Source: Pyrinomonadaceae bacterium
GTDB lineage: Bacteria > Acidobacteriota > Blastocatellia > Pyrinomonadales > Pyrinomonadaceae
DNA: 64,000 bases
NCBI GenBank assembly: GCA_030841085.1
Contig: JAVEDP010000025.1
Location: forward strand, 310,001 to 374,000
Direction: 5' to 3'
Each line of letters starts with the position of its first letter. Positions within the stretch are counted from its first letter, which is position 1. Under the pieces are notes generated by a model that worked only from the letters and a program-made list of their open reading frames with translations, made no database searches and was not told the origin of the DNA. Below are positions 1 to 64,000 of the stretch, one piece after another. Made by a program: the position numbers and the translations under genes.

Positions 1-21
1 AGCGATATACATTAATACTTA

Positions 22-59
22 CTGATCGACGCATCGCGAGCTGATCGACGCATCGCGAG
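22..59. repeat. Tandem duplication of a 19-bp unit
   Basis: Two perfect, directly adjacent copies of a 19-bp unit (CTGATCGACGCATCGCGAG) lie at 22-40 and 41-59. The unit contains the near-palindrome TCGACGCATCGCGA. No gene starts or ends in it. It may be the edge of a longer repeat to the left of the window, or a local slippage duplication. Confidence 0.8.
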
Positions 60-801
60 CGCTGACCTATTTTTCGGTATTGCTGGGAACATCGGGAATG
101 TCGAAAATGTGGGAATGACCGACGAAAGGTCTTACGCCTTTGGAAACGCAGCACGTCGCTGTATCATGGCCACCTTTCCAAACATGTGCCCGCTTGGCGC
201 AGAAAGTGAACATTCCTGCGCAAACCTCTGATCTAGTAACCTTAGAGACGCACACAAAATGCGATGGACTGATATTGGCCACCACTTTTCGACTGCTACT
301 TCTTGGCATGAACTAGTTGTACTTGATTGTCGGATGCTGTAACGGCACACCATTAGGATGCCATCAATATCTTGGTGAAACATGGCGACCTTATCCTGAG
401 GCATTTTGAACTTCCAGTTGGCACTTTCCTCTTCAGAGTCGACCGTCAATTCAATAGCCAGTGTCAGAGTCCAGGCGAGCAAATCCCCAATACTAAAGCC
501 TGCCTTGCTTTGAAGAAGCGTTAGTGGCCGTCGGAAACGTGAGCTCTAGTTCTGGAGAATTTCGATAACCAAAAGTGTGATAGTTGAAACTGACAAACAT
601 TCAGCCGAAGCTGACGATCTGCCGGATTTGTCGTTTACTTTTGCTCCGATGTCTAGCAGGTATTGAACTTCGAAAATCGGTGGCGAACCCCTTGGCAAGT
701 TAAGAGGCTAGGTCATAGACTGTTCCAAAAGGGCTAATGATCGCCTGCGGACGGGTTTGTCCGTTGTGCCGATGTCATGAATACGAGAGAGGCTTAATCA
801 A
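60..801. other. Gene-poor stretch, no supported gene
   Basis: No convincing coding region is seen. Two overlapping minus-strand open frames (67-309, 80 codons; 132-482, 116 codons) show no recognisable domain, signal peptide or clear ribosome binding site and overlap each other, so at least one is spurious. The stretch could hold a decayed gene. The last 50 bases are the leader of the gene at 802. Confidence 0.5.
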
Positions 802-1470
802 ATGAAGAGTCCAATCTATAATGTCGTTCTTGCTCTGGTATTGACGATTTCGATGAGTGTGACGCAGAACAGAGCGTTGGGACAGTCCATATCAGTTGCT
901 CCCGAAAAAAGGGAGGAGCCTTCACCTCTAAAGGACTACGTCGGCAGGTACGAGCTGGCTTCCAGCGAGATTTCAATTACCACGATTGACGTGACACTTA
1001 CGAAACAAGGACTGTGGGCCAAGCCTTCGCTGGCAGCGAAACGCAAACTCATGGCCCAATCGAAGACGGAGTTTCTGGATGAATTAGAGAATGCCCGCTA
1101 TACCTTCACGAGAGGCGAAAGCAAAAAGGTTGTTAGTTTAACTTTTGAGTATCAGGGCAAAACTTATACTGCGCGAAAACTCGAACCGGTTGCTCCGAGC
1201 CTTACTGGTAATGTGACGTTTCAGTTGCTTAGGTATCCGGACGCCAACATCGTGGCTTTGGCAGGCTCCTTCAATAATTGGAATCAGTCGCAAACACTCT
1301 GCGCTAAAGAGGGGGATCGCTGGGTATGCCGGATGAAGCTCGAGCCAGGAAAGTATCTGTATAAGTTCATCGTCGATGGAGACTGGATTACAGATCCAGA
1401 CAATCGGAACACCGAAGATGACGGCAATGGGAACATCAACTCAGTACTCGTGGTGATGAAGCACGAGTAG
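802..1470 (+). CDS. Secreted protein with C-terminal glycogen-binding (AMPK/CBM48-like) domain
   Basis: 222 residues. An N-terminal hydrophobic segment (about residues 8-27, ending RALGQS) reads as a signal peptide, so the product is exported. The middle, about residues 35-130, is a small beta-rich region starting KDYVGRYEL, the kind of opening seen in DUF3471-type lipocalin-like domains. The C-terminal 85 residues have the fold signature of the AMPK/isoamylase E-set carbohydrate-binding family: ALAGSFNNWN, then W-x-C-x-M-x-L-x-P-G-x-Y-x-Y-K-F-I-V-D-G-x-W and DPDN. A carbohydrate-binding or structural role outside the cytoplasm is inferred; no catalytic domain is present. It is monocistronic and convergent with the redoxin gene that follows. 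The ribosome binding site is weak (GAGAGG). Confidence 0.8.
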   Translation: MKSPIYNVVLALVLTISMSVTQNRALGQSISVAPEKREEPSPLKDYVGRYELASSEISITTIDVTLTKQGLWAKPSLAAKRKLMAQSKTEFLDELENARYTFTRGESKKVVSLTFEYQGKTYTARKLEPVAPSLTGNVTFQLLRYPDANIVALAGSFNNWNQSQTLCAKEGDRWVCRMKLEPGKYLYKFIVDGDWITDPDNRNTEDDGNGNINSVLVVMKHE

Positions 1471-1524
1471 TGTCGTGAGGACGAAGCTATCGCAACGAAT
1501 TGCTTCAGGATAACTACCCAAACT

Positions 1525-2226
1525 TTATTGTGGTTTTGCCGGCGGCTTCGAATTCGAAGGCAAGTTGAACGCGCCCAAGCGGAGGACTTCGCTGACGATC
1601 AAAGTGTCATCAACGATCTGCGAACCCATCCTCTGACGAACTTCCTTTTCGTTAGATGAGCCCGGCCAAACCTGAAGCACGGTTCCGTCCTGGGCGATAA
1701 GCAGATGTGACGGGACAGTCATATCGAGAATTGAGAGTGGCGGCGCAACTTCTCCTTGCCATTCAAATGTCGGTGCAGCAATTCCGATCGAATTTGCGTA
1801 TTCGTAGAAGTTGCTAATTGAATCCACCGGTCTAAAGCAGACCGCGTAGTATTGGACGCCGGCGGGCACGACATGCTCCCGGACAAATTGCATTTCGTCT
1901 TTGGCAACGCTGCACATAGCGCAGGTTGGATTAATAGAAGCCAACATCACTGGTTGTTTGCCGAGAAGTTGCCCAAGTTCCGAGCCGTCAGATGCTTTAA
2001 GTCTTGTCAAGTCGATCTTTTCCCCGAGCGCCGGTCCTCTCCAAATCAAATTTTCAGAACGCAAGGCCTTGAAATCGAACCCTTGTCTGAGCAATAGTGC
2101 TGGCCCGGGTGGTGGACTCTGTCTCCTAACAACCTTGACGATGACACCGGCAACAACCAGGGCAATGATTGCTCCGGCAATCACGCCGGCAAGGAATTTT
2201 GAATACGGCGATCCTGGACTTCTCAT
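1525..2226 (-). CDS. Membrane-anchored thioredoxin-like redoxin
   Basis: 233 residues. One N-terminal transmembrane helix (about residues 11-33) is followed by a periplasmic thioredoxin-fold domain. The active site is NPTCAMC (CxxC), after a beta strand (PVMLAS), as in TlpA/MauD-type proteins; the cis-proline strand is probably VPSHLLIAQDG. The start codon overlaps the stop of the preceding gene (ATGA at 2223-2226), so the two are translationally coupled. With the secreted six-cysteine peptide at the head of the same operon, the likely job is disulfide formation, reduction or isomerisation in that peptide or in another exported client. The MauD analogy is inference; no methylamine dehydrogenase genes are seen nearby. 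Confidence 0.82.
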   Translation of the reverse strand: MRSPGSPYSKFLAGVIAGAIIALVVAGVIVKVVRRQSPPPGPALLLRQGFDFKALRSENLIWRGPALGEKIDLTRLKASDGSELGQLLGKQPVMLASINPTCAMCSVAKDEMQFVREHVVPAGVQYYAVCFRPVDSISNFYEYANSIGIAAPTFEWQGEVAPPLSILDMTVPSHLLIAQDGTVLQVWPGSSNEKEVRQRMGSQIVDDTLIVSEVLRLGAFNLPSNSKPPAKPQ

Positions 2227-3923
2227 TTTGGTTTTCTCGATGAGGCCTTTTGATCAGGCGTGAATTTAGCGGCCTTAGCTCGATACTCGGCGATTGAGAC
2301 CTCGAGGAGGTCCAGGCGTAGTCGCACACGTCTGGGGACTGACGCTATTGAGGAAACAGCTTCCTCCATCGGGTAGTCGTTCGATTCCAGGAGCGAAACC
2401 GGAAAATCACCCTGGATGAGTCTCCTGTTCAACTCTGCAAGACTGTCGCTGTCATTAGTCTCGTCGCTTTTGACTCGATTCAGGGAACCAATCGCATCCT
2501 TGAAAGCCTCAATCGCGTCACCATTCAAATGGCACTTAGAATAGAGTCGAACTACCATCAGGTACCAGTTAGCCTTATCCAAATCCGGCATCTCGGCCTT
2601 GGCCAGGTCCTTGCGAGATTCGTCAAGGAAATCACGGGCGATTTGGAGAGATGAATCTTTGGGTAGCATGTCGACAAAATAGATCTTAGTGAACGCCCGC
2701 AGCGAGTCAGGAACCGCCTTGATTACCTGCTGCATTCCGTAGGCATCGTCGCGTTTAATAAACTCTATCGCCAAAGCTGCGGCCCAATCACGGCGCCAGG
2801 TTCCCCAGATGTTTATGTACTTCCGCTCCTCCTCGTTCATGCTCTCGAGAATCTTAATCGCAAGTTCAAAGTTTTTCTGTTGTGCGGCCAGACGGGCGGC
2901 CCGGGCCAGATACTCGGGCCGTTTCATTTTTTTATCTACTGTTTGATCCGCCTGGCGCAACAGGCTCTCTACCGTCTCAGGTAACCCGATTGACTGCGGA
3001 TCGGTGTCGGCAGCGGCTTGATTTCTCGACTCAAAACAGATCCTCACAATCTGTCGCACCAGGTCGGCTCGTTGAGGCTGTAGTCTATCGAAATGAGTTT
3101 GCAGCCCTTCGACCAATGCGGGCGCCACCCCGCAATCTCGTACTCCTCGGCTCGCTAACAAAGCTGTCTGTTGCTGAAGATAGTCGGCTAGTATGAGAAG
3201 CATCTGTCTGCGAAGAGTATCCGGGGGCACAATTGCGGGGTCGTAGACGGTGCCTAATAGTTCAGGGAAGGCGGCATAACGTAATGAATTTAGAAAGTCA
3301 TCCCCATAAGTCTTTCCAGCTACGGTTAGCGCTTCACTGAAAAGCTGATTCGCCAGCAACGGGTCGCGCCTTCGCAAATCCCACAGCAAATTCTGGAGCG
3401 TTCTGGGAGTGCCGACACGAAGTGCCATCGAGCCCAACGCAGCCGCCCGACGCGGATCTGTTTTCAAAACCGCCAGCGCCGTTTCGACCAGCGTTTCCGA
3501 GATTGTAGTTCGCTCGGTCTCGGAAGGATCCGGTTCACCCGAGGTTAATACATTCTGCAATCGTTCCCAAAGTTTTTGATCGGCGGTGGCAATGACAGGC
3601 AACAACGAATGCGCTACGGCCAAGCGCTTTCGCCGCTCAACGCCGCTTTCTTTTGCCGGCTCCAGTTCGACGGCCTCCACGGCCTTTAGCAGCCACTTGC
3701 GCGCCTGACTGCGATCAATGTTCCACCACTGGGCTCCAAGTTGGCCAAGCACCAGCGCGCTATCCAAAGTTTCTAATGACTTAGCGTCCTTAAGGGAATC
3801 ATTGGTGAGACTCTGGGCTCTTTGGAGCCAGGCATCCTGGGGCCGTTGAGTTTCCTGCGCTGCAGTGAGGGAAAAAACGCTAAGTACGATTATGATCGGC
3901 AAGCAGATCCGAGTAATACTCAT
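2223..3923 (-). CDS. Secreted alpha-helical repeat protein, unknown function
   Basis: 566 residues from the chosen start. The frame is open 31 codons further upstream, but the ATG at 3923 has an AAAGGTG ribosome binding site six bases away and begins a typical signal peptide (MSITRICLPIIIVLSVFSL, cleavage near TAAQE). The mature protein is rich in Ala, Leu and Arg and looks like helical TPR/HEAT-type pairs, such as ARKWLLKAVEAVE and RAAALGSMALRVG. No catalytic motif is seen. It lies 67 bases after the Cys-rich peptide gene and overlaps the redoxin gene by four bases, so the three form an operon. A scaffold or chaperone role for the peptide or redoxin is a guess from context only. Confidence 0.75.
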   Translation of the reverse strand: MSITRICLPIIIVLSVFSLTAAQETQRPQDAWLQRAQSLTNDSLKDAKSLETLDSALVLGQLGAQWWNIDRSQARKWLLKAVEAVELEPAKESGVERRKRLAVAHSLLPVIATADQKLWERLQNVLTSGEPDPSETERTTISETLVETALAVLKTDPRRAAALGSMALRVGTPRTLQNLLWDLRRRDPLLANQLFSEALTVAGKTYGDDFLNSLRYAAFPELLGTVYDPAIVPPDTLRRQMLLILADYLQQQTALLASRGVRDCGVAPALVEGLQTHFDRLQPQRADLVRQIVRICFESRNQAAADTDPQSIGLPETVESLLRQADQTVDKKMKRPEYLARAARLAAQQKNFELAIKILESMNEEERKYINIWGTWRRDWAAALAIEFIKRDDAYGMQQVIKAVPDSLRAFTKIYFVDMLPKDSSLQIARDFLDESRKDLAKAEMPDLDKANWYLMVVRLYSKCHLNGDAIEAFKDAIGSLNRVKSDETNDSDSLAELNRRLIQGDFPVSLLESNDYPMEEAVSSIASVPRRVRLRLDLLEVSIAEYRAKAAKFTPDQKASSRKPK

Positions 3924-3990
3924 GCACACCTTTCGCTTTATGTCACTCGGGCGGCTGGCTCTGGAAAAGTCAACCGCCCTGAGTGACTGC

Positions 3991-4251
3991 TTAGGGAGTT
4001 TTGACTTTACAGCCAATACCGGAAGGGCAATTTGGTCCCGAGAACGAGCACGTCATATTGGGGGGATTGCCATTGCAGCCCCAAAATGTGCAGCCGGCGG
4101 GATAAGAATTGCATACCAGGTTCCCGCCGTAGTTTTGTGCAAAGGCCTGCTTGGTAAATGTGCCGGAACTGTTTAAGGCGCCGAACATCGCGCCCAGCAA
4201 CAGCAGGGCTACTAATCCAGAACGAATCGAACGTCTGGTGGGCTTCTTCAT
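3991..4251 (-). CDS. Small secreted cysteine-rich peptide
   Basis: 86 residues. The start ATG at 4251 follows an AAGGAGA ribosome binding site, better than the upstream in-frame start at 4278. A long signal peptide with a twin-Arg-containing basic N-region (MKKPTRRSIRSG) and a hydrophobic core ends near KQAFAQ. The predicted mature peptide is about 48 residues with six cysteines, Gly/Pro/Asn-rich, and little other hydrophobicity (for example GCNGNPPNMTC and GPNCPSGIGC). This is the composition of a disulfide-stabilised exported peptide. It is the first gene of an operon with a helical secreted protein and a thioredoxin-like protein. No family was recognised; a bacteriocin, a RiPP-like precursor or a small structural protein are all possible. 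Confidence 0.7.
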   Translation of the reverse strand: MKKPTRRSIRSGLVALLLLGAMFGALNSSGTFTKQAFAQNYGGNLVCNSYPAGCTFWGCNGNPPNMTCSFSGPNCPSGIGCKVKTP

Positions 4252-4432
4252 GATGATTCTCCTTCGATAAGGAAGCACTTGTCCGGGGGATGGAAGTGCC
4301 TGTCGTTGAGGAAAGGCATGATCTCAAGGTGACTGCCAATACCTAGTGAAGCTGCGTCTTGCTTGAGACTGCAAGATAAGGAACATCGGGAGACTGTCAC
4401 ATCTGTTGCATCCTGTCAATGAATTTTGGCTG

Positions 4433-6781
4433 TTAGTCAGGAGTTCGCCGGAATCGATTGGGTGAGTAAATCGTCCAACAGACGGCAGCGATTCCAAGCA
4501 AGCAAATCAGCATCGATGCTAACCGCAAACCTGAACTATGCCATCTGAGAGATGGCTCATCCGAATCAAGCATTGCCATTCCACCTTGCCCGGTGAGAAA
4601 GACCGCGCTTCCCTTACCAGTTGTCCAAGCTGGGAAGTAAGCCACGTTGGTTCGCCAGAGACGTAACGAATGAGGCCACTGCTGCGCGGATGGTTGTTCC
4701 CAAGCGGCAATCCTTTGCGATAGCGCCACAAGGAAGAGTTTCCCTGAAGCGTAATGCTGCGGGTTGAAGATCTGGTAAGCGGCAAAGCTTTGCTTTCTTG
4801 CCTCGACTTGCCGCGCCAGCTCGGAGCCGTCGTCTATCAGCAGAACGTTCAGTTTAGGTGCCGCCACATTCAGGCGGAAGAGCCATTCATCGTTTGCCGA
4901 ACGGAGAGACGAGGGGTAGATCACAATAGTCGCGGCGGGCAGCCGCGCGATCACACTCCACGGATCTGTCGTCGGACTTTGCGCCCAGAGGACGCTGACT
5001 TCGGGATGTCCATCGAAGGCCAACTCTTCCCACAGGTTGAAGAGGTCTATGTCGTCCGGCCAGCGATTCTTAAAATGGGGAGCCATCCATGCGACAACGG
5101 GTGCCGAGCTGACGCTTTCCATCGCAGGCGAAGGTGGCAGCAAGTTTAAGAAGAGATACCATCCCTCGATGTTCCACAACAGCCTCACGCTCGGAGTGCT
5201 CTGCAAGCGTTCAACCTGCTCAGGCGAATTAACTAGGTAGTATACGACTCCCAAATGACTTGCTAATTTGAATGCATTCTCGGGAGTAATCTGCATGTTG
5301 GCGGCCCGGCTTAGCGCCGTCCCGTCAATCTCAAAGTTTTCCTGCGAGGTGGAGAAGAGGTTAGTCACCGCGGTTGCGAGAGGCGCCGTGATTGCCTGCT
5401 CGCGAAAGATCGACCACAGTATCGGACGTTGGTCCATCGCAATCTGGTGGGCCAAAGCGCGCGACGTGGCCAGCTCCCTTATCCCACCGCCGGCCGAGTT
5501 AAAGATAGCATTTGGTTTGACGATTTCGACCAACACCATGCCCGGTGGCAAGTCTCTGACCGCACTACGAACCTTACCAAGCGCGTCGGTTTCTGCTGGA
5601 GAGAGTGACGCGATTCCGAAGTTTTGCCACGGATGGACCAGAGCCAGAGCAACGACGCACAGCACGAGCGCAGACTTGTGTAACCAACCGCCGCCAACCA
5701 AATCCCGCAGGGTTCGGGAAATCAGCAAGGCACCGGGGACCGTACATAGAAGAATGGCTCCGGAAACCACGCGTGCGGGTTGAAAAGGAATCATCTTCAA
5801 CACTCCGCCAAGCGGTGTCAAAGCAGCGACCGCTACAAGCAGCAGGGCAACGCATAAGGAGGCGAGCGCGGGTTTGCGCCGACGCTCAGACCAGGCGACC
5901 CAAAGACAAATAGGCCAAACGACGTTCAGTGCGCCGAGTCCGGAGAATAAGACTGGGGCTTCTAGAGGGCGGCCGATAGAATAGGTGTACCAGCGAATGA
6001 GCGGAATTAACCAGATAGACGCGATCAAGATTGGCGCAAGTAGAAGTACTACCACCCGGATTGTTTTATCAATCAGTTCAGCCGAACCTAGGCTGGTCAG
6101 CCGCGACCTGCTTCGCCAACAATCGAAAATGAGCCATGAAAAGGCAAACGCAGCGGCCAGCGGTAACACGTGAACGTTCGTGAGAATAAGAGCCGTTAGC
6201 GAAATCGTCGCCAGCGCCGCCGCTGCCCGTGAGCGTCGGGCGTGAGGCAACGCTCCGCACCAGACGCAGAAGAACAGAAATCCCAAAGTATGCGTGTAAA
6301 GACCAACTTCAAATAAGCCCAGAAGTCCGACCCCGCCAAGCGAAGCCAGGTTGGAACCGCAAGCGATGACTCCTGCCCAGGCAGAACTCATCGTCGCCTC
6401 GACTGAAGACAAACCGAGCCTCCTTCCGAGCCCAAAAAGCGCGCCCGGCAGTCCTGCAAACGAGGCGGTAGTCAGTAACTTCGCAGCAAGAGTGGCATCG
6501 ATGCCGCTGAACTTCATGAGAGTGGCGCCGAGCCAATAGAAGAGCGGCGGATAATAAATAGGAAACGGCATACCGCCAAAAAACTCCGGCAGCCATCCTT
6601 GAATATCCGGGTAAACATGGATTGCGTACAGATGTAGAGCTGCTACGTGCCCGGAGCCATCTGCGCCACCTATCGTGGCGAGTGTCCAATAGTTCCATAA
6701 GAATCTTCCGCTCAAGAGGAGCCACCACAAGTGGAGGCTCACGATGAGTAGCCAGCGACGCTTCTTGAGTGGTCTAGCCAT
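4433..6781 (-). CDS. Large polytopic membrane protein, glycosyltransferase-C/PTPS-related-like
   Basis: 782 residues from the ATG at 6781 (MARPLKKRRW); a GTG at 6829 would add 16 residues. About ten hydrophobic helices fill the N-terminal 400 residues, followed by a soluble C-terminal half of about 350 residues and a final transmembrane helix near the C-terminus (about residues 750-772). Early luminal features such as GGADGSGHVAALHLYAI and GWLPEFFGGMPFPIYYPPLFYWLG resemble the 6-pyruvoyl-tetrahydropterin-synthase-related membrane family (PF10131) and other lipid-linked sugar transferases of the GT-C type. An envelope glycan or lipid role is inferred from that resemblance. No partner genes for glycan synthesis lie beside it, and it seems to stand alone. 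Confidence 0.65.
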   Translation of the reverse strand: MARPLKKRRWLLIVSLHLWWLLLSGRFLWNYWTLATIGGADGSGHVAALHLYAIHVYPDIQGWLPEFFGGMPFPIYYPPLFYWLGATLMKFSGIDATLAAKLLTTASFAGLPGALFGLGRRLGLSSVEATMSSAWAGVIACGSNLASLGGVGLLGLFEVGLYTHTLGFLFFCVWCGALPHARRSRAAAALATISLTALILTNVHVLPLAAAFAFSWLIFDCWRSRSRLTSLGSAELIDKTIRVVVLLLAPILIASIWLIPLIRWYTYSIGRPLEAPVLFSGLGALNVVWPICLWVAWSERRRKPALASLCVALLLVAVAALTPLGGVLKMIPFQPARVVSGAILLCTVPGALLISRTLRDLVGGGWLHKSALVLCVVALALVHPWQNFGIASLSPAETDALGKVRSAVRDLPPGMVLVEIVKPNAIFNSAGGGIRELATSRALAHQIAMDQRPILWSIFREQAITAPLATAVTNLFSTSQENFEIDGTALSRAANMQITPENAFKLASHLGVVYYLVNSPEQVERLQSTPSVRLLWNIEGWYLFLNLLPPSPAMESVSSAPVVAWMAPHFKNRWPDDIDLFNLWEELAFDGHPEVSVLWAQSPTTDPWSVIARLPAATIVIYPSSLRSANDEWLFRLNVAAPKLNVLLIDDGSELARQVEARKQSFAAYQIFNPQHYASGKLFLVALSQRIAAWEQPSAQQWPHSLRLWRTNVAYFPAWTTGKGSAVFLTGQGGMAMLDSDEPSLRWHSSGLRLASMLICLLGIAAVCWTIYSPNRFRRTPD

Positions 6782-7569
6782 GATTCGGGCGATTTCCAGA
6801 AGGAGCGCATTACTTCCCCTGCTGCACACGAGTTTGTGTCATGGAGAATCTACACTCCTAGGGAACCAGTGCAGTAGGGGTCAAGCGAAGCCGCGAATGT
6901 GACGGAGTGCAAAGGATTCGCCCGATTAGAACTGGGTGGGCAGGCTTCAATGACGGCGGGATTATAGGCTACCCAAGGAGGTTTGCCTATGCTGAGTTTT
7001 CTCTCCAAATGAGCGAACCGGTCATCATGCGTTCCACCTCGACTCGAATGAGGGGGTTCGAAATGTACCTCGCGTCAGATTCGTTTCATTGACGAGGGAA
7101 TTAGAGCTTGGCCAGTGCGCAGGAAGAACGCGAGGACTGACGAGATGTCCCATTAGCCGACATAAAGCGGACCGTCTGACCCTTGAGACTTGCGATGGAA
7201 GTTCCGACAACCGAAAGATGCCCTTCTTGATCTTGCGTTTCGAGTTTTCCTCATGGTACGTATTTATTTTTTGGACACTACGAATGTTCTACTGCCCTGG
7301 CAATTCAGCAATCATCAAATCGGGCAATACCCAAACCTCAATCAAGAAATCCCTAGTAAATTGAGAGTCGATTTGCGTTTGGAGGACCCGCAACGGTCAT
7401 AAACAGCCAGCAATTGCTGAGGTTGAGGGAGTCGAAAATCGATGCGCTGTTATTGCGCTGTTTTGAGGGACTCCAGGGGCATGAGGGACTGCAGGGATAA
7501 CTGATTTACGCTCGCTAAGCTTTAGGAGAAAAAGATTTGTTGTGTACAATGCACTTAAGACGCAGCGAC
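6782..7569. other. Intergenic region before tRNA-Val
   Basis: About 790 bases without a supported gene. Short open frames on both strands (for example 7089-7364 plus and 7025-7210 minus) have no recognisable domain, no clear ribosome binding site and overlap each other. A TACAAT box at 7545-7550, 20 bases before the tRNA, is a plausible -10 element for the tRNA; no good -35 is seen. Confidence 0.5.
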
Positions 7570-7644
<75 letters not shown>

Positions 7645-7661
7645 AATATCTTTGTCAGACG

Positions 7662-7690
7662 AAAAGGGCGACCATCGAGCCGCCCTTTTT
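7662..7690 (+). terminator. Terminator of tRNA-Val
   Basis: A hairpin with AAAAGGGCG pairing to CGCCCTTTT is followed by T residues. It lies 18 bases after the tRNA. Its stem is like that of the terminator behind the tRNA-Lys gene at 62048-62077, suggesting a common style of tRNA terminator in this genome. Confidence 0.85.
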
Positions 7691-7896
7691 GTTGGTTGCG
7701 TTGATTAGCTAATTGCGATAATTGCGCGAGATCGATGAAGCCGCTTCAAAGACTACGGTCCAGGAGCTCGCTATCCGGAGAAGCTGGAGCAATTGACCGG
7801 GCGCTAACGCGCGGTTTTCGCGATCCGGCCGGCAACATCTTCGGCCTCTACCAGCAACCCTCACCATCAAATCTAAGCATTGTCGCAACGCTTTGC

Positions 7897-8952
7897 CTAC
7901 GCGCCGCTTTGCTTACTGTCGGCTCGCGCGGCCATCTTCATAACCACTCGGCCCTGCACCTCGCCGCGCCGGAGTCGATCGAATATGGCATTGATCTCGG
8001 TCAAGGGTTGCGTCTCGATAATAGCTTTGACCTTACCGTCGGCGGCAAACTGAAGCGCCTCTTGCATATCTTTGCGCGTGCCGACAATCGAACCGCGAAC
8101 AGTCAACCCCTTGAGCACCATGTCAAAGATTGACAGGGGAAACTCGCCGGGCGGCAAGCCGTTCAGCACACAGGTGCCGCCGCGCCGCAACATTTTTACG
8201 CCCTGTTCGAATGCTATTGGCGATACCGCGGTTATCAACACCCCGTGTGCGCCGCCGATAGCCGCTTGAATTTCCGCAACAGGATCTTGAGTCTTCGCGT
8301 TCACTATCAACTCGGCGCCGAGTTCGCGCGCTAGTATTAGTTTCTGGTCGGCGACGTCAACGGCTGCCACGTGGAGTCCCATGGCCTTCGCATACTGCAC
8401 GGCGAGATGGCCCAGGCCGCCAATCCCCGAAATCACTACCCACTCACCTGGTTTGGCGCCGGTTTCTTTGAGTCCTTTGTAAGTCGTTACACCGGCACAC
8501 AGCAGCGGCGCCGCTTGGACAAAGTCGAGGCCATCCGGCAGACGCGCGACATAAGCTGCGGGCGCGAGTACGAAGGGGGCGAACCCGCCATCAACCGAGT
8601 AGCCGGTGTTTTGCTGCGCGGCGCAGAGCGTTTCCCAGCCGGTAAGACAATATTCACACTCGCCACAGGCGCTGTGCAGCCAGGGCACTCCGACGCGATC
8701 ACCCTTCTGCAAAGAAGTGACGCCGGCGCCAACGGCATCAACGAAGCCGACTGCTTCGTGTCCCGGAATGAAAGGCAACGTCGGCTTGATCGGCCAGTCA
8801 CCGTCTGCGGCATGTAGGTCCGTATGGCAGACTCCGCTCGCCATCACCAGAATACGAATCTGCCCGGCTGCGGGCGTAGGTATTGGAACTTCATCAATCG
8901 TCAACGGTTTGCCAAACTCGTGGACTACTGCGGCTGTCATTGTTTGCGACAT
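7897..8952 (-). CDS. adhP: Zinc-dependent alcohol dehydrogenase
   Basis: 351 residues, the usual length for bacterial medium-chain alcohol dehydrogenases. It carries the catalytic-zinc motif [16 protein letters not shown] with [12 protein letters not shown], the four-cysteine structural zinc lobe [15 protein letters not shown], and the Rossmann glycine motif [17 protein letters not shown] with the NAD-selecting Asp in VDVADQK. The enzyme should interconvert primary alcohols and aldehydes with NAD(H) in the cytoplasm. The adhP symbol is given by overall similarity to the AdhP group; substrate range cannot be read from sequence. It appears to be a single-gene unit, separated from the next minus-strand gene upstream by a paired-hairpin repeat. 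Confidence 0.93.
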
Positions 8953-8979
8953 TCTTTTTCAATCCTTTGTATTCAAGTA

Positions 8980-9065
8980 GTAAAGCAAACTGTTAGTTTG
9001 CGGCGGTTGGCAAGCTATTCTGATTGCGCGCTAACGGACGACCGCAAACTAACAGTTTGCTTTAC
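8980..9065. repeat. Paired-hairpin element, family 1 (copy a)
   Basis: Two perfect 24-bp inverted arms (8980-9003 and 9042-9065) flank 38 bp. Each arm contains its own palindrome, GCAAACTGTTAGTTTGC, preceded by GTAAA and followed by GG. The right arm includes the stop codon of the gene ending at 9062. The same unit recurs at 59167-59313 and 60166-60264. Confidence 0.95.
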
Positions 9066-9436
9066 GTAGCGCGCGTTTGCTCAATCTCTTTAATCTTCGT
9101 TCGCATCCAGTGCTTCAATGTTGTTTCCAGTTTCGCCTGATTATCCAGGGCTTCCAGATCCTCGATGGTGTCGCCTTTCTCGTTCAACGCAATCAAATGA
9201 CAAGGGACTTGTGCTGAGCTGTCTTCGCCTTCGACAAAATCGGTTAAGTGACATTCGCTGCAGGAGTGCGCGTGGGTCGGGTCGGCGAAGTTAATGCAAA
9301 TCAGGGAATCCTGAAAGGCAGACTTGGGTAACCACGGTGTGCGGACTGAACGTCCATAACCGCCTAGCTCGACGAAAGTTAATTCTTCCTTGAGCAATTC
9401 GAGAATGTCTCGCGCATCTGTGTTGTGGTTTTCCAT
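9062..9436 (-). CDS. Small soluble protein of unknown function
   Basis: 124 residues, with a strong ribosome binding site (GGAGGAGGAAAC) directly before the ATG at 9436. There is no signal peptide or membrane helix. The sequence is acidic, with a central THAHSCSECHLTDFV motif and a lone Cys at VPCHL. The CxxCH could bind a metal, but without an export signal it should not be a c-type heme. The C-terminal third (LEALDNQAKLETTLKHWMR) looks helical. The last codon and stop lie in a family-1 repeat arm. No family recognised. Confidence 0.7.
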   Translation of the reverse strand: MENHNTDARDILELLKEELTFVELGGYGRSVRTPWLPKSAFQDSLICINFADPTHAHSCSECHLTDFVEGEDSSAQVPCHLIALNEKGDTIEDLEALDNQAKLETTLKHWMRTKIKEIEQTRAT

Positions 9437-9979
9437 TGTTTCCTCCTCCGCTTGTCCGACTTCTATTTCTTGAGACTGAACAGCGCTTCAATTGCTCGAA
9501 CTTCAAGTTTCCAGTGCTCAACAGCGCAAGACGCATGCCGCCTTCCGAATATCAATTCGGCTAATAGAACCGTCGCCCGCGCTCGCTTTCTTGTGGAAAG
9601 TTCCACAGCCTATTGCGGGAAAACTCCCAGAGAGGATATTCAGCCGGTAGGAAATTCAGCGGATTCAACCCCTCAATAAGTCGGCACGGCGTTTGCCAAT
9701 TACTCGATCGGGCAATGAGAGCAAAAGCCGGGATGACTTTGAAAGAGTCTCGTGAGTTTTCGGACATTTGGATTGCGTATGTGCTTTTGCGTACATACAG
9801 AGACGACGCAGCAGACTAATCTAACTGCAAATTGTATTGCGTAAGGGAAGGGTTGCTCGCGTCATTGGCGCACAGGTAAAGGTGCACCAGCACTCCGCGA
9901 ACACCGCCCCCTTGGCTTTATTATTCAAGCCCGCCCCTTTTTTTTTCTGAATTATTTTTGCTTTGTTTTCAGCCCTGTT
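9437..9979. other. Intergenic region upstream of the cytochrome cluster
   Basis: About 540 bases between a minus-strand gene and the plus-strand cytochrome cluster, so it should carry two divergent promoters. No supported gene is present; short open frames at 9561-9819 are mutually overlapping and featureless. A run of nine T residues lies at about 9938-9947. I see no convincing sigma-54 site here. Confidence 0.5.
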
Positions 9980-9992
9980 AAGGAGGCCGCGA

Positions 9993-11009
9993 TTGAACTT
10001 GACTAAAGCAATCAAAATGCTGGTCCTCTCCTGCTCGGTCTTGATTGCGGCGCTTTTCTTAACTGCGAATAAGAGTTCGCAAGCCTATGGTCCCCGTGAT
10101 GATGCCAAGCCGACCAGTACCCCTATCGACAAGACCGGATACGTGGGCAGCGAGGCTTGCAAAGACTGTCACGAAGATCAGTTCAAAAACTTCTCACATA
10201 CATCACACGCGAAACTCTCGGGCATAAGCTCGTGGAAGAATAAAGTGACCGGATGCGAATCCTGCCATGGCCCAGGTAAGGCGCACGCCGAAGAAGGCGA
10301 TCCTGCAAAAATCATTTCCTTCAAGAACAAATCGTCGAAGGAAGTTTCGGAAAATTGTCTTACCTGCCATGCCGGGAAGGAAGAGCACAACAACTTCCGC
10401 CGCGGCGAACACTGGCGCAACGACGTTGGTTGCACTGAATGCCACTCGCCTCATGGCAGCGTTGCCGGGAAAAACCTGGCAAGCTCAAACATATTTGTTG
10501 CTCGAGCGAACGCAGAAAAGCCGGGCTTCTCGACCTTGAAGATGTTGAAGTCAAGTGAGCCGCAACTTTGCCTTGGTTGCCACAGCGAGGTTAAGCCGGC
10601 GTTTAGCATGCCGTTCCATCACAAGGTCCTCGAAGGAGCTATGAAGTGCAGCGACTGTCACAACCCGCATGGCGGCTTTGAGTTAAAACAAACAAGGCTT
10701 GCCACCGGCGCGGATGCCGCCTGCATTAAATGTCATGCCGACAAGCAAGGGCCATTTACCTACGAACATGCGCCCTTGAAGACGGAAGGTTGTGCGGCAT
10801 GTCACACGCCGCATGGCTCTGCCAATCCCAGGTTGTTGAGGTTTAGCGCAGTCAATCAGCTCTGCCTCACCTGCCACAGCGTGGCCCATGACGTCGGAGC
10901 CGTCGAGCCGGGTGGTCCACAACATAACCAGAACGCGCAGTACGCAAATTGCACGGCCTGTCACGTGAAAGTTCACGGGTCGCATACAAGTCCTGTCTTT
11001 TTCAGATGA
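9993..11009 (+). CDS. Periplasmic decaheme cytochrome c, MtrA/DmsE family
   Basis: 338 residues from a TTG start at 9993, chosen because AAGGAGG lies six bases upstream. A signal peptide (about residues 1-30, ending SSQAYG) precedes ten CxxCH motifs: CKDCH, CESCH, CLTCH, CTECH, CLGCH, CSDCH, CIKCH, CAACH, CLTCH and CTACH. Several are followed by the PHG pattern (CTECHSPHG, CSDCHNPHG, CAACHTPHG) typical of the DmsE/MtrA decaheme family. The length matches that family. These proteins insert into an MtrB-type barrel and wire electrons across the outer membrane. The next gene encodes just such a barrel, 81 bases downstream, which makes the assignment firm; the direction of electron flow cannot be read. 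Confidence 0.95.
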   Translation: MNLTKAIKMLVLSCSVLIAALFLTANKSSQAYGPRDDAKPTSTPIDKTGYVGSEACKDCHEDQFKNFSHTSHAKLSGISSWKNKVTGCESCHGPGKAHAEEGDPAKIISFKNKSSKEVSENCLTCHAGKEEHNNFRRGEHWRNDVGCTECHSPHGSVAGKNLASSNIFVARANAEKPGFSTLKMLKSSEPQLCLGCHSEVKPAFSMPFHHKVLEGAMKCSDCHNPHGGFELKQTRLATGADAACIKCHADKQGPFTYEHAPLKTEGCAACHTPHGSANPRLLRFSAVNQLCLTCHSVAHDVGAVEPGGPQHNQNAQYANCTACHVKVHGSHTSPVFFR

Positions 11010-11090
11010 GTTGCGCTCGCTACGCTTTGAGTTGAGGTCTGGCGGAGCCGATGAACTGCGATTAGCTAGTTGACCGCAAGGATGGACCAC

Positions 11091-13319
11091 ATGAAAAGGA
11101 ATGCTCAAAAGCTGCCGCAAGTTTTAGCCAGCGTGACACTAACTCTCATGCTGTTTGCCTTAGGAGCAGTTGCCCAGACCCCGTCGCCGTCGCCCAGTCC
11201 GAAGAAGGTCGTCGAAATTCCAACAACGAGTTCAGAAACCGGCGAAGATGCCGGCAACTACACGGTTACCGGAACCATTGAAGTAGGGTACCGCGGTTTG
11301 CGTGTCGGCGGTGATCTCAACAAGTATCAAAGCGATCTGAACTACAAAGCGGGCCCGCGCATCTTTGATTCGAGCTTGCTGTTAAGAGCAAAAGACGGAA
11401 AGGGTGGGTTAGTAGATTCTCTGCTGGTGACGTCCACGGGTTGGGGCTCGGATCCATTCAGCCATTTGCGAATCAGCGCCGAGAATTCCAAGTGGTATCG
11501 CTTTGACGCGACGTATCGTCGCTTTAAATATTTCCGCTTTCTCAATAATTTGGCGAACCCAAACTGGGTGTTTTCACCGGCGAACTTCAGTGTGGCGCCA
11601 AATCCGATTACGGGCGAACACGGGTACAACACCCGGACCCAAATGGGAGATTTCGATCTCACCCTGCTGCCCAAGGATAATACGATTAGATTCAATATCG
11701 GATTTTCGCCTGAGAGATACAGCGGTCCGGCATTTACGAACTATCACAATGCCGGAGGCGAGTTTAATCTGCTCTCTAATCTCAGGTCACGGTCTAACGA
11801 CTTCCGTATTGGCGCGGACGGCAAATTGGGGCCGGTAGATTTTTCGTTCCTGCAAGGCTTTCGTCGTTTCCGCGACGATAGTTCTATCAACCTGGGCGCC
11901 ACCCCAGGCATCAATCTGAATCCGACCGCGGCGACGCTGACGAGTTTTACTCGAAATGAACCTGTTCGTGGCAATGTTAACTACACCCGGTTCAGCTTAC
12001 ACACAATGGTTGCGAAGAAGCTGGATATCACTGGTCGTATCGTTTACAGCAAGGCAACTTCCAACTTTGCCTTCCTGGAAAATTCCACCGGGCGAAATTT
12101 GAACCCGAGAATTACGGGATGGCCTCCAGGTCCGCTTGCCGCCACTCCTAATGTTCTCAATCTGGGCCAATACAACATCACTGGAACTGCGGAGCGACCA
12201 AATACGCTCGGCGATATCGGCGTGACTTTCATGGCGACGGATAAATTCCGAATCTCGAATACGTTCCGGGTCGAAGACTTCACCATCGACAGCTCGGCTC
12301 TGTTCAATGATTTCTTCTCGATCACGCGCGGCGCCGGAGCAACCTTGAGGACCGACACCTTCAGTAGCACGAATCTCGACGCTCGGAAGATTATCAAGTA
12401 TCGCAAGTATCAAGACACTATCGAGGGTGACTACCAATTCAACCCGCGTTATGCACTGCACTTCGGTTATCGCTACGGCAGCCGGCGCATCGAGGAAAAC
12501 TTCAATGGCTTTCTGCTCAATTCCAGCGGGTCGCTAACTCCGCCGCCCGCGCGCAGCATTACAAGTGACGAAGAACAAAACCATACCCACGCATTTTTTG
12601 GCGGCTTCAAAGCGCGACCAGTAAAGAATTGGACCATCTTCTTTGACGGCGAACGTGGGACCGCCGACAACGTGTTCTCGCGCATAGGCAATTACGACTA
12701 CACCAATATTCGATTCAAAAGCAGATATTCGCCGCACAAGAATCTTTCTTTCAATGTCGCAATCATTACGAAGAACAACTCGAATCCGTCTGAGATTGCC
12801 GGCGTGTCCTTGCAGGATTTCGGCGTCGACGTGAAATCGCGCCTCTTCACCGCAGCGATCGACTGGACACCGAATTCCCGACTCTCGTTTAGCACCGGTT
12901 ACAACTACAACTGGGTGGATAGCGACGCGGTGGTTGATTACTTCTACAACAGCGTCAGACACCCGGTGGGCCATAGTTTGTATTTCATGAGGAATAATTT
13001 CTTCTACTTTGACACCACGGCGGTGCTCGCTCGACGCTTAACCCTGTTCGCATCGTATCGCGTGAATCAGGACAACGGGCAGGGCACTCTGCTAGCCGAT
13101 CCGACCGGCACGCCCGGGAAATTGATCTCGTCCTATCCTATGAATTTTCAATCTCCGGAAGCGCGGCTGGCAATCAGGATCAATCGACGCCTGGATTGGA
13201 ATTTGGGCTATCAGTATTACAACTATAACGAAAGCGCGCTGGTTGGACCGCGGCCGCAGAACTATCACGCGCACATGCCATACACGTCGCTGCGCTTTTA
13301 CTTTGGCCGCAAAGAATAG
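11091..13319 (+). CDS. Outer-membrane beta-barrel, MtrB/PioB family
   Basis: 742 residues from ATG 11091, with AAGGA eight bases upstream; the frame extends seven codons further to a TTG. A signal peptide ends at GAVAQT, followed by a Pro/Ser linker (PSPSPSPKK). The rest is a series of amphipathic strands with alternating aromatics, for example FRISNTFRVEDFTI, YALHFGYRYGSRRI and LDWNLGYQYYNYN, as in MtrB/PioB decaheme-associated porins. The family usually has 26-28 strands at 650-750 residues. The N-terminal CxxC of Shewanella MtrB is absent. It is the sheath for the decaheme encoded just upstream. No separate outer-surface MtrC-type cytochrome gene is seen. Confidence 0.9.
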   Translation: MKRNAQKLPQVLASVTLTLMLFALGAVAQTPSPSPSPKKVVEIPTTSSETGEDAGNYTVTGTIEVGYRGLRVGGDLNKYQSDLNYKAGPRIFDSSLLLRAKDGKGGLVDSLLVTSTGWGSDPFSHLRISAENSKWYRFDATYRRFKYFRFLNNLANPNWVFSPANFSVAPNPITGEHGYNTRTQMGDFDLTLLPKDNTIRFNIGFSPERYSGPAFTNYHNAGGEFNLLSNLRSRSNDFRIGADGKLGPVDFSFLQGFRRFRDDSSINLGATPGINLNPTAATLTSFTRNEPVRGNVNYTRFSLHTMVAKKLDITGRIVYSKATSNFAFLENSTGRNLNPRITGWPPGPLAATPNVLNLGQYNITGTAERPNTLGDIGVTFMATDKFRISNTFRVEDFTIDSSALFNDFFSITRGAGATLRTDTFSSTNLDARKIIKYRKYQDTIEGDYQFNPRYALHFGYRYGSRRIEENFNGFLLNSSGSLTPPPARSITSDEEQNHTHAFFGGFKARPVKNWTIFFDGERGTADNVFSRIGNYDYTNIRFKSRYSPHKNLSFNVAIITKNNSNPSEIAGVSLQDFGVDVKSRLFTAAIDWTPNSRLSFSTGYNYNWVDSDAVVDYFYNSVRHPVGHSLYFMRNNFFYFDTTAVLARRLTLFASYRVNQDNGQGTLLADPTGTPGKLISSYPMNFQSPEARLAIRINRRLDWNLGYQYYNYNESALVGPRPQNYHAHMPYTSLRFYFGRKE

Positions 13320-13453
13320 AGGCCGTCACTTTTGAATGTGCGAGAGAGGCGAGAGCATCAAGCCTGAGTGAAGCGAGGCTGCCTGCTTTCGCCTGCTTCG
13401 CTATGTTGGCTAACGGTCTATTAACATTGAACTGCTCTATGGCGCCGAGTTAG

Positions 13454-14695
13454 ATGGACAGCGAGCGCAAGCGCAAATCAGCGATCCATTGCCTCGTCGT
13501 TTTTGCGGCGCTGTCACTGCTATGCTTTATTACGCCAGGATCCGGCAAGGGCTCCGCCCAGCGACGGGTTGCTGGTACCCAGAAGAAGGTTCTCGCGCCA
13601 AAAAAGCCGCTTATCGATTACACCCAATTTTCACATCGCACCCACATTGAGCAGGAAAAACTTGCGTGCGATTCCTGTCATAAAGTTCCTTCAAAGAACT
13701 GGAAGGAAGTGCGCAAAGGAGAAGCTGCGTTTCCGGACGTCACCGACTTCCCCGAACACGCATCGTGTCTGAACTGCCATCGCCAGCAATTCTTTGCACG
13801 CGAAAGACCAGCGCCGGCGATTTGTGCAAATTGTCATTTCAACAACAGCCCGCGCGATACCAGCCGCTTTGTCTTTCCGAGCCTCGGCGACGTTACTGAT
13901 CCGCTACTGCAGCGACGAGAGTTTGTTTCAGAATTCAGTGTTAGCTTTCCCCACGACAAACATATCGATGTCGTCGGCATGAATGCGCCTGCCGACAACA
14001 ACGTACGCGCGCTGTTCGTGCCCGTGTCGCTTCAGGAAAAAAAGAAAGACACCACGCCGGCGAGCTGTCCTGTTTGTCACCAGACATATCAACCGCAAGG
14101 TAATTCCAGCGAAGAGTTTGTTACCAAGCCTCCTAAAAACATCGGCGACAGTTTCTGGTTAAAAAAAGGGACGTTCAAGACTATTCCAAACAGTCACGCC
14201 ACCTGCTTCACCTGTCACAACTCTGATTCCGGAATCGCACCCGAACCGAAGGACTGCAATGCCTGTCACAAGTTCCGGTTGCCGGCTCAGGGCGCGAAAG
14301 TGGACTTCGATGCAAAGCTGGCAAAGGACATGGGAATTACGGACGCGGTCATCGCGGCTGCCTGGAGCCGGCGCATGTCATCCGGTACGTTTCGGCACGA
14401 AGGCGGCGAGCATCCTGATTTGAATTGCCTGACCTGCCATAACGTCGCGACTTTCAATGTTCTCGATGTAAAGACGTTGAAGGTGTCGGTGCGATCTTGT
14501 GGCGGCGCGGAGGGCTGTCATGTCACTGCCACAACGGACGATGGCGGGGCTCTAAATTTCGAAATTGATCAAAAGAAAAAGGATCCGGCGTTTGTTTGTA
14601 CAAAGTGTCATATCACGTTCGGTAAAGATGAGGTTCCTAAGAATCATTCGCAGGCGATTCCGTCACCTGAGCCGAAGAAGAGTCCAGCATCATGA
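13454..14695 (+). CDS. Multiheme cytochrome c, eight CxxCH motifs
   Basis: 413 residues. An N-terminal hydrophobic segment (about residues 11-31) serves as signal peptide or anchor. There are eight CxxCH sites: CDSCH, CLNCH, CANCH, CPVCH, CFTCH, CNACH, CLTCH and CTKCH. FSHRTHIEQEKLACDSCH and FPHDKHIDVVG have the FxHxxH arrangement of cytochrome c7/c3-type proteins, in which the distal histidine precedes the motif. A further SCGGAEGCH (CxxxxxCH) between the seventh and eighth sites may be a non-standard heme site or a disulfide. Placed between the barrel and another multiheme gene, it probably carries electrons in the periplasm. Its stop overlaps the next start (ATGA). Confidence 0.88.
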   Translation: MDSERKRKSAIHCLVVFAALSLLCFITPGSGKGSAQRRVAGTQKKVLAPKKPLIDYTQFSHRTHIEQEKLACDSCHKVPSKNWKEVRKGEAAFPDVTDFPEHASCLNCHRQQFFARERPAPAICANCHFNNSPRDTSRFVFPSLGDVTDPLLQRREFVSEFSVSFPHDKHIDVVGMNAPADNNVRALFVPVSLQEKKKDTTPASCPVCHQTYQPQGNSSEEFVTKPPKNIGDSFWLKKGTFKTIPNSHATCFTCHNSDSGIAPEPKDCNACHKFRLPAQGAKVDFDAKLAKDMGITDAVIAAAWSRRMSSGTFRHEGGEHPDLNCLTCHNVATFNVLDVKTLKVSVRSCGGAEGCHVTATTDDGGALNFEIDQKKKDPAFVCTKCHITFGKDEVPKNHSQAIPSPEPKKSPAS

Positions 14696-15747
14696 ATGGA
14701 CTGTTTTCAAAATTTGTCCGGCTATGCCGTCTGATGTGCGGAAGGTCTACGACCTTCCGTAAGGTCGTGAAGATTTTTTTGGGCTACGCCCCGAACGGCG
14801 GCGCAGCCGCGAAGCCAATGGGCATGCCGGGACGGTGGGGCAGAGCCACCACCGCACATCAGTCGGCAGAGCCGCGCCAAAACTACCGACTAATTGAATC
14901 GCCTGTGTTCGCATGCGTTATTGCCTGCATGGCGCTCTTTTTGATTCTGTTTGTGCTTACTAAATCACCTGTGTTGGGAAATGCGCCAGCTGAACAACGT
15001 GCGGCCGACTCGTCTCAACAACAAATGCAGTTCCCTGCAGGCCTCGACTACTCAAAGTTTTTGCACAGCAATGCAAATCACTCGCGGCTGCCGTGTCTGT
15101 TGTGCCATCGTCGCGAAACGAATGCTGCGCGTCCCCTGCTTCCGGGCGGCAATGGCCACTTGCCTTGCGCCGGTTGTCACGCGCAACAGTTTTCAAATTC
15201 AGCTGGTCCCATCTGCAGCGTATGTCACAGCGACGTTAAGTCGGGCGCGTTGAAACCGTTTCCGCGCTTGCGCAGTTTTAATATGAAGTTTGATCACGCG
15301 CGGCACTTGAGTATGGGGAGGGTCAGCTGTGCCACCTGTCATCGCCCGGCTCGTGGCAGTGTGTCCCTCTCGATCCCGTCCGGCTTCAACGCTCACGCGA
15401 CTTGTTATGGCTGTCACACGCCCGGCGCGCAATCAGGCGGCCGCGATATCTCTTCTTGTGGCACGTGTCATCAACCTGGTGGGTATTCCCGGACGCCTGA
15501 ATCTGCCCAGGCATTTCGTGTGGGCTTTAACCATGCCAGACATCAGAAACTGAATTGCAACCAGTGCCATCAGGCGAGAGCGGGAATGCCGCAGCGGAAA
15601 CAAGTCACTTCGCCGCAGCCGCTAAACCATCATGCGACCGAGCGTGGGCTAAGCTGCATGTCATGTCACAACGGCAAGCGTGCGTTTGGAGGGGATGACT
15701 TCACAGTTTGTACGCGCTGTCACACGGGCGCTGCCTGGCACTTTTGA
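14692..15747 (+). CDS. Membrane-anchored nonaheme cytochrome c
   Basis: 351 residues, translationally coupled to the preceding gene (ATGA at 14692-14695). One transmembrane helix (about residues 72-90, VFACVIACMALFLILFVL) anchors a periplasmic domain with nine CxxCH motifs: CLLCH, CAGCH, CSVCH, CATCH, CYGCH, CGTCH, CNQCH, CMSCH and CTRCH. FDHARHLSMGRVSCATCH and FNHARHQKLNCNQCH again show the c7/c3-style FxHxxH. The first 60 residues before the helix are unusual: most are encoded by a palindromic element of the kind otherwise found between genes here (14726-14867), giving a basic, Gly-rich leader. An internal start cannot be excluded, but no good in-frame one with a ribosome binding site is seen. 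Confidence 0.85.
   Translation: MNGLFSKFVRLCRLMCGRSTTFRKVVKIFLGYAPNGGAAAKPMGMPGRWGRATTAHQSAEPRQNYRLIESPVFACVIACMALFLILFVLTKSPVLGNAPAEQRAADSSQQQMQFPAGLDYSKFLHSNANHSRLPCLLCHRRETNAARPLLPGGNGHLPCAGCHAQQFSNSAGPICSVCHSDVKSGALKPFPRLRSFNMKFDHARHLSMGRVSCATCHRPARGSVSLSIPSGFNAHATCYGCHTPGAQSGGRDISSCGTCHQPGGYSRTPESAQAFRVGFNHARHQKLNCNQCHQARAGMPQRKQVTSPQPLNHHATERGLSCMSCHNGKRAFGGDDFTVCTRCHTGAAWHF
14726..14867. repeat. Paired-hairpin element lying in frame inside a cytochrome gene
   Basis: Outer 16-bp arms at 14726-14741 and 14852-14867 (GCCGTCTGATGTGCGG and its inverse, one mismatch) enclose inner hairpins, notably GGAAGGTCTACGACCTTCC at 14740-14758. The CTGATGTG/TCGGCAGAGCC wording resembles the element at 57845-58019. 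Here it is translated as part of the nonaheme cytochrome. Confidence 0.75.
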
Positions 15748-15809
15748 TGACGCGGGTTGTTAGGGACAAAGATGTAGTTTGAGCATGAGGAGACTGAGAG
15801 GGTGTAAGT

Positions 15810-16403
15810 ATGAAAAGGTTTACGCTGTTCGGATTGATTGTTGTGTCCCTTCTGCTTCTTACGAGCGGTTCGCGGATTACTTATGATCTGTTAGCACAAG
15901 ACGCGAAGAAGCCGCCAGAGACGATCGCGCTGGCGAAAGAAGCAAAGCTGGGTCAGGTGAAATTCAACCACCTCGATCACATTACGAAGAATCGCAGCGT
16001 AGATGGAACGAAACACATCGCTTGCGTTGAATGCCATCACACCGCGCAGCCGGCGTCAGAAGCGGTGAAAGTGCCGCCGCACAAAATGGCATGGCCCGCC
16101 GACCGCACAACTACCTTGACCGCTGAATTGCTCGACAAAGATCCGACTGCGCCCGCAGTAAATATCTGTACTGACTGTCATGCGCGCGCGGATACGAAAC
16201 CGAAACTGCTGCCGGAAATTCCGAAGCTTAAGTTTGAGGGCAGTAGCGAGGAGACAATTCTGACCAATCAGCAGGCATTCCATCGCACCTGCGGCGCGTG
16301 TCATGACGCTGCGGTAAAAGCGAGACCGGATCTATCACCGCCGCCTCCTACTTCAAAGAAGTGTGTGGCGTGTCACAAGAAGTTAGACTTCAGGAAGCTC
16401 TGA
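15810..16403 (+). CDS. Tetraheme cytochrome c, class III/c7-like
   Basis: 197 residues with a signal peptide or N-terminal anchor (about residues 4-22). Four CxxCH motifs are present: CVECH, CTDCH, CGACH and CVACH. The first follows VKFNHLDHITKN and precedes an extra His (CVECHH), the layout of cytochrome c3/c7 domains with bis-His ligation. AFHRTCGACHD is a second such unit. It lies 62 bases after the nonaheme gene and ends just before a family-6 repeat. The likely role is a soluble or tethered periplasmic shuttle between the inner-membrane octaheme and the outer-membrane conduit; this is inferred from context. Confidence 0.87.
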   Translation: MKRFTLFGLIVVSLLLLTSGSRITYDLLAQDAKKPPETIALAKEAKLGQVKFNHLDHITKNRSVDGTKHIACVECHHTAQPASEAVKVPPHKMAWPADRTTTLTAELLDKDPTAPAVNICTDCHARADTKPKLLPEIPKLKFEGSSEETILTNQQAFHRTCGACHDAAVKARPDLSPPPPTSKKCVACHKKLDFRKL

Positions 16404-16891
16404 ACAAGTTGATTAGAGGTTTGCAATGAGCCCGCGGAGCGCGGCGAGGGCATAAAGCCTGGGGTGAAGCGGAGCGAAACCCCAGGATCGTTCAAGGCCG
16501 AAATAATAGCCCACGAAGTGGCCGATAGCTGTTATGACAAGAAAATCACAGGGTTTGCGCCGCCGCACGCTTCGCGCGCTCGGAGTCGTTAACAACCGTT
16601 GTCCTGGGGTTACGCTTCGCTCCACCCCAGGCTTTATGCCTTCACCCGCTACCGCGGGTTGGGGCGTTAGCCCGCATTGACTTGATCAGACCTTCCTTCG
16701 GTCTGTGTCTTCGTGAATGAGCTTTTGCATTGGGTACTTTTCCGAATTTGGTTGCGTAAAACGCCGCAAAGGCACAGCACAAACCATCTTTTGACCCAGC
16801 ATTTATGGCGGCATGATCATTGCGCTGAGTGTAAGGGATGAAGTTTTTGAACTCAGCTTTGAAACGTTTCCTAAAGAAGGTGGATGCAATA
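16404..16891. other. Intergenic region holding a family-6 repeat
   Basis: 488 bases interrupt the cytochrome cluster. The first half (16449-16640) is the paired-hairpin element listed separately; the rest, 16641-16891, holds no recognised gene or clear terminator. The element may stop transcription, so the last two genes of the cluster could have their own promoter here. Confidence 0.5.
16449..16640. repeat. Paired-hairpin element, family 6 (copy a)
   Basis: Two 39-bp inverted arms (16449-16487 and 16602-16640) differ at three positions. Each arm is itself a hairpin, CCTGGGGT ... ACCCCAGG, with a GAAGCGGAGCGA-type loop. The same hairpin unit occurs in both arms of the larger element at 61504-61772. 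Confidence 0.93.
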
Positions 16892-17227
16892 ATGAGATTT
16901 ACGATTACACGCCTGATGAGCCTCGCAGTTGGTGCAGTTGGCCTATCGCTGTTTGCAGTATTACTGCTGGCGCCGGTGCCTGCCGGAGCGACAGTTGATG
17001 ATCCATTCGATGCCGCCGGAACCTACAAAACGAAGTGTGTTGCCTGTCACGGGGCTGCGGCCGACAAGCGTTTCGATAAGACTCTGACTGATGAACAACT
17101 GACTGATTTCGTCATGAAAGGCAAGAAGCCAGAGAAGCCGCCCAACATGCCGGCTTATGGCGAAAAGGGTATAACTGCAGAACAAGCAAAGAGTCTGGTC
17201 GAATACATGAAATCGATTAAGCAATAA
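16892..17227 (+). CDS. Monoheme cytochrome c, class I
   Basis: 111 residues from ATG 16892, with GAAGGTGG eight to ten bases upstream; an in-frame ATG at 16838 would only lengthen the basic N-region. The signal peptide ends near APVPAGA. A single heme motif, KCVACHGAAADKRF, is followed by a C-terminal methionine in NMPAYGEKGIT, the usual His/Met ligation of small c-type cytochromes, and a final helix ITAEQAKSLVEYMKSI. It should be a soluble periplasmic electron carrier of higher potential than the bis-His multihemes around it. It lies 131 bases before the octaheme gene. Confidence 0.92.
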   Translation: MRFTITRLMSLAVGAVGLSLFAVLLLAPVPAGATVDDPFDAAGTYKTKCVACHGAAADKRFDKTLTDEQLTDFVMKGKKPEKPPNMPAYGEKGITAEQAKSLVEYMKSIKQ

Positions 17228-17358
17228 GTTTGCTATCGGCGCGCATTCGCCAAGTGAGTACAGCTTAATGAGCCTGAGCAAGTAGGCGGTTGCCTGCTTG
17301 CGCAGGCTATTGGCGATCAATCTGGAGCAACTTTTCCGAAGTGCAGAGGAGACAAGCC

Positions 17359-18954
17359 TTGAGCAACGAAGCAGAACCGATTCCTGTAATGCCCACGCTG
17401 TTTCGCAACTACATAAGCTTTGCAGGCGCCGTGCTCGTCGTCGCCAGCTTGGCAAGCATCTTGTTGCTCTTCTTAATCGAGCTCACGAAGACAGCTGAAA
17501 ATCCTTACCTCGGCATCATCACATACACAGTCTTGCCCGCGTTTCTGATTCTGGGCGTTGCCATAATCGTGGCCGGCATGTTGATTGAGCGGCGCCGGCG
17601 TCGACGTTGGCCGGAATCTGAAATTGCCGCGTATCCCAAGATTGATTTGAATAATCCGCGACAGCGCCGCATCGCCTTCTCTCTAATAGGCGTCTCTTTC
17701 ATTTTTATTTGCATGAGTGCCTTTGGAAGCTATCGCGCTTACGAATATAGCGAGTCGGTGGAATTCTGTGGACGGACCTGTCACGCAGTAATGAAACCCG
17801 AGTACGTTGCCTTCCAGGCGACCTCGCACGCCAGGATTCGCTGCGTTGATTGCCACGTGGGCTCGGGTGCGCAGTCATATGCGCGTTCCAAACTAAACGG
17901 CGCGCGACAGCTTTACTCGCTGGCCTTCAACAAATATTCAAAACCAATCAACACGCCTGTGCACAATATGCGTCCGGCAAATGAAACTTGTGAACAGTGC
18001 CATTGGCCCTCGAAGTTTTACGGCGCGCTACTCAAGACTTTTAACCATTACGGTTACGACGAACAAAACTCTTTGCGGCAGACGCGCATGTTAATCAATG
18101 TCGGTGGCGGCAATCCGGAGAGCGGTCCAGTTGCCGGAATTCACTGGCACATGAACCTGGGAAACGAGGTGTCCTACATCGCGACCGACCAGCACCGGCA
18201 AGTGATCCCCTGGATTCGCGTCAAGGACCGTCAGGGAAACGTTACGGAATACTACGATCGCACCCGACCACTAAGCGCCGAACAAATCTCAACCGGCGAG
18301 AAGCGGAGAATGGACTGCATTGATTGCCACAATCGTCCGGCACACGCTTATCTGCCGCCAGATGTCGCTGTCGACCAGTCGTTCGCCGCAGGCAGACTCG
18401 ATCCTTCCCTGCCCTATCTAAAACGAGAGGCAATAGCTTCTTTGAATCAGCCTTATGCAACCGAGGATCAGGCGGTCACAGGAATCGCTAAAAGTTTGGA
18501 TGGCTTTTATCGCACAAATTACGGCGACACTTACGGCCAACGGGGAGATGCAGTCAAGAGTGCTGTGAGTGAGATCCAACGTATCTATAAAACCTATTTC
18601 TTTCCTGAGATGAAAACGAATTGGGAAACTCATCCCAACAATATCGGTCACCTTTACTCGTCGGGTTGTTTTCGTTGTCACGATGGCGAACATGTCAGCA
18701 ACACCGGCAAGGTGATTCCAAAGGACTGCAATGTCTGTCATACAGTTTTGTCTGACTCGGCGCGGCCCGCAACGAATCTCAAGACACTCTCAGTTCAGCA
18801 TCCGGTCGATCTCGGCGGCTTGGCGGATCGCAAATGCGAAACGTGCCACAAGGCCAACCAACCCTTCAAGCATCCCGTCAACCTCGGCGACATTTCAATG
18901 TTTCAATGTGTCGAGTGCCATCAGCGGAAGGAGACGCAAACGACTCAGAAGTGA
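17359..18954 (+). CDS. Inner-membrane NapC/NirT-type octaheme cytochrome, ImcH-like
   Basis: 531 residues from a TTG at 17359, chosen for the AGAGGAG ribosome binding site seven bases upstream. Three transmembrane helices lie at about residues 20-45, 53-75 and 105-125. The periplasmic part starts with a CxxxCH site, EFCGRTCHAVMKPE, then NapC-like spacing to RCVDCHVGSGA, followed by CEQCH, CIDCH, CFRCH, CNVCH, CETCH and CVECH: eight heme sites in all. NapC/NirT proteins oxidise quinol in the cytoplasmic membrane. The three-helix, many-heme architecture resembles ImcH of Geobacter, which feeds electrons to extracellular acceptors. It is thus the likely inner-membrane entry or exit point for this cluster. 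Confidence 0.88.
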   Translation: MSNEAEPIPVMPTLFRNYISFAGAVLVVASLASILLLFLIELTKTAENPYLGIITYTVLPAFLILGVAIIVAGMLIERRRRRRWPESEIAAYPKIDLNNPRQRRIAFSLIGVSFIFICMSAFGSYRAYEYSESVEFCGRTCHAVMKPEYVAFQATSHARIRCVDCHVGSGAQSYARSKLNGARQLYSLAFNKYSKPINTPVHNMRPANETCEQCHWPSKFYGALLKTFNHYGYDEQNSLRQTRMLINVGGGNPESGPVAGIHWHMNLGNEVSYIATDQHRQVIPWIRVKDRQGNVTEYYDRTRPLSAEQISTGEKRRMDCIDCHNRPAHAYLPPDVAVDQSFAAGRLDPSLPYLKREAIASLNQPYATEDQAVTGIAKSLDGFYRTNYGDTYGQRGDAVKSAVSEIQRIYKTYFFPEMKTNWETHPNNIGHLYSSGCFRCHDGEHVSNTGKVIPKDCNVCHTVLSDSARPATNLKTLSVQHPVDLGGLADRKCETCHKANQPFKHPVNLGDISMFQCVECHQRKETQTTQK

Positions 18955-19055
18955 GTGAAGCTGGGAAAATTCCCCACGCTTCGGAAAAACCCGCAACGCG
19001 GCGGAACCGTCTTCCGTTTTCCTACCAGGCTGCGGGCCTTATTCGGAAATTAAGG

Positions 19056-19072
19056 TCGGCACATAGATTGCC
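19056..19072 (+). promoter_or_regulatory. Possible sigma-54 promoter
   Basis: TCGGCACATAGATTGCCC has the invariant GG (19058-19059) and GC (19070-19071) separated by exactly ten bases, within GGCAC and TTGCC, close to the consensus TGGCACG-N4-TTGCA/T. It lies 62 bases before the GCS2-CBS gene, whose next neighbour encodes a sigma-54-type activator. This was read by eye only, so chance occurrence is possible. Confidence 0.45.
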
Positions 19073-19133
19073 CCTAATCGCCACATAGGCGAAGCAGCAC
19101 GGGCTTTTGCGCTAGGAAAGCGATCTGGTAATC

Positions 19134-21101
19134 ATGGGCGAACACAATGTAGAAGAGTTTGACCAACAGAAAGCACAGGCGTTCATGCGGGCGGTGCTGA
19201 ATGATCTGCGCGCGCTGGCGTTTATGCTTGAAACCGGTCTGGTCGAAAGCGGCGTAAGGCGCATCGGCGCCGAACAGGAGATGTTTCTGGTCGATCGGGA
19301 CCTGCGGCCCGCGCCCGTCTCGCAGGAAGTGCTGCACCATGCCAACGACCCTCGACTGACAACAGAGATAGCCCGTTTCAACCTCGAAGCTAATCTGACG
19401 CCGCTGTTCCTTGAGGGTGATTGTTTTAGTCAGATGCGTGCTGAGCTTGACGTTCTGATAACAAAAACAACTGCCAGCGCGAAAACGATGAATGCCGATG
19501 TGTTGCTTGCCGGCATTCTGCCAACGCTGCAGAAATCAGACTTAACTCTCGACAATTTGACGCCGGTGGCTCGTTATCATGAGTTAGACCGTGGTGTGAT
19601 TCGGTTGCGAGGCGGGCCGCTTTCAATTCATATCAAGGGACTGGACGAACTGCAGATAACGCACGACAACATCATGATGGAATCGTGCAACACCAGTTTT
19701 CAGATTCACTTCCAAACAAATCCTGCAGAGTTTGCGGCGCACTACAACATGGCCCAGGCGATCACTGCTCCCCTGCTGGCCGTCGCCGTTAATTCTCCGC
19801 TGCTATTTGGCAATCGTCTTTGGCAGGAAACGCGAGTTGCGCTGTTTCAACATTCAACCGACGCTCGTTCCCGTCCGCAGCTGGCGCGTAGTCATCCCAC
19901 CCGCGTCAGCTTTGGCGAGAGTTGGCTCGAGCATTCGGTAATCGCGCTTTTTCACGAGCAGATTTCGCGCTTCCGGCCGATCATGATCACGCAACCCGAC
20001 GAGGATCCTTTTCAAGTGCTGGCGCGTGGTGAAGTTCCCAGGTTGTCGGCCTTGTGCATGCACAACAGCACCGTCTGGCGCTGGAACCGCGCGTGCTACG
20101 GCGTCATGAATGGAGTTGCTCACCTGCGAATTGAGAATCGGGCGCTGCCTGCCGGACCAACTATCATCGATGAAATTGCCAACACCGCATTTTTTGCCGG
20201 TTTGATGTTGTCGTTGCCGCAAGCCTACGGCGACATTTCAAAAAGCATGACTTTCGACGACGCTAAGTCAAACTTTTTCCGGGCTGCGCGGCATGGCCTC
20301 GATGCGCAGTTTAACTGGCTCGACGGGAAAGCAGTTTCTGCGCCGTCGCTGGTGCTCGATCAATTGCTGCCGCTCGCGCGGCAGGGGCTCGAGTCGGCAA
20401 AGGTTGAAGCCGCCGACATTCAAAAGTATCTGGGCGTTATCGAAGCAAGAGTGCGCAGCCGTCAGACAGGCGCGCGCTGGTTATTGAAATCGTTGGCTGC
20501 AATGGACCAGACTGGACCGAAAGAAATTCGCCTCAGACAACTGACAGCGACGATGCTGGCCAGTCAAAAGAAAGGACACCCGGTGCACACCTGGCCAGTG
20601 GTCAAAAAGTTTGAGGCGGGCAACTGGGAGCAGGGCTATCGCACTGTAGGTCAATTCATGACCACGGATCTCTTTACGGTGCAGCCGGGAGATTTAATTG
20701 ATCTGGCTGCGAGTGTGATGGATTGGCGGCACATCAGGCATGTACCGGTGGAGAATGAAGCCGGACACCTGGTGGGATTAATAACTCATCGCAACCTGCT
20801 TCGTTTGGTTAGTTCTGGTAGTCATGAAAAAAACATCAAGCCAATAACAGTTCGCGAGGTCATGGTGCCGAACCCAGTGACAGTTCTGCCTTCAACTCCG
20901 ACACTGGAAGCGATAAAGATCATGCGCGAACAACGCATCGGTTGCCTGTTGGTGGTGGAAGACCGCCAATTACTGGGTATAGTAACGTCATATGACTTTC
21001 TCGATGCGTCGGCCCAGCTTTTCCAACAACATTTGACTGCCGTCGATGTGCCGGTGAAAGTGCGCGCGGCGGAACAGAGCCGCTTTCAGGAGTCTGCTTA
21101 G
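19134..21101 (+). CDS. GCS2-family carboxylate-amine ligase fused to a CBS domain pair
   Basis: 655 residues. About residues 38-430 match the GCS2 glutamate-cysteine ligase family: RRIGAEQEMFLVD (catalytic Glu cluster), NLEANLTP, SCNTSFQIHFQTN and HLRIENRALPAGPT. Residues about 530-585 and 595-650 form two CBS domains: VGQFMTTDLFTVQPGDLIDLAA and VREVMVPNPVTVLPSTPTLEAI. CBS pairs usually bind adenine nucleotides, so activity of the ligase may follow energy charge; that is inference. The substrate could be glutamate plus cysteine or another amine, since the family is broad. It is followed after seven bases by an NtrC-type regulator gene, suggesting an operon. Confidence 0.87.
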   Translation: MGEHNVEEFDQQKAQAFMRAVLNDLRALAFMLETGLVESGVRRIGAEQEMFLVDRDLRPAPVSQEVLHHANDPRLTTEIARFNLEANLTPLFLEGDCFSQMRAELDVLITKTTASAKTMNADVLLAGILPTLQKSDLTLDNLTPVARYHELDRGVIRLRGGPLSIHIKGLDELQITHDNIMMESCNTSFQIHFQTNPAEFAAHYNMAQAITAPLLAVAVNSPLLFGNRLWQETRVALFQHSTDARSRPQLARSHPTRVSFGESWLEHSVIALFHEQISRFRPIMITQPDEDPFQVLARGEVPRLSALCMHNSTVWRWNRACYGVMNGVAHLRIENRALPAGPTIIDEIANTAFFAGLMLSLPQAYGDISKSMTFDDAKSNFFRAARHGLDAQFNWLDGKAVSAPSLVLDQLLPLARQGLESAKVEAADIQKYLGVIEARVRSRQTGARWLLKSLAAMDQTGPKEIRLRQLTATMLASQKKGHPVHTWPVVKKFEAGNWEQGYRTVGQFMTTDLFTVQPGDLIDLAASVMDWRHIRHVPVENEAGHLVGLITHRNLLRLVSSGSHEKNIKPITVREVMVPNPVTVLPSTPTLEAIKIMREQRIGCLLVVEDRQLLGIVTSYDFLDASAQLFQQHLTAVDVPVKVRAAEQSRFQESA

Positions 21102-21107
21102 ACAGAA

Positions 21108-22532
21108 TTGGAAAGAACCCTGAACGAGTCAAAAAAGAAAATCCTTGTAGTTGATGACGAGAAAATGATCCGCTGGTCACTCGGTGAGGCTTTGCGCGGC
21201 TGGGGGTTTCAACCCATCGAGGCGGAAACAGTGGCGGCGGCATTGGCATTATTTGAAGCTGAATCACCCGCGGCGGTGCTATTGGATATCAATTTGCCGG
21301 ACGGTTCGGGCCTGGATGTGCTGCGACAGATTCGCCGGCGCCAGTCAGACGCAGTGGTGATTATGATCACCGCCAATGTACTGGTCGATGAAACCATCGC
21401 CGCGTTACGGGGCGGCGCTTACGATTTCATTGGCAAGCCGATCAACCTTGAAGAGTTGCAGGTTGCAATTCGGAATGGTATCGAAGCGAGCCATCTGAGA
21501 AAAGAAGTAAGTCTGCTGCGACGCGAGCGCCTGCAACAGTTCAGCTTTGATCAGATCGTTGGTCAGTCACCTACCATGCGCGAGATGCTGGAGCTAGCTC
21601 ATAAAGTGGCGGAGAGCGAAGTGTCTTCCGTTCTGTTGCAGGGTGAATCGGGAACCGGAAAAGATCTCGTTGCCAAGGCCATTCATTATCATTCGTCGCG
21701 TGCCAACTCGCCGTTTGTCGCAATTAATTGCGCCGCGCTGCCCGGCACCCTCATTGAAAGCGAGTTGTTTGGTTATGAGAAAGGCGCATTTACCGATGCC
21801 AAGGCGCGCAAAGAGGGATTGTTTGAACAGGCTGAAGGCGGCACGCTCTTTCTAGATGAGATTGGTGAACTGGAATTGAGCTTACAAGCGAAGCTCTTGC
21901 GAGTGCTGGAGGAAGGTTCTTTCCGCCGCGTAGGCGGTTTGAAGGACTTGTCGTTGGATGTGCGCGTCATCGCTGCTTCGAATCGCGATCTGCGAACAGA
22001 AGGCGAAGCTGGGCGGTTCCGCTCAGATCTTTTCTACCGCTTGTCAGTAATTCAGATCGATATTCCGCCCTTGCGCGACCGGGGGAACGACGTGCGTTTG
22101 CTGGCGGAACATTACCTTGCCAGCTTCCGGCAACGTTTACGAAAAAATATCGACAGCATTTCTAATGAAGCACTGGAAACGTTTCGTAACTACGAGTGGC
22201 CGGGAAATGTGCGTGAGCTGCGCAACGTCATCGAGCGCGCAATGATTCTGGAAGACGGTAATGAAATCACCTCCAAGTATCTCCCGCGCGCGTTGTCTGC
22301 GGAGGGGCGCCTGCCGCCAGGTCCGTCCGAGGATGGGGCAGAGCCAAACCGTTTTCGCTTGCCCCAAAAAGGGGTCGCGCTCGATGAAGTTGAAATGTCG
22401 CTTGTGCGCCAGGCAATTGAACGAAGCGAGGGCAATCAGACCAAAGCAGCCGCATTGCTTGGCATCTCGCGCGATCAGCTTCGCTATCGTTTGAAGAAAC
22501 TTGAAGAGATCCGGGCCTCCGCGAAAGCGTAA
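21108..22532 (+). CDS. NtrC-family sigma-54-dependent response regulator
   Basis: 474 residues in three domains. The receiver (about 10-125) has the acidic pair DDE, phospho-acceptor Asp in [12 protein letters not shown] and Lys in IGKPIN. The AAA+ domain (about 150-385) has Walker A GESGTGKD, the sigma-54 contact loop as GAFTDA instead of the common GAFTGA, Walker [12 protein letters not shown] and the R-finger region [11 protein letters not shown]. The Fis-type helix-turn-helix at the C-terminus reads [24 protein letters not shown]. It activates sigma-54 promoters on phosphorylation. The start is uncertain: the TTG at 21108 has no good ribosome binding site. The PAS kinase gene 132 bases downstream is the likely partner. 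Confidence 0.94.
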
Positions 22533-22664
22533 TCGTTTGGTGCTGCTTCAATTTCAACTTTTGCATGCCCAGGTCGGAAGGACCTATAAGATCAAATTGA
22601 ACCAGTACCGATCGTTTAACTGAGAAATTTCAGGAACCGCTGATGAAGTATAATCTTTCCTTGA

Positions 22665-24185
22665 ATGTCCAACCCCGCACCTAAAGCCCCCGCCGAACCC
22701 AACTTAATGGATTCCAGCGAGCTGCAGCGCTCCCTCAAAGAAGTAGTTGATATCAAGTTCGCTCTCGATCAATCCACCATCGTAGCAATCACCGATCAGC
22801 GTGGCATCATCAATTACGTTAATGATGAGTTTTGTCGCATCTCTAAGTATTCACGCGAACAACTTGTGGGCCAGGACCATCGCATTATCAATTCCGGCTA
22901 TCATCCCAAAGAATTTATCCGCGATCTTTGGACCACGATCGCCGGCGGAAAAGTTTGGAAAGGCGAACTGAAAAACCGCGCCAGCGACGGGACAATCTAT
23001 TGGGTCGATACCACCATAGTTCCCTTCATCGACGCCGACGGAAAACCGTATCAGTACGTGGCGATTCGTCATGACATTACCCGGCGCAAACTGGCCGAAG
23101 AAGAAATCAGCCGGCAGGCGACACTCCTCAATGTAGCACACGACGCGATCATGGTGCGCGATCTCGACGATACGATCGTTTACTGGAACAAGGGCGCTGA
23201 GCTGCTTTATGGCTGGACGGCGCACGAAGCCATCGGACAACCCGCACGAACGCTGTTATTCGAGGAACTGCCGCCGGAGTTTGAACAGGCGAAGAGCGAA
23301 CTCGAAACGACCGGCCACTGGCGTGGCGAACTTACGCAGACGACGAAAGGCGGACGCGCCATCATCGTCGAGTGTCGCTGGACGCTGGTCCGCGACGTGA
23401 CCGGAACTCCTGCGCAAAAGCTGGTTGTCAATACGGACATCACGGAAGAAAAACGGTTACGGAATGAGTTGCAACAGGCAGCACAGTTGTCCCTTGTTGG
23501 CGAGCTCGCTGCGGGGCTGGCCCATGAGATCAAGAATCCACTGGCGGGAATCCAGGGTGTTGTCGATATTTTGTTGCGCCGGCGCGACGCGCACGATCCG
23601 GACAACGAGGCGTTAAGAGGAATCCGCAACGAGGTTGAGCGGATTGATCAAACAGTGCGCGCGTTGCTCGATCGCGCCCGGCCGCGCGTGTTGGCAACCA
23701 AAGTGTGTTCCCTTACCGAGGTTGTACGGCGAGCTGTAAACGTGGCCCGAGCTCAGGAATTCGGCCGGGCCGAGGGCAATCGCATCAAGGTGCGATTGAA
23801 TGTCCCGGCTCAACCAATCATTGCCTCAATCGATGCGGCGCAAATAGAAGACGCGGTCCTGAATTTGATAATCAATGCGATCCAAGCTTCCGCTAATGCG
23901 GGGGCGGTCAACGTCAGTCTTTACAGTTCACCTGAGGACGAAGCAAATGAGCAAGCGCAAGAAATCGTGATTGAAGTTTCGGATGAAGGCCGCGGCATCA
24001 GCGAAGAAAACCTCGCCCGCGTCTTCCATCCGTTCTTCACAACTACTGCAGGGGGCACCGGTTTGGGTTTGCCCGCAGTCCGCCGCATCGCCCGTGCCCA
24101 CAGCGGCCGGGTCGAAGTTAAGTCAACTCCGGGCGCAGGCTCCACCTTCACAATTTACTTACCGCTCACTCTTCGGAACGATTAA
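22665..24185 (+). CDS. Soluble PAS-PAS sensor histidine kinase
   Basis: 506 residues with no membrane helix. Two PAS domains (about 30-145 and 150-270) come first; the first has ITDQRGIINYVNDEFCRISKYSREQLVGQ and a PAC segment ending VAIRHDITRRK. The kinase core has H-box LAAGLAHEIKNPLAGI, N-box DAVLNLIINAIQAS, and G-boxes DEGRGISEEN and GGTGLGLPAV. The layout is NtrB-like, which fits its pairing with the NtrC-type regulator encoded upstream. The first PAS resembles redox/oxygen-sensing FAD-PAS domains in wording, but no ligand-binding residue can be assigned. Cytoplasmic sensing of redox or energy state is inferred. Confidence 0.93.
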   Translation: MSNPAPKAPAEPNLMDSSELQRSLKEVVDIKFALDQSTIVAITDQRGIINYVNDEFCRISKYSREQLVGQDHRIINSGYHPKEFIRDLWTTIAGGKVWKGELKNRASDGTIYWVDTTIVPFIDADGKPYQYVAIRHDITRRKLAEEEISRQATLLNVAHDAIMVRDLDDTIVYWNKGAELLYGWTAHEAIGQPARTLLFEELPPEFEQAKSELETTGHWRGELTQTTKGGRAIIVECRWTLVRDVTGTPAQKLVVNTDITEEKRLRNELQQAAQLSLVGELAAGLAHEIKNPLAGIQGVVDILLRRRDAHDPDNEALRGIRNEVERIDQTVRALLDRARPRVLATKVCSLTEVVRRAVNVARAQEFGRAEGNRIKVRLNVPAQPIIASIDAAQIEDAVLNLIINAIQASANAGAVNVSLYSSPEDEANEQAQEIVIEVSDEGRGISEENLARVFHPFFTTTAGGTGLGLPAVRRIARAHSGRVEVKSTPGAGSTFTIYLPLTLRND

Positions 24186-24269
24186 ACGCCTGGTTGCGGA
24201 TTATCGCCAACAACCGTGGATTAGTTCTCAACTGCTCCCTATTGCTCCCAGCAAAGAGGCGGTTTTCCT

Positions 24270-24286
24270 CCGGCACGGTCGTTGCT
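24270..24286 (+). promoter_or_regulatory. Probable sigma-54 promoter of the universal stress gene
   Basis: CCGGCACGGTCGTTGCT matches the sigma-54 consensus closely: GG at 24272-24273 and GC at 24284-24285 are ten bases apart, with GGCACGG and TTGCT. It ends 40 bases before the start at 24326. Upstream, GTTGCGGATTATCGCCAAC (24194-24212) is an imperfect inverted repeat that could bind an activator. Confidence 0.6.
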
Positions 24287-24325
24287 CAAACCAAATTTGG
24301 AGGCAGCAGTTAAGCTGACAATTCT

Positions 24326-25255
24326 ATGACCATCAAGCGCATCTTGTGTCCCACCGACATGACAGCCGAGTCAGACGAGGCATTGCGTTATGCACTCGCG
24401 CTAGCGCGGGCTTACGACGCTAAGCTGATCGCGTTTCATTGCGAGCAAACGCCCGGCAATACTGGAGTGGATCAGAGCGAGCTAAAGAGCTTATTCGAGC
24501 AATCTCTCTTTCGCTATCTTGGCCCAACGGAACTGGCAGCGATCGACTGGCAACGAGTGGTCGAACAAGGTAACGATCCGGGCAGTGCAATCTCAGAATA
24601 TGCTGCCGGCCATGGCGTTGATTTGATTGTGATGCGCTCGCGCCGACGTCCACACCGCGCGGCATTGCTTGGCTCAACAGCCGAAGCCGTTTGCCGCAGT
24701 GCCCCTTGTCCGGTGCTGGTAATGCATAGCGACCAGCGCGACTGGGTGAACGGATCCAGCCACGATATAAAGATCAAGCGAGTGCTGGTGGCTTACGACT
24801 TCTCGGCTGACTCTGAACTGGCGCTGAATTCGGGACTGTTGTTTGCGCAGGAGTATCAGGCTGAACTGCATCTGCTGCACGTGCTGTCCCCCTCGCCGCC
24901 CAAGGAAACCGAAATATCATGGTTCCCGCTTGGCAAAGAAAACGCTTATCACAAAGCCGCACGTCGGCTGCAAAAAGCAGCACCGCCCGAAGCGCATCTT
25001 CGTTGTGACATCAAGCACGCAGTTTGTGAAGGACAACCATATCGCGAGATCCTTAACCATGCCGAGAATAATGCCGTCGACCTCATTTGTATTGGAGCCC
25101 ACGGTGCGGGGTTCGCCACCCGCGCCTTGTTTGGTTCAAATGTTGATCGAGTGCTGCGCCAGGCTCCTTGTCCGGTCCTCGTCATGCGCCCGCTCAAACC
25201 AGCTATGAGCTTGCCAAATCAAGTGGCGGAACGAGCGGCGGCTCTTGCGTTGTAG
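24326..25255 (+). CDS. Tandem-domain universal stress protein
   Basis: 309 residues made of two UspA domains. Domain 1 (about 3-137) starts IKRILCPTDMTAES and ends GSTAEAVCRSAPCPVLVM; domain 2 (about 150-292) starts IKRVLVAYDFSADS and ends GSNVDRVLRQAPCPVLVM. The second keeps the ATP-binding pattern G-x2-G-x9-G-S (GAHGAGFATRALFGS); in the first the corresponding stretch is MRSRRRPHRAALLGST, so the first glycine is lost. Such proteins help cells survive starvation, redox or respiratory stress. A sigma-54-like promoter directly upstream links it to the NtrC-type regulator in the same group. Confidence 0.93.
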   Translation: MTIKRILCPTDMTAESDEALRYALALARAYDAKLIAFHCEQTPGNTGVDQSELKSLFEQSLFRYLGPTELAAIDWQRVVEQGNDPGSAISEYAAGHGVDLIVMRSRRRPHRAALLGSTAEAVCRSAPCPVLVMHSDQRDWVNGSSHDIKIKRVLVAYDFSADSELALNSGLLFAQEYQAELHLLHVLSPSPPKETEISWFPLGKENAYHKAARRLQKAAPPEAHLRCDIKHAVCEGQPYREILNHAENNAVDLICIGAHGAGFATRALFGSNVDRVLRQAPCPVLVMRPLKPAMSLPNQVAERAAALAL

Positions 25256-25292
25256 TGGCGATTATTCGCGCGCCTCTTTGCCTACGAAAAAA

Positions 25293-25330
25293 CCCGCGCA
25301 ACTTTGAAGTTGCGCGGGCCTTTTATTTTT
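25293..25330. terminator. Bidirectional rho-independent terminator
   Basis: CCCGCGCAACTTTGAAGTTGCGCGGG forms a near-perfect 12-bp stem. It has a run of A on the left and of T on the right, so it can serve both the universal stress gene (plus) and the small secreted protein gene (minus) that converge on it. Confidence 0.93.
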
Positions 25331-25348
25331 GGGGCTTTTCGGAACTTG

Positions 25349-25555
25349 TTAGGGCCTCTTTTTGTCGTCCCTTTTGTTTCCCTGATTGTTGTTGTTGCTC
25401 GGCGGAGGCCGTTCCCCTTTCGGTTGCACGACAACCTTGTTGTCCTCTTTAGGTGGGCGTTTGTCTCCATTCTTTTGAGCAAATACACTGCCGCCGCCCG
25501 CGAGCATCAACCCGCCAATCACCACCGCCAGGAATTTTTGTCTTAAGTCGAACAT
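25349..25555 (-). CDS. Small secreted low-complexity protein
   Basis: 68 residues from ATG 25555, with GGAGGA about ten bases upstream; the frame extends to 25594. A signal peptide (MFDLRQKFLAVVIGG ..., cleavage near SVFAQ) precedes about 43 residues that are nearly all Lys, Arg, Asp, Asn, Pro and Gln, for example PKGERPPPSNNNNQGNKRDD. It should be disordered and exported. No family recognised; coding status rests on the signal peptide and ribosome binding site. Confidence 0.65.
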   Translation of the reverse strand: MFDLRQKFLAVVIGGLMLAGGGSVFAQKNGDKRPPKEDNKVVVQPKGERPPPSNNNNQGNKRDDKKRP

Positions 25556-25763
25556 CTTATTTCCGTCCTCCTCATGAATTTCTAAAGCGCGCATGGGAGT
25601 TGAGAAGAGACGCGCCGCCCATCATCGAGCAAGAACGATGCCAGAAATCAAATCAGCAAGATCCTATCGGACGCGACATTCAACAATCTATTGACGCACC
25701 GTATCGCACCGTGTCGCACCGTATCGTGCAGACAATTCGCTCGCTTTTCAAGCCAATTTACAA

Positions 25764-27980
25764 CTAACGACGCACGGTCATACTCAGCGTGCCGACGTTT
25801 CCGCTGCTGTCAAAAGCCCGCAAGCTGACCGTATGTTCACCACCGGCCAGAGTCCGCAGGGTCACCGAGTATCGCTCGTGCCCGCTGTCGGCGATGCCAT
25901 CATCCGGGAACAAGGGAGTCCAAGGTCCGCCATCAACGCTGAAATCCGCCCGCTTGATTTTGCCAGTCGCGTCGTCAGCGTCGAATCCGATCGCCGCTGC
26001 GCTGCCGACCGGTTGCCCGGCAGCAACGCGTATCACCGGGGGCGTATTATCAATATCTACCGGTTCGCTTAAACGCTCGCCGCTCAGCGCTTCTCCCGCC
26101 GCATTCTCCGGAGCGTCTGAAGCCGTAACCTTAATGATGTAGCGACCGTCGGCCAGTGTTGCTCCATCGATCGTATAAAAATTATCACGCAACTTATCTT
26201 TCAGCAGTCGAAAAGTCGTTTCGTTCAGCGCCCGGTAGTAAATTGCGTACTCCAGCGTGTCGCCGTTTCGGTCCTCGGCCTGCCATTGAAACGAGCGTGC
26301 ACCACGTTGAAAAATACGTCGCGGCGCCACCTGGGCCACGGCCCCAAACAGGGACGGGTCGAGCCCGGACGATTCGATGTTGGGGTCAACCTGGATCTGC
26401 GCGCCCGGTTGCAAGCCAATGCCGAAAGGCAATGACGTAATAGACAAGACTTCGGGAGCCACGTTTCTTGGCAAGTACGCAAGCGTGGCATCTTCCATCC
26501 AGGCCGCAGCGCCGGCGCCGCCGCCGTGAAGCGTCGCGCGCCATTGGATAAAGCGCGCGCGCGGACTGGTCACTTGAGTGCCGTCGGCGTTGCGATACGT
26601 AGTACTCCATTCGCTCCAGGTCGTATCAGGACGCTCGCCATTCCCGCTGCGCGTCTGTAGCTCCACCTTACCCGCGCCCCGCCACCAAATGCGGCCCCAT
26701 GTCGCAGTTAGCTTTGCGTCGCGCACTGGTGATTCATACGAGCCCTCGGCGACCGTTTCCCTGCCAAAGCGAAACAGTTTTCCCTGGTTGCTGGAGGCTG
26801 CATACATTTGACCGGCCCGCGTCAGGAAAGACGAAATTTGTCCTTCAGTCGATTGCAGAAGAAGCGTGTCGCGTCCGTCATTGGTAACCGAATAGATTCG
26901 TCCTTTATCGGCAGTGCCAATCAAGACACTTCCCTGCTCCAGCGCGGGTGCAATGGCAAATGCAGTGACCGACGTTGAACTCCAGACAACGTCGGCGCCA
27001 CCATCAGGTAATATGCGAAATACGACACTGCGCGCATTTGTCAGGTCCGTTCGACTGCGCGCCGCAGTCGCTGCTGCTTGAATAGGATTGCCGGCTTCAT
27101 CAATTGCCGTAATCGTTACCGATGTTGCAGCCGTGCCACCCGCCTCGCCCGTTTGCGGAACGGCCACGGTAGTCGATTGTTGACGGCTGGTCGCCGCACT
27201 ATCGCTAAGCGCCAGCGCGTATATCGATCCATCCGCCGCCGGCGCCAGCGCATGAATCTCGCGCAAAGGAGCGTCAAACAAAGCAAATGCTTTTCCCTCG
27301 GGAGATATGCGCAACACCAACCCGCCCGGATCGGTTCCCGCAATCAAATCTCCCTGCGACGTCACCGCCAGGGACATCACATGAGTTTGATTGGTTGATA
27401 ACAAAAGCGACGATTCTGGTTTCGCACCGGCGCTGCGAACTCGATAAAGTTTGCCGCTGTCTCCGGTGCCGACGGCGAGCGATCCGTCATTTAAGATCGC
27501 CAGCGACCAGATATACTTGTCGCCTGGATCAAAAAAAACTTCTGCGTGTCCATCGGCGGTGATGTGATAGACCTTGCCGTCGGGAGAACTGCCGGCATAG
27601 AGCGAGCCATCGCGCGCGACCGCCAACGCGGTGACGTCGAGTTCTGCCGCGTCGTACAACAACGCACCATGTCCGTCAGCTCCAACGCGAAAAATTTTTC
27701 CATCATGGCCCGTGCCGAGATAGATGTTTCCCTGGCCGTCGATCGCGGTGGACCACACAAACGCCTGTTGGGTATTGAATATTTCAGCCACGTTGGGCGC
27801 CAGCGTCAGGACGCCTGTGTCGCTAATTGATATGCCGCGGGCATCGCCCTTGAGTAGTTCAGCGCGGCTGCCTGTTTGCCAAATCACAGGCTGGCCGGCG
27901 TAAATCGGCGGCGCTGATACGAGAAGCGCGAGCGTTAGCATCAGGGCTGCCGAATAGTCTTTTAGTTTTGCTGTCAACAT
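25764..27980 (-). CDS. Exported beta-propeller protein with C-terminal Ig-like modules
   Basis: 738 residues from ATG 27980; the open frame starts at 28028 inside the preceding gene. A signal peptide ends near APPIYAGQ. About residues 35-400 hold repeated propeller blades with the wording DGNIYLGTGHDGKIFRV, DGSLYAGSSPDGKVYHI and DGSLAVGTGDSGKLYRV. The C-terminal 300 residues are beta-sandwich-like, with SFQWQAEDRNGDTLEYAIYYR and GEHTVSLRAFDSSGNVG reminiscent of Y_Y_Y/fibronectin-type modules. It seems to be a periplasmic or surface structural or binding protein; no enzyme motif is visible. It lies ten bases behind the ThiF-like gene as last gene of an operon. Confidence 0.78.
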   Translation of the reverse strand: MLTAKLKDYSAALMLTLALLVSAPPIYAGQPVIWQTGSRAELLKGDARGISISDTGVLTLAPNVAEIFNTQQAFVWSTAIDGQGNIYLGTGHDGKIFRVGADGHGALLYDAAELDVTALAVARDGSLYAGSSPDGKVYHITADGHAEVFFDPGDKYIWSLAILNDGSLAVGTGDSGKLYRVRSAGAKPESSLLLSTNQTHVMSLAVTSQGDLIAGTDPGGLVLRISPEGKAFALFDAPLREIHALAPAADGSIYALALSDSAATSRQQSTTVAVPQTGEAGGTAATSVTITAIDEAGNPIQAAATAARSRTDLTNARSVVFRILPDGGADVVWSSTSVTAFAIAPALEQGSVLIGTADKGRIYSVTNDGRDTLLLQSTEGQISSFLTRAGQMYAASSNQGKLFRFGRETVAEGSYESPVRDAKLTATWGRIWWRGAGKVELQTRSGNGERPDTTWSEWSTTYRNADGTQVTSPRARFIQWRATLHGGGAGAAAWMEDATLAYLPRNVAPEVLSITSLPFGIGLQPGAQIQVDPNIESSGLDPSLFGAVAQVAPRRIFQRGARSFQWQAEDRNGDTLEYAIYYRALNETTFRLLKDKLRDNFYTIDGATLADGRYIIKVTASDAPENAAGEALSGERLSEPVDIDNTPPVIRVAAGQPVGSAAAIGFDADDATGKIKRADFSVDGGPWTPLFPDDGIADSGHERYSVTLRTLAGGEHTVSLRAFDSSGNVGTLSMTVRR

Positions 27981-27990
27981 ATATGCGTTT

Positions 27991-29010
27991 CTAGTTCCCG
28001 ATGTATTTAGCGTAAAGCGACCGTGCAATCTGCACTTCGCTGGTGCCGCTGATGATAGAACGCGCGTCCTGAAACACTGTCATTTCATATTGGCCGGTGC
28101 GGAAGCGCAACAGATAGTCATTGAATTTCACTTCGCCCGTTGCTTTTAGCCGCGCCGCAAGCTGACCAAAATCAAGCTGCGTTGCCTGCGCAGGCGAAAT
28201 TTGAACGGCATTCCGTCCGCACAACACGGCCGCAAAATCACCGGCCACAGCTTCAAGCGTTTCAAATTTTTCGAGCGCACAAGTAATACAACCAGGCGCC
28301 GGCGGCCCGGGATTGATCTTTCGCCATTCGTTTCGCCAGACATCAAACTGCAGCAACGATCGATGCAAACTTTCAACTTGGCCGGTTAACAATTTCAACG
28401 CTTCCGCGACTTGAACGGCGGCGACGATGCTGATTATCGGCATGATGACGCCGGCAGTATCGCAGGTCGGCGCGCTGGCAGCGGGCGGCGCTTCTTCAAA
28501 AACGCAGCGCAGACAAGCAGTTTGATGCGGCCTGATGGTCATTGTTACGCCATAGGATCCAACTGCTGCTCCATAAATCCAGTCGATTTCATGTTTGACG
28601 CAGGCGTCGTTAATCAAATAGCGCGTGGCAAAATTATCCGTGCCATCAAGCACCACATCGCAATCCTTAATCAGCCGTTCAATGTTCGACTTATTGACGT
28701 CAGCGATTTCGGGTTCAACGGCGATGCCGGCGGCAAACTCGCGAATATGATTCGCAGCCGCAATTGCTTTTGGCGTTCGCTCCAGCGCGTCGCGCTCCGT
28801 GAACATTGTCTGCCGTTGCAGATTCGAAGCTTCAACGAAATCACGATCGACAATCCTCAAGTTCCCAACACCGGCGCGCGCCAGGCTTTCCGCCTGCGCT
28901 GAACCGAGCGCACCGCAACCGACGATCAGGACGCGAGAGCGCAACAGGCGCGCCTGCCCTTCCTTACCGATGCCGCTAAATAAGATCTGTCTGCTGTAAC
29001 GTTCGTCCAT
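27991..29010 (-). CDS. ThiF/MoeB-type E1-like adenylyltransferase
   Basis: 339 residues from ATG 29010 (MDERYSRQILF, the usual opening of the family); the open frame runs further upstream. It has the nucleotide-binding GCGALGS, the adenylation motif DRDFVEASNLQRQ, DxTDNFATRYLIND, the probable catalytic Cys in APTCDTAGV, and zinc cysteines CLRC and CITC. These enzymes adenylate the C-terminus of a ubiquitin-like sulfur carrier (ThiS or MoaD) for thiamine or molybdopterin synthesis; no carrier gene is close, so which pathway is unknown. A C-terminal tail of about 70 residues is not a rhodanese domain. It lies 11 bases behind aroDE. Confidence 0.9.
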   Translation of the reverse strand: MDERYSRQILFSGIGKEGQARLLRSRVLIVGCGALGSAQAESLARAGVGNLRIVDRDFVEASNLQRQTMFTERDALERTPKAIAAANHIREFAAGIAVEPEIADVNKSNIERLIKDCDVVLDGTDNFATRYLINDACVKHEIDWIYGAAVGSYGVTMTIRPHQTACLRCVFEEAPPAASAPTCDTAGVIMPIISIVAAVQVAEALKLLTGQVESLHRSLLQFDVWRNEWRKINPGPPAPGCITCALEKFETLEAVAGDFAAVLCGRNAVQISPAQATQLDFGQLAARLKATGEVKFNDYLLRFRTGQYEMTVFQDARSIISGTSEVQIARSLYAKYIGN

Positions 29011-29021
29011 TAAACAGGCAC

Positions 29022-30545
29022 TCAATGATTTGAGCTCAGCGCTTCTAACGCAGCAGTTTGCATAACGTCGACGTTCGCAGTCTCGCCAGTCCAAAGTTGA
29101 AATTGCTGCGCGGCCTGGGCCAACAGCATCGGCAACCCACCCAACGTTTCACAACCAGCGGCCTCGGCCTCGCGTATAAAATGCGTCACCTGAGGATTGT
29201 AAACTAAGTCGTAAGCCAGACGCGCGCCGCGGAGCTGTTGTGCAATAACGGGCGTTTCGAGTTCGCCCAAACCTTTTGTGCCGAGCGGCGTCGCGTTAAT
29301 GACTACATCAAAATCTGCGAAGACTGCGCCCTGCAGTTCGCTATAAGAACTGGACCAGCGGTCGGCGAGCGCTTTCGCCTTTTGCTGGTCACGCGCGAAA
29401 ATGGTGACCCTCGCCTTTTCCTGATTCAGGGTGTACAAAGCCGCGCACGCCGCGCCTCCGCCACCGATAATCGCTACGCGGGCGTTTTGGAGAGAACCAA
29501 ACCGATTTTTTAGCTGTGCAATAAACGCGCTGGCGTCAGTGTTGTAGCCGCACAAACGATCGTCCTCAACAACCACGGTGTTGACCGCGCCTATTTCACG
29601 CGCACCCGGTTCAATCCAATCAAGCTCGGCGAGGACGTCACTTTTGTGCGGCGCGGTGACACTCAAACCGCGCAGACGCCAATCGATCTCGCGGGTGCGC
29701 GGATGGACCATCAGTTTAAAGAACGCCTTGAGATCGCGAACCTCAAACGGGATGTAAACAGCATTCGTTCCAAGACTCGCGAAGGCGGCGTTATGAATTT
29801 GCGGCGAGATGGAATGGGAAACCGGGTTGCCGACCAAACCAGTGATCGCAGTTTCGCGAGTGAGCTGCTTAACGCGATAGACGCTGGTCAGTTCTTCAAT
29901 GGTTAGCTGGCCCACAGCCGTGGCGCGTACCTTTCCGAGCGAGCCATAAGTCAGGAAAGCGCCGCGCGCGGGGCCAAGGATGCGCGTGGCCACACCAGCC
30001 GGTCCCATGCCGATGGGAATAATTTCGCGGCCGTCGCGTTTCGCCTTCTCCAGAAGATCAAAAGCCGGCAAACACTCGACCGCATCATTGATGCGGACGG
30101 CGATTTTCAACACGCGCGCAGCCGTCGCAGCTAACCGCTCAAATATTGTGCAAAGGTCAGGCGGCAGCTGGTCATTATTGTGATGCGAGCAAATCACGCG
30201 CGACCAATCTACCGGCACCGTGTCTCGAGCTAGTTGTTCGGCAATATCTAGTTCCAGATCAACGAAATTTGCAGGAAGCTGCAAACCTTGCTCGCGCCAA
30301 AAGCGCAAACGCGTTTCAAAATCCGCGTCAGATCGTCCGCCTTCGTCGGCGGCACGGAAAGTAATAATGGTCGGTCGCGGACAGGTTGCGAGAAGTTCAT
30401 GCAGTGCGTCGAGATTCTGCAGTGCCTCGACCATGAAACAATCGAGTCGAATCTCGATCAGATTGTTATGTTCAGCGGCGTCCCGCACCGCCTGGACAAC
30501 GGACGGCAAGTCGGCTTCGCAAATTGAGATACAAACGGTCGACAT
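29022..30545 (-). CDS. aroDE: Bifunctional 3-dehydroquinate dehydratase / shikimate dehydrogenase
   Basis: 507 residues from ATG 30545 (MSTVCISI); an ATG at 30557 is also in frame and no ribosome binding site decides. The N-terminal type I dehydratase (about 1-220) has EIRLDC, the general-base region VICSHHN, and the Schiff-base Lys in VLKIAVRIND. The C-terminal shikimate dehydrogenase (about 230-505) has NPVSHSISPQIHNAAF, the catalytic Lys in LSVTAPHKSD, GGGGAACAALYTL for NADP, and NATPLGTKG. Together they catalyse steps three and four of aromatic amino-acid synthesis. The same fusion is known in plants and Chlamydia. Confidence 0.95.
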   Translation of the reverse strand: MSTVCISICEADLPSVVQAVRDAAEHNNLIEIRLDCFMVEALQNLDALHELLATCPRPTIITFRAADEGGRSDADFETRLRFWREQGLQLPANFVDLELDIAEQLARDTVPVDWSRVICSHHNNDQLPPDLCTIFERLAATAARVLKIAVRINDAVECLPAFDLLEKAKRDGREIIPIGMGPAGVATRILGPARGAFLTYGSLGKVRATAVGQLTIEELTSVYRVKQLTRETAITGLVGNPVSHSISPQIHNAAFASLGTNAVYIPFEVRDLKAFFKLMVHPRTREIDWRLRGLSVTAPHKSDVLAELDWIEPGAREIGAVNTVVVEDDRLCGYNTDASAFIAQLKNRFGSLQNARVAIIGGGGAACAALYTLNQEKARVTIFARDQQKAKALADRWSSSYSELQGAVFADFDVVINATPLGTKGLGELETPVIAQQLRGARLAYDLVYNPQVTHFIREAEAAGCETLGGLPMLLAQAAQQFQLWTGETANVDVMQTAALEALSSNH

Positions 30546-30638
30546 ACTTGTAAGCATCAAACAAAACTTAAGGCGATCCCGTCACCTTGCCTGATTGACG
30601 GCATCGCCCACATGAGAAACAGTTTCAAATTAGTAATG

Positions 30639-31166
30639 TTATTTGGACGCGTCGCTTGAAGCATCGAGGTGCTTTGTCGGAGCCTCGGCGCCCAGGTGTC
30701 GCGTCGTTCCTTCGGTCACGCTCGGCGGCGGCGCCATTAACTCACCAGTGCTGCGTGCAGAAAATACTTCAACGCGCGGAGGTGCGGGCAGCGCGGGCTG
30801 AATAGAATCTGTACCGCCGACTGCTCGTTTCCCTTCCCGCACCCGAATGTATTGCGCGACGCCGCTACCCATCATGGAAAAAGCCGGGATCATCATCCAG
30901 AACCACCAGCCTCGGCCCATCGGCGAAAAGGAAAGCGCGATCGAAACAAGCAGAAAAGCGAGACCCATAAATGCGTTTCTAAACGCGCTATCCATGGTCC
31001 CCTCTCGTCTCCTTTTCCGGCCACGCCTGCCAAAATCGAATTCATCGCTTTGCGCCTCCGGTAACTGGCCAGACAGTGCCTGTGGAATCAGCTTGATGTT
31101 CGCACCACAGGAGCGGCAAAAGCCGGCGCCTTCCACGTTTTGGGTGGCACATTTAGGACAAAACAT
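30639..31166 (-). CDS. Zinc-ribbon membrane protein
   Basis: 175 residues. It starts with a zinc ribbon, FCPKCATQNVEGAGFCRSCG, followed by a basic linker (GRRGRKRRREG) and a hydrophobic hairpin of two short helices (about residues 64-82 and 88-105, the second WWFWMMIPAFSMMGSGVAQY). The C-terminus is polar and Pro-rich. This zinc-ribbon plus membrane-segment layout recurs in several genes of the window. Function unknown; a role in membrane-associated signalling or protein binding is possible. Confidence 0.8.
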   Translation of the reverse strand: MFCPKCATQNVEGAGFCRSCGANIKLIPQALSGQLPEAQSDEFDFGRRGRKRRREGTMDSAFRNAFMGLAFLLVSIALSFSPMGRGWWFWMMIPAFSMMGSGVAQYIRVREGKRAVGGTDSIQPALPAPPRVEVFSARSTGELMAPPPSVTEGTTRHLGAEAPTKHLDASSDASK

Positions 31167-31189
31167 TCTGGCCTCCGATCATTGACGTA

Positions 31190-31281
31190 GTGGCATAGAC
31201 TTTTTAGTCTGTGCTTCCCACCTAGTGGCATAGACTTTAGTCTGTGCTTCTCACGAGGCCACAGACTAAAGTCTATGCCAC
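31190..31281. repeat. Hairpin repeat, family 5 (copy a)
   Basis: Three copies of GTGGCATAGACTTTAGTCTGTG occur at 31190-31214 (two extra T), 31225-31247, and inverted at 31259-31281. Each contains the palindrome AGACTTTAGTCT. The inverted pair would form a long hairpin between the rlmB stop and the zinc-ribbon gene. Another copy pair is at 52365-52500. Confidence 0.93.
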
Positions 31282-31285
31282 CGGT

Positions 31286-32131
31286 TCACTTCTTTTCCGA
31301 TCGCTGGCGCAACGCCTCGTAAAGAATTACCCCAGCGGCAACGGAAACGTTCAACGATTCTATCCTGCCGCGCAACGGAATACGAACTAAGGTGTCGCAA
31401 CGTTCCTGCACCAGACGATGCAAACCCGCGGCTTCGTTTCCCAAAAACAAAGCACTGGGCACGGTCCAGTCCCATTGTGTGTAGTTCGCAGACGCATCGC
31501 CGGTTGCACCGACGACCCAGATGTTGAGTTGTTTCAGTCGCTCGATCAGTTGGACCAGGTTGGTTACGCGGGCCACGGCAATGTGTTCGAGCGCGCCGGC
31601 CGCTGCTTTCGCAACCGTCGCGGTTAACCCAGCCGCGCGCCGTTCGGGAATGAATACGCCGTCAACTCCGGCGCACTCGGCCGTTCTCAGGATCGCGCCG
31701 AGGTTCCGTGGATCCTCAATCGCATCGAGGCCCAGCACCAGCGGCTGTTGCCCGGTGTTCATCATTGCCGCAAGTCGTTCGAGAAGTTCCTCCGCGTCGT
31801 AATAACCTGATGCCGCGGTGCGGGCCATCACACCTTGATGCGTCAATCCCGGCAACAAGCGGTCAAGCACCAGGCGCGGCGCGCGGTGAATGGGAACGCG
31901 GGCAACTTTCGCCAGTTCAAGCAACTCCTTCAAGCGCTCATGCCGCGCGCCTTCAGCGATTGTGATTTGCTGTAACGGACGATGACCGGAACGCAGAGCT
32001 TCAAGCACGGGTATCAGCCCGTAGATTGCATGGTCCACTTCTGTTGCCGCGCTATCTTCCCGCTCATTATGAGCAGGAAATGGCGATCGGAAAGCAGTTC
32101 CATCGCGAGGCGATTTGTGCAACTTAGGCAT
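31286..32131 (-). CDS. rlmB: 23S rRNA 2'-O-ribose methyltransferase, RlmB/TrmH family
   Basis: 281 residues. The N-terminal substrate-binding domain (IYGLIPVLEALRSG, about residues 35-110) is followed by a SPOUT knot methyltransferase with the three family motifs: DPRNLGAILRTAE, LFLGNEAAGL and IPLRGRIESLNVSVAAGVILYEAL. It should use S-adenosylmethionine to methylate a ribose in 23S rRNA (G2251 for RlmB). The start overlaps the end of the upstream zinc-ribbon gene by eight bases, so the two are coupled. Confidence 0.93.
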   Translation of the reverse strand: MPKLHKSPRDGTAFRSPFPAHNEREDSAATEVDHAIYGLIPVLEALRSGHRPLQQITIAEGARHERLKELLELAKVARVPIHRAPRLVLDRLLPGLTHQGVMARTAASGYYDAEELLERLAAMMNTGQQPLVLGLDAIEDPRNLGAILRTAECAGVDGVFIPERRAAGLTATVAKAAAGALEHIAVARVTNLVQLIERLKQLNIWVVGATGDASANYTQWDWTVPSALFLGNEAAGLHRLVQERCDTLVRIPLRGRIESLNVSVAAGVILYEALRQRSEKK

Positions 32132-33167
32132 TGGTGTCGATCAGTTGGTGTGTGCGCAAATAAAAACGAAGCCGCGAGTAGCCTGAAAACTGCGATTCGT
32201 TGCTGGTCTCAGTAGCGCTGCCGAGGCTAACCTTTCCTGGCCGACTCCGCCGTAACCCGGTTGACTGATTTTGTTGCTCCGATCGCCAAACCGGTTCCAG
32301 TGTTTTCCGCACTGCGTTGTAGGTTTGATCGAAGACAATTCCGGGGACGCGTTCGCGAAAAACTTCGATGAGAATCGACATGTTCTCGGCAGCGACCAGC
32401 CGTTTCCTTTCCGCCAAACAAGAAAAGTCGAAACTGCCGGAAGCGATTCGGTATGGAGTAGTCCCCTGCTTCGCAAATAGATCTATAACACTTTCATCGG
32501 CAAAGAATTGATCGGCCGCCAGCACGCGGTTCTCCTTGCCTTTTCTTTCTTCCTGCAACTCCACCCGCTTGCGCGTGATGCGCCCCGAAACTATCAGAAC
32601 AAAATCGTCCCAAGACATTTCTTGTGGTTGCGATTGTGGCGATTGAAAGCCATGCAAACCGTCGTCATGGAATTCGAGTGCACGTAGTTTAACCGGCGGG
32701 TCCAAACCAAGCGCCGCATCAGCAACGATCAGAGTGGCTAACTGAGCGTCTTTCAAACGATGCTGAATAAGTTCCGCGTCATCTTTACTGCTCGATCGCG
32801 CCAGCGGCAACGGGATTTCAGAAGCAACGATCCGTTGCAGCTCGTCGTTTTCCAGTCGCAAAAAATCAGCTAACTCGGCTAGACGGCTCTCGCTAAGATT
32901 TGCAGCCGGAGCCAGAAGGATGTTGTTATATCCGTGCTCCCATTTCTCCAGCGGCCTTAGTGCCGGCTTTTGCAAGACGACGGCCGCTGACTGCGCCGGC
33001 AGGGCGGCGCCACAGTAGAGGCAATTGGTACGGGTGGGAGGATTTGCTCGCAAGCACGATTCACAACGCACCATCTGGTCCGGTGTAAATGAACGCGGCG
33101 GCAATTCCGATGGTTCATCGTTAAGCACGGAAATGTTTTCGTTATCTTTCGGCAACTGCTTCTCCAA
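32124..33167 (-). CDS. Zinc-ribbon protein of unknown function
   Basis: 347 residues, cytoplasmic. A zinc ribbon lies near the N-terminus (CESCLRANPPTRTNCLYCG, about residues 35-53). The rest is a mixed alpha/beta region without recognised motif, for example NNILLAPAANLSESRLAELADFLRL and the WDDFVLIVSGRITRKR stretch, which looks like a beta-sheet domain. It overlaps rlmB and is divergent from the lipoprotein gene at 33231, sharing a 63-base promoter region. No family recognised. Confidence 0.75.
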   Translation of the reverse strand: MEKQLPKDNENISVLNDEPSELPPRSFTPDQMVRCESCLRANPPTRTNCLYCGAALPAQSAAVVLQKPALRPLEKWEHGYNNILLAPAANLSESRLAELADFLRLENDELQRIVASEIPLPLARSSSKDDAELIQHRLKDAQLATLIVADAALGLDPPVKLRALEFHDDGLHGFQSPQSQPQEMSWDDFVLIVSGRITRKRVELQEERKGKENRVLAADQFFADESVIDLFAKQGTTPYRIASGSFDFSCLAERKRLVAAENMSILIEVFRERVPGIVFDQTYNAVRKTLEPVWRSEQQNQSTGLRRSRPGKVSLGSATETSNESQFSGYSRLRFYLRTHQLIDTNA

Positions 33168-33230
33168 CGATTTGGATTATACGACGCGAATTGCTTGTTC
33201 GAAATGCGGGATAGGAACTGCATTCAATCA

Positions 33231-34076
33231 ATGACCCAGCCAAGAGCATTCAAGGCGTTTGTTTTTCTCGCGCTGCTAATGGCGGTTCAAGCCTGCGCCC
33301 CAACTGTGCCGCCGAATGCGGCCGGCCCGCGTGGCAACGCCGCGCCCTATCCGGTTCTGCTGGCAGCGGACAATCACCGAACAGAAGCAGCGACTGCGGC
33401 GATCAATCACCTGACGGGGACGGCTGTTGACAGCGCGACTGCTCCGTCTTTACAACCCGTCACCGCAACGATCGAAAGACTGCCCCAGTCCACTCCCTCT
33501 GGGTTGTTTCTTCCCAAGCTGGGCGCTAACGCAACCATGAATGAGGAGGAGACTCGTGAATCGCTGCGTCGCTTTATTAGCGATTGGCAGGGACCGATTG
33601 GCGCCGACCCGGCGAAACTCTCATTGGTTGAAAGAGTGGACCAGCCGGATGGTTCAAAGGTCGCGCGTTATGAACAGCGCGCGTTTCGGCATCCTATTCG
33701 CGGAAATTACGGCAAGCTCGAAATCCGTTTCACTCCGGAACGTCGGGTACTGAACATCATCAGCACTTGTATCCCCGATGCCGACAAAATCCAAACAGCA
33801 CTCGCAGCCGTGACTATTAAGCTCAAACCCGAGGACGCTATACAACAACTGGCAACAAAAGAGATTGCCTATTCCGGTACCGGCGCGACGTCGCTCACAT
33901 TCCGGCCGACTGCAAACAACAAGCTCGAACCTCATGAACTTGTCACCTTCGTCACGGCGGCTGGCCAAACAAATGCACTGGCGTTTTATGTCGCTTGGGA
34001 GATCGGTATTAGCGGCGCGCCTTTCCAGATGGTTTACGTCGATGCCGTCACCGGAGAAGTAGTTGGCACTCGATAA
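33231..34076 (+). CDS. Putative lipoprotein with C-terminal PepSY-like segment
   Basis: 281 residues from ATG 33231 (MTQPRAFKAF); the frame opens 12 codons earlier. The signal sequence ends in MAVQAC, a workable lipobox, so the mature protein would start at that Cys and be lipid-anchored. The C-terminal half has two PepSY-like stretches: KLEIRFTPERRVLNI ... IKLKPEDAIQQLATKEIAYSG, and a final FQMVYVDAVTGEVVGTR, the typical ending of that fold. PepSY-type domains often bind or inhibit peptidases, but no protease gene is adjacent. Function unknown. Confidence 0.72.
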   Translation: MTQPRAFKAFVFLALLMAVQACAPTVPPNAAGPRGNAAPYPVLLAADNHRTEAATAAINHLTGTAVDSATAPSLQPVTATIERLPQSTPSGLFLPKLGANATMNEEETRESLRRFISDWQGPIGADPAKLSLVERVDQPDGSKVARYEQRAFRHPIRGNYGKLEIRFTPERRVLNIISTCIPDADKIQTALAAVTIKLKPEDAIQQLATKEIAYSGTGATSLTFRPTANNKLEPHELVTFVTAAGQTNALAFYVAWEIGISGAPFQMVYVDAVTGEVVGTR

Positions 34077-34184
34077 CGCCGGAACTTCTCTTTGACTGAC
34101 GCTTTCACATCCTGTGCTTGACCAATCAGAGACAAAAAAGCATCCTAGAAACGATTCTAAATTCTTATTGGAAGTAATTATCAG

Positions 34185-34913
34185 ATGAATAACTTTGATC
34201 CGGCGAATAACGTTTCATGGAAGTTGGGCCATCGCGGGAGAGTGGCGGTTTTCATTGATGGAAACAATCTTTTCCACGCCGCTCGTTTTCACAACATCGA
34301 CATCGACTACAACAAATTGTTGCGCGTGTTGCTGGGCGACGGACGGTTGTTGCGCGCCTTCTTTTACACCGGAGTCGATGTGGGCGCCGAACGACAGCAG
34401 GGCTTTTTACTCTGGATGCGCCGCAATGGATTTCGTGTCATTCAGAAAGAGTTGAAGACCTTCTACGATGGCAGCCGCAAGGCCAACCTCGATGTTGAGA
34501 TCGCCGTCGATATGCTTTCACTGGCAGGCCGGTACGACACCGCTGTCCTTGTTTCGGGTGACGAAGACTTTGTTTACGCGGTCAATGCTGTTGCTTACAA
34601 AGGATGCCGTGTAGAGATCGCGGGCTTTCGTTCCAACACAGCGCCGAAGCTGATCGACGTCGCCGATTACTTTATTGATTTGGGAGAGATAGCCGATCGC
34701 GTCCGCAAGGATGTTGTTCAAGGCGCGCGCTACGATGAGCGCGAGATTCTTGAGCAACAGCCGGCGCACTATCTGCACGAGCAAATTCACATTCAGGAAA
34801 CGAATGATGGGTTTGAGACTGCCATGCGCGTCCTGGTAGAAACAACTCTTGAACCGGATGACACGGAATTTGCCGATGGCGCCGAATTCATCCGCGTGAC
34901 TGACGAGCAGTGA
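34185..34913 (+). CDS. NYN-domain protein, LabA/DUF88-like
   Basis: 242 residues. About residues 18-170 form a NYN (PIN-like nuclease) domain with the acidic residues in the expected places: VAVFIDGNNLFHA, KANLDVEIAVDMLSLAG and AVLVSGDEDFVYAV. This arrangement of Asp residues binds divalent metal and in several relatives cleaves RNA. The C-terminal 70 residues are acidic and probably a flexible tail. It is followed closely by a DUF2203 gene. RNase activity is inferred from the family. Confidence 0.88.
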   Translation: MNNFDPANNVSWKLGHRGRVAVFIDGNNLFHAARFHNIDIDYNKLLRVLLGDGRLLRAFFYTGVDVGAERQQGFLLWMRRNGFRVIQKELKTFYDGSRKANLDVEIAVDMLSLAGRYDTAVLVSGDEDFVYAVNAVAYKGCRVEIAGFRSNTAPKLIDVADYFIDLGEIADRVRKDVVQGARYDEREILEQQPAHYLHEQIHIQETNDGFETAMRVLVETTLEPDDTEFADGAEFIRVTDEQ

Positions 34914-34932
34914 GTTCAAACTATTGAGTGAT

Positions 34933-35310
34933 ATGAAGCTATTTACCGTTGAGGAAGCGAATGCTTTACTGCCTTCAGTGCGGCAACTTCTCAAGCGACT
35001 GCAGCGCTTTCGCCACCGTTTAGCTGGTTATAAAGTGGAGGCCAGGCAAGCCGCGGAGCAAGCCGATCAGGGCGGCGGAGGCATCTCAAGCGGTCTATTC
35101 TATGCGCGTTTGCTTACCAATTTCGCGGGCGAGATGAGTAGTCTCGAGGCGATGGGCGTGCAATTGAAGGATTTTGAACGCGGCCTGGTCGACTTTCCTT
35201 CTTTGCGCGATGGCCGCGTCGTCCTGCTGTGTTGGCAGTTGGACGAAGGCGATGAGCTTGAATGGTGGCATGATATGGATACCGGATTCGGCGGCCGGAC
35301 GCCGATCTAA
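34933..35310 (+). CDS. DUF2203-family protein
   Basis: 125 residues from ATG 34933, or 128 from a TTG at 34924; neither has a strong ribosome binding site. It opens KLFTVEEANALLPSVRQLLKRL, has a helical middle, and ends with the family signature VDFPSLRDGRVVLLCWQLDEGDELEWWHDMDTGFGGRTPI in parts (here cited by its key words FPSLRDG, LLCW, WWHD and GFGGR). The function of the family is unknown. It lies right behind the NYN gene. Confidence 0.85.
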   Translation: MKLFTVEEANALLPSVRQLLKRLQRFRHRLAGYKVEARQAAEQADQGGGGISSGLFYARLLTNFAGEMSSLEAMGVQLKDFERGLVDFPSLRDGRVVLLCWQLDEGDELEWWHDMDTGFGGRTPI

Positions 35311-35499
35311 AAAGTTTTCCACAACCCTTCCCGGCACGCGATCAGTTTCCCATCATCCTTACAACCCTAACGCCTGGTATATTTTCTGATTGACCAGTTA
35401 AAGTATTCCCTGATACTATTCGCGCCGAACTGCGCGGGAACTATCTGGACGAATTCTTCCGCGCTGCTGAGCTTAGATTCCCCAGGAGGCGAGCTTCCT

Positions 35500-36642
35500 A
35501 TGAAATGTCCCGAGTGCGGCGCAAACCTCAAGAAGATTTCCCCGAAATGCGATGAATGCGGTGCCCATCTGAAAAAGAAGGCCGAGTTGGCAGTAACTCC
35601 GCGAGCGCAGGCCATCGAATCAGCTCCTGCCGTTTCAATTAAGCAAGCAAAACCCGCCAAGACGACTCCTTCGTTAATTGAGTTTCCGGGAGTCAACCGA
35701 AACGCGCTGCCCGAGTGGCGCAAGGAACTAAGCGAACGCGTGCGGGAAAAGCAGGAGCGTCGTGCGCGGGAAGCGGTGCTCGAAACCCAGGACGCGGTAA
35801 CAACTGCGGTTGATACGCCGCCGGCAACGGCCCCAGTGATTCTCGAACTGCTGCCGCAAACTGCATTGCCGCCGCTGAATCCGATTGTTGAAGCCGCGCT
35901 AAGGCGATTAGAGCGCGCCAATTTGCAACCGTCAGGCTTTTCGCACGGCAACGCCGCGCTGGCGACTGCAGTAGCCTACGAAGAACAACGAGGATTTACT
36001 GAACCGGATGAGGCGTCATCAATCGACGCTGCGACCGTTGAGTCGAATATTCAAGCCACCGACGAACCGCGCTCGGACAAAGCCCACAACCTTTCCGTCG
36101 TTCCGAATCCTGTAATCCAGGAAGACGCGTCTGGAGCCATCACGAAACCGAGGAGGCTGATTGGCGACGCCAACGATCCGGCGCTTAACTATCTTGACAC
36201 TGTTCCTACCAGCGTCTTGGTAGAAAGACGGCAGTACATCGCAGCTTCGACGACGCGACGCGCGCTGGCTGCGTCTGTCGATCTGGCGATTTTGTTTGTC
36301 CTTGCGTCGCCGCTGTTGGCGCTCAATAGTTTGACGAGGCTCGACTGGCAGAACTGGCGCGTGATCTTATTTTCAGCGGTGAGTATTGCATCGGTGGGCT
36401 TTTTCTACCTGACGATTGTCACTGCGTTCAGCGGTCGTACCCTGGGAATGCGTCTCTGTTCGCTGCGCGTCGTCGATGCGCGTAACGGATTAATTCCTAC
36501 CGGCGGCCAGTCAGCGGCGCGCGCGCTCATTTATCTGTTGTCGCTTGTCTCTGCGGGCATCTTGTCGCTTTATGTTTTTGTTGATTCGGAAAGCAAAACG
36601 CTTCATGATCGGGTCACGCGCACAGCGGTAATTCGGGCGTAG
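35500..36642 (+). CDS. Zinc-ribbon RDD-family membrane protein
   Basis: 380 residues with a good AGGAGG ribosome binding site. The N-terminus carries a compact double CxxC zinc ribbon, MKCPECGANLKK and CDECGAHLKK. A long polar linker (about 30-245) follows, then an RDD domain with three or four membrane helices (about 250-380), including the conserved Arg in TTRRALAASVDLAILF and GRTLGMRLCSLRVVDA, ending ESKTLHDRVTRT. RDD proteins are of mixed function; some act as sodium antiporters or accessory membrane proteins. A terminator follows. Confidence 0.87.
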   Translation: MKCPECGANLKKISPKCDECGAHLKKKAELAVTPRAQAIESAPAVSIKQAKPAKTTPSLIEFPGVNRNALPEWRKELSERVREKQERRAREAVLETQDAVTTAVDTPPATAPVILELLPQTALPPLNPIVEAALRRLERANLQPSGFSHGNAALATAVAYEEQRGFTEPDEASSIDAATVESNIQATDEPRSDKAHNLSVVPNPVIQEDASGAITKPRRLIGDANDPALNYLDTVPTSVLVERRQYIAASTTRRALAASVDLAILFVLASPLLALNSLTRLDWQNWRVILFSAVSIASVGFFYLTIVTAFSGRTLGMRLCSLRVVDARNGLIPTGGQSAARALIYLLSLVSAGILSLYVFVDSESKTLHDRVTRTAVIRA

Positions 36643-36663
36643 ATCAATTTCTAACGATACAAT

Positions 36664-36700
36664 AGCCCTGCTCTGCCATTAATGGAGAGCGGGGCTTTTC
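36664..36700 (+). terminator. Rho-independent terminator
   Basis: AGCCCTGCTCT pairs with AGAGCGGGGCT around a short loop (one mismatch region), followed by TTTTC. It stands 20 bases after the RDD gene and before the NFACT gene. Confidence 0.7.
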
Positions 36701-36728
36701 AATTAGGGATAGAACGGATCGTGACGGC

Positions 36729-38168
36729 GTGCACCAGGAAACCTTGAAAACAATTGTGGCCGAACTCGAAGGCCTTGTGGCTGGAAGGCCGCTGGGAAGA
36801 GTATTCCAATTATCGCCCGCCTCTTTGGCAATTGATTTTCACTTACGACAACACGGTTTGCTGTTTATCAGCGTCGAGCCGGCCGCTCCTCGGCTTTATC
36901 TCGTGAAGCGCGGCCTTCGCGAACTCGAGCGCAAAGCGATTTCTCCCTCGCCGTTTGCGCAGGCGTTACAAGCGATGCTGGGGGACGCGCCTGTGGGTTC
37001 AGTCACCAAAGACGACGTCGAACGCATCGTTCGCTTTCATTTCGCGGCGCCCGCAGAACCGGTTGAGCGGCCAATCACGACGATGGTGGCGCAACTGACC
37101 GGCCGCTCTGCAAATTTGTTTCTGCTGGATGACGAGCAACGCATTGTTCATGCGTTGCGGAAGCCGATGGGCGAGGGTCAACAGATAAATGAGAAATACC
37201 AACCGCCGCCACAAGCGGCTACGAGAATTTCCCGTGAGCCAATCATTCCGCTCGGGAGTTTTCAAACGATGTCCGAAGCCGCAGCCGAATACTATCGACA
37301 GCTTGAGGCTGATGAGGAATTCAAAAGCGCGGGCGCTAAACTCAAGGACCGAGTCCGGCGGGAAATAACCAAGCGCGAGAAGCTGCGCTCAAATCTCCAA
37401 CAGGATCTCGTTGACCACGGCGATGCCGACGCGCATAAGCGATTGGGTGATCTGCTGCTGGCAAATATCCGCAATGCGAAACGTGCCGGCGACCGTGTAA
37501 CGCTGACGGATTATTACTCTGAAGCACAGCCTGAAATTGAGTTAATGATCGACGAGAAGAAATCTCTACAGGACGCAGCTGCGGATGCCTTTTCGCGCTA
37601 TGGCAAAGCGAAGCGAGCCGTCGGCGAAATTAAGGAAAGGCTGGCGCTGGTTGAGCAAGAGCTTGCCGAACTAAAAGACAAGCAAACAAAGCTGGACGAA
37701 GCAATCGCCCGCCGCGACGAAAGTATTTTGACCAGCCTCGCCGAGGGCAAACAAAAAACCGCTGCTCGCGCGAAAGCGAAGGAATCAAAAAACATTCCCG
37801 GCACGCGGCGTTATCGATCTTCGGATGGTTATGAAGTGATTGTCGGCAGGACTGCTCGCGACAATGACAATCTTACTTTTCGCGTGGCCCGCCCAAACGA
37901 CCTTTGGTTGCACGCCGGGGATTATCCGGGCTCGCATGTCATTGTAAGGAACGGAAACCGTCGTGAGTTGCCGCAGCGAACTGTGATTGAAGCCGCACAA
38001 CTGGCGGCAAAGTTTAGCCAGGCTGGCAACGACTCAAAGGTCATCATCCACTACACGCCGCGAAAATTCCTCTCGAAGCCCAAAGGCTCCGCGCCGGGTC
38101 TGGTGCGTATGTCGAGCTTTAAAACGATTGCCGTGGAACCGGCAGAAAATATCGAACGAATAATGTAA
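36729..38168 (+). CDS. NFACT family protein, RqcH-like
   Basis: 479 residues from GTG 36729. The N-terminal NFACT-N part (about 1-170) includes VFQLSPASLAIDFHL and APRLYLVKRG. A long charged coiled-coil region (about 180-350, such as KERLALVEQELAELKDKQTKLDEAIA) follows. The C-terminal NFACT-R (DUF814) domain (about 365-475) has YRSSDGYEVIVGRTARDNDNLT, LWLHAGDYPGSHVIVRN and KVIIHYTPRKFLSKPKGSAPG. RqcH-type proteins bind stalled large ribosomal subunits and add C-terminal alanine tails; others act as adhesins. The C-terminus seems truncated or short compared with proteins of about 570 residues, since the M-domain is missing. It converges with infA. Confidence 0.88.
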   Translation: MHQETLKTIVAELEGLVAGRPLGRVFQLSPASLAIDFHLRQHGLLFISVEPAAPRLYLVKRGLRELERKAISPSPFAQALQAMLGDAPVGSVTKDDVERIVRFHFAAPAEPVERPITTMVAQLTGRSANLFLLDDEQRIVHALRKPMGEGQQINEKYQPPPQAATRISREPIIPLGSFQTMSEAAAEYYRQLEADEEFKSAGAKLKDRVRREITKREKLRSNLQQDLVDHGDADAHKRLGDLLLANIRNAKRAGDRVTLTDYYSEAQPEIELMIDEKKSLQDAAADAFSRYGKAKRAVGEIKERLALVEQELAELKDKQTKLDEAIARRDESILTSLAEGKQKTAARAKAKESKNIPGTRRYRSSDGYEVIVGRTARDNDNLTFRVARPNDLWLHAGDYPGSHVIVRNGNRRELPQRTVIEAAQLAAKFSQAGNDSKVIIHYTPRKFLSKPKGSAPGLVRMSSFKTIAVEPAENIERIM

Positions 38169-38174
38169 GACGGA

Positions 38175-38396
38175 CTATTTGTAGCGGTAGGTGATCCTGC
38201 CTCGCGACAGATCGTATGGCGACATCTCAACGCTGACGCGGTCGCCAACGAGGATGCGAATGCGGTGCTTGCGCATCTTGCCTGAAATGGCTGCCAGCAC
38301 GACGTGCTGTGAACCTTCGAGCTGAACCTTAAAAAATGCGTTGGGCTGTTTGTCGATAATCGTGCCCTCCGCCGGAATTAAATCATCTTTAGCCAA
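38175..38396 (-). CDS. infA: Translation initiation factor IF-1
   Basis: 73 residues from a TTG start at 38396 with AAAGGAG seven bases upstream. The open frame extends to 38486, but only the TTG start gives the normal IF-1 length (72 residues). The OB-fold sequence is intact: [22 protein letters not shown], the family words [21 protein letters not shown] and [18 protein letters not shown] (cited as separate parts). IF-1 binds the ribosomal A site and helps start selection. It is unusual to see it here apart from ribosomal protein genes; the gene upstream encodes an RRM protein. Confidence 0.95.
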
Positions 38397-38442
38397 ATAG
38401 TTTCTCCTTTGCCTCAACGAGGCATGGTGATTTAAGAACTTA

Positions 38443-38490
38443 AGCGACGAGCATGAGGCTGAATATTCTCCAGCCCCAATGCTCATCGCT
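38443..38490 (-). terminator. Long hairpin between the RRM gene and infA
   Basis: AGCGACGAGCAT (38443-38454) pairs with ATGCTCATCGCT (38479-38490), one mismatch, enclosing a second stem GGCTG/CAGCC. On the minus strand no clean T-run follows, so it may be a weak terminator, an attenuator or an RNA-stability element for the RRM mRNA. A smaller hairpin GCCTCAACGAGGC (38411-38423) sits just before the infA ribosome binding site. Confidence 0.55.
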
Positions 38491-38513
38491 AAACTTACGC
38501 TAGGCCTCGGTGA

Positions 38514-38909
38514 TTACCAGCGGGGCTCGCGATTGCCGCCGCCACCGCCGCCGCCGCCGTAGCCACCGCCACCGCCGCGATTGCCGCCGTAGCCGCCACC
38601 ACCGCCGCGATTGCCACCGCCGCCACCGCCAAAGCCACGACCGCCGCCGCCAGAGCGGGGCTCACGTGGTTTAGCTTCATTGACGTTCAGTGCACGACCG
38701 TTGACTTCCTTGCCGTTAAACTGGGCGATAGCTGCCTCGCCTTCTTCCTTGCTGGACATTTCGACGAACCCAAAGCCGCGCGAGCGACCTGTGTCGCGAT
38801 CTTCGACCACACTCGCTGATTCAACCGTGCCGGCCGCTGCAAACAATTCTTGCAGATCCTGACTGGACGTTGAGAAGGCGAGGTTGCCGACATAAAGTTT
38901 CATAGACAT
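38514..38909 (-). CDS. RRM RNA-binding protein with Gly-rich tail
   Basis: 131 residues. One RNA recognition motif (about 3-80) has RNP2 as LYVGNL and RNP1 as RGFGFVEM. The tail (about 88-131) is a Gly/Arg/Tyr/Asn low-complexity region such as GGYGGNRGGGGGYGG. This is the layout of bacterial and cyanobacterial cold-induced RNA-binding proteins (Rbp). It should bind single-stranded RNA, and the tail may promote condensation. An in-frame ATG two codons downstream is an alternative start. The 285-base space upstream may be a regulatory leader. Confidence 0.95.
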   Translation of the reverse strand: MSMKLYVGNLAFSTSSQDLQELFAAAGTVESASVVEDRDTGRSRGFGFVEMSSKEEGEAAIAQFNGKEVNGRALNVNEAKPREPRSGGGGRGFGGGGGGNRGGGGGYGGNRGGGGGYGGGGGGGGNREPRW

Positions 38910-39194
38910 AGAGATATACCTTTCCCGAATTGGGGATGAAAGAAGCTGCGAATCGATTGGCCTCGAGTAACGGTAGTCAGCAAGGAACCGGGTTCGGAAT
39001 GCTCTAAGGAGCGGCTTCTGAAGTTGAAAAATCAGCCCGCTCTCGAACTATCTAAACGCCGGCGCTAACGAATTTTGCGCGGGGCGCATCACCGTTGATG
39101 CGCGAGAGTAGGGTTAACTGCCACTACTATGTACTATTAAGGGCAAACTGGCAAGGCGCTGGTGAGCCTAGTAAATGAAATACCGGCAGGCTCT

Positions 39195-39353
39195 TCAACG
39201 CCTTCTACCAAAATAATACGCAAGTATCAGCATGAGCGCGGGCAACAATTTACTAAGGATTTCGTCAGCTTTGGGCGCGAAGACCGCAAAAAGGGCGACA
39301 GCGACAACAGAGCCCACAACTACACCGGCTAACCAATGACGCGTTGTATCCAT
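39195..39353 (-). CDS. Small single-pass membrane protein
   Basis: 52 residues from ATG 39353, with AAGGGGA eight bases upstream; a longer frame to 39458 is less likely. Two hydrophobic stretches (LAGVVVGSVVAVALFAVF and LLPALMLILAYYFG) flank a short polar turn (APKADEILSK), so it may cross the membrane twice. It ends GRRR. No family recognised. Confidence 0.6.
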   Translation of the reverse strand: MDTTRHWLAGVVVGSVVAVALFAVFAPKADEILSKLLPALMLILAYYFGRRR

Positions 39354-39493
39354 ATGACATCCCCTTCGTTTGGGGCATTGGTGTCGTGCGGCTTTACTCT
39401 CTTTGAGACGGATCTTGCGTGTAGTAGCAACCCCGCGCGCTTTGCCTTCGAATCGCATCCGTTATTACCCCTCACGTTGCCTCGACGGAAAAT

Positions 39494-39527
39494 AAAAAAA
39501 TTGCTTGCCAACTAATGTTGGCAAGCG
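39494..39527 (-). terminator. Rho-independent terminator of the orphan gene
   Basis: On the minus strand CGCTTGCCAACATTAGTTGGCAAGC folds into a ten-base-pair stem with a four-base loop, followed by AATTTTTTT. It lies 60 bases after the stop at 39587. Confidence 0.9.
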
Positions 39528-39586
39528 AACTATATTAGGAAAACTGGTTGTGCGCTTCCGAAATTGTAACGAACAAAATGAAATAG

Positions 39587-40417
39587 TTAATTTGTTACAT
39601 TGACCAACGCCTCTTTTTTCAGATTAGGAAACTTCAATTTGGTTTTGGATAGCTGATTACGCAATGTGCCGCCGCTCCTGTTGAGATACCCCGCCACATT
39701 AGCAATATCTATCTCCTCAAAATCATGACCCGGACATACTCCGTGTTCATGCTTCGGGCAGTAGTAGGTTGAATCAGACTTGCCTCGATAGAGGTTTTGC
39801 ACCGCGAGTATTACGTCTGCTTTCAATTGCTTTGTCTCGTCCTCTATCTGAAGACAACTCTTTCTTGTGTTCGCCGGCCGCCCGAACTTCTTTGGTTTGC
39901 CTGTTAGTTTCTCTAGTCTCTGTACCTGTTCCGTCATAAACCGGCTTCGCCAATGGCGCGGATTGCTCTTCTGCACTCTTTCGGAACTATAAATAGCTGA
40001 TGCTTCAAACAGGGATGAAGAGGCCGCTATTAAATGCTGATTGATGAGTGAAATGAAGCGTTTGGCAGTAATCCGATCAAGTACGGGATGTCCCGCGACC
40101 AATCCAAGATCAGAGCTAGCATCACCCACGCTCACACGTAAGCGGCACTCACCGGGTTCCATATCGATTTCCCATTTCAATGTTACTTCGCCCGCGTGCT
40201 TACCTTGCTCAGCAAGTGATTCTTGTGCCCGGGGTGTTTGCAAGTATTCTTCTATGTTTGATCTGCCTGATTCCAAGAATTCTTTCTGCAGCAACCGGCT
40301 TCTTCTTATGCTTTCACGATTCCATTTCTTTAAAGCGTCGCCCTTCAGACTCATTACACGAGCTAGGTACTCATTGAAATCAATCGTTTGCGTTCTCTTG
40401 CCCTTAGCCTTTGGCAT
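39587..40417 (-). CDS. Orphan protein, possible DNA-binding, unknown
   Basis: 276 residues, soluble. It is Lys/Arg-rich at the N-terminus, with a central part WEIDMEPGECRLRVSVGDASSDLG and a C-terminal zinc-ligand-like cluster YYCPKHEHGVCPGHDF followed by IANVAGYLNRSGGTLRNQLSKTK, which reads like a helix-turn-helix (a ROD between two helices, with GG in the turn). The gene is more AT-rich by eye than its neighbours, has its own terminator, and stands alone, so it may be a late acquisition. No family recognised. Confidence 0.7.
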   Translation of the reverse strand: MPKAKGKRTQTIDFNEYLARVMSLKGDALKKWNRESIRRSRLLQKEFLESGRSNIEEYLQTPRAQESLAEQGKHAGEVTLKWEIDMEPGECRLRVSVGDASSDLGLVAGHPVLDRITAKRFISLINQHLIAASSSLFEASAIYSSERVQKSNPRHWRSRFMTEQVQRLEKLTGKPKKFGRPANTRKSCLQIEDETKQLKADVILAVQNLYRGKSDSTYYCPKHEHGVCPGHDFEEIDIANVAGYLNRSGGTLRNQLSKTKLKFPNLKKEALVNVTN

Positions 40418-40569
40418 AGTTGATCATTCTCCTTTTCCCTAAATTGCAATATTTATTCAGTGACGAGGTGCGTTTGCATCGCCAGGGTTGTCTGCCGCGA
40501 TAAATTGATAGAGGGCGAGGCACTCGACCTGCGTAGCGAACTTTGCTGACGGTTGTTATTCTTGTACCA

Positions 40570-41868
40570 ATGACATCTCCGACACCAGATTCTAGTCGAT
40601 CAGAGAAGCTCTTCGCCCGCGCCCAGGAATTAATACCTGGTGGCGTTAATTCACCGGTGCGAGCCTTTCGCGCCGTTGGCGGAACGCCGCTCTTTATTAA
40701 AAGCGCGCAAGGTCCGTTCATCACCGATGTCGATGGCCGCCGCTATATCGATTACGTCGGTTCCTGGGGACCAATGATTCTGGGGCATGCCGATCCGGAA
40801 ATCGTTGCGGCGCTCCAAGCGGTCGCCGCGAATGGCACCAGTTTTGGCGCGCCAAACGAATTGGAAGTTGAACTCGCGGAAGAAATCGTTGACGCCGTGC
40901 CGTCGATCGAAATGGTGCGCATGGTTAACAGCGGCACCGAAGCGACGATGTCTGCGATTCGCCTGGCGCGCGGCGTTACCGGTCGCGACAAACTCATAAA
41001 GTTTGAAGGCTGCTATCACGGTCACGCAGACAGCTTGCTGGTTAAGGCGGGCTCGGGTGTTGCCACGCTCGGCTTGCCCGACAGTCCCGGCATTCCGGCA
41101 TCGTTGGCCCAGCACACGCTGACCGTTCCCTTCAATGATGCGACCGCCGTGGAAGATCTTTTCAAACAACATGATGACATCGCCGCAGTCATTGTCGAAC
41201 CAGTGGTCGGCAACATGGGCTGCGTTCAGCCTCGCGAAGGTTTTCTGCAAGCGTTGCGCGAGTTATCAACGCAGCATGGCGCGCTGCTGATCTGCGACGA
41301 AGTGATGACTGGGTTTCGTGTCGCGCGCGGTGGCGCTCAAGCGCTGTACAACATTACTCCCGACATCACGTGCCTTGGCAAAATTATCGGCGGCGGGTTG
41401 CCGGTGGGCGCTTATGGCGGCAGCCGCGAGCTGATGCGGAACATCGCGCCGACCGGATCTATTTATCAGGCGGGAACGCTGTCCGGAAATCCGTTGGCGA
41501 TGACTGCTGGTTTACTGACGTTGCGCCGTTTGAAAGATGAAAGCATTTATGCGGAACTCGAACGGCGATCCGCGCAACTCTGCGACGGCCTATCCAATAT
41601 CGCAGCGGACGCAGGAATCAAAACCATCACAAATCGCGTTGGTTCAATGTGGACCAGCTTCTTCAATGACGGGCCGGTCACGAATTGGGAAACAGCCAAC
41701 CGCAGCGACCGTGAACTTTATGGCAAGTTTTTCCATGCCATGCTGGATGAGGGAATTTATCTCGCGCCATCACAATTCGAGGCAGGTTTCGTCAGCATTA
41801 CGCACACAGAAGAAATTATTGAGCAAACAATTAATGAGGCGCGAAATGCCTTCCAAGGTTTGAGGTAG
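40570..41868 (+). CDS. hemL: Glutamate-1-semialdehyde 2,1-aminomutase
   Basis: 432 residues from ATG 40570 ([15 protein letters not shown]); the frame opens nine codons earlier and no ribosome binding site decides. It has the family opening [48 protein letters not shown], the PLP-binding [10 protein letters not shown] and the Schiff-base Lys in [16 protein letters not shown]. It converts glutamate-1-semialdehyde to 5-aminolevulinate, the first dedicated step of heme synthesis. In a genome with many c-type cytochromes the demand for this enzyme should be high. It converges on a histidine kinase gene. Confidence 0.97.
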
Positions 41869-41949
41869 GACAGGCATTCCTGCCTGTCCTTTTGTTTGAG
41901 CTGAGTAAATGAAAAGTGAAGAACGACAGGCAGGAATGCCTGTCCTACC
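41864..41949. repeat. Paired-hairpin element, family 4
   Basis: Perfect 25-bp inverted arms, 41864-41888 and 41925-41949. Each arm holds the hairpin GGACAGGCATTCCTGCCTGTCC in short form GGACAGGC/GCCTGTCC. The left arm contains the stop codon of hemL (41866-41868), and the right arm ends at the stop codon of the kinase gene (41949-41951). It fills the whole space between the two convergent genes and very likely acts as their terminator. Confidence 0.95.
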
Positions 41950-43850
41950 TACAGCGGCAGGTCAATAATAAATTTGGTGCCTTTGCCGGCCTCACTCTCC
42001 AGATTAATCTCGCCGTCGTGCTGCTCGATAATCTGCTTGACGATGGCTAACCCCAATCCCGTCCCGCGTTTCTTGGTTGAAAAGAACGGTTCAAAAATAC
42101 GTTCGCGCGTTGCCTGGTCCATCCCGCTTCCCTGATCCGCAATCGATACGCGCGCAAACTGCTTCGCATCGTTTAGCTTTATGGTGCTGGTCGAAATTGT
42201 GAGTAACGAATCGTTCGGGCTCGCATCAATTGCGTTAGCGATGAGATTGACGAAGACCTGGCTCAGTTGATCAAAATCCCACTTTCCAATGGAAACCTCC
42301 GGCGCATAGTGCTTCTGGATCGTCGTTGCCTTCTCGTTAATCTTGTCGGCAGCGAGGTCCAGACTGTGATCGAGCAATTCATGGAGATCGACTTCCGATG
42401 TTTCAAGCGCTTTGCGTCGAGAAAACTGCGCCACGTCGACGACCAGCTTGTTCAAGTGTCGTATCCCGCGTTCGACCAACTCGATTGTGTTCAATCCTTC
42501 GGCATCCTTCACGTTGTCGCGCAACATAGCAACGCCGAGCCGAATGCTACCCAGCGGATTTCTGATCTCATGGGCCACCTGGGCCGTGGCCTGGCCCACC
42601 GCCGCCAGGGATTCCTGCCGCCGCATGCCGCGCTCAGCCTCCGCGGCCTCCGTCACATCGACGAGCGTAAGAATCTGACCACGTTCGCCATTGATTGCCA
42701 GCGGCGACGAGTAAACGTCGAATGACTGTTCGGCTTCGACGTCGGCCGCGGGCGGGCACATCCAGCGCCCGCGATACATCGCTCGATCGACGTGCGACGC
42801 GGACGCGGCTTCCAACATTCGCATGGCCTCGATTGCAGCAAACTTCTCATGAATCGAGGCGCCAATGCTGGCTCCTGGAAAGATGCGGAAGAATGCGGCG
42901 TTGGCGCTGCGAATGCGATCGTTTTCGTCGATGGCCGCGACCGCGCTTACCATTCCTTCGAGCAGTTGATTGGCAAAACCGCGTTCGCGCCGTGCTTCCT
43001 CGATGCTGCGAGCCGCTGCGCTAAAGCGACGCTGCACTTCCCAAATAGTCCCGGCCGCTACCATTGCGCCGACAATCAGAACAACGAGATTCCACAGTCT
43101 TATTAAGCGCGCCGCCTCGTGCTCAATGGCTTCGCTGCGCTGAAACACTTCATTCTGTTCCTGGCCCGACTGGTCCAGCATCGTGTTTAGTTCGGTGTCA
43201 ACGACTTTGAATTTATCGAAGCCTTCCAGCGAATATCGACGCAGGTCTTCAGTTACCTCGACATAGCTTTGCAAATCGGCACGAAAACGCTGCCAGGTTT
43301 CATCGCTCGCAAGCGGCGGACGCTGGAGTTCGCTTAACAGTTGATTCATTTCTTGCCCGGCATTCTTCAGCGGCACAGCGAGTGGAGGTCTCAGCCCGCC
43401 GCGCGAATCGGACTCGGCGCGCGCTCGCGCTTCGTTGTTCAGTTTGGTCACTGCCAAACGAAGTTTCAGCAACAAACTAAATTTAGCCGCGTGTTGTTGC
43501 TCCAAATCGAGAACGTCGTGGCCAACCTGGTCCATGCGCCGCGCACTGACAATGCCCAGAATGGAAATCAGTATGAGTAGAATGAGAAAGCCAATGATCA
43601 GCGGCATGATTGCCGGCGCGAGTTGTTGATTCCAACCCCTGAATGCGTCCCTCGCGGCATCGCCCGGTTCGACATTTTGTTGTGTGTCCTGCCGGCGATA
43701 GACAACACGCGTCGGCTCATCGGCCGGGTCTACGACAGCTCGTATCTCATTCGCTTCAACCTGCCGATCGGACGCACGGGAATCCCCGGCGCCGTTCGAG
43801 TTTCCTGCGCCGTTCGCGTCTTCAGTCTTTGTTTTTGGTTCTTCGTCCAT
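41949..43850 (-). CDS. Membrane-bound PAS histidine kinase
   Basis: 633 residues from ATG 43850 (MDEEPKTK), 16 bases after polA. An unusual acidic, repetitive cytoplasmic N-tail (NGAGNSNGAGDS) of about 75 residues precedes the first transmembrane helix (about 80-102). A periplasmic helical region (about 105-245) is bounded by a second helix (about 248-268). Then come a PAS domain, H-box AQVAHEIRNPLGSIRLG, N-box VFVNLIANAIDAS, and G-boxes DQGSGMDQA and GTGLGLAIVKQI. The partner regulator is not adjacent. It should sense an extracytoplasmic or membrane signal. Confidence 0.92.
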   Translation of the reverse strand: MDEEPKTKTEDANGAGNSNGAGDSRASDRQVEANEIRAVVDPADEPTRVVYRRQDTQQNVEPGDAARDAFRGWNQQLAPAIMPLIIGFLILLILISILGIVSARRMDQVGHDVLDLEQQHAAKFSLLLKLRLAVTKLNNEARARAESDSRGGLRPPLAVPLKNAGQEMNQLLSELQRPPLASDETWQRFRADLQSYVEVTEDLRRYSLEGFDKFKVVDTELNTMLDQSGQEQNEVFQRSEAIEHEAARLIRLWNLVVLIVGAMVAAGTIWEVQRRFSAAARSIEEARRERGFANQLLEGMVSAVAAIDENDRIRSANAAFFRIFPGASIGASIHEKFAAIEAMRMLEAASASHVDRAMYRGRWMCPPAADVEAEQSFDVYSSPLAINGERGQILTLVDVTEAAEAERGMRRQESLAAVGQATAQVAHEIRNPLGSIRLGVAMLRDNVKDAEGLNTIELVERGIRHLNKLVVDVAQFSRRKALETSEVDLHELLDHSLDLAADKINEKATTIQKHYAPEVSIGKWDFDQLSQVFVNLIANAIDASPNDSLLTISTSTIKLNDAKQFARVSIADQGSGMDQATRERIFEPFFSTKKRGTGLGLAIVKQIIEQHDGEINLESEAGKGTKFIIDLPL

Positions 43851-43866
43851 CAAACCAAATGTGAAA

Positions 43867-46599
43867 CTAAGGTTTTGCGTCCATCCAGTTGTCGGCAATT
43901 CCAACGTCAACAATCAGCGGCACATCCAAACTCACCGCCGATTCCATTTCGCGCTTCAAAACTTCCGCTACATGTTCGGCCGCATCAGCTGAAACTTCAA
44001 CCAGCAACTCGTCGTGAACCTGCATCAACAAACGGGCGTCCAACTGTTCGCGCTTGAACTCTTCATCAACGCGTAGCATAGCAATTTTTACAATGTCGCT
44101 GGCGGTTCCCTGGATAGGCATGTTGATGGCTTCGCGCTCGGCAGCTTTGCGAATGTTTGCGTTGCGATCGTTGATACCTTGGAGCGGACGAATGCGGCCA
44201 TAAATAGAACGCACGTAACCATGTTCTCGCGCGCGCAACGGCACCTCTTCCATGTAACGCCGCACACCTTTGTAAGTATTGTAATAATCCTCGATGACTT
44301 TCTTTGCTTCCTGCCGCGAGATTCCGACGCGTTGCGACAAACCCCACGGCTCGATTGCGTAGGCGATCGCAAAGTTAACTATTTTTGCAAAACGCCGCGC
44401 TTCTTTAAGTTCTTCATCAGTCTTCGCTCCGAAAACCAAACGCGCCGTGCGTGCATGAATGTCTTCGCCATGCTGAAACGCCTCAAGCATTACCGCGTCC
44501 TGCGTGATGTGCGCCAGCAGTCGCAACTCGAGTTGCGAATAGTCGGCGGAAATTATTTTGTAGCCCTTTTCAGCCACAAACGCGCGCCGGATGCGGCGGC
44601 CGAGTTCGGTGCGAATGGGAATGTTCTGCAGGTTTGGTTCGCTGGAAGAAAGGCGACCCGTCGCCGCCACAGTTTGATTCAGCAGACAATGAATTCTGCC
44701 ATCCGCAGCGATCTGATTTGGCAGCGCGTCCGTGTAGACGCTTTTCAACTTATCCAACTCGCGGTAGTCGATAATTAATCTTGGCAATTCATAAGTTTGG
44801 GCCAACTCTTCCAGCACCGCTTTGCTGGTCGAGATGCGGCCGGTTGAAGTCTTGCGGCCGGACGTCATTTCCAACTCCGAAAGCACTTCGCCGACTTGTT
44901 TGGGCGAACCGATATTGAATTCTCTGCCCGCCAACTCGTAAATCTTGATTGTAAGTTTTTTCAACTCCATTCCGAGAAAATTCGAAAGATCGGAAAGCGT
45001 CGTGCGGTCCACTTTCAGCCCGGCTTGTTCCATGCGAAACAGAAGCGGCGCCAAAGGCAGCTCCATCTCGGTATAAATGGTTTCGAGTTTCTTTTCGAGG
45101 ATACGCTGATGCAGCACGCGCGCCGTTTGGGCTGTCAGGTCGGCGGCGACTGCCGTGTCCCACTGCGCATCCGTCCAACCGTTCGCGGGCTTTGTGGTTT
45201 TCTCGACCTCGACCGCCTCGCGTGCGAGATCGCCGAGATCGTACTTGCTGCGATTCGGATCGATCAGATAAGCAGCAAGGAATGTATCGTCCTTTACACC
45301 TTCCAGCGTGATGTCGAGACCGCTCAGCAAGCCGATGGCACGCTTCAAATCATGAACGGACTTTTCGATCAGACCGTTCGACAAAACTTCACGAAGCGCA
45401 GCGGTTGCTTCATTGCGCCCTTCCGCAAATTTATCGAGGTCGATGACCGCCGCAGTGCCCGCAGCGGTTGAGAACGCCAGCACCGAAGCTGCCTCATAAT
45501 CAAAAGCGCATTGTTGCGCCTCGGTATCTGCAGGCGTCGAATCAGCTACCGCAACGGCGACGCTTTCGGCGTCCCAGAATGTTTTGATTAAGCGGTCCAG
45601 CCCGGCGCGCGAATCGATCAGTTCGTAGTTGAGGTCTCCGCTTGCCGCGGCGGGCTTGCTGGCGGCATCCGCAAATTCGCGCGTCAACGCGGAAAACTCC
45701 AGCTCCTTGAACAATTCGTAAGCGGCAGCGCGATCCGGTGGCCGGGCTTTGATCTGGTCCAAATCCAACTCGATGTCGAGATCGAGGCGGATGCGCGCCA
45801 ACTCGCGCGATTGGCGAATCAAATCCGGATTGTTGTGCAGCGACTCGCGATAGGTCTTGTGCTTCACTTCTTCCCAGCGGTCGAGCGCATTATCAATCGA
45901 GCCAAACTGGTTAATGATTTGCACCGCGCCTTTTGCCCCAATGCCCGGCGCGCCGGGAATGTTGTCGATTGAGTCGCCCATTAGACCGAGCAGATCGACA
46001 ACTTTGGTGGCAGGCACACCGAATTTTTTCTCGACCCAGGCCTCATCGCACCACTCGATCGGCGGCACGTATTCCTTGCGCTTTACCACCTGGGAATTTG
46101 TGCGCATGCAGACCACGTAAGGATTCGCAACGAGCTGGCACATGTCTTTGTCATTCGAAACAATCACCGCCTGCAGCTTTTCTTCAGCGACTTTTTTGGC
46201 GAGCGTGCCAATTACGTCGTCAGCCTCGTAGCCTGGGGAATTAATCACTGGAATATTAAACGCTTCGCAAAGCCGTCTGATGTAGGGGAGTTGCGATGCG
46301 AGATCTTCGGGCATCGCCAAGCGGTTGGCTTTGTAGTCGGCAAACGTCTCGTGACGAAAAGTCTTCTCGCCCGATTCAAAAATCGCCGCGATATAGTTTG
46401 GCTTCTCATCCGTCAACAGCTTGCGCAGCATGTTTGTGAAGATGTAAACGGCTTGCGTTACCTGGCCCTTGGAATTAGCGAGAGGCGCCGCACGATTCGC
46501 CATCGGCGCAAAAAAAGCGCGGAAGATATGCGACATGGAATCGATTAGAAAAACTCTCTCGACTGGTTGGGCACCAGCAGGAGCTTGCTTTGTTGGCAT
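43867..46599 (-). CDS. polA: DNA polymerase I
   Basis: 910 residues, the usual length. The 5'-3' exonuclease (about 14-300) has FLIDSMSHIFRAFF and GYEADDVIGTLAKK. The 3'-5' exonuclease-like domain (about 325-515) lacks the catalytic DxE at its start (VAVAVADS instead of a DTET-type motif), so proofreading is probably lost. The polymerase domain has motif A DYSQLELRLLAH, motif B RRFAKIVNFAIAYAIEPWG and motif C MQVHDELLVEV. In motif B the usual Tyr-Gly after the fingers helix is Tyr-Ala. It should work in gap filling and Okazaki-fragment processing. It is followed by a histidine kinase gene. Confidence 0.97.
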   Translation of the reverse strand: MPTKQAPAGAQPVERVFLIDSMSHIFRAFFAPMANRAAPLANSKGQVTQAVYIFTNMLRKLLTDEKPNYIAAIFESGEKTFRHETFADYKANRLAMPEDLASQLPYIRRLCEAFNIPVINSPGYEADDVIGTLAKKVAEEKLQAVIVSNDKDMCQLVANPYVVCMRTNSQVVKRKEYVPPIEWCDEAWVEKKFGVPATKVVDLLGLMGDSIDNIPGAPGIGAKGAVQIINQFGSIDNALDRWEEVKHKTYRESLHNNPDLIRQSRELARIRLDLDIELDLDQIKARPPDRAAAYELFKELEFSALTREFADAASKPAAASGDLNYELIDSRAGLDRLIKTFWDAESVAVAVADSTPADTEAQQCAFDYEAASVLAFSTAAGTAAVIDLDKFAEGRNEATAALREVLSNGLIEKSVHDLKRAIGLLSGLDITLEGVKDDTFLAAYLIDPNRSKYDLGDLAREAVEVEKTTKPANGWTDAQWDTAVAADLTAQTARVLHQRILEKKLETIYTEMELPLAPLLFRMEQAGLKVDRTTLSDLSNFLGMELKKLTIKIYELAGREFNIGSPKQVGEVLSELEMTSGRKTSTGRISTSKAVLEELAQTYELPRLIIDYRELDKLKSVYTDALPNQIAADGRIHCLLNQTVAATGRLSSSEPNLQNIPIRTELGRRIRRAFVAEKGYKIISADYSQLELRLLAHITQDAVMLEAFQHGEDIHARTARLVFGAKTDEELKEARRFAKIVNFAIAYAIEPWGLSQRVGISRQEAKKVIEDYYNTYKGVRRYMEEVPLRAREHGYVRSIYGRIRPLQGINDRNANIRKAAEREAINMPIQGTASDIVKIAMLRVDEEFKREQLDARLLMQVHDELLVEVSADAAEHVAEVLKREMESAVSLDVPLIVDVGIADNWMDAKP

Positions 46600-46675
46600 G
46601 TGTTTCGATGATAGTGAGGCGGTTTCGGAGTGTCAATTGAGGTAATGATCCTTGTTGAGGCTGCGATCACGCGAA

Positions 46676-46845
46676 CACTGGGACCGCGGCCGTCTCGGCC
46701 GCAATGAGCGCGAAAGCGCGAAAGATATTTGGCAACACACGATCTGTGGGCGATCGCATCAATCTGTCATAAACAATAATTCTAACGATGGCTGCACTCT
46801 TCGCGCTTTGCGCTCATTGCGGGCGGGACGCCCGCGGTCCCAGTG
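46676..46845. repeat. Paired-hairpin element, family 7
   Basis: Inverted arms of about 48 bp (46676-46725 and 46798-46845). Both begin or end CACTGGGACCGCGG and both contain AATGAGCGC. In the left arm the inner hairpin is GCGGCCGTCTCGGCCGC; in the right (inverted) it is GCGGGCGTCCCGCCCGC. The changes are compensatory within each arm. Confidence 0.92.
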
Positions 46846-46895
46846 AGATGGGCCTTTTATTTGAGATGGACCTTTTATTCCTCTGAGCTCAGAGG
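46844..46895. repeat. Short direct repeats and a 16-bp palindrome upstream of lpxC
   Basis: GAGATGGGCCTTTTATTT (46844-46861) and GAGATGGACCTTTTATTC (46863-46880) are adjacent direct repeats. Directly after them is the perfect palindrome CCTCTGAGCTCAGAGG (46880-46895). The palindrome could be an operator for lpxC, whose start is 155 bases downstream; this is inference. Confidence 0.6.
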
Positions 46896-47049
46896 GGTGT
46901 GGCATTCGCTCCTTTGATTCCTGACAGGTGTAGCATGTGAGCCACATGCCTGGGCCGAAGAGTATCAATTACATGACATTGAGACTCGGCACAATCATTG
47001 CTCGTTAATCTGCGTTAAGATTTTTCAACCCCATGAGGACCAATAACAC

Positions 47050-47958
47050 TTGATCAAGCAAACCACACTTGGTTCATCAGTTGAAACGGACGGCGTCGGG
47101 CTGCACACGGCGGTGCCGGTAAGAGTTCGTTTGGTTCCGGCGCCGCCTGACACTGGATATGTGTTTCGTCGCACTGATTTGGGCGGCTTTGAAATTCCCG
47201 CTACCGTTGAGTCCGTCGCGCACTGTGGTTACGCAACGACCTTGATGCGCACCGGCGTGATGCTCTCGACGGTTGAGCACCTGCTGTCGGCGCTGCGCGG
47301 TCTAGGCGTCGATAACGTTTACATCGATGTCGACAATCTGGAGATTCCCATTCTCGACGGTTCGGCTGAAGTATTTGCCGAGATGATCGAGCAGGCCGGA
47401 ATTGTCGAACAGCCGTTGGCCCGTCGCGCGCTGCTGGTTCGTGAAAAGGTTTCGTTTCAGCAGGGCGACCGGCGCATTAGCGTCGAACCCGGCGACCACT
47501 ACGAGGTCGATTGTTTGATCGACTTCCCTCACCCGCTGATTGGCGTGCAACAGTTTTCACTGCATTTGAATGACGGCGCTTTTAGTCGCGAGATCGCCGC
47601 CGCCCGCACGTTTGGTTTTACTCATGAAATTGAAGCGTTGCGACGGGCGAACCTGATTCGCGGTGGTTCGTTGGACAATGCCATCGTGCTAACGCCGAAT
47701 GGCATGCTCAATGAAACTGGACTGCGTTTTCGTGATGAGTTTGTGCGTCACAAGATTCTGGACATCATCGGCGATCTCGCGTTGTTGGGAATGCCAATCG
47801 TTGGAAAGGTTGTTGCGGAACGCAGCGGTCACATCATGCACGCCGGCTTAATGTCCAAACTATTGCGCATGCGTTCGGCGTGGGACATTGTTGATATGCC
47901 TGAAATACCGGTCCAAAGTCCAATGTCCAATGTCCAAAGTCTTGTTTCCGCGACTTGA
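47050..47958 (+). CDS. lpxC: UDP-3-O-acyl-N-acetylglucosamine deacetylase
   Basis: 302 residues from TTG 47050. The family motifs are present: TLGSSVETDGVGLHTA, STVEHLLSALRGLGVDN with a zinc-binding His, ILDGSAEVF, and FRDEFVRHKILDIIGDLALLG with the other zinc ligands, plus a final SGHIMHAGL. It removes the acetyl group in the first committed step of lipid A synthesis, so the organism has LPS. The last 15 residues (about VQSPMSNVQSLVSAT) are coded by a family-3 repeat arm and are not part of the conserved fold; the original gene may have ended earlier. Confidence 0.96.
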   Translation: MIKQTTLGSSVETDGVGLHTAVPVRVRLVPAPPDTGYVFRRTDLGGFEIPATVESVAHCGYATTLMRTGVMLSTVEHLLSALRGLGVDNVYIDVDNLEIPILDGSAEVFAEMIEQAGIVEQPLARRALLVREKVSFQQGDRRISVEPGDHYEVDCLIDFPHPLIGVQQFSLHLNDGAFSREIAAARTFGFTHEIEALRRANLIRGGSLDNAIVLTPNGMLNETGLRFRDEFVRHKILDIIGDLALLGMPIVGKVVAERSGHIMHAGLMSKLLRMRSAWDIVDMPEIPVQSPMSNVQSLVSAT

Positions 47959-48038
47959 GTCATCAACTTTATCGTCTTTGGTCTTTATTCTTTGGTCTTT
48001 GGTCTTTGGTCTTTGACTTTGGACATTGGACTTTGGAC
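47911..48038. repeat. Paired repeat, family 3 (copy a)
   Basis: GTCCAAAGTCCAATGTCC (47911-47928) has a perfect inverted copy at 48021-48038. Between them lie repeated CTTTGGT units (about 47977-48012). The left arm is inside lpxC and the right arm ends 12 bases before the kdsD stop. The same words form the element at 56411-56487. Confidence 0.9.
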
Positions 48039-48049
48039 CTTGGACTTTT

Positions 48050-49033
48050 TCACAGTCCGCTGCGCACGATGTCGTGAAGTCTGATCAATCCCACACAAAC
48101 TCGATCCCCATCCACCACCGGCAGCACTGAAATCTGCGAGCTGCGCTCCTCCATTAACCGCAAAGCGTCATAGGCCAGCAATCCAGGCTCGGCAACCACC
48201 GGATCCTTCGTCATGATCTCTCCGGACTTAAGAGCTTCCAGGGGGCCATGGTCCAAACGCTGCAGCGCGCGCCGCAAATCGCCGTCAGTAATAACGCCTG
48301 CTAGATGGCCGGCCTCATCGATAACGTTCACCGCACCGAGCCCGCCATCGCTGATTGCTTTCACAATTTGCAGCCACCCCGCACCTAAACTGATAGTCGG
48401 ATTCTTGCCGCCGCCGTGCATTAAATCCGCGACCGTCAAGGTGAGCCTTTTTCCTAATTGGCCGGCTGGGTGGTTGACCGCAAAATCGTTCGGCGTCAGT
48501 CCCTTTACTTGCATAAGCGTGAGCGCCAACGCATCGCCAATAGCGAGCGCCACGCTGGTACTGGTTGTCGGCGCAAGATTTAGTGGGCAGGCTTCGGCAT
48601 TTACTGACGCGTCTATTATCGCGTCAGCGCGGCGTGCCAGCGTCGAATTTGGATTGCCAACCACAGCGACAATTGAGACGCTGCGGCGCTTGAGGTAAGG
48701 CAGCAGCTCGATCAATTCATTCGTTTCGCCGCTGTTGCTAAGAATCATCACGACGTCGTCCGAGTTGATGATTCCCATGCCGCCGTGGAGTGCATCCGAC
48801 GGGTGCAGGTTAAGTGCGGCTGAGCCGGTGCTGGTCATGGTCGCCGCAATTTTCTGCGCGATGATGCCGGACTTGCCGACGCCAAGAATAACGATCTTGC
48901 CGCGACAGCCGACCAGCAGACCGACGACGCGCTCAACGTCATCAGCATTCAGACGCGCCGCTGTGTCTGCAATTGCCTGCGACTCCAGACGAAGCACAGC
49001 AACAACCTGTTCAAAGTGACTCTTGTTATTCAT
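48050..49033 (-). CDS. kdsD: Arabinose-5-phosphate isomerase
   Basis: 327 residues. The SIS domain (about 35-180) has ILGVGKSGIIAQKIAATMTSTG, DALHGGMG, VMILSNSGETNEL and the usual His near the domain end (FAVNHPAGQLGKR). Two CBS domains follow (about 205-260 and 275-327). It interconverts ribulose-5-phosphate and arabinose-5-phosphate, the first step toward Kdo of LPS. It converges on lpxC, another LPS gene, with a repeat element between them. Confidence 0.96.
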   Translation of the reverse strand: MNNKSHFEQVVAVLRLESQAIADTAARLNADDVERVVGLLVGCRGKIVILGVGKSGIIAQKIAATMTSTGSAALNLHPSDALHGGMGIINSDDVVMILSNSGETNELIELLPYLKRRSVSIVAVVGNPNSTLARRADAIIDASVNAEACPLNLAPTTSTSVALAIGDALALTLMQVKGLTPNDFAVNHPAGQLGKRLTLTVADLMHGGGKNPTISLGAGWLQIVKAISDGGLGAVNVIDEAGHLAGVITDGDLRRALQRLDHGPLEALKSGEIMTKDPVVAEPGLLAYDALRLMEERSSQISVLPVVDGDRVCVGLIRLHDIVRSGL

Positions 49034-49222
49034 TCAAGACAACTTGATATACGAGTGCGCGCGGCTTTTGCAAGTGGGCAGACTGCTGAAACAAGGTGCA
49101 AGCTGACAAATCTCACGATAGTGACGGGTCAAAAGCAAATATCGTAGACACGCGAACGAGCGCTGGGCTATAGTGCGGCTTCGCCTGAACTTGGTCTGAA
49201 TTTCATGTTAAGGAACTGCTAA

Positions 49223-49846
49223 ATGGGTTTACTCAATTTTCTTCCGCGCGAAGAGCAATACTTCGATCTTTTTATTCAAATGACTTTGTACATCTCTTCG
49301 GCAGCGCGGGAGCTGAAGGAGATGCTGGCAGACAAGAACCACGATTATGTGGAGTACGCTCAGCGGATTAAGCGTCTCGAGCATGCCTGCGACGAACTAA
49401 CTCACAATATTTCGACCAAGCTGAATAAGTCGTTCATCACACCGTTCGACCGGGAAGACATTTACCTGATGTCGACCGCGCTCGACGACATCGTCGATCT
49501 AATTGACGACGCAGCCCGCGCGATAATCATTTTTGATGTGCACGAGATAACCGACTACGCGCGCGATTTCGCGGACGTGATCGAACGGATGGCTGAGCAG
49601 CTTAAAGAGATTGTCTCGACACTCAAACGACCGAAGAACGTGACTCAGCGGTTGGTTGAAATTCATCGGCTGGAAAACGAAGGCGACGACATTTATCACG
49701 CGGCCATCGCCGAACTTTTCCACGACGAACACGATGCATTAACTGTCCTGAAATGGAAAGAGGTCTACGAAAAGCTCGAGGCTGCGGTAGACCGTTGCGA
49801 GAACGTTGCTAACATTATCGAAAGTGTCATCATCAAACACACCTAG
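49223..49846 (+). CDS. DUF47 (PhoU-like) phosphate transport accessory protein
   Basis: 207 residues, AAGGA eight bases upstream. An all-helical protein of the PhoU-like DUF47 family: FLPREEQYFDLFIQM, KRLEHACDELTHNISTKLNKSFITPFDREDIYLM with TALDDIVDLIDDAA, and IHRLENEGDDIYHAAIAELF. The ExxxD patterns bind metal in relatives. It lies 18 bases before the Pit transporter gene, the family's standard partner, and probably regulates it. Confidence 0.93.
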   Translation: MGLLNFLPREEQYFDLFIQMTLYISSAARELKEMLADKNHDYVEYAQRIKRLEHACDELTHNISTKLNKSFITPFDREDIYLMSTALDDIVDLIDDAARAIIIFDVHEITDYARDFADVIERMAEQLKEIVSTLKRPKNVTQRLVEIHRLENEGDDIYHAAIAELFHDEHDALTVLKWKEVYEKLEAAVDRCENVANIIESVIIKHT

Positions 49847-49864
49847 TAAGCAGAAACCCACAAG

Positions 49865-50908
49865 ATGACAACGACTGCTTCCTTCGCGATTTTCATCATC
49901 TTCGTTGCTTTAATATTCGACTACACGAATGGCTTTCACGATGCGGCGAATTCGATAGCTACCGTAGTTTCGACCCGCGTCCTATCGCCTGCCCTCGCGG
50001 TGATGTGGGCCGCGGCATTTAACTTCATAGCTTTCGCCATACTGGGAACGCGTGTCGCCAAAACTATTGGCGGCGATCTCGTGCGCATAGAGCTGGTCGC
50101 CCAGGACGCGCGCCTTTACATGCTGCTCGCAGGCGTTATCGGCGCGATCGTTTGGAACTTGATCACTTGGTACGTGGGGCTTCCAACTTCAAGTTCACAC
50201 GCCCTCATCGGCGGTTATGGGGGCGCCGCAATCGCCGCTTATGGAAGTTTCGTTGGCATCCTCAAACCTGAAGGCTGGATCAAGACTGTAATATTTATCG
50301 TTGCCTCACCTGTGATTGGAATGGTGATGGGCTTCTTCTTGATGGTTGCGGTCCACTGGATATTCAGGCGCGCAACGCCAAGAAACGTTGACAAGATTTT
50401 TCGGCGCGGGCAATTGCTTTCGGCAGCTGCGTACTCGCTCGGGCACGGAGGCAACGATGCACAAAAAACAATGGGCATCGTCACCGCGGTCCTGGTTGCC
50501 GGCGGACTTCTCGGCTCAGGCCCGGGCGGTAAGTTGCCGGACATTCCCGTTTGGGTTGTATTGATGGCCCATGGGGCAATTGCCCTTGGCACGCTTTCCG
50601 GCGGCTGGCGCATTGTGCATACGATGGGTTCCAAGATTACGAAACTCAAACCCGTAGGCGGTTTCTGCGCAGAGACGGCGGGAGCAATCGCTTTGTTTGG
50701 AGCAACGCTGGCCGGCATTCCAGTTTCAACGACACACACGATCACTGGCGCGATTATTGGCGTAGGGTCAACCCGCCGTCTGTCAGCTGTAAAATGGGGA
50801 GTCGCCCGAAGAATTGTATGGGCCTGGGTCCTGACCATTCCGGCCGCGGGTTCAATAGCCGCAGTCGTATTTTTCGTTTTTTACGGTGTGCATCGCCTGG
50901 CGCAATAA
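49865..50908 (+). CDS. pit: PiT-family inorganic phosphate transporter
   Basis: 347 residues with about ten membrane helices. The two inverted-repeat signature motifs are present: DYTNGFHDAANSIATVVSTRVLSP near the N-terminus (words GFHDAANSIA) and YSLGHGGNDAQKTMGIV in the middle. GLPTSSSHALIGG and GIPVSTTHTITGAIIGVG are the paired re-entrant loops. It should import metal-phosphate with a proton or sodium ion across the inner membrane. It forms an operon with the DUF47 gene. Confidence 0.95.
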   Translation: MTTTASFAIFIIFVALIFDYTNGFHDAANSIATVVSTRVLSPALAVMWAAAFNFIAFAILGTRVAKTIGGDLVRIELVAQDARLYMLLAGVIGAIVWNLITWYVGLPTSSSHALIGGYGGAAIAAYGSFVGILKPEGWIKTVIFIVASPVIGMVMGFFLMVAVHWIFRRATPRNVDKIFRRGQLLSAAAYSLGHGGNDAQKTMGIVTAVLVAGGLLGSGPGGKLPDIPVWVVLMAHGAIALGTLSGGWRIVHTMGSKITKLKPVGGFCAETAGAIALFGATLAGIPVSTTHTITGAIIGVGSTRRLSAVKWGVARRIVWAWVLTIPAAGSIAAVVFFVFYGVHRLAQ

Positions 50909-51087
50909 CTTGGCGCGCAATTCTTCGCAATCGTACCAACCGTTTATTCACTCCCACTCCAACTCCTATTTGAACTGCGGACCGGTCGGAACGCGAAGGC
51001 CACCTCAATAAATGCGGCGAATCACAGCCACAATTTCCGAGAGATGCCGACCCGCGCGCCGCTGTGCTATCTTTTCCTGCCCGATTT

Positions 51088-51164
<77 letters not shown>

Positions 51165-51192
51165 CCTCCCCCAGTTTCCTTTGCGCAACATC

Positions 51193-51588
51193 ATGTCGCC
51201 CGAGCTTCAGAATCAAAACGATCCCCGGCCAACGATTCTAGTCGTAGACGATTTCGACGACACGCGTCTGCTTTTGCGAACGTGGTTGCGCAAAAAAGGT
51301 TATCGCGTGGTAGAGGCGGAGAACGGCAACGAGGCCGTCGCGAAAGCGCGTGAGGTCGAACCCGATTTGATCATTATGGACGTCGAGATGCCGGAGCTTG
51401 ATGGACTGTCCGCCACGCGAAAAATTCGGGCGGTGAAAGACTCCGCAGTGCTGCCGATTATTGCGGTGTCCGCATATGGCGCGGATCAGTTTCGTGAACA
51501 AGCGCTTGCGGCTGGATGCAATGAATATGTATCCACGCCATTCGAGCCCGACGAACTGGAAAAACTAATTCATTCTCTCATCGCATAA
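51193..51588 (+). CDS. Single-domain CheY-like response regulator
   Basis: 131 residues from ATG 51193; the longer frame runs back through the tRNA. It has VVDDFDD, the phospho-acceptor in LIIMDVEMPELDG, and the T/S switch residue in IIAVSAYGA. The conserved Lys that normally follows is replaced by Thr (YVSTPFEPDEL), which in other regulators weakens phospho-signal transmission. It lies 12 bases before an unknown secreted-protein gene. Confidence 0.9.
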   Translation: MSPELQNQNDPRPTILVVDDFDDTRLLLRTWLRKKGYRVVEAENGNEAVAKAREVEPDLIIMDVEMPELDGLSATRKIRAVKDSAVLPIIAVSAYGADQFREQALAAGCNEYVSTPFEPDELEKLIHSLIA

Positions 51589-51600
51589 CGATCTGATTTT

Positions 51601-52368
51601 ATGACCTTGGCTTCATCATCTGTTCGCCAAAATATTTTGTTACTGGTCGGCGCAAGTTTGTTTTCGGTTTTATGCTGCGCCACGCAACTTCGCGCGCAAG
51701 CGACGACGTGTTCGATGAAACTGTCGGACCTGCCGCCGAGTGCGGAGTTGTTTGGCTTTCAGCTCGGCATGACAGCGGAACAAGTCAAGGCGCGTTTGCC
51801 ACACATCGCCTTCGGTCGGGTTGATGCCTTTGGTGTTTCGAAGACGACGACCAATCCGGACTTCACCGCCGACGTTGATAAGACCGCTTTCGCAGGCGTC
51901 AGGACCATCTCGCTCGACTTTCTTGATAACCATCTAAGTTCGCTTTGGCTCGGCTATGAAAGCTCGTACAAATGGCAAACTGTGCCCGACTTTGCCGCCG
52001 GGATTTCACAGGCGCTGCACTTACCCAATGCCTGGGAATCGTGGAGAATGCGTGGCAGTCGCATTCGCTGTGCTGATTTTCAAATCACACTTTCGACGGT
52101 GGCAGGAGGCGCGAGCTTTCACTTGATCGATGAGACTGCCGAGAAAACAATAGCGACGCGGCGCGAAACAAAAGCTCAGGAAGAGGCTGCCGCCGCCGAG
52201 GGCGAAAGCCAAATAAGCGAAATCATAGCCGACCGGGAAAGTAAGGTTTATTATTCGGACGCCTGCCGGCCGGCGACTGAGGTCAAAGAAACAAATCGCG
52301 TTGTGTTCAGAACTACAGAAGACGCTGAAAAGGCCGGGTACAAAGCGGGAAAGAAGTGCCAACGGTAG
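51601..52368 (+). CDS. Secreted protein with Ada-like Cys motif at the C-terminus
   Basis: 255 residues with a signal peptide (cleavage near QLRAQA). The middle has FGFQLGMTAEQVKARLP, wording seen in several secreted Acidobacteria-type proteins, and a beta-rich part. The last 45 residues, KVYYSDACRPATEVKETNRVVF then TEDAEKAGYKAGKKCQR, match the C-terminal pattern of Ada-type metal-binding modules (Y-x5-C ... NRV-F ... A-x2-AGY-x-x-x-KC), though one Cys (usual PCKRC) is replaced by Gly-Lys. Function unknown. The stop codon lies in a family-5 repeat. Confidence 0.7.
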   Translation: MTLASSSVRQNILLLVGASLFSVLCCATQLRAQATTCSMKLSDLPPSAELFGFQLGMTAEQVKARLPHIAFGRVDAFGVSKTTTNPDFTADVDKTAFAGVRTISLDFLDNHLSSLWLGYESSYKWQTVPDFAAGISQALHLPNAWESWRMRGSRIRCADFQITLSTVAGGASFHLIDETAEKTIATRRETKAQEEAAAAEGESQISEIIADRESKVYYSDACRPATEVKETNRVVFRTTEDAEKAGYKAGKKCQR

Positions 52369-52500
52369 CATAGACTTTAGTCTGTGCTCTTTGGGGAAAA
52401 CACAAGACTCGAACTCAATAGGCACTTGCGATGCCTGACATAGTTGCTTAAATCTCAGGTCGTGCTCGTGGACGAAAACACCGACTAAAGTCTGTGCTAC
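52365..52500. repeat. Paired-hairpin element, family 5 (copy b)
   Basis: GTAGCATAGACTTTAGTCTGTGC in short form CATAGACTTTAGTCTGTG at 52365-52387 has an inverted copy at 52483-52500. The left arm carries the stop codon (TAG, 52366-52368) of the preceding gene. The right arm ends four bases before the mscL ribosome binding site. Confidence 0.92.
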
Positions 52501-52515
52501 AAAAGGAGCCCTGGA

Positions 52516-52947
52516 ATGATCAAAGAATTTCGTGAGTTCATTGCGCGTGGCAACGTTATCGATTTGGCCGTGGCTGTAATTATTGGCGCGGCCTTTGGCA
52601 AACTCGTCACGTCGTTGGTGGAAGGAATCATCATGCCGCCCATCGGCATGCTGCTCGGTGGCGTCGACTTTGCAAATTTATTTATCGACCTCTCCGGCAA
52701 AAACCCGGCGTCGCTGGCAGACGCGCAGGTCAGGGGCCTGCCGGTAATTGCCTATGGCGTGTTCCTGAACGACGTCATCAGCTTCCTAATCATCGCCTTC
52801 GTTGTCTTCCTGATCGTTAGGGCGATCAATAAGCGCAAGCAGGTGGAAGTGGTCGAACTGACAAAGGAATGTCCTTACTGCTTCTCCGCGATTCACATTG
52901 AAGCAACAAGATGCTCGGCGTGCACTTCTCAACTCCAGGCCGCTTAG
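52516..52947 (+). CDS. mscL: Large-conductance mechanosensitive channel with zinc-ribbon tail
   Basis: 143 residues; AAAAGGAG is upstream. The MscL sequence is complete: [31 protein letters not shown] (TM1, by its words), [10 protein letters not shown] and a second helix (about 78-100). It opens under membrane tension to release solutes in osmotic down-shock. The C-terminal cytoplasmic bundle is replaced by or extended with a zinc ribbon, [22 protein letters not shown], not found in the E. coli protein. Confidence 0.95.
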
Positions 52948-53023
52948 AGCAACAGATACAGGAAAGCGAACAACTGACGGCGAAATATTTCGTAGCGGCC
53001 AAGAAAAATACAGAACCCGGAGC

Positions 53024-53157
53024 GGTAGCGACCGGGTCTGCGCTGGGTTAACAGGATTGTTCAAAGCAACTTAATATTCAAACGCTACGATTGCATATCA
53101 GTTGAGTGCCCCGAGCCGGTCGCTACCACCACCCCACGCGGGCTGCCCGCGCGGGGA
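53024..53157. repeat. Paired-hairpin element, family 10
   Basis: GGTAGCGACCGGGT (53024-53037) has an inverted copy CCGGTCGCTACC (53116-53127). The left unit is inside its own hairpin ACCCGG ... CCGGGT (53015-53037). A strong GC hairpin CCCCACGCGGGC/GCCCGCGCGGGG follows at 53133-53157. It fills the space between mscL and the kinase gene. Confidence 0.8.
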
Positions 53158-53258
53158 CCCCGGTCCGCTCGCGGTTCCGTATTTATTTTGCGATGCTGTA
53201 ATGTTTCCTGATTGCTCATTTCATAACCGTTGACGGTTCCAGCGATTTTTCCCTCAAA

Positions 53259-54899
53259 ATGCGTGAATGTCCACGATGTGAAAGTTGCTACGAAGACGAT
53301 GTCGACGTTTGCCCGACGGACGACGCGAAGACGAAGCAAACTTTGCCCGGATCGCGGCTGCTCTCCTCGCGTTACCTGCTCGAGAAACGCCTCGGACGCG
53401 GCGCGATGGGCCAGGTTTATCTGGCCTGCGATCAGAACCTCGTCACCCGCCGCGTTGCCGTGAAGACCGTCCGGCCGGACATCCTCAACGACGAAGACCT
53501 GCAGGAAGGCGAAGCCATCGCGCGCTTTGAACGCGAGGCACGCGCCGCCGCCTCTATTCGCCATCCTAACGTGGTTGACGTTACCGACTTTGGCAAAAGC
53601 GCCGACGGCGTTTTCTTCCTGGTCATGGAATACGTTGATGGCGAAAGCCTTTATCAACTGCTGCGCCGCGAAGGCACGCTCGATTTGCAGCGAACACTTA
53701 CCATCCTCGGCCAGGCCGTTGCCGGCGTCGAAGCCGCCCACGATGAAGGCATACTGCACCGCGATCTAAAACCTGCCAATATTTTCCTGATGCAAAAGCG
53801 CAAGCCGGCCGGCGGCAGCATGGCCGACGGCTTCGTGAAGGTAGGCGATTTTGGCCTGGCAAAGATTGTTACCGCCGACCGGTCGGAAGCAACGTCTGAG
53901 AGTGGTCCACAGTCGCGCGGCATAATCGGTACGCCGGAATATATGGCGCCTGAACAGATGCAGACAGGCGTGACGCTAGACACGCGCGCCGACATTTATG
54001 CGTTGGGTACGATTGCTTATCACATGTTGGGCGGACGTCCGCCGTTTATCGGCGACCTGACTCAGCTTGTCGCGCAAAAGTTAATGCAGGCACCGCCGCC
54101 TTTATCTACATTGCGGTCCGATATTTCTGCAGAAGTTGAAAAGGCGATCATGCATGCGCTCGAGCGCGAGCCACAGGCGCGTCCGCAAAATGCCGCGGAA
54201 TGGTTTGATGAACTCAATGCCGCGGTCAGCAAACGGCCGGAACCTCCGCCAAGCGCGGACTCGCCATTAATCGTGATGGCGCCGCAAGGTTCGGAAGTTT
54301 ATGTTGACGACGAACGGCATGGCAGCGTAGGTCGCTCGGGCAGGGTTGTGCTGCGTTCGATCGTGCCGGGCCAGCACGTACTGCGCGTGTCGCGCGCCGG
54401 TGAAGTTGATGATGAACGAGTCATCGAAGTGCGCGCCGACGGCATCGAGCAAATTATTCAGGCGCAGTTTAAGAGTGCGGCCGGAAGCGAACACCTGTCG
54501 CCATCGCGCGGCGGCAGTTTGGATAGCCGCACCGGCAGCGCGGTAAGCGCTCCACACATTGTCGCCTGCACGCAATGCGGGTCGCGATTCGCGGAAGGAA
54601 TAAAATTTTGCGGCCGCTGTGGGAATCGTTCGTTTGAGCGTGTCGGCACCAGCGAACTCAAACAGGCGGCCATCGGGAGTCAACCAGGCGTTGTTGCTGC
54701 AACGGTGCCTTGCCCGCGTTGTCATACGCAGTATCCTGCCGGCATTCGCTTCTGCGGCAAGTGTGGCATTCCCATCGGCGCGGCTTCGCTCGATTGGCGC
54801 CCGCCGCGTTCGGTTGAAGTCATTTGTAAATCCTGCGGTACCTCCTACGCTCCCGGCACCAAATTCTGTGGGCGCTGCGGCAAGCCACTGAACGTTTGA
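53259..54899 (+). CDS. Ser/Thr protein kinase with PEGA and four zinc-ribbon modules
   Basis: 546 residues, cytoplasmic. A short zinc ribbon begins the protein (MRECPRCESCYEDDVDVCP). The Hanks-type kinase (about 38-310) has the Gly loop LGRGAMGQVYLA, catalytic Lys in VAVKTVRPD, HRDLKPANI, DFGLAKI and GTPEYMAPEQM. A PEGA-type domain (about 330-400, PLIVMAPQGSEVYVDDERHG) follows. Three zinc ribbons end the protein: CTQCGSRFAEGIKFCGRCG, CPRCHTQYPAGIRFCGKCG and CKSCGTSYAPGTKFCGRCG. It phosphorylates protein Ser/Thr; the ribbons probably recruit partners. No membrane helix. Confidence 0.94.
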   Translation: MRECPRCESCYEDDVDVCPTDDAKTKQTLPGSRLLSSRYLLEKRLGRGAMGQVYLACDQNLVTRRVAVKTVRPDILNDEDLQEGEAIARFEREARAAASIRHPNVVDVTDFGKSADGVFFLVMEYVDGESLYQLLRREGTLDLQRTLTILGQAVAGVEAAHDEGILHRDLKPANIFLMQKRKPAGGSMADGFVKVGDFGLAKIVTADRSEATSESGPQSRGIIGTPEYMAPEQMQTGVTLDTRADIYALGTIAYHMLGGRPPFIGDLTQLVAQKLMQAPPPLSTLRSDISAEVEKAIMHALEREPQARPQNAAEWFDELNAAVSKRPEPPPSADSPLIVMAPQGSEVYVDDERHGSVGRSGRVVLRSIVPGQHVLRVSRAGEVDDERVIEVRADGIEQIIQAQFKSAAGSEHLSPSRGGSLDSRTGSAVSAPHIVACTQCGSRFAEGIKFCGRCGNRSFERVGTSELKQAAIGSQPGVVAATVPCPRCHTQYPAGIRFCGKCGIPIGAASLDWRPPRSVEVICKSCGTSYAPGTKFCGRCGKPLNV

Positions 54900-54963
54900 G
54901 CTAGCGGGTCAGTTTCGAACTGCATGAGGACGGTTGTAACTCGTCGCTTTTACTGAGCGCTAA

Positions 54964-55158
54964 GCGATGCGAAGCGATCTCATTAGCACCGCGGCTTCAG
55001 CCCGGTGATAGCAAACCGTACCTGACAAGGAACCGTTTTCAACGGTTTTTGTTGGCAGCGGAACAGGAGAAACCGTTAAAAACGGTTTAAGGAATCATTT
55101 TGTAGAACTTGACCACCGGGCTGAAGCCACGGTGCTAATGACATCGCTTCGCGTTCCG
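54964..55158. repeat. Paired-hairpin element, family 9
   Basis: GCGAAGCGAT ... ATTAGCACCGCGGCTTCAGCCCGGTG (54964-55007) has an inverted copy with few mismatches at 55113-55158. Each arm holds the hairpin CACCGCGGCTTCAGCCCGGTG in short form GGCTTCAGCC. Between them are two further hairpins, AACCGTTTTCAACGGTT and AACCGTTAAAAACGGTT. It fills the gap after the kinase gene. Confidence 0.9.
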
Positions 55159-55334
55159 CCTGCTCGCAGTTCCAATAAGAAGTCGACATAACAACCCAAG
55201 CTGACCGACAACTGAATGCTTGAACCACTAGCCGTCCCCGCCTTTGAGCCTCTCCATGCTTTCCCTATAATGCTTCCCGTCTTATTACAATCACCAATTC
55301 GGTCGTCGCGTTTCCGCCGGTCGCATTCAACAAA

Positions 55335-56411
55335 ATGAGAATTTGTCCTAGTTGCAATCGCACTTATACCGATGCGTCGCTTAACTTCTGCCTCGAAGAT
55401 GGCACGCCGCTGGTAAATGAATCAGCGCCGGGCGCGGATCCAAACGCCACCGTCAGATACACCGAAATCCGCGACACGAATCCGCCGGCGACACAGATTT
55501 ATCCGTCAATGCCGGCGGCGAGCGGTCCGACCCCGCCGCAAAGACCCGCACAAGCATCGCGCCCCCCCGCGCCTCTATCACAATCACAACCACCGCAATG
55601 GGCGCCGCCGTCGGCATCACTTCCCGGTCCGGCTGCGCGAAAGAAATCCAGTGCGATCTGGTGGATTGTTGGCGGCGCGGCGGTCGTCGGCGTCATTGCG
55701 ATCGGCTTGGTCATCATGGTGATAGTGCTGGCGAGCATGAACGCGAATACCAACAACAGCAATAACAGAAATGCGAATTTGCGCGGCGGTAACCGCAACG
55801 CAAACGCCAATACCAACTTGAATGGCAACGTTTCAAATATTAATTCTGACGTTAAACTGCCGCCGCTCTTAAGCGATGATTTCTCGGAAGCAAAATGGAC
55901 CACTGACCGCGGTGAATACGGCGACATCTGGTACGACAATGACGAATATCACATGCGTTCCAAAGACAAAACGTACCTTGTGATGTATGCGCCCAATGGC
56001 GATTATGACACCGGCAACGCAGACGTTAAGGTCAGCGTTCGCAGCGTTGATGGCTCACCTTCACCGACAGGCTATGGTTTGATTGTGCACGGACAAAGAT
56101 CAAAGGCGGGTGATTTGGAAGACTATGCGCTGTTGATCTACAGCGGCACAGATCCTCAATACGAGGTTATCAAACACAAGGATGGCCAGCAGACGACGGT
56201 GGTGCCCTGGGCCAAGTCGAGTGCCATCCGCACCGGCACCAGCGCGAACCAGCTTGAGGTGCGCGCGCGCGGCGCGGAGCTTTCGTTCTACATCAACGGC
56301 GAGTACCTCGATAAGATTTCAGATACGGAAAACTTCAAGCGCGGAGTCGCCGGCTTCTACACCAGCGACGTAACGGAAGTGGCCTTCGACGATCTCGAAA
56401 TCAAAAGATAG
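55335..56411 (+). CDS. Zinc-ribbon membrane protein with exposed LamG-like/DUF1080-like domain
   Basis: 358 residues. N-terminal CPSCNRTYTDASLNFCLEDGT is a zinc-ribbon-like finger. A Pro-rich linker leads to one transmembrane helix (about 115-138), then an Asn-rich low-complexity stretch (NANTNNSNNRNAN). The C-terminal 175 residues form a jelly-roll-like domain: LLSDDFSEAKW, YVMYAPNG-type words, GYGLIVHG and VRARGAELSFYINGEYLDKI, as in family-16/DUF1080 lectin-like modules. It probably faces the periplasm and binds a glycan or protein. It lies before an FHA kinase gene. Confidence 0.82.
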   Translation: MRICPSCNRTYTDASLNFCLEDGTPLVNESAPGADPNATVRYTEIRDTNPPATQIYPSMPAASGPTPPQRPAQASRPPAPLSQSQPPQWAPPSASLPGPAARKKSSAIWWIVGGAAVVGVIAIGLVIMVIVLASMNANTNNSNNRNANLRGGNRNANANTNLNGNVSNINSDVKLPPLLSDDFSEAKWTTDRGEYGDIWYDNDEYHMRSKDKTYLVMYAPNGDYDTGNADVKVSVRSVDGSPSPTGYGLIVHGQRSKAGDLEDYALLIYSGTDPQYEVIKHKDGQQTTVVPWAKSSAIRTGTSANQLEVRARGAELSFYINGEYLDKISDTENFKRGVAGFYTSDVTEVAFDDLEIKR

Positions 56412-56487
56412 TCCAATGTCCAAAGTCCAAGGTCCAAAGTCTTCGAAGCTAACCGGACATTGGACTTTGGACCTTGGACTTTGGACC
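56411..56487. repeat. Paired repeat, family 3 (copy b)
   Basis: The words TTGGACTTTGGACC and GTCCAAAGTCCAAGG recur in inverted order at 56411-56441 and 56455-56487. The right arm reads in frame with the following kinase gene and ends six bases before its start codon. It is the same family as 47911-48038. Confidence 0.9.
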
Positions 56488-56492
56488 AATTA

Positions 56493-57791
56493 ATGCAAGT
56501 CAACTTAAAAGTACTGGCCGGCCCTTACAAAGACCGCGTCTTTTGTTTCACTCAGCCTGATACGTTTCTCATTGGACGGACTGCCGACTCGCATCTATAC
56601 CTTCCCGACGACCGCTTCTTTTCTCGGCATCACTGCCTGCTTGAAATTTCCCCGCCGCACTGCCTGCTGCGCGATTTGGGATCGACCAATGGAACATTCG
56701 TCAACGGCCGCAAGGTTTCCGAAGCCGCGCTCCAGAATGGCGACAAAATTCAGGGCGGTGAAACTGTCTTGCTGGTTGAAGTTGTTTCCGGCGAGTCCGC
56801 GGAAGATTCCCAGCCAGGCCGCGCGCCCGCTAAACCCATTGTGGTCGCCGTGCAATGCATAAACTGTGGCCGCAGTGAACAGGCACAGGCGGCAACTTCA
56901 GACGAGCACTTAACTTTTTTGTGTGAAGACTGTCGCGCCGAATTGCGAAACACGCCACAGCCAATTCCCGGTTACGAGATGATTCGCGTACTCGGGCGCG
57001 GCGGCATGGGTTGCGTGACGCTGGCGCGGGATCAAAAGACCGGCCGTGGCGTCGCCATTAAAACGCTTCTGCCTGAGTTTGCTGTGAGCGACAAAGCGAT
57101 GCGCCGCTTCATGCGCGAGGTCGATGTTGCCGCGGCGCTTAAGCATCCCAACATCGTCGAGTTCATCGATCGCGGCGTCCATAACGGCGTGGTCTATCTG
57201 GTAACGGAATTCGTCGATGGCGCCGACGCCGCCAAGCTTGCCGATTCGCGCGGCGGTCACCTCTCGTCGCCGGACGCAATCGCTATCATCACCCAAGTGC
57301 TGGATGCGCTGTCGCACGCGCACGACCACGGCTACATTCATCGCGACATCAAAGATCAAAACATTCTGGTGCGCAGTTCAGGCAAGGAATTGTCGGCAAA
57401 GTTGACCGACTTTGGACTGGCAAAAAGCTTCACGCAATCGGGCATGAGCGGAGTTACGATGGCTGGTGAGATGGCGGGCACGCTCGCGTACATGCCGCCC
57501 GAACAACTAAAAAACTTTCGCGATGTGAAGCCGCAGTCGGACCTCTATGCGGTGGGCATGACGGCCTATAGTTTGTTCAGCGGCAAGCTGGCATTGAAAA
57601 TTGGCAAGCACACCAGCATGTCGGAAACAATAAAAGCTATTTTCGAACAACCGGCGATTCCCTTGCGCGAACGTGTGCCCGCTTTGTCCGCCGCCCTTTG
57701 TGAGATCGTCGATCGTGCTCTCGTCAAAAATCCTGAGGAGCGCTGGCAGTCGGCGAAAGCCATGCGGAATGCATTGCTGCATGCGGTCTGA
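56493..57791 (+). CDS. FHA-domain Ser/Thr protein kinase
   Basis: 432 residues from ATG 56493; an in-frame upstream TTG lies in the repeat and is not believed. The FHA domain (about 15-95) has FLIGRTADSHLYLPDD, FFSRHHCLLEI and LGSTNGTFVNGRKV, so it binds phosphothreonine. A zinc ribbon (CINCGR ... CEDC, about 120-150) links to the kinase (about 165-430): LGRGGMGCVTLA, VAIKTLLPE, HRDIKDQNIL, DFGLAK and MAGTLAYMPPEQL. No membrane helix. It may be regulated by partner phosphorylation through FHA. No good ribosome binding site is seen besides one from the repeat. Confidence 0.92.
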   Translation: MQVNLKVLAGPYKDRVFCFTQPDTFLIGRTADSHLYLPDDRFFSRHHCLLEISPPHCLLRDLGSTNGTFVNGRKVSEAALQNGDKIQGGETVLLVEVVSGESAEDSQPGRAPAKPIVVAVQCINCGRSEQAQAATSDEHLTFLCEDCRAELRNTPQPIPGYEMIRVLGRGGMGCVTLARDQKTGRGVAIKTLLPEFAVSDKAMRRFMREVDVAAALKHPNIVEFIDRGVHNGVVYLVTEFVDGADAAKLADSRGGHLSSPDAIAIITQVLDALSHAHDHGYIHRDIKDQNILVRSSGKELSAKLTDFGLAKSFTQSGMSGVTMAGEMAGTLAYMPPEQLKNFRDVKPQSDLYAVGMTAYSLFSGKLALKIGKHTSMSETIKAIFEQPAIPLRERVPALSAALCEIVDRALVKNPEERWQSAKAMRNALLHAV

Positions 57792-57844
57792 AGTTTTTTC
57801 AAACGGACCCCCGTTTTGCAAAGGAAGTTAAAGTTTCAATCAGT

Positions 57845-58019
57845 CGGCTCTGCCGCCTTCCGTGCGGTAAGCCTACGGCTTACCGGCGAAGTCTGATTGA
57901 CCGAGGCTATGCCTCGAGGTTTGCTGCGAGGTAGCAGTTCAACGAATAGGCATAGCCTTTAGATACCACCGCTCTCCGGTAAGCCATAGGCTTACCGCAC
58001 GGAACGCGGCAAAGCCGCC
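57845..58019. repeat. Paired-hairpin element, family 2
   Basis: 29-bp inverted arms with one mismatch (57858-57886 and 57976-58004) each contain the hairpin GGTAAGCCTACGGCTTACC or its variant with ATA. Outside them CGGCTCTGCCGCC and GGCAAAGCCGCC extend the pairing. Inner GAGGCTATGCCTCGAGG and ATAGGCATAGCC pair as well. Confidence 0.93.
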
Positions 58020-58179
58020 AATTTATTGTTTTCCGTGTCGTTTCGGGGCGAGTGTTAGCACTGCTTACGCTAGCCTGCATTTCCGCGGCCTTTCTACTTA
58101 ATTCTTTACATCCCTGGGCCAGCAACCGCATAATACTGGCCCACACCGGCCCCAGAGCCGGTGAGCGTGTCTTAGGACT

Positions 58180-58265
58180 TCAAAGTTTCAAGTTCAAAGT
58201 TTCAAGTTGGTAAACAAGCCAGCTTGAAACCTCAAACTTGAGACTTGAAACTTGAGACTTGAACT
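58180..58265. repeat. Repeated TTCAAGTT/AACTTGA words, family 8
   Basis: Two direct copies of CAAAGTTTCAAGTT (58181-58208) face inverted copies AACTTGAGACTTGAAACTTGAGACTTGAAC, in parts, at 58235-58264. The region between 57792 and 58286 otherwise contains no gene. A small stem ACCGGC/GCCGGT lies at 58145-58162. Confidence 0.8.
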
Positions 58266-58286
58266 TCTTCTTCGGAGATACCCGAA

Positions 58287-59162
58287 ATGAGATCTATTTG
58301 GAAAGGCCACATTCGTTTCCTGCTCGTCGCCATTCCCGTTCGCATCTATAACGCGATCGAGACCGCCGAAAAGATCCAGTTTAATCAGTTGCACCGGGAA
58401 GACTATGGTCCAATCGGATACGACAAGCGCTGCAAGAAATGCCAGCAGGTGGTCACTAACGATCAGATCACCAAAGGCTATCAGTACGAGCCCGACCGCT
58501 ATGCGATCGTCGAGCCGGAAGACATTGCCAAGGTGAAGATCAAAACGACCAAAGCGGTTGATATCATTGGCTTCGTTGACAGCGATGAAATTCCGCGGAC
58601 GTTTTACGATTCGCCTTACTACGCCGGCCCGGATGGACCAGTCTCAGAAAAACCTTATGCGCTGTTGCGCGAAGTGATGAAGCAGACCGGCAAGGTGGCA
58701 ATCGGCAAAGTCGTCTTGCGCGATCGCGAAGATCTGGTTGCGGTGTTTCCGCAGGAAAACGGTCTGGTCCTGCAGAAGCTGCACTATCCGCACGAGTTGA
58801 GAAAAATAGAAGACGTCCCTGAGATTGAAGGCGCAAACAAACTCGACAAGAACGAATTGAAAATGGCGACCATGCTGGTTGAGCAGATGGTCACTTCATT
58901 ATCCGAGATCGACACGGCTGACCAGTATCACGAAGCGCTCAAGAAACTTATCGAATCCAAAATCAAAGGCAAGAAAGTCGTTGAATTTGAGGTTGAAGAA
59001 CTGCCGAGACTTGATATTATGAGCGCGTTGAAAAAGAGCTTGCAGGCTTCGAGCCGCAAACCGATGGTCAAGGCCGCGCCGGCGGCTTCAAAGAAGAAAG
59101 CGCTTACGTTAGTGAAGTCGGTTGCGAAAGCAAAGCCGGCAAAGAAGCGCAAAGCATCGTAG
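58287..59162 (+). CDS. ku: Ku protein, bacterial NHEJ
   Basis: 291 residues, normal length. It begins MRSIWKGHIRFLLVAIPVRIYNA, the typical Ku start (words MRSIWKG), has LHREDYGPIGYDKRCKKC, VTNDQITKGYQY, and ELKMATMLVEQMVTSL. The C-terminus is a Lys/Ala-rich tail (AKAKPAKKRKAS), common in bacterial Ku. It forms a homodimer on DNA double-strand ends and recruits ligase D. No ligD gene lies within 4.8 kb to the right or to the left in this window. A repeat element of family 1 follows. Confidence 0.96.
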   Translation: MRSIWKGHIRFLLVAIPVRIYNAIETAEKIQFNQLHREDYGPIGYDKRCKKCQQVVTNDQITKGYQYEPDRYAIVEPEDIAKVKIKTTKAVDIIGFVDSDEIPRTFYDSPYYAGPDGPVSEKPYALLREVMKQTGKVAIGKVVLRDREDLVAVFPQENGLVLQKLHYPHELRKIEDVPEIEGANKLDKNELKMATMLVEQMVTSLSEIDTADQYHEALKKLIESKIKGKKVVEFEVEELPRLDIMSALKKSLQASSRKPMVKAAPAASKKKALTLVKSVAKAKPAKKRKAS

Positions 59163-59166
59163 CGAT

Positions 59167-59313
59167 GTAAAGCAAACTGTTAGTTTGCGGCGGTACGCAA
59201 CGAACAACACGGCGAAGCCAAGGTCACACGCAAACAAAAGAATTTAGGTACGTAGTAATTCGCAATCTGACAGTTGCTTTACGCACGACCGCAAACTAAC
59301 AGGCGTGCTTTAC
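59167..59313. repeat. Paired-hairpin element, family 1 (copy b)
   Basis: Left arm 59167-59190 is identical to that of copy a. There are two degenerate right arms: 59260-59281 (CAATCTGACAGTTGCTTTAC) and 59289-59313 (CCGCAAACTAACAGGCGTGC...). So the element seems to have gained or decayed a third arm. Confidence 0.9.
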
Positions 59314-59321
59314 AGTTTTAA

Positions 59322-60122
59322 ATGAACGAAGACAGCAAGAAGGTTTTATCGTTTCCCTCACGTGTTCCCGCGAAAGCGGACTATCAACGCGTCAAGGCCA
59401 GCTACTCCGTCGGCGAAATCAAACAACTCTTCGGTCTTAGTGAACGCACCATCCGCCGTTGGACTGAGCAAGGCATCATCCAGGCGACACCCGGAACAAA
59501 CAATGAATTAAGCTACGACTTTCAAGCGCTGACGCAGTTCCGTCGCGTCCGCGAGCTGCGCGCGCAGGGCCAAAGCATTCGCCAAATCGAGGCCGAGCTC
59601 CAGGGCCAGTTGCATCTTTTCCGCGGCGCCCAGCGTGGCAGGGTTTCACGCTTGCTCACGCCGTTTGAAGAAGCGCTGTTGCTGCATGAACAGGGCGACG
59701 CGAAAGCCGCAGAGTCGTACCAGGAAGCGATAAGCGACGGCGACAACGTGGCTGAGGCCTATTGCAACCTCGGCATCATCAATCTCGACCTGGGCCAGCG
59801 CGGGAAAGCGCTCGACAACTTTACCCTGGCGCTGAAGCACGAGCCGCGGCACGTCGAGGCGCACTACAATCTCGGCAATCTTTATTACGATGCCGGCGAG
59901 CTTTCTCTCGCGCGGCTACATTATGAAGCTGCTTCGCAGATTGAGTCGGGTTTCTCACTCGTTTACTTTAACCTCGCGCTTGTTTATCACCGCATCGGGG
60001 ACCTGGCGTCGGCGTTGTCAGCGCTCGAAAGATACAAGGAACTCGCGCCCGACGATGAAGAGGTCGAAGCGGTGGACCAGTTGCTTAAGGTTATGCTGGA
60101 ATCCCGCTCGCCTCGTCGTTAA
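59322..60122 (+). CDS. MerR-type regulator fused to TPR repeats
   Basis: 266 residues. A MerR-type helix-turn-helix (about 27-95) has YSVGEIKQLFGLSERTIRRWTEQGII, RRVRELRAQGQSIRQIEAEL in its words. The C-terminus (about 110-255) has at least four TPR units, for example AEAYCNLGIINLDLGQRGKALDNF, VEAHYNLGNLYYDAGELSLARLHY and LVYFNLALVYHRIGDLASAL (TPR consensus positions kept). The TPR part may bind a protein ligand that controls DNA binding. It is bracketed by two copies of repeat family 1. The ligand and targets are unknown. Confidence 0.9.
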   Translation: MNEDSKKVLSFPSRVPAKADYQRVKASYSVGEIKQLFGLSERTIRRWTEQGIIQATPGTNNELSYDFQALTQFRRVRELRAQGQSIRQIEAELQGQLHLFRGAQRGRVSRLLTPFEEALLLHEQGDAKAAESYQEAISDGDNVAEAYCNLGIINLDLGQRGKALDNFTLALKHEPRHVEAHYNLGNLYYDAGELSLARLHYEAASQIESGFSLVYFNLALVYHRIGDLASALSALERYKELAPDDEEVEAVDQLLKVMLESRSPRR

Positions 60123-60165
60123 AGCCGAGTTCTACGCCATTCCTCTTTCAAAGGTTCCGCTGTTT

Positions 60166-60264
60166 GTAAAGCAAACTGTTAGTTTGCGGTCGTTGAAAGG
60201 CAACGCTTCAGCCTACGGGCAGGAAGCTTCATTGCCTCGACCGCAAACTAACAGTTTGCTTTAC
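60166..60264. repeat. Paired-hairpin element, family 1 (copy c)
   Basis: Perfect 24-bp inverted arms, 60166-60189 and 60241-60264, identical in sequence to those of copy a (8980-9065), around a different 51-bp centre. It lies 44 bases after the MerR-TPR gene. Confidence 0.95.
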
Positions 60265-60396
60265 AACCAAAGAAGCGCGGGCTCTATTTACGATTGACGA
60301 TTCACGATTTTTACTGTTGGCCCAATCGGTCCATGTAGTTTACAATTCCGGCCTCTCCCGTTCTATCGAAAGATCCAGGTTTATGGAGGACCCCTA

Positions 60397-60786
60397 ATGC
60401 CTCAAATAAAGTGTCGCATTCTCTGCATCGATGACCATGAAGACGCGTCAGAGATGATGAAGCTCATTTTGTCTCACGAAGACTATGAAGTCGTTACAGC
60501 AACCACTATTGGTGAAGCCCTCGAACTGGCTACCACTTCGGAATTTGATCTCTATGTGCTCGATCGACATCTGCCGGACGGCAGCGGGTTGGAGTTGTGT
60601 CAGAAGTTAACTCAGGTCACGCCGGGCGTGCCATGCATCTTTTACAGTGGTGACGCCTACGCCATACATCGTTCCGAGGCAATGGCCGCCGGCGCGCAAG
60701 ACTACATAGCCAAACCCGATATCGATAAGCTCATTGAGAGAGTTAACCAACTACTCGCGGAACGTGAGTGCGCGGCGGCTGGTTGA
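60397..60786 (+). CDS. Single-domain response regulator
   Basis: 129 residues; GGAGG lies seven to eight bases before the ATG. CheY-like with CIDDHED, phospho-Asp in LYVLDRHLPDGSG, IFYSGDA as switch region and Lys in YIAKPDID. No output domain. It has its own terminator (60849-60880), so it is a single-gene unit. Partner unknown. Confidence 0.93.
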   Translation: MPQIKCRILCIDDHEDASEMMKLILSHEDYEVVTATTIGEALELATTSEFDLYVLDRHLPDGSGLELCQKLTQVTPGVPCIFYSGDAYAIHRSEAMAAGAQDYIAKPDIDKLIERVNQLLAERECAAAG

Positions 60787-60848
60787 AGCCGTTTCAGAGC
60801 GTCCGAACTGGCCTTACTGTTTGGCATCCTAAACTTTTTAAAAAAAAT

Positions 60849-60880
60849 GCGGTGGGCCATTCGGCCGGCCGCTTTTCTTT
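60849..60880 (+). terminator. Rho-independent terminator
   Basis: GCGGTGGGCC/GGCCGGCCGC pairs around ATTC, with two mismatches, followed by TTTTCTTTT. It is 62 bases after the response regulator stop. Confidence 0.8.
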
Positions 60881-61050
60881 TAGTAGCTGCAAGCCGAGTA
60901 TCAGATCCTCGTGGCCGATACCTGGTGGATTCAAACTCCCAATGCAACACAGTTGAATTGGCTTTCGCTCCAGCGGGGCGAAACCACCAAAACACCTGTA
61001 TGTTGCACTTCAATTTGAATTCGCGTTTGATTGTTCGAAAGGAGATTCTC

Positions 61051-61398
61051 ATGAATGAGAGCAAAACTATCTTTAGGCGAACGTCGCTAGCGGTTGCTGC
61101 GTTAATTCTCGCCGTTGTTTCGATTGCCATCGTGAATACGACTGGACAAGAGGAAGCAAAGGCAAACGATTCTGCGCCGAATGAGCAGTGGGAATATCTG
61201 GCGGTCGCCGGACCCAGCAGTACCAACCTTACTCCGACGGGTAATCCGCGCATGCGCAAGGCACCGGACGTGCCGTTTGGGCGCGAGGCATTTGTGCTGG
61301 AACAGCATCTGGATAAACTAGGCGCAAGTGGATGGGAGTTAGTTGCAGTAGCAGGACCGCCAACCGATCCGGCTTACTACTTCAAGCGTCGGAAGTAG
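61051..61398 (+). CDS. Small exported protein, DUF4177-like
   Basis: 115 residues from ATG 61051 with AAAGGAGA seven bases upstream; the long open frame to 60847 crosses the terminator and is not used. A signal peptide or anchor (about residues 12-30) precedes a small domain EQWEYLAVAGP ... FVLEQHLDKLGASGWELVAVAGPP ... YYFKRR. The GWELV plus closing YYFKR words match the DUF4177 family, where function is unknown. Confidence 0.82.
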   Translation: MNESKTIFRRTSLAVAALILAVVSIAIVNTTGQEEAKANDSAPNEQWEYLAVAGPSSTNLTPTGNPRMRKAPDVPFGREAFVLEQHLDKLGASGWELVAVAGPPTDPAYYFKRRK

Positions 61399-61953
61399 AC
61401 ATGTGGTCCGATCAAACTTAGCTTGTGATGTCCGATAAACTTTAGGAAGCTTTGATCAAGTCAATGCGGCTAGCGTTTCCAAAACCCGCGTAGCGGGTGG
61501 AAGCATAAAGTCTAGCACCCCAGCCGAGATGCTCGGCCGGGGACCCCGCCCTGGGGTGGAGCGGAGCGGAACCCTAGGACGACGATCGTTAAAAATCCCA
61601 GGCGCGCGGAGCGTGCGATAGAGCAAACCCTGGCAATTTACCTTTCGTAAAGGGCTGTCGGCCACTTCGTGGGCTCTTACTTTTTCCCCTGAGCGATCCT
61701 GGGGTTGCGCTTCGCTTCACCCCAGGGCGGGGTTCCCGGCCGAGCATCTCGGCTGGGGTGCTAGACTTTACGCTATCGCCGCGCTCCGCGGGCTCAGGGC
61801 AAACTTTTTCATGTACTTGTTCAGAGCTTCCTTCAGTTTGTCGTCGCGGCGTTACGACAAGCTAAAGCTTATCGGACATTAAGAGTGATTCATGCGTTGC
61901 GCGCATCGCCTTGACTTGCAAGTTTACCCACGTATAATTTTCTTCCGCTTAAC
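61399..61953. other. Intergenic region dominated by a large inverted repeat
   Basis: 555 bases between the DUF4177-like gene and tRNA-Lys. Most of it (61504-61772) is the family-6 element listed separately. No supported gene is seen: the short open frame 61456-61665 is inside the repeat. No clear promoter for the tRNA apart from the word TATAAT (61933-61938). Confidence 0.5.
61504..61772. repeat. Large paired-hairpin element, family 6 (copy b)
   Basis: Inverted arms of about 75 bp (61504-61579 and 61697-61772) differ at only about six positions. Each arm holds two hairpin units: GCCGAGATGCTCGGC inside CCCC/GGGG, and CCTGGGGT ... ACCCCAGG (shared with 16449-16640). As RNA it would form a very long rod. 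Confidence 0.93.
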
Positions 61954-62029
<76 letters not shown>

Positions 62030-62047
62030 TTTTCAAAGGAATGATTT

Positions 62048-62077
62048 AAGGGCGACTATTCATCTAGTCGCCCTTTC
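62048..62077 (+). terminator. Terminator of tRNA-Lys
   Basis: AAGGGCGACTA pairs perfectly with TAGTCGCCCTT around TTCATC, followed by TCTC. Similar in stem sequence to the tRNA-Val terminator. Confidence 0.9.
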
Positions 62078-62487
62078 TCATTAGAGTTGCGAATGCCGGC
62101 CATGCAGCTTGCAGCAAGCCATCCTCGTCTCCACATTGAGCGCGTTCGATTTTTACTCAACTCGTCGGGATCGGAAACGCTCGTTCAATAACCGACGCCA
62201 CCGAATGCTCATGGTTTCGTGGCGCAACTTAGCAGACACTTCGTGGGAAATATGTTGAACTTTTGGTTTCCTGGTGCTATTTAATAAATACTTCCCTATG
62301 TGTGCCAGCACACATACAGTAAGGACATCCCGACGTAAGCTGGCAAATCGCGTATTGAATTCGCTTCCCCGAAAGTCAGAGCCGACTTGTCAGGGGGAGA
62401 ACTCTTGCCAATGTATTCCGTAGTTTTCACTACAAGTTCGGGCCTCAATCGAAAACCGTTGACTCATGGCCTCAGGAGGGCCTTCCA
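62078..62487 (+). promoter_or_regulatory. Long leader of the TonB-dependent receptor gene with an 18-bp palindrome
   Basis: 410 bases without a gene. ATGTGTGCCAGCACACAT (62298-62315) is an 8+8 perfect inverted repeat with a two-base centre, typical of a dimeric repressor or activator site. An AT-rich stretch TATTTAATAAATAC lies at 62279-62292 just before it and could be a promoter region. The 170 bases between palindrome and start codon may form a structured leader. Confidence 0.45.
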
Positions 62488-64000
62488 ATGAATCGCACCA
62501 CGTCTAGTTTGGTCCGCATCATGACGGTCGGGCTTTTCTTTTTGTTTGTTGTAGGAACTGCCAACGCTCAGTTCAAGGCTGGCATCCAGGGTACCATTAC
62601 CGACACCGCGGGCGGCCTCGTACCCGAGGCAAAGATCACGCTACTCAACACTGAGACCGGAAAGACGCAGGAAACAACGGCGAGCAACGAAGGCTTCTAC
62701 AGACTGTCAGGTTTAGCGCCCGCCAAGTACCGGCTCTCTGTTGAAAAAGCTGGGTACAAACAGAAAGTATTCGACAACGTCGCGGTCAATGCCGAAGCCG
62801 TGCAGGGTATCGATGTCGTTCTCGAGCCCGGTGAGGTGAGCGCGACCGTTACCGTAACTCAGGAAACTGGGCAGACATTGGAGACCGAGAACGCCAGTCT
62901 GGACAAGGCTCTCACAACTCAAGAAGTCCGCAGTCTGCCGCAGTTTGGACGCGACCCTTACGAATTAGCGCGATTGACTCCCGGAGTATTCGGCGATGCC
63001 GCGCGTGGTGGCACGGGTGGCGCGGTCTCTTTACCTAACGTCGTCGGACCCGGAGGGTCGAGCCGATCGATTTTTCAGACCGAGAATGCACCGCAAATCT
63101 CTGCCAACGGTCAGCGAGTAACATCCAACAATTACCAGATCGACGGCACCAGCGTGAACAGTCTGACTAATGGCGGCGCGGCTGTCATCACCCCGAACCA
63201 GGAGTCAGTCAAAGAAGTACGCGTCATCGCGAACGTCTACTCGGCCGAGTATGGTCGCAACTCAGGCGCACAGGTGCTGACCGTCTCGCAAAATGGCACG
63301 AACCACTATCACGGCAGCCTTTTTCTAAAGAACAACAGTCCCGGACTAAATGCGTTCAATAAATACGGTGGTCCTGGCGTACCCGGTACACGTGTAAACC
63401 AACATCTCAACCAGTTCGGTGGCAGTGTCGGGGGCCCGCTCTATTTGCCACGGTTCGGTGAAGGCGGACGCTCCACCTGGGGCGGCCCGAACCGAGCTTT
63501 CTTTTTCTTTTCCTATGAAGGCTTGCGCAGCACCAACACCGATACTATCAATGCTTTCATTGAAACGCCGCAATTCCGCCAAGCGGTGATCGCAGCGCGG
63601 CCAAATAGTATTGCAGCCACAATATTAAGCGCGCCGGGCATCGCGCCGCGAGTGGTTTCTGTTATTCCAGTCACTTGCGCCTTTGCGGGTTTTGGAAACT
63701 GCCAGCAATTGGCGGGCGGCCTCGACATCGGCCGTATTGCCGGAGCCCAGGGCCAGTACATATCTTTTGCCGACCTCAGCGGAGGTGGCCCGGATGGAGT
63801 ACCTGATTTCCAGTACGCCCAACTCGCCGTGCCAACTATTAGCCGAGGCAGTCAGTTTAATCCGCGCATCGACCTCAATCTTACAAAGAACGACACTCTG
63901 ACATTCAGCTCCTACATTTCGCGCTTCAAAGGAACGAGTGCTGATGGACCAGGGCGCAGCCGCCCGATGGGCGATGTCACAACCGCGCCGCAGAACCTGT
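62488..64000 (+). CDS. TonB-dependent receptor, Oar-like (partial, runs off window)
   Basis: At least 504 residues, open to the window end. ATG 62488 has CAGGAGGG nine to ten bases upstream. A signal peptide (ending TANAQF) is followed by a carboxypeptidase-regulatory-like domain (about 30-110): GIQGTITDTAGGLVPEAKITL, TLNTETGKT-type words and GFYRLSGLAPAKYRLSVEKAGYKQ (key words GxFxFxxLxPGxY). Then comes a plug-like domain with EVRSLPQFGRDPYELARLTPG, NGQRVTSNNYQIDGTSVN and AEYGRNSGAQVLTVS. The Oar-like receptors of Acidobacteriota and Bacteroidota have about 1000-1200 residues; the barrel lies outside. It takes up an unknown large substrate. Confidence 0.92.
   Translation, partial: MNRTTSSLVRIMTVGLFFLFVVGTANAQFKAGIQGTITDTAGGLVPEAKITLLNTETGKTQETTASNEGFYRLSGLAPAKYRLSVEKAGYKQKVFDNVAVNAEAVQGIDVVLEPGEVSATVTVTQETGQTLETENASLDKALTTQEVRSLPQFGRDPYELARLTPGVFGDAARGGTGGAVSLPNVVGPGGSSRSIFQTENAPQISANGQRVTSNNYQIDGTSVNSLTNGGAAVITPNQESVKEVRVIANVYSAEYGRNSGAQVLTVSQNGTNHYHGSLFLKNNSPGLNAFNKYGGPGVPGTRVNQHLNQFGGSVGGPLYLPRFGEGGRSTWGGPNRAFFFFSYEGLRSTNTDTINAFIETPQFRQAVIAARPNSIAATILSAPGIAPRVVSVIPVTCAFAGFGNCQQLAGGLDIGRIAGAQGQYISFADLSGGGPDGVPDFQYAQLAVPTISRGSQFNPRIDLNLTKNDTLTFSSYISRFKGTSADGPGRSRPMGDVTTAPQNL

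Follow-up and report, generated by a model that had tools for sequence, protein, structure and literature searches.

Three adjacent minus-strand genes in the DNA analysed here, a window of 64,000 nucleotides from a Pyrinomonadaceae bacterium, raise the question whether they form a dedicated unit in which a six-cysteine exported peptide is the product, a helical exported protein handles it and a redoxin matures it. This was proposed in an initial annotation of the DNA, with the suggestion that the system may be undescribed. All three open reading frames were confirmed at their positions, and they form one operon in the order peptide, helical protein, redoxin (Table 1). The first two genes are separated by a gap of 67 bp. 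Convergent with the 3' end of the operon lies a gene (window positions 802-1470) for an exported protein with a DUF3471 domain and an AMPK1_CBM glycogen-binding type domain.

Table 1. Coordinates of the operon and its elements in the window.
Feature	Position	Strand	Details
AAGGAG ribosome-binding site of the peptide gene	4259..4264	-	7 nt upstream of the ATG; from the sequence
Precursor of the six-Cys exported peptide	3991..4251	-	86 aa; 86 codons, ATG at 4251, TAA at 3991; probable mature part about 48 aa; homologues at the same place in G055, G031, G106 and G100
Export signal of the peptide: basic N-terminus, hydrophobic core GLVALLLLGAMFGAL, putative cleavage after AFA	4138..4251	-	From the sequence
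RNA hairpin between the peptide and helical-protein genes, no U-tract	3942..3987	-	-33.7 kcal/mol, z=-5.0
Exported helical-repeat (TPR-like alpha-solenoid) protein, 566 aa	2223..3923	-	ATG at 3923, TGA at 2225-2223; no curated Pfam/NCBIfam match above cut-off
Membrane-anchored thioredoxin-fold redoxin (ResA/TlpA-like), 233 aa	1525..2226	-	Coupled to the helical gene: ATG at 2226-2224 overlaps its TGA (ATGA, 2226-2223)
CAMC active-site motif, redoxin residues 102-105	1912..1923	-	From the sequence and an alignment of relatives

Cleavage of the peptide precursor at AFA|QN, as its sequence suggests, would leave a mature part of 48 residues with six cysteines, in agreement with the length given in the initial annotation. 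The cysteines are spaced C-x6-C-x4-C-x8-C-x6-C-x5-C. Searches of Pfam and NCBIfam with the window peptide recognised no family, and its profile retrieved only chance matches from the PDB (zinc fingers and a Rieske protein). A single-sequence search of the genome contigs gave no match either, because the residues outside the cysteines are too variable. A peptide profile built without the genome G106, however, recovers the G106 peptide with E=3.9e-11, 2 kb from a separately found redoxin gene. The G106 cassette was thus recovered twice independently, by redoxin and by peptide, which rules out that the peptide is a chance open reading frame.

The same three genes stand in the same order in four other Blastocatellia genomes, mainly of Pyrinomonadaceae (G055, G031, G106 and G100), which is the gene-neighbourhood conservation that the initial annotation had asked for. 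The cassette proteins are 23-37% identical between genomes, and the conserved cassettes occupy unrelated genomic sites. Only the cysteines and one glycine are invariant in the peptide alignment, C-x(5-11)-C-x3-G-C-x(8-12)-C-x(6-10)-C-x5-C; the leader is also similar among the relatives, and the G100 peptide contains four extra cysteines. The redoxin subfamily is rare, with members in 10 of the 162 genomes of the class at E<=1e-6 and just two weak, distant matches outside it. A tree of the helical proteins places the window subfamily in one supported group (SH-aLRT 100). No fourth conserved gene was seen around the five window-type cassettes. The conserved order and the independent finds of peptide and redoxin support the view that the three genes are one unit.

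Absence of the peptide gene from a locus that keeps both partners had been named as the observation that would speak against this unit, and no subfamily relative with both partner genes intact displays it. Two weaker cases come closer. A paralogous operon on contig C41 of the same genome retains intact helical and redoxin genes next to a peptide gene without signal sequence, and the copy in G001, which we left out of the cassette count, looks decayed, with a broken helical gene and no peptide found. In G040, G116 and G128 the helical gene occurs alone, without a redoxin and without an intact peptide.

The C41 peptide lost its signal sequence in a rearrangement that involved pieces of the large membrane-protein gene situated upstream of the operon in the window (4433-6829). 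Two such fragments, corresponding to window positions 5883-6001 and 6622-6766, are present in opposite orientations at L010:6799-7081 (G000:C41), immediately before the paralogous operon, where they take the place of the peptide signal sequence. Because these fragments are 79-80% identical to the window, whereas the operon proteins of window and paralog are 34-44% identical, the rearrangement probably took place long after the operon duplication. A short C-terminal remnant of a third redoxin copy was observed 190 kb from the window operon (G000:C31:121659-121847; L100, L016), and neither a helical nor a peptide gene was found near it.

The intercistronic RNA hairpin that follows the peptide gene, which the initial annotation did not mention, is stable relative to shuffled sequences, none of which was as good. 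A hairpin is found in the same place in the C41 paralog (z=-3.1) and is weak at the corresponding site in G055. In G031, G100 and G106 the gap is shorter and forms no hairpin. A Rho-independent terminator is ruled out by the lack of a U-tract. The element is possibly a stabiliser or an attenuator that sets the level of the peptide above that of its partners; located directly after the peptide gene, it would probably cause more peptide than partner protein to be made.

The AlphaFold2 model of the second gene product is all-helical (mean pLDDT 77), as expected for the exported helical repeat protein of the initial annotation. Scores against the Pfam TPR models fall below the cut-offs (TPR_19, 12.3 bits against 25; ARM_TT21, 18.5 against 27), and VIA-align retrieved no clear homologue above the helical-repeat background. 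The structural neighbours of the model include TPR-like solenoids and TPR superhelices, Rap proteins among them, and the protein is predicted to be a solenoid. Judging from the analogy of Rap and other peptide-binding TPR proteins, the peptide might be an extracellular signal and the solenoid its receptor or carrier, and genes for AraC-type regulators do adjoin two related cassettes (L122, L150). However, the helical protein carries an export signal and hence is not a cytoplasmic Rap-type receptor, the Z values lie within the range common to any helical repeat, and the window-type cassettes contain no regulator. We regard a signalling pair of this type as quite improbable.

In the AlphaFold2 model of the redoxin, a transmembrane helix (residues 7-35) precedes a thioredoxin fold, with pLDDT above 90 over most of the body; together with the CAMC motif and the ATGA overlap, this bears out the earlier description of a membrane-tethered CxxC redoxin coupled to the helical gene. 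Foldseek relates the model to ResA with E of about 1e-6 and TM-scores up to 0.73 by target length, the closest solved structures being of the ResA/TlpA type and a Bacteroides disulfide isomerase. A search of the PDB with a redoxin profile likewise leads to ResA (E=0.007). The score against Pfam AhpC-TSA is 13.7 bits, below the gathering threshold of 26 bits, and NCBIfam gives no match above cut-off. Because the relationship rests on fold and profile, we term the protein ResA/TlpA-like and do not file it as a member of that family.

The first cysteine of the active-site motif is invariant in all seven aligned relatives and the second is present in six of them. The motifs in the set are CAMC, CGMC, CSMC and CGAC, and in G106 CAAA, where only the first cysteine is kept. 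As this redoxin shares its locus with an intact six-Cys peptide, a two-cysteine oxidase cycle is not required in every case. A single nucleophilic cysteine can reshuffle disulfides but cannot fully oxidise a substrate, and for this reason we lean towards an isomerase or reductase, to which the glycine-containing motifs CGMC and CGAC also point by analogy. The host genome encodes an oxidising VKOR, which would supply disulfides, and a reducing DsbD-like protein, which would supply electrons, so that an oxidising and an isomerising redoxin would both be possible.

ResA/TlpA-type enzymes usually act as reductants. With the DsbD-like electron donor in the host and the high cysteine density of some related peptides (L077 and L094, with 10 Cys), this would be compatible with an envelope device for redox or metal handling, in which the redoxin would keep the peptide reduced so that it could act as a thiol or metal buffer or sensor. 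The window peptide, on the other hand, has six spaced cysteines, no CxxC pairs and no histidine, a pattern more like that of disulfides, and no metal-related genes lie alongside. Such a device appears improbable to us.

The helical protein belongs to a much wider exported family, found with a broad profile in 135 of the 162 class genomes, often in several copies per genome. Elsewhere in the phylum sample, only two genomes from outside the class have it. We examined 80 loci of this family, taken from the best-scoring matches and therefore not random, with related genomes that are not independent. A peptide was called as a small open reading frame within 3.2 kb that encodes a signal sequence and five or more cysteines, signal sequences being recognised by a crude script and not by a validated predictor. 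This yielded 20 such frames on the same strand as the helical gene (at 17 loci) and none on the opposite strand, an agreement that is partly expected because any operon would give it. Control DNA of 154 kb, read on both strands, contained no exported open reading frame with at least five cysteines.

A CxxC redoxin adjoins the helical gene at about 20 loci, and its presence goes together with that of a peptide: 14 of the 21 loci with a redoxin have one, against 5 of the 59 without (odds ratio 21.6, Fisher p=5e-7, with related genomes not independent). The five latter loci combine peptide and helical protein without redoxin. The automatic count overlooked peptides that inspection by eye revealed at L096, L128 and L150, so that the association is understated on that side. 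The peptides sort by eye into roughly eight unrelated types, and none of the related peptides tested was recognised by Pfam or NCBIfam. Sets of peptide, redoxin and helical protein with unrelated peptides occur at L077, L096, L122, L128, L132, L135, L139, L141, L144, L159 and L172. At about 60 of the 80 loci (about three quarters) no Cys-rich peptide was detected; the helical family as a whole is thus not dedicated to peptides, and one large clade of it has the appearance of a conserved paralog in a different gene neighbourhood. Peptide-bearing members are clustered in the helical-protein tree without forming one clade: the tree requires 8 changes, where shuffling gives a mean of 14.

Several individual loci differ in composition. 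Another helical-family gene of the same genome is directly preceded by a different six-Cys exported peptide (L175:5172-5423, minus strand; G000:C15 near 392 kb), and in G015 four related six- or seven-Cys exported peptides follow a helical-family gene in tandem (L169:4902-6232). AraC-type regulators are located upstream of peptide-redoxin-helical cassettes of another subtype (L122:6812-7231, L150:354-719), which also hold an exported protein of about 220 aa. At L079:5991-6763 (G000:C15) a helical gene stands with a 214-aa exported partner and a truncated redoxin, without peptide, as a decaying cassette of the other subtype. The genes found ahead of the helical-family members at L127:4909-5547 and L130:4986-5642 encode exported proteins that have RHS-like repeats and a C-terminal end which is hydrophobic and contains four Cys; these may represent a further type of product. 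In G010, the gene of a beta-propeller-like exported protein (L096:4294-5538) is followed by those of a six-Cys peptide, a redoxin and a helical protein, an arrangement resembling that of peptide loci in Bacteroidota.

The peptide might also be a secreted antimicrobial, namely a Sec-exported, disulfide-stabilised bacteriocin with the two partners as its folding factors. It is small, Cys-rich, exported and fast-diverging, it varies between strains, one locus (L169) carries as many as four variants in tandem, and the cassettes occupy unrelated sites. The five cassettes, which do encode a small exported peptide with conserved disulfide-type cysteines, nevertheless lack a linked immunity gene, a dedicated ABC transporter and a leader peptidase, and no bacteriocin family of Pfam or NCBIfam is matched. 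Without immunity and transporter genes a classical bacteriocin is disfavoured, and we rate an antimicrobial as unlikely, while the variability and the tandem copies at L169 would fit a role in conflict or signalling.

We favour, with slightly better than even confidence, the view that the operon is a self-contained cassette for producing, exporting and folding a small disulfide-rich peptide, dedicated to the export and disulfide maturation of variable secreted peptides. The peptide would leave the cell by the general secretory route, using its own signal peptide. Outside the membrane the exported helical-repeat protein may hold or present it, and the anchored redoxin, with its ResA/TlpA-like fold and CxxC motif, would exchange or isomerise disulfides until the six cysteines are correctly paired. 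The terms 'handling' and 'maturation' for the two partners are inferred from conserved linkage and predicted fold. As one helical family accompanies many unrelated Cys-rich peptides, the helical protein and the redoxin have the look of a maturation module that is reused while its products, the peptides, change. Against this view stand the CAAA redoxin of G106, the roughly 60 helical-family loci where no Cys-rich peptide was detected, the five loci that combine peptide and helical protein without redoxin, and the relatives in which the helical gene occurs alone.

The operon is a real, conserved and apparently undescribed type. The initial annotation was right that the first two genes fall in no described family, as neither Pfam nor NCBIfam gives a match above cut-off. 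Its suggestion of an undescribed system stands in that respect and needs widening in another, since the window peptide is one of many types on a helical family that extends across Blastocatellia. We tentatively propose, giving it somewhat less than even weight, a lineage-wide secreted-peptide system of Blastocatellia in which one exported solenoid family and companion redoxins mature many unrelated disulfide-rich peptides, as a bacterial counterpart of the dedicated folding that such secreted peptides undergo in eukaryotes. Few soil bacteria are as abundant, or as little understood, as the Acidobacteriota. Should the cassettes produce secreted peptides rich in disulfides, they would be a so far unexploited source of stable natural peptides and a natural set of peptides paired with folding partners, from which it could be learned how one scaffold and redoxin handle many cysteine patterns. 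The recurrent gene pairing is a simple route to peptides that family searches miss.

Among known systems, ResA/TlpA-type proteins such as Bacillus ResA share the N-terminal transmembrane anchor, thioredoxin fold and CxxC motif of the cassette redoxin, and provide its best profile and fold matches in the PDB. Identity is about 20%, however, the cassette redoxins lack the proline of the ResA CEPC motif, and they are linked to Cys-rich peptides instead of cytochrome c maturation genes. The helical protein resembles TPR and alpha-solenoid proteins in its predicted all-helical repeat array and TPR-superhelix neighbours, but it is exported, scores below the Pfam TPR cut-offs and, within the phylum sample, is almost confined to Blastocatellia. 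The NVEALA peptides of Bacteroidota (PF14055) are likewise small, exported and Cys-containing, and have a long leader followed by an A-x-A boundary. Membership of the window peptide is not supported, as neither it nor its genome gives a PF14055 match, and the best case, the L135 peptide (ANVTALA), reaches only E=0.66, far below the cut-off. A search of open-licence literature gave nothing relevant on NVEALA, on Cys-rich peptides of Blastocatellia or on similar peptide-redoxin clusters.

Dedicated oxidoreductases also serve disulfide-stabilised bacteriocins, for example sublancin with BdbB. There, as in the cassette, the peptide gene adjoins that of a thiol-disulfide enzyme, but the cassette has no ABC exporter, immunity gene or glycosyltransferase, and export is by signal peptide. 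In the operon of methylamine dehydrogenase, MauD and MauE accompany the small subunit, so that a dedicated redoxin is encoded with an exported protein of many disulfides. The cassette likewise pairs a dedicated redoxin with an exported disulfide-type product; unlike the Mau operon, it has no enzyme subunit, MauE-like membrane partner or cofactor, and its product is a small peptide. The redoxin, the solenoid and the Cys-rich peptide are each of a known general kind; their combination, the peptide families and the recurrence across the class turned up in no curated library and in none of the open-licence papers searched.
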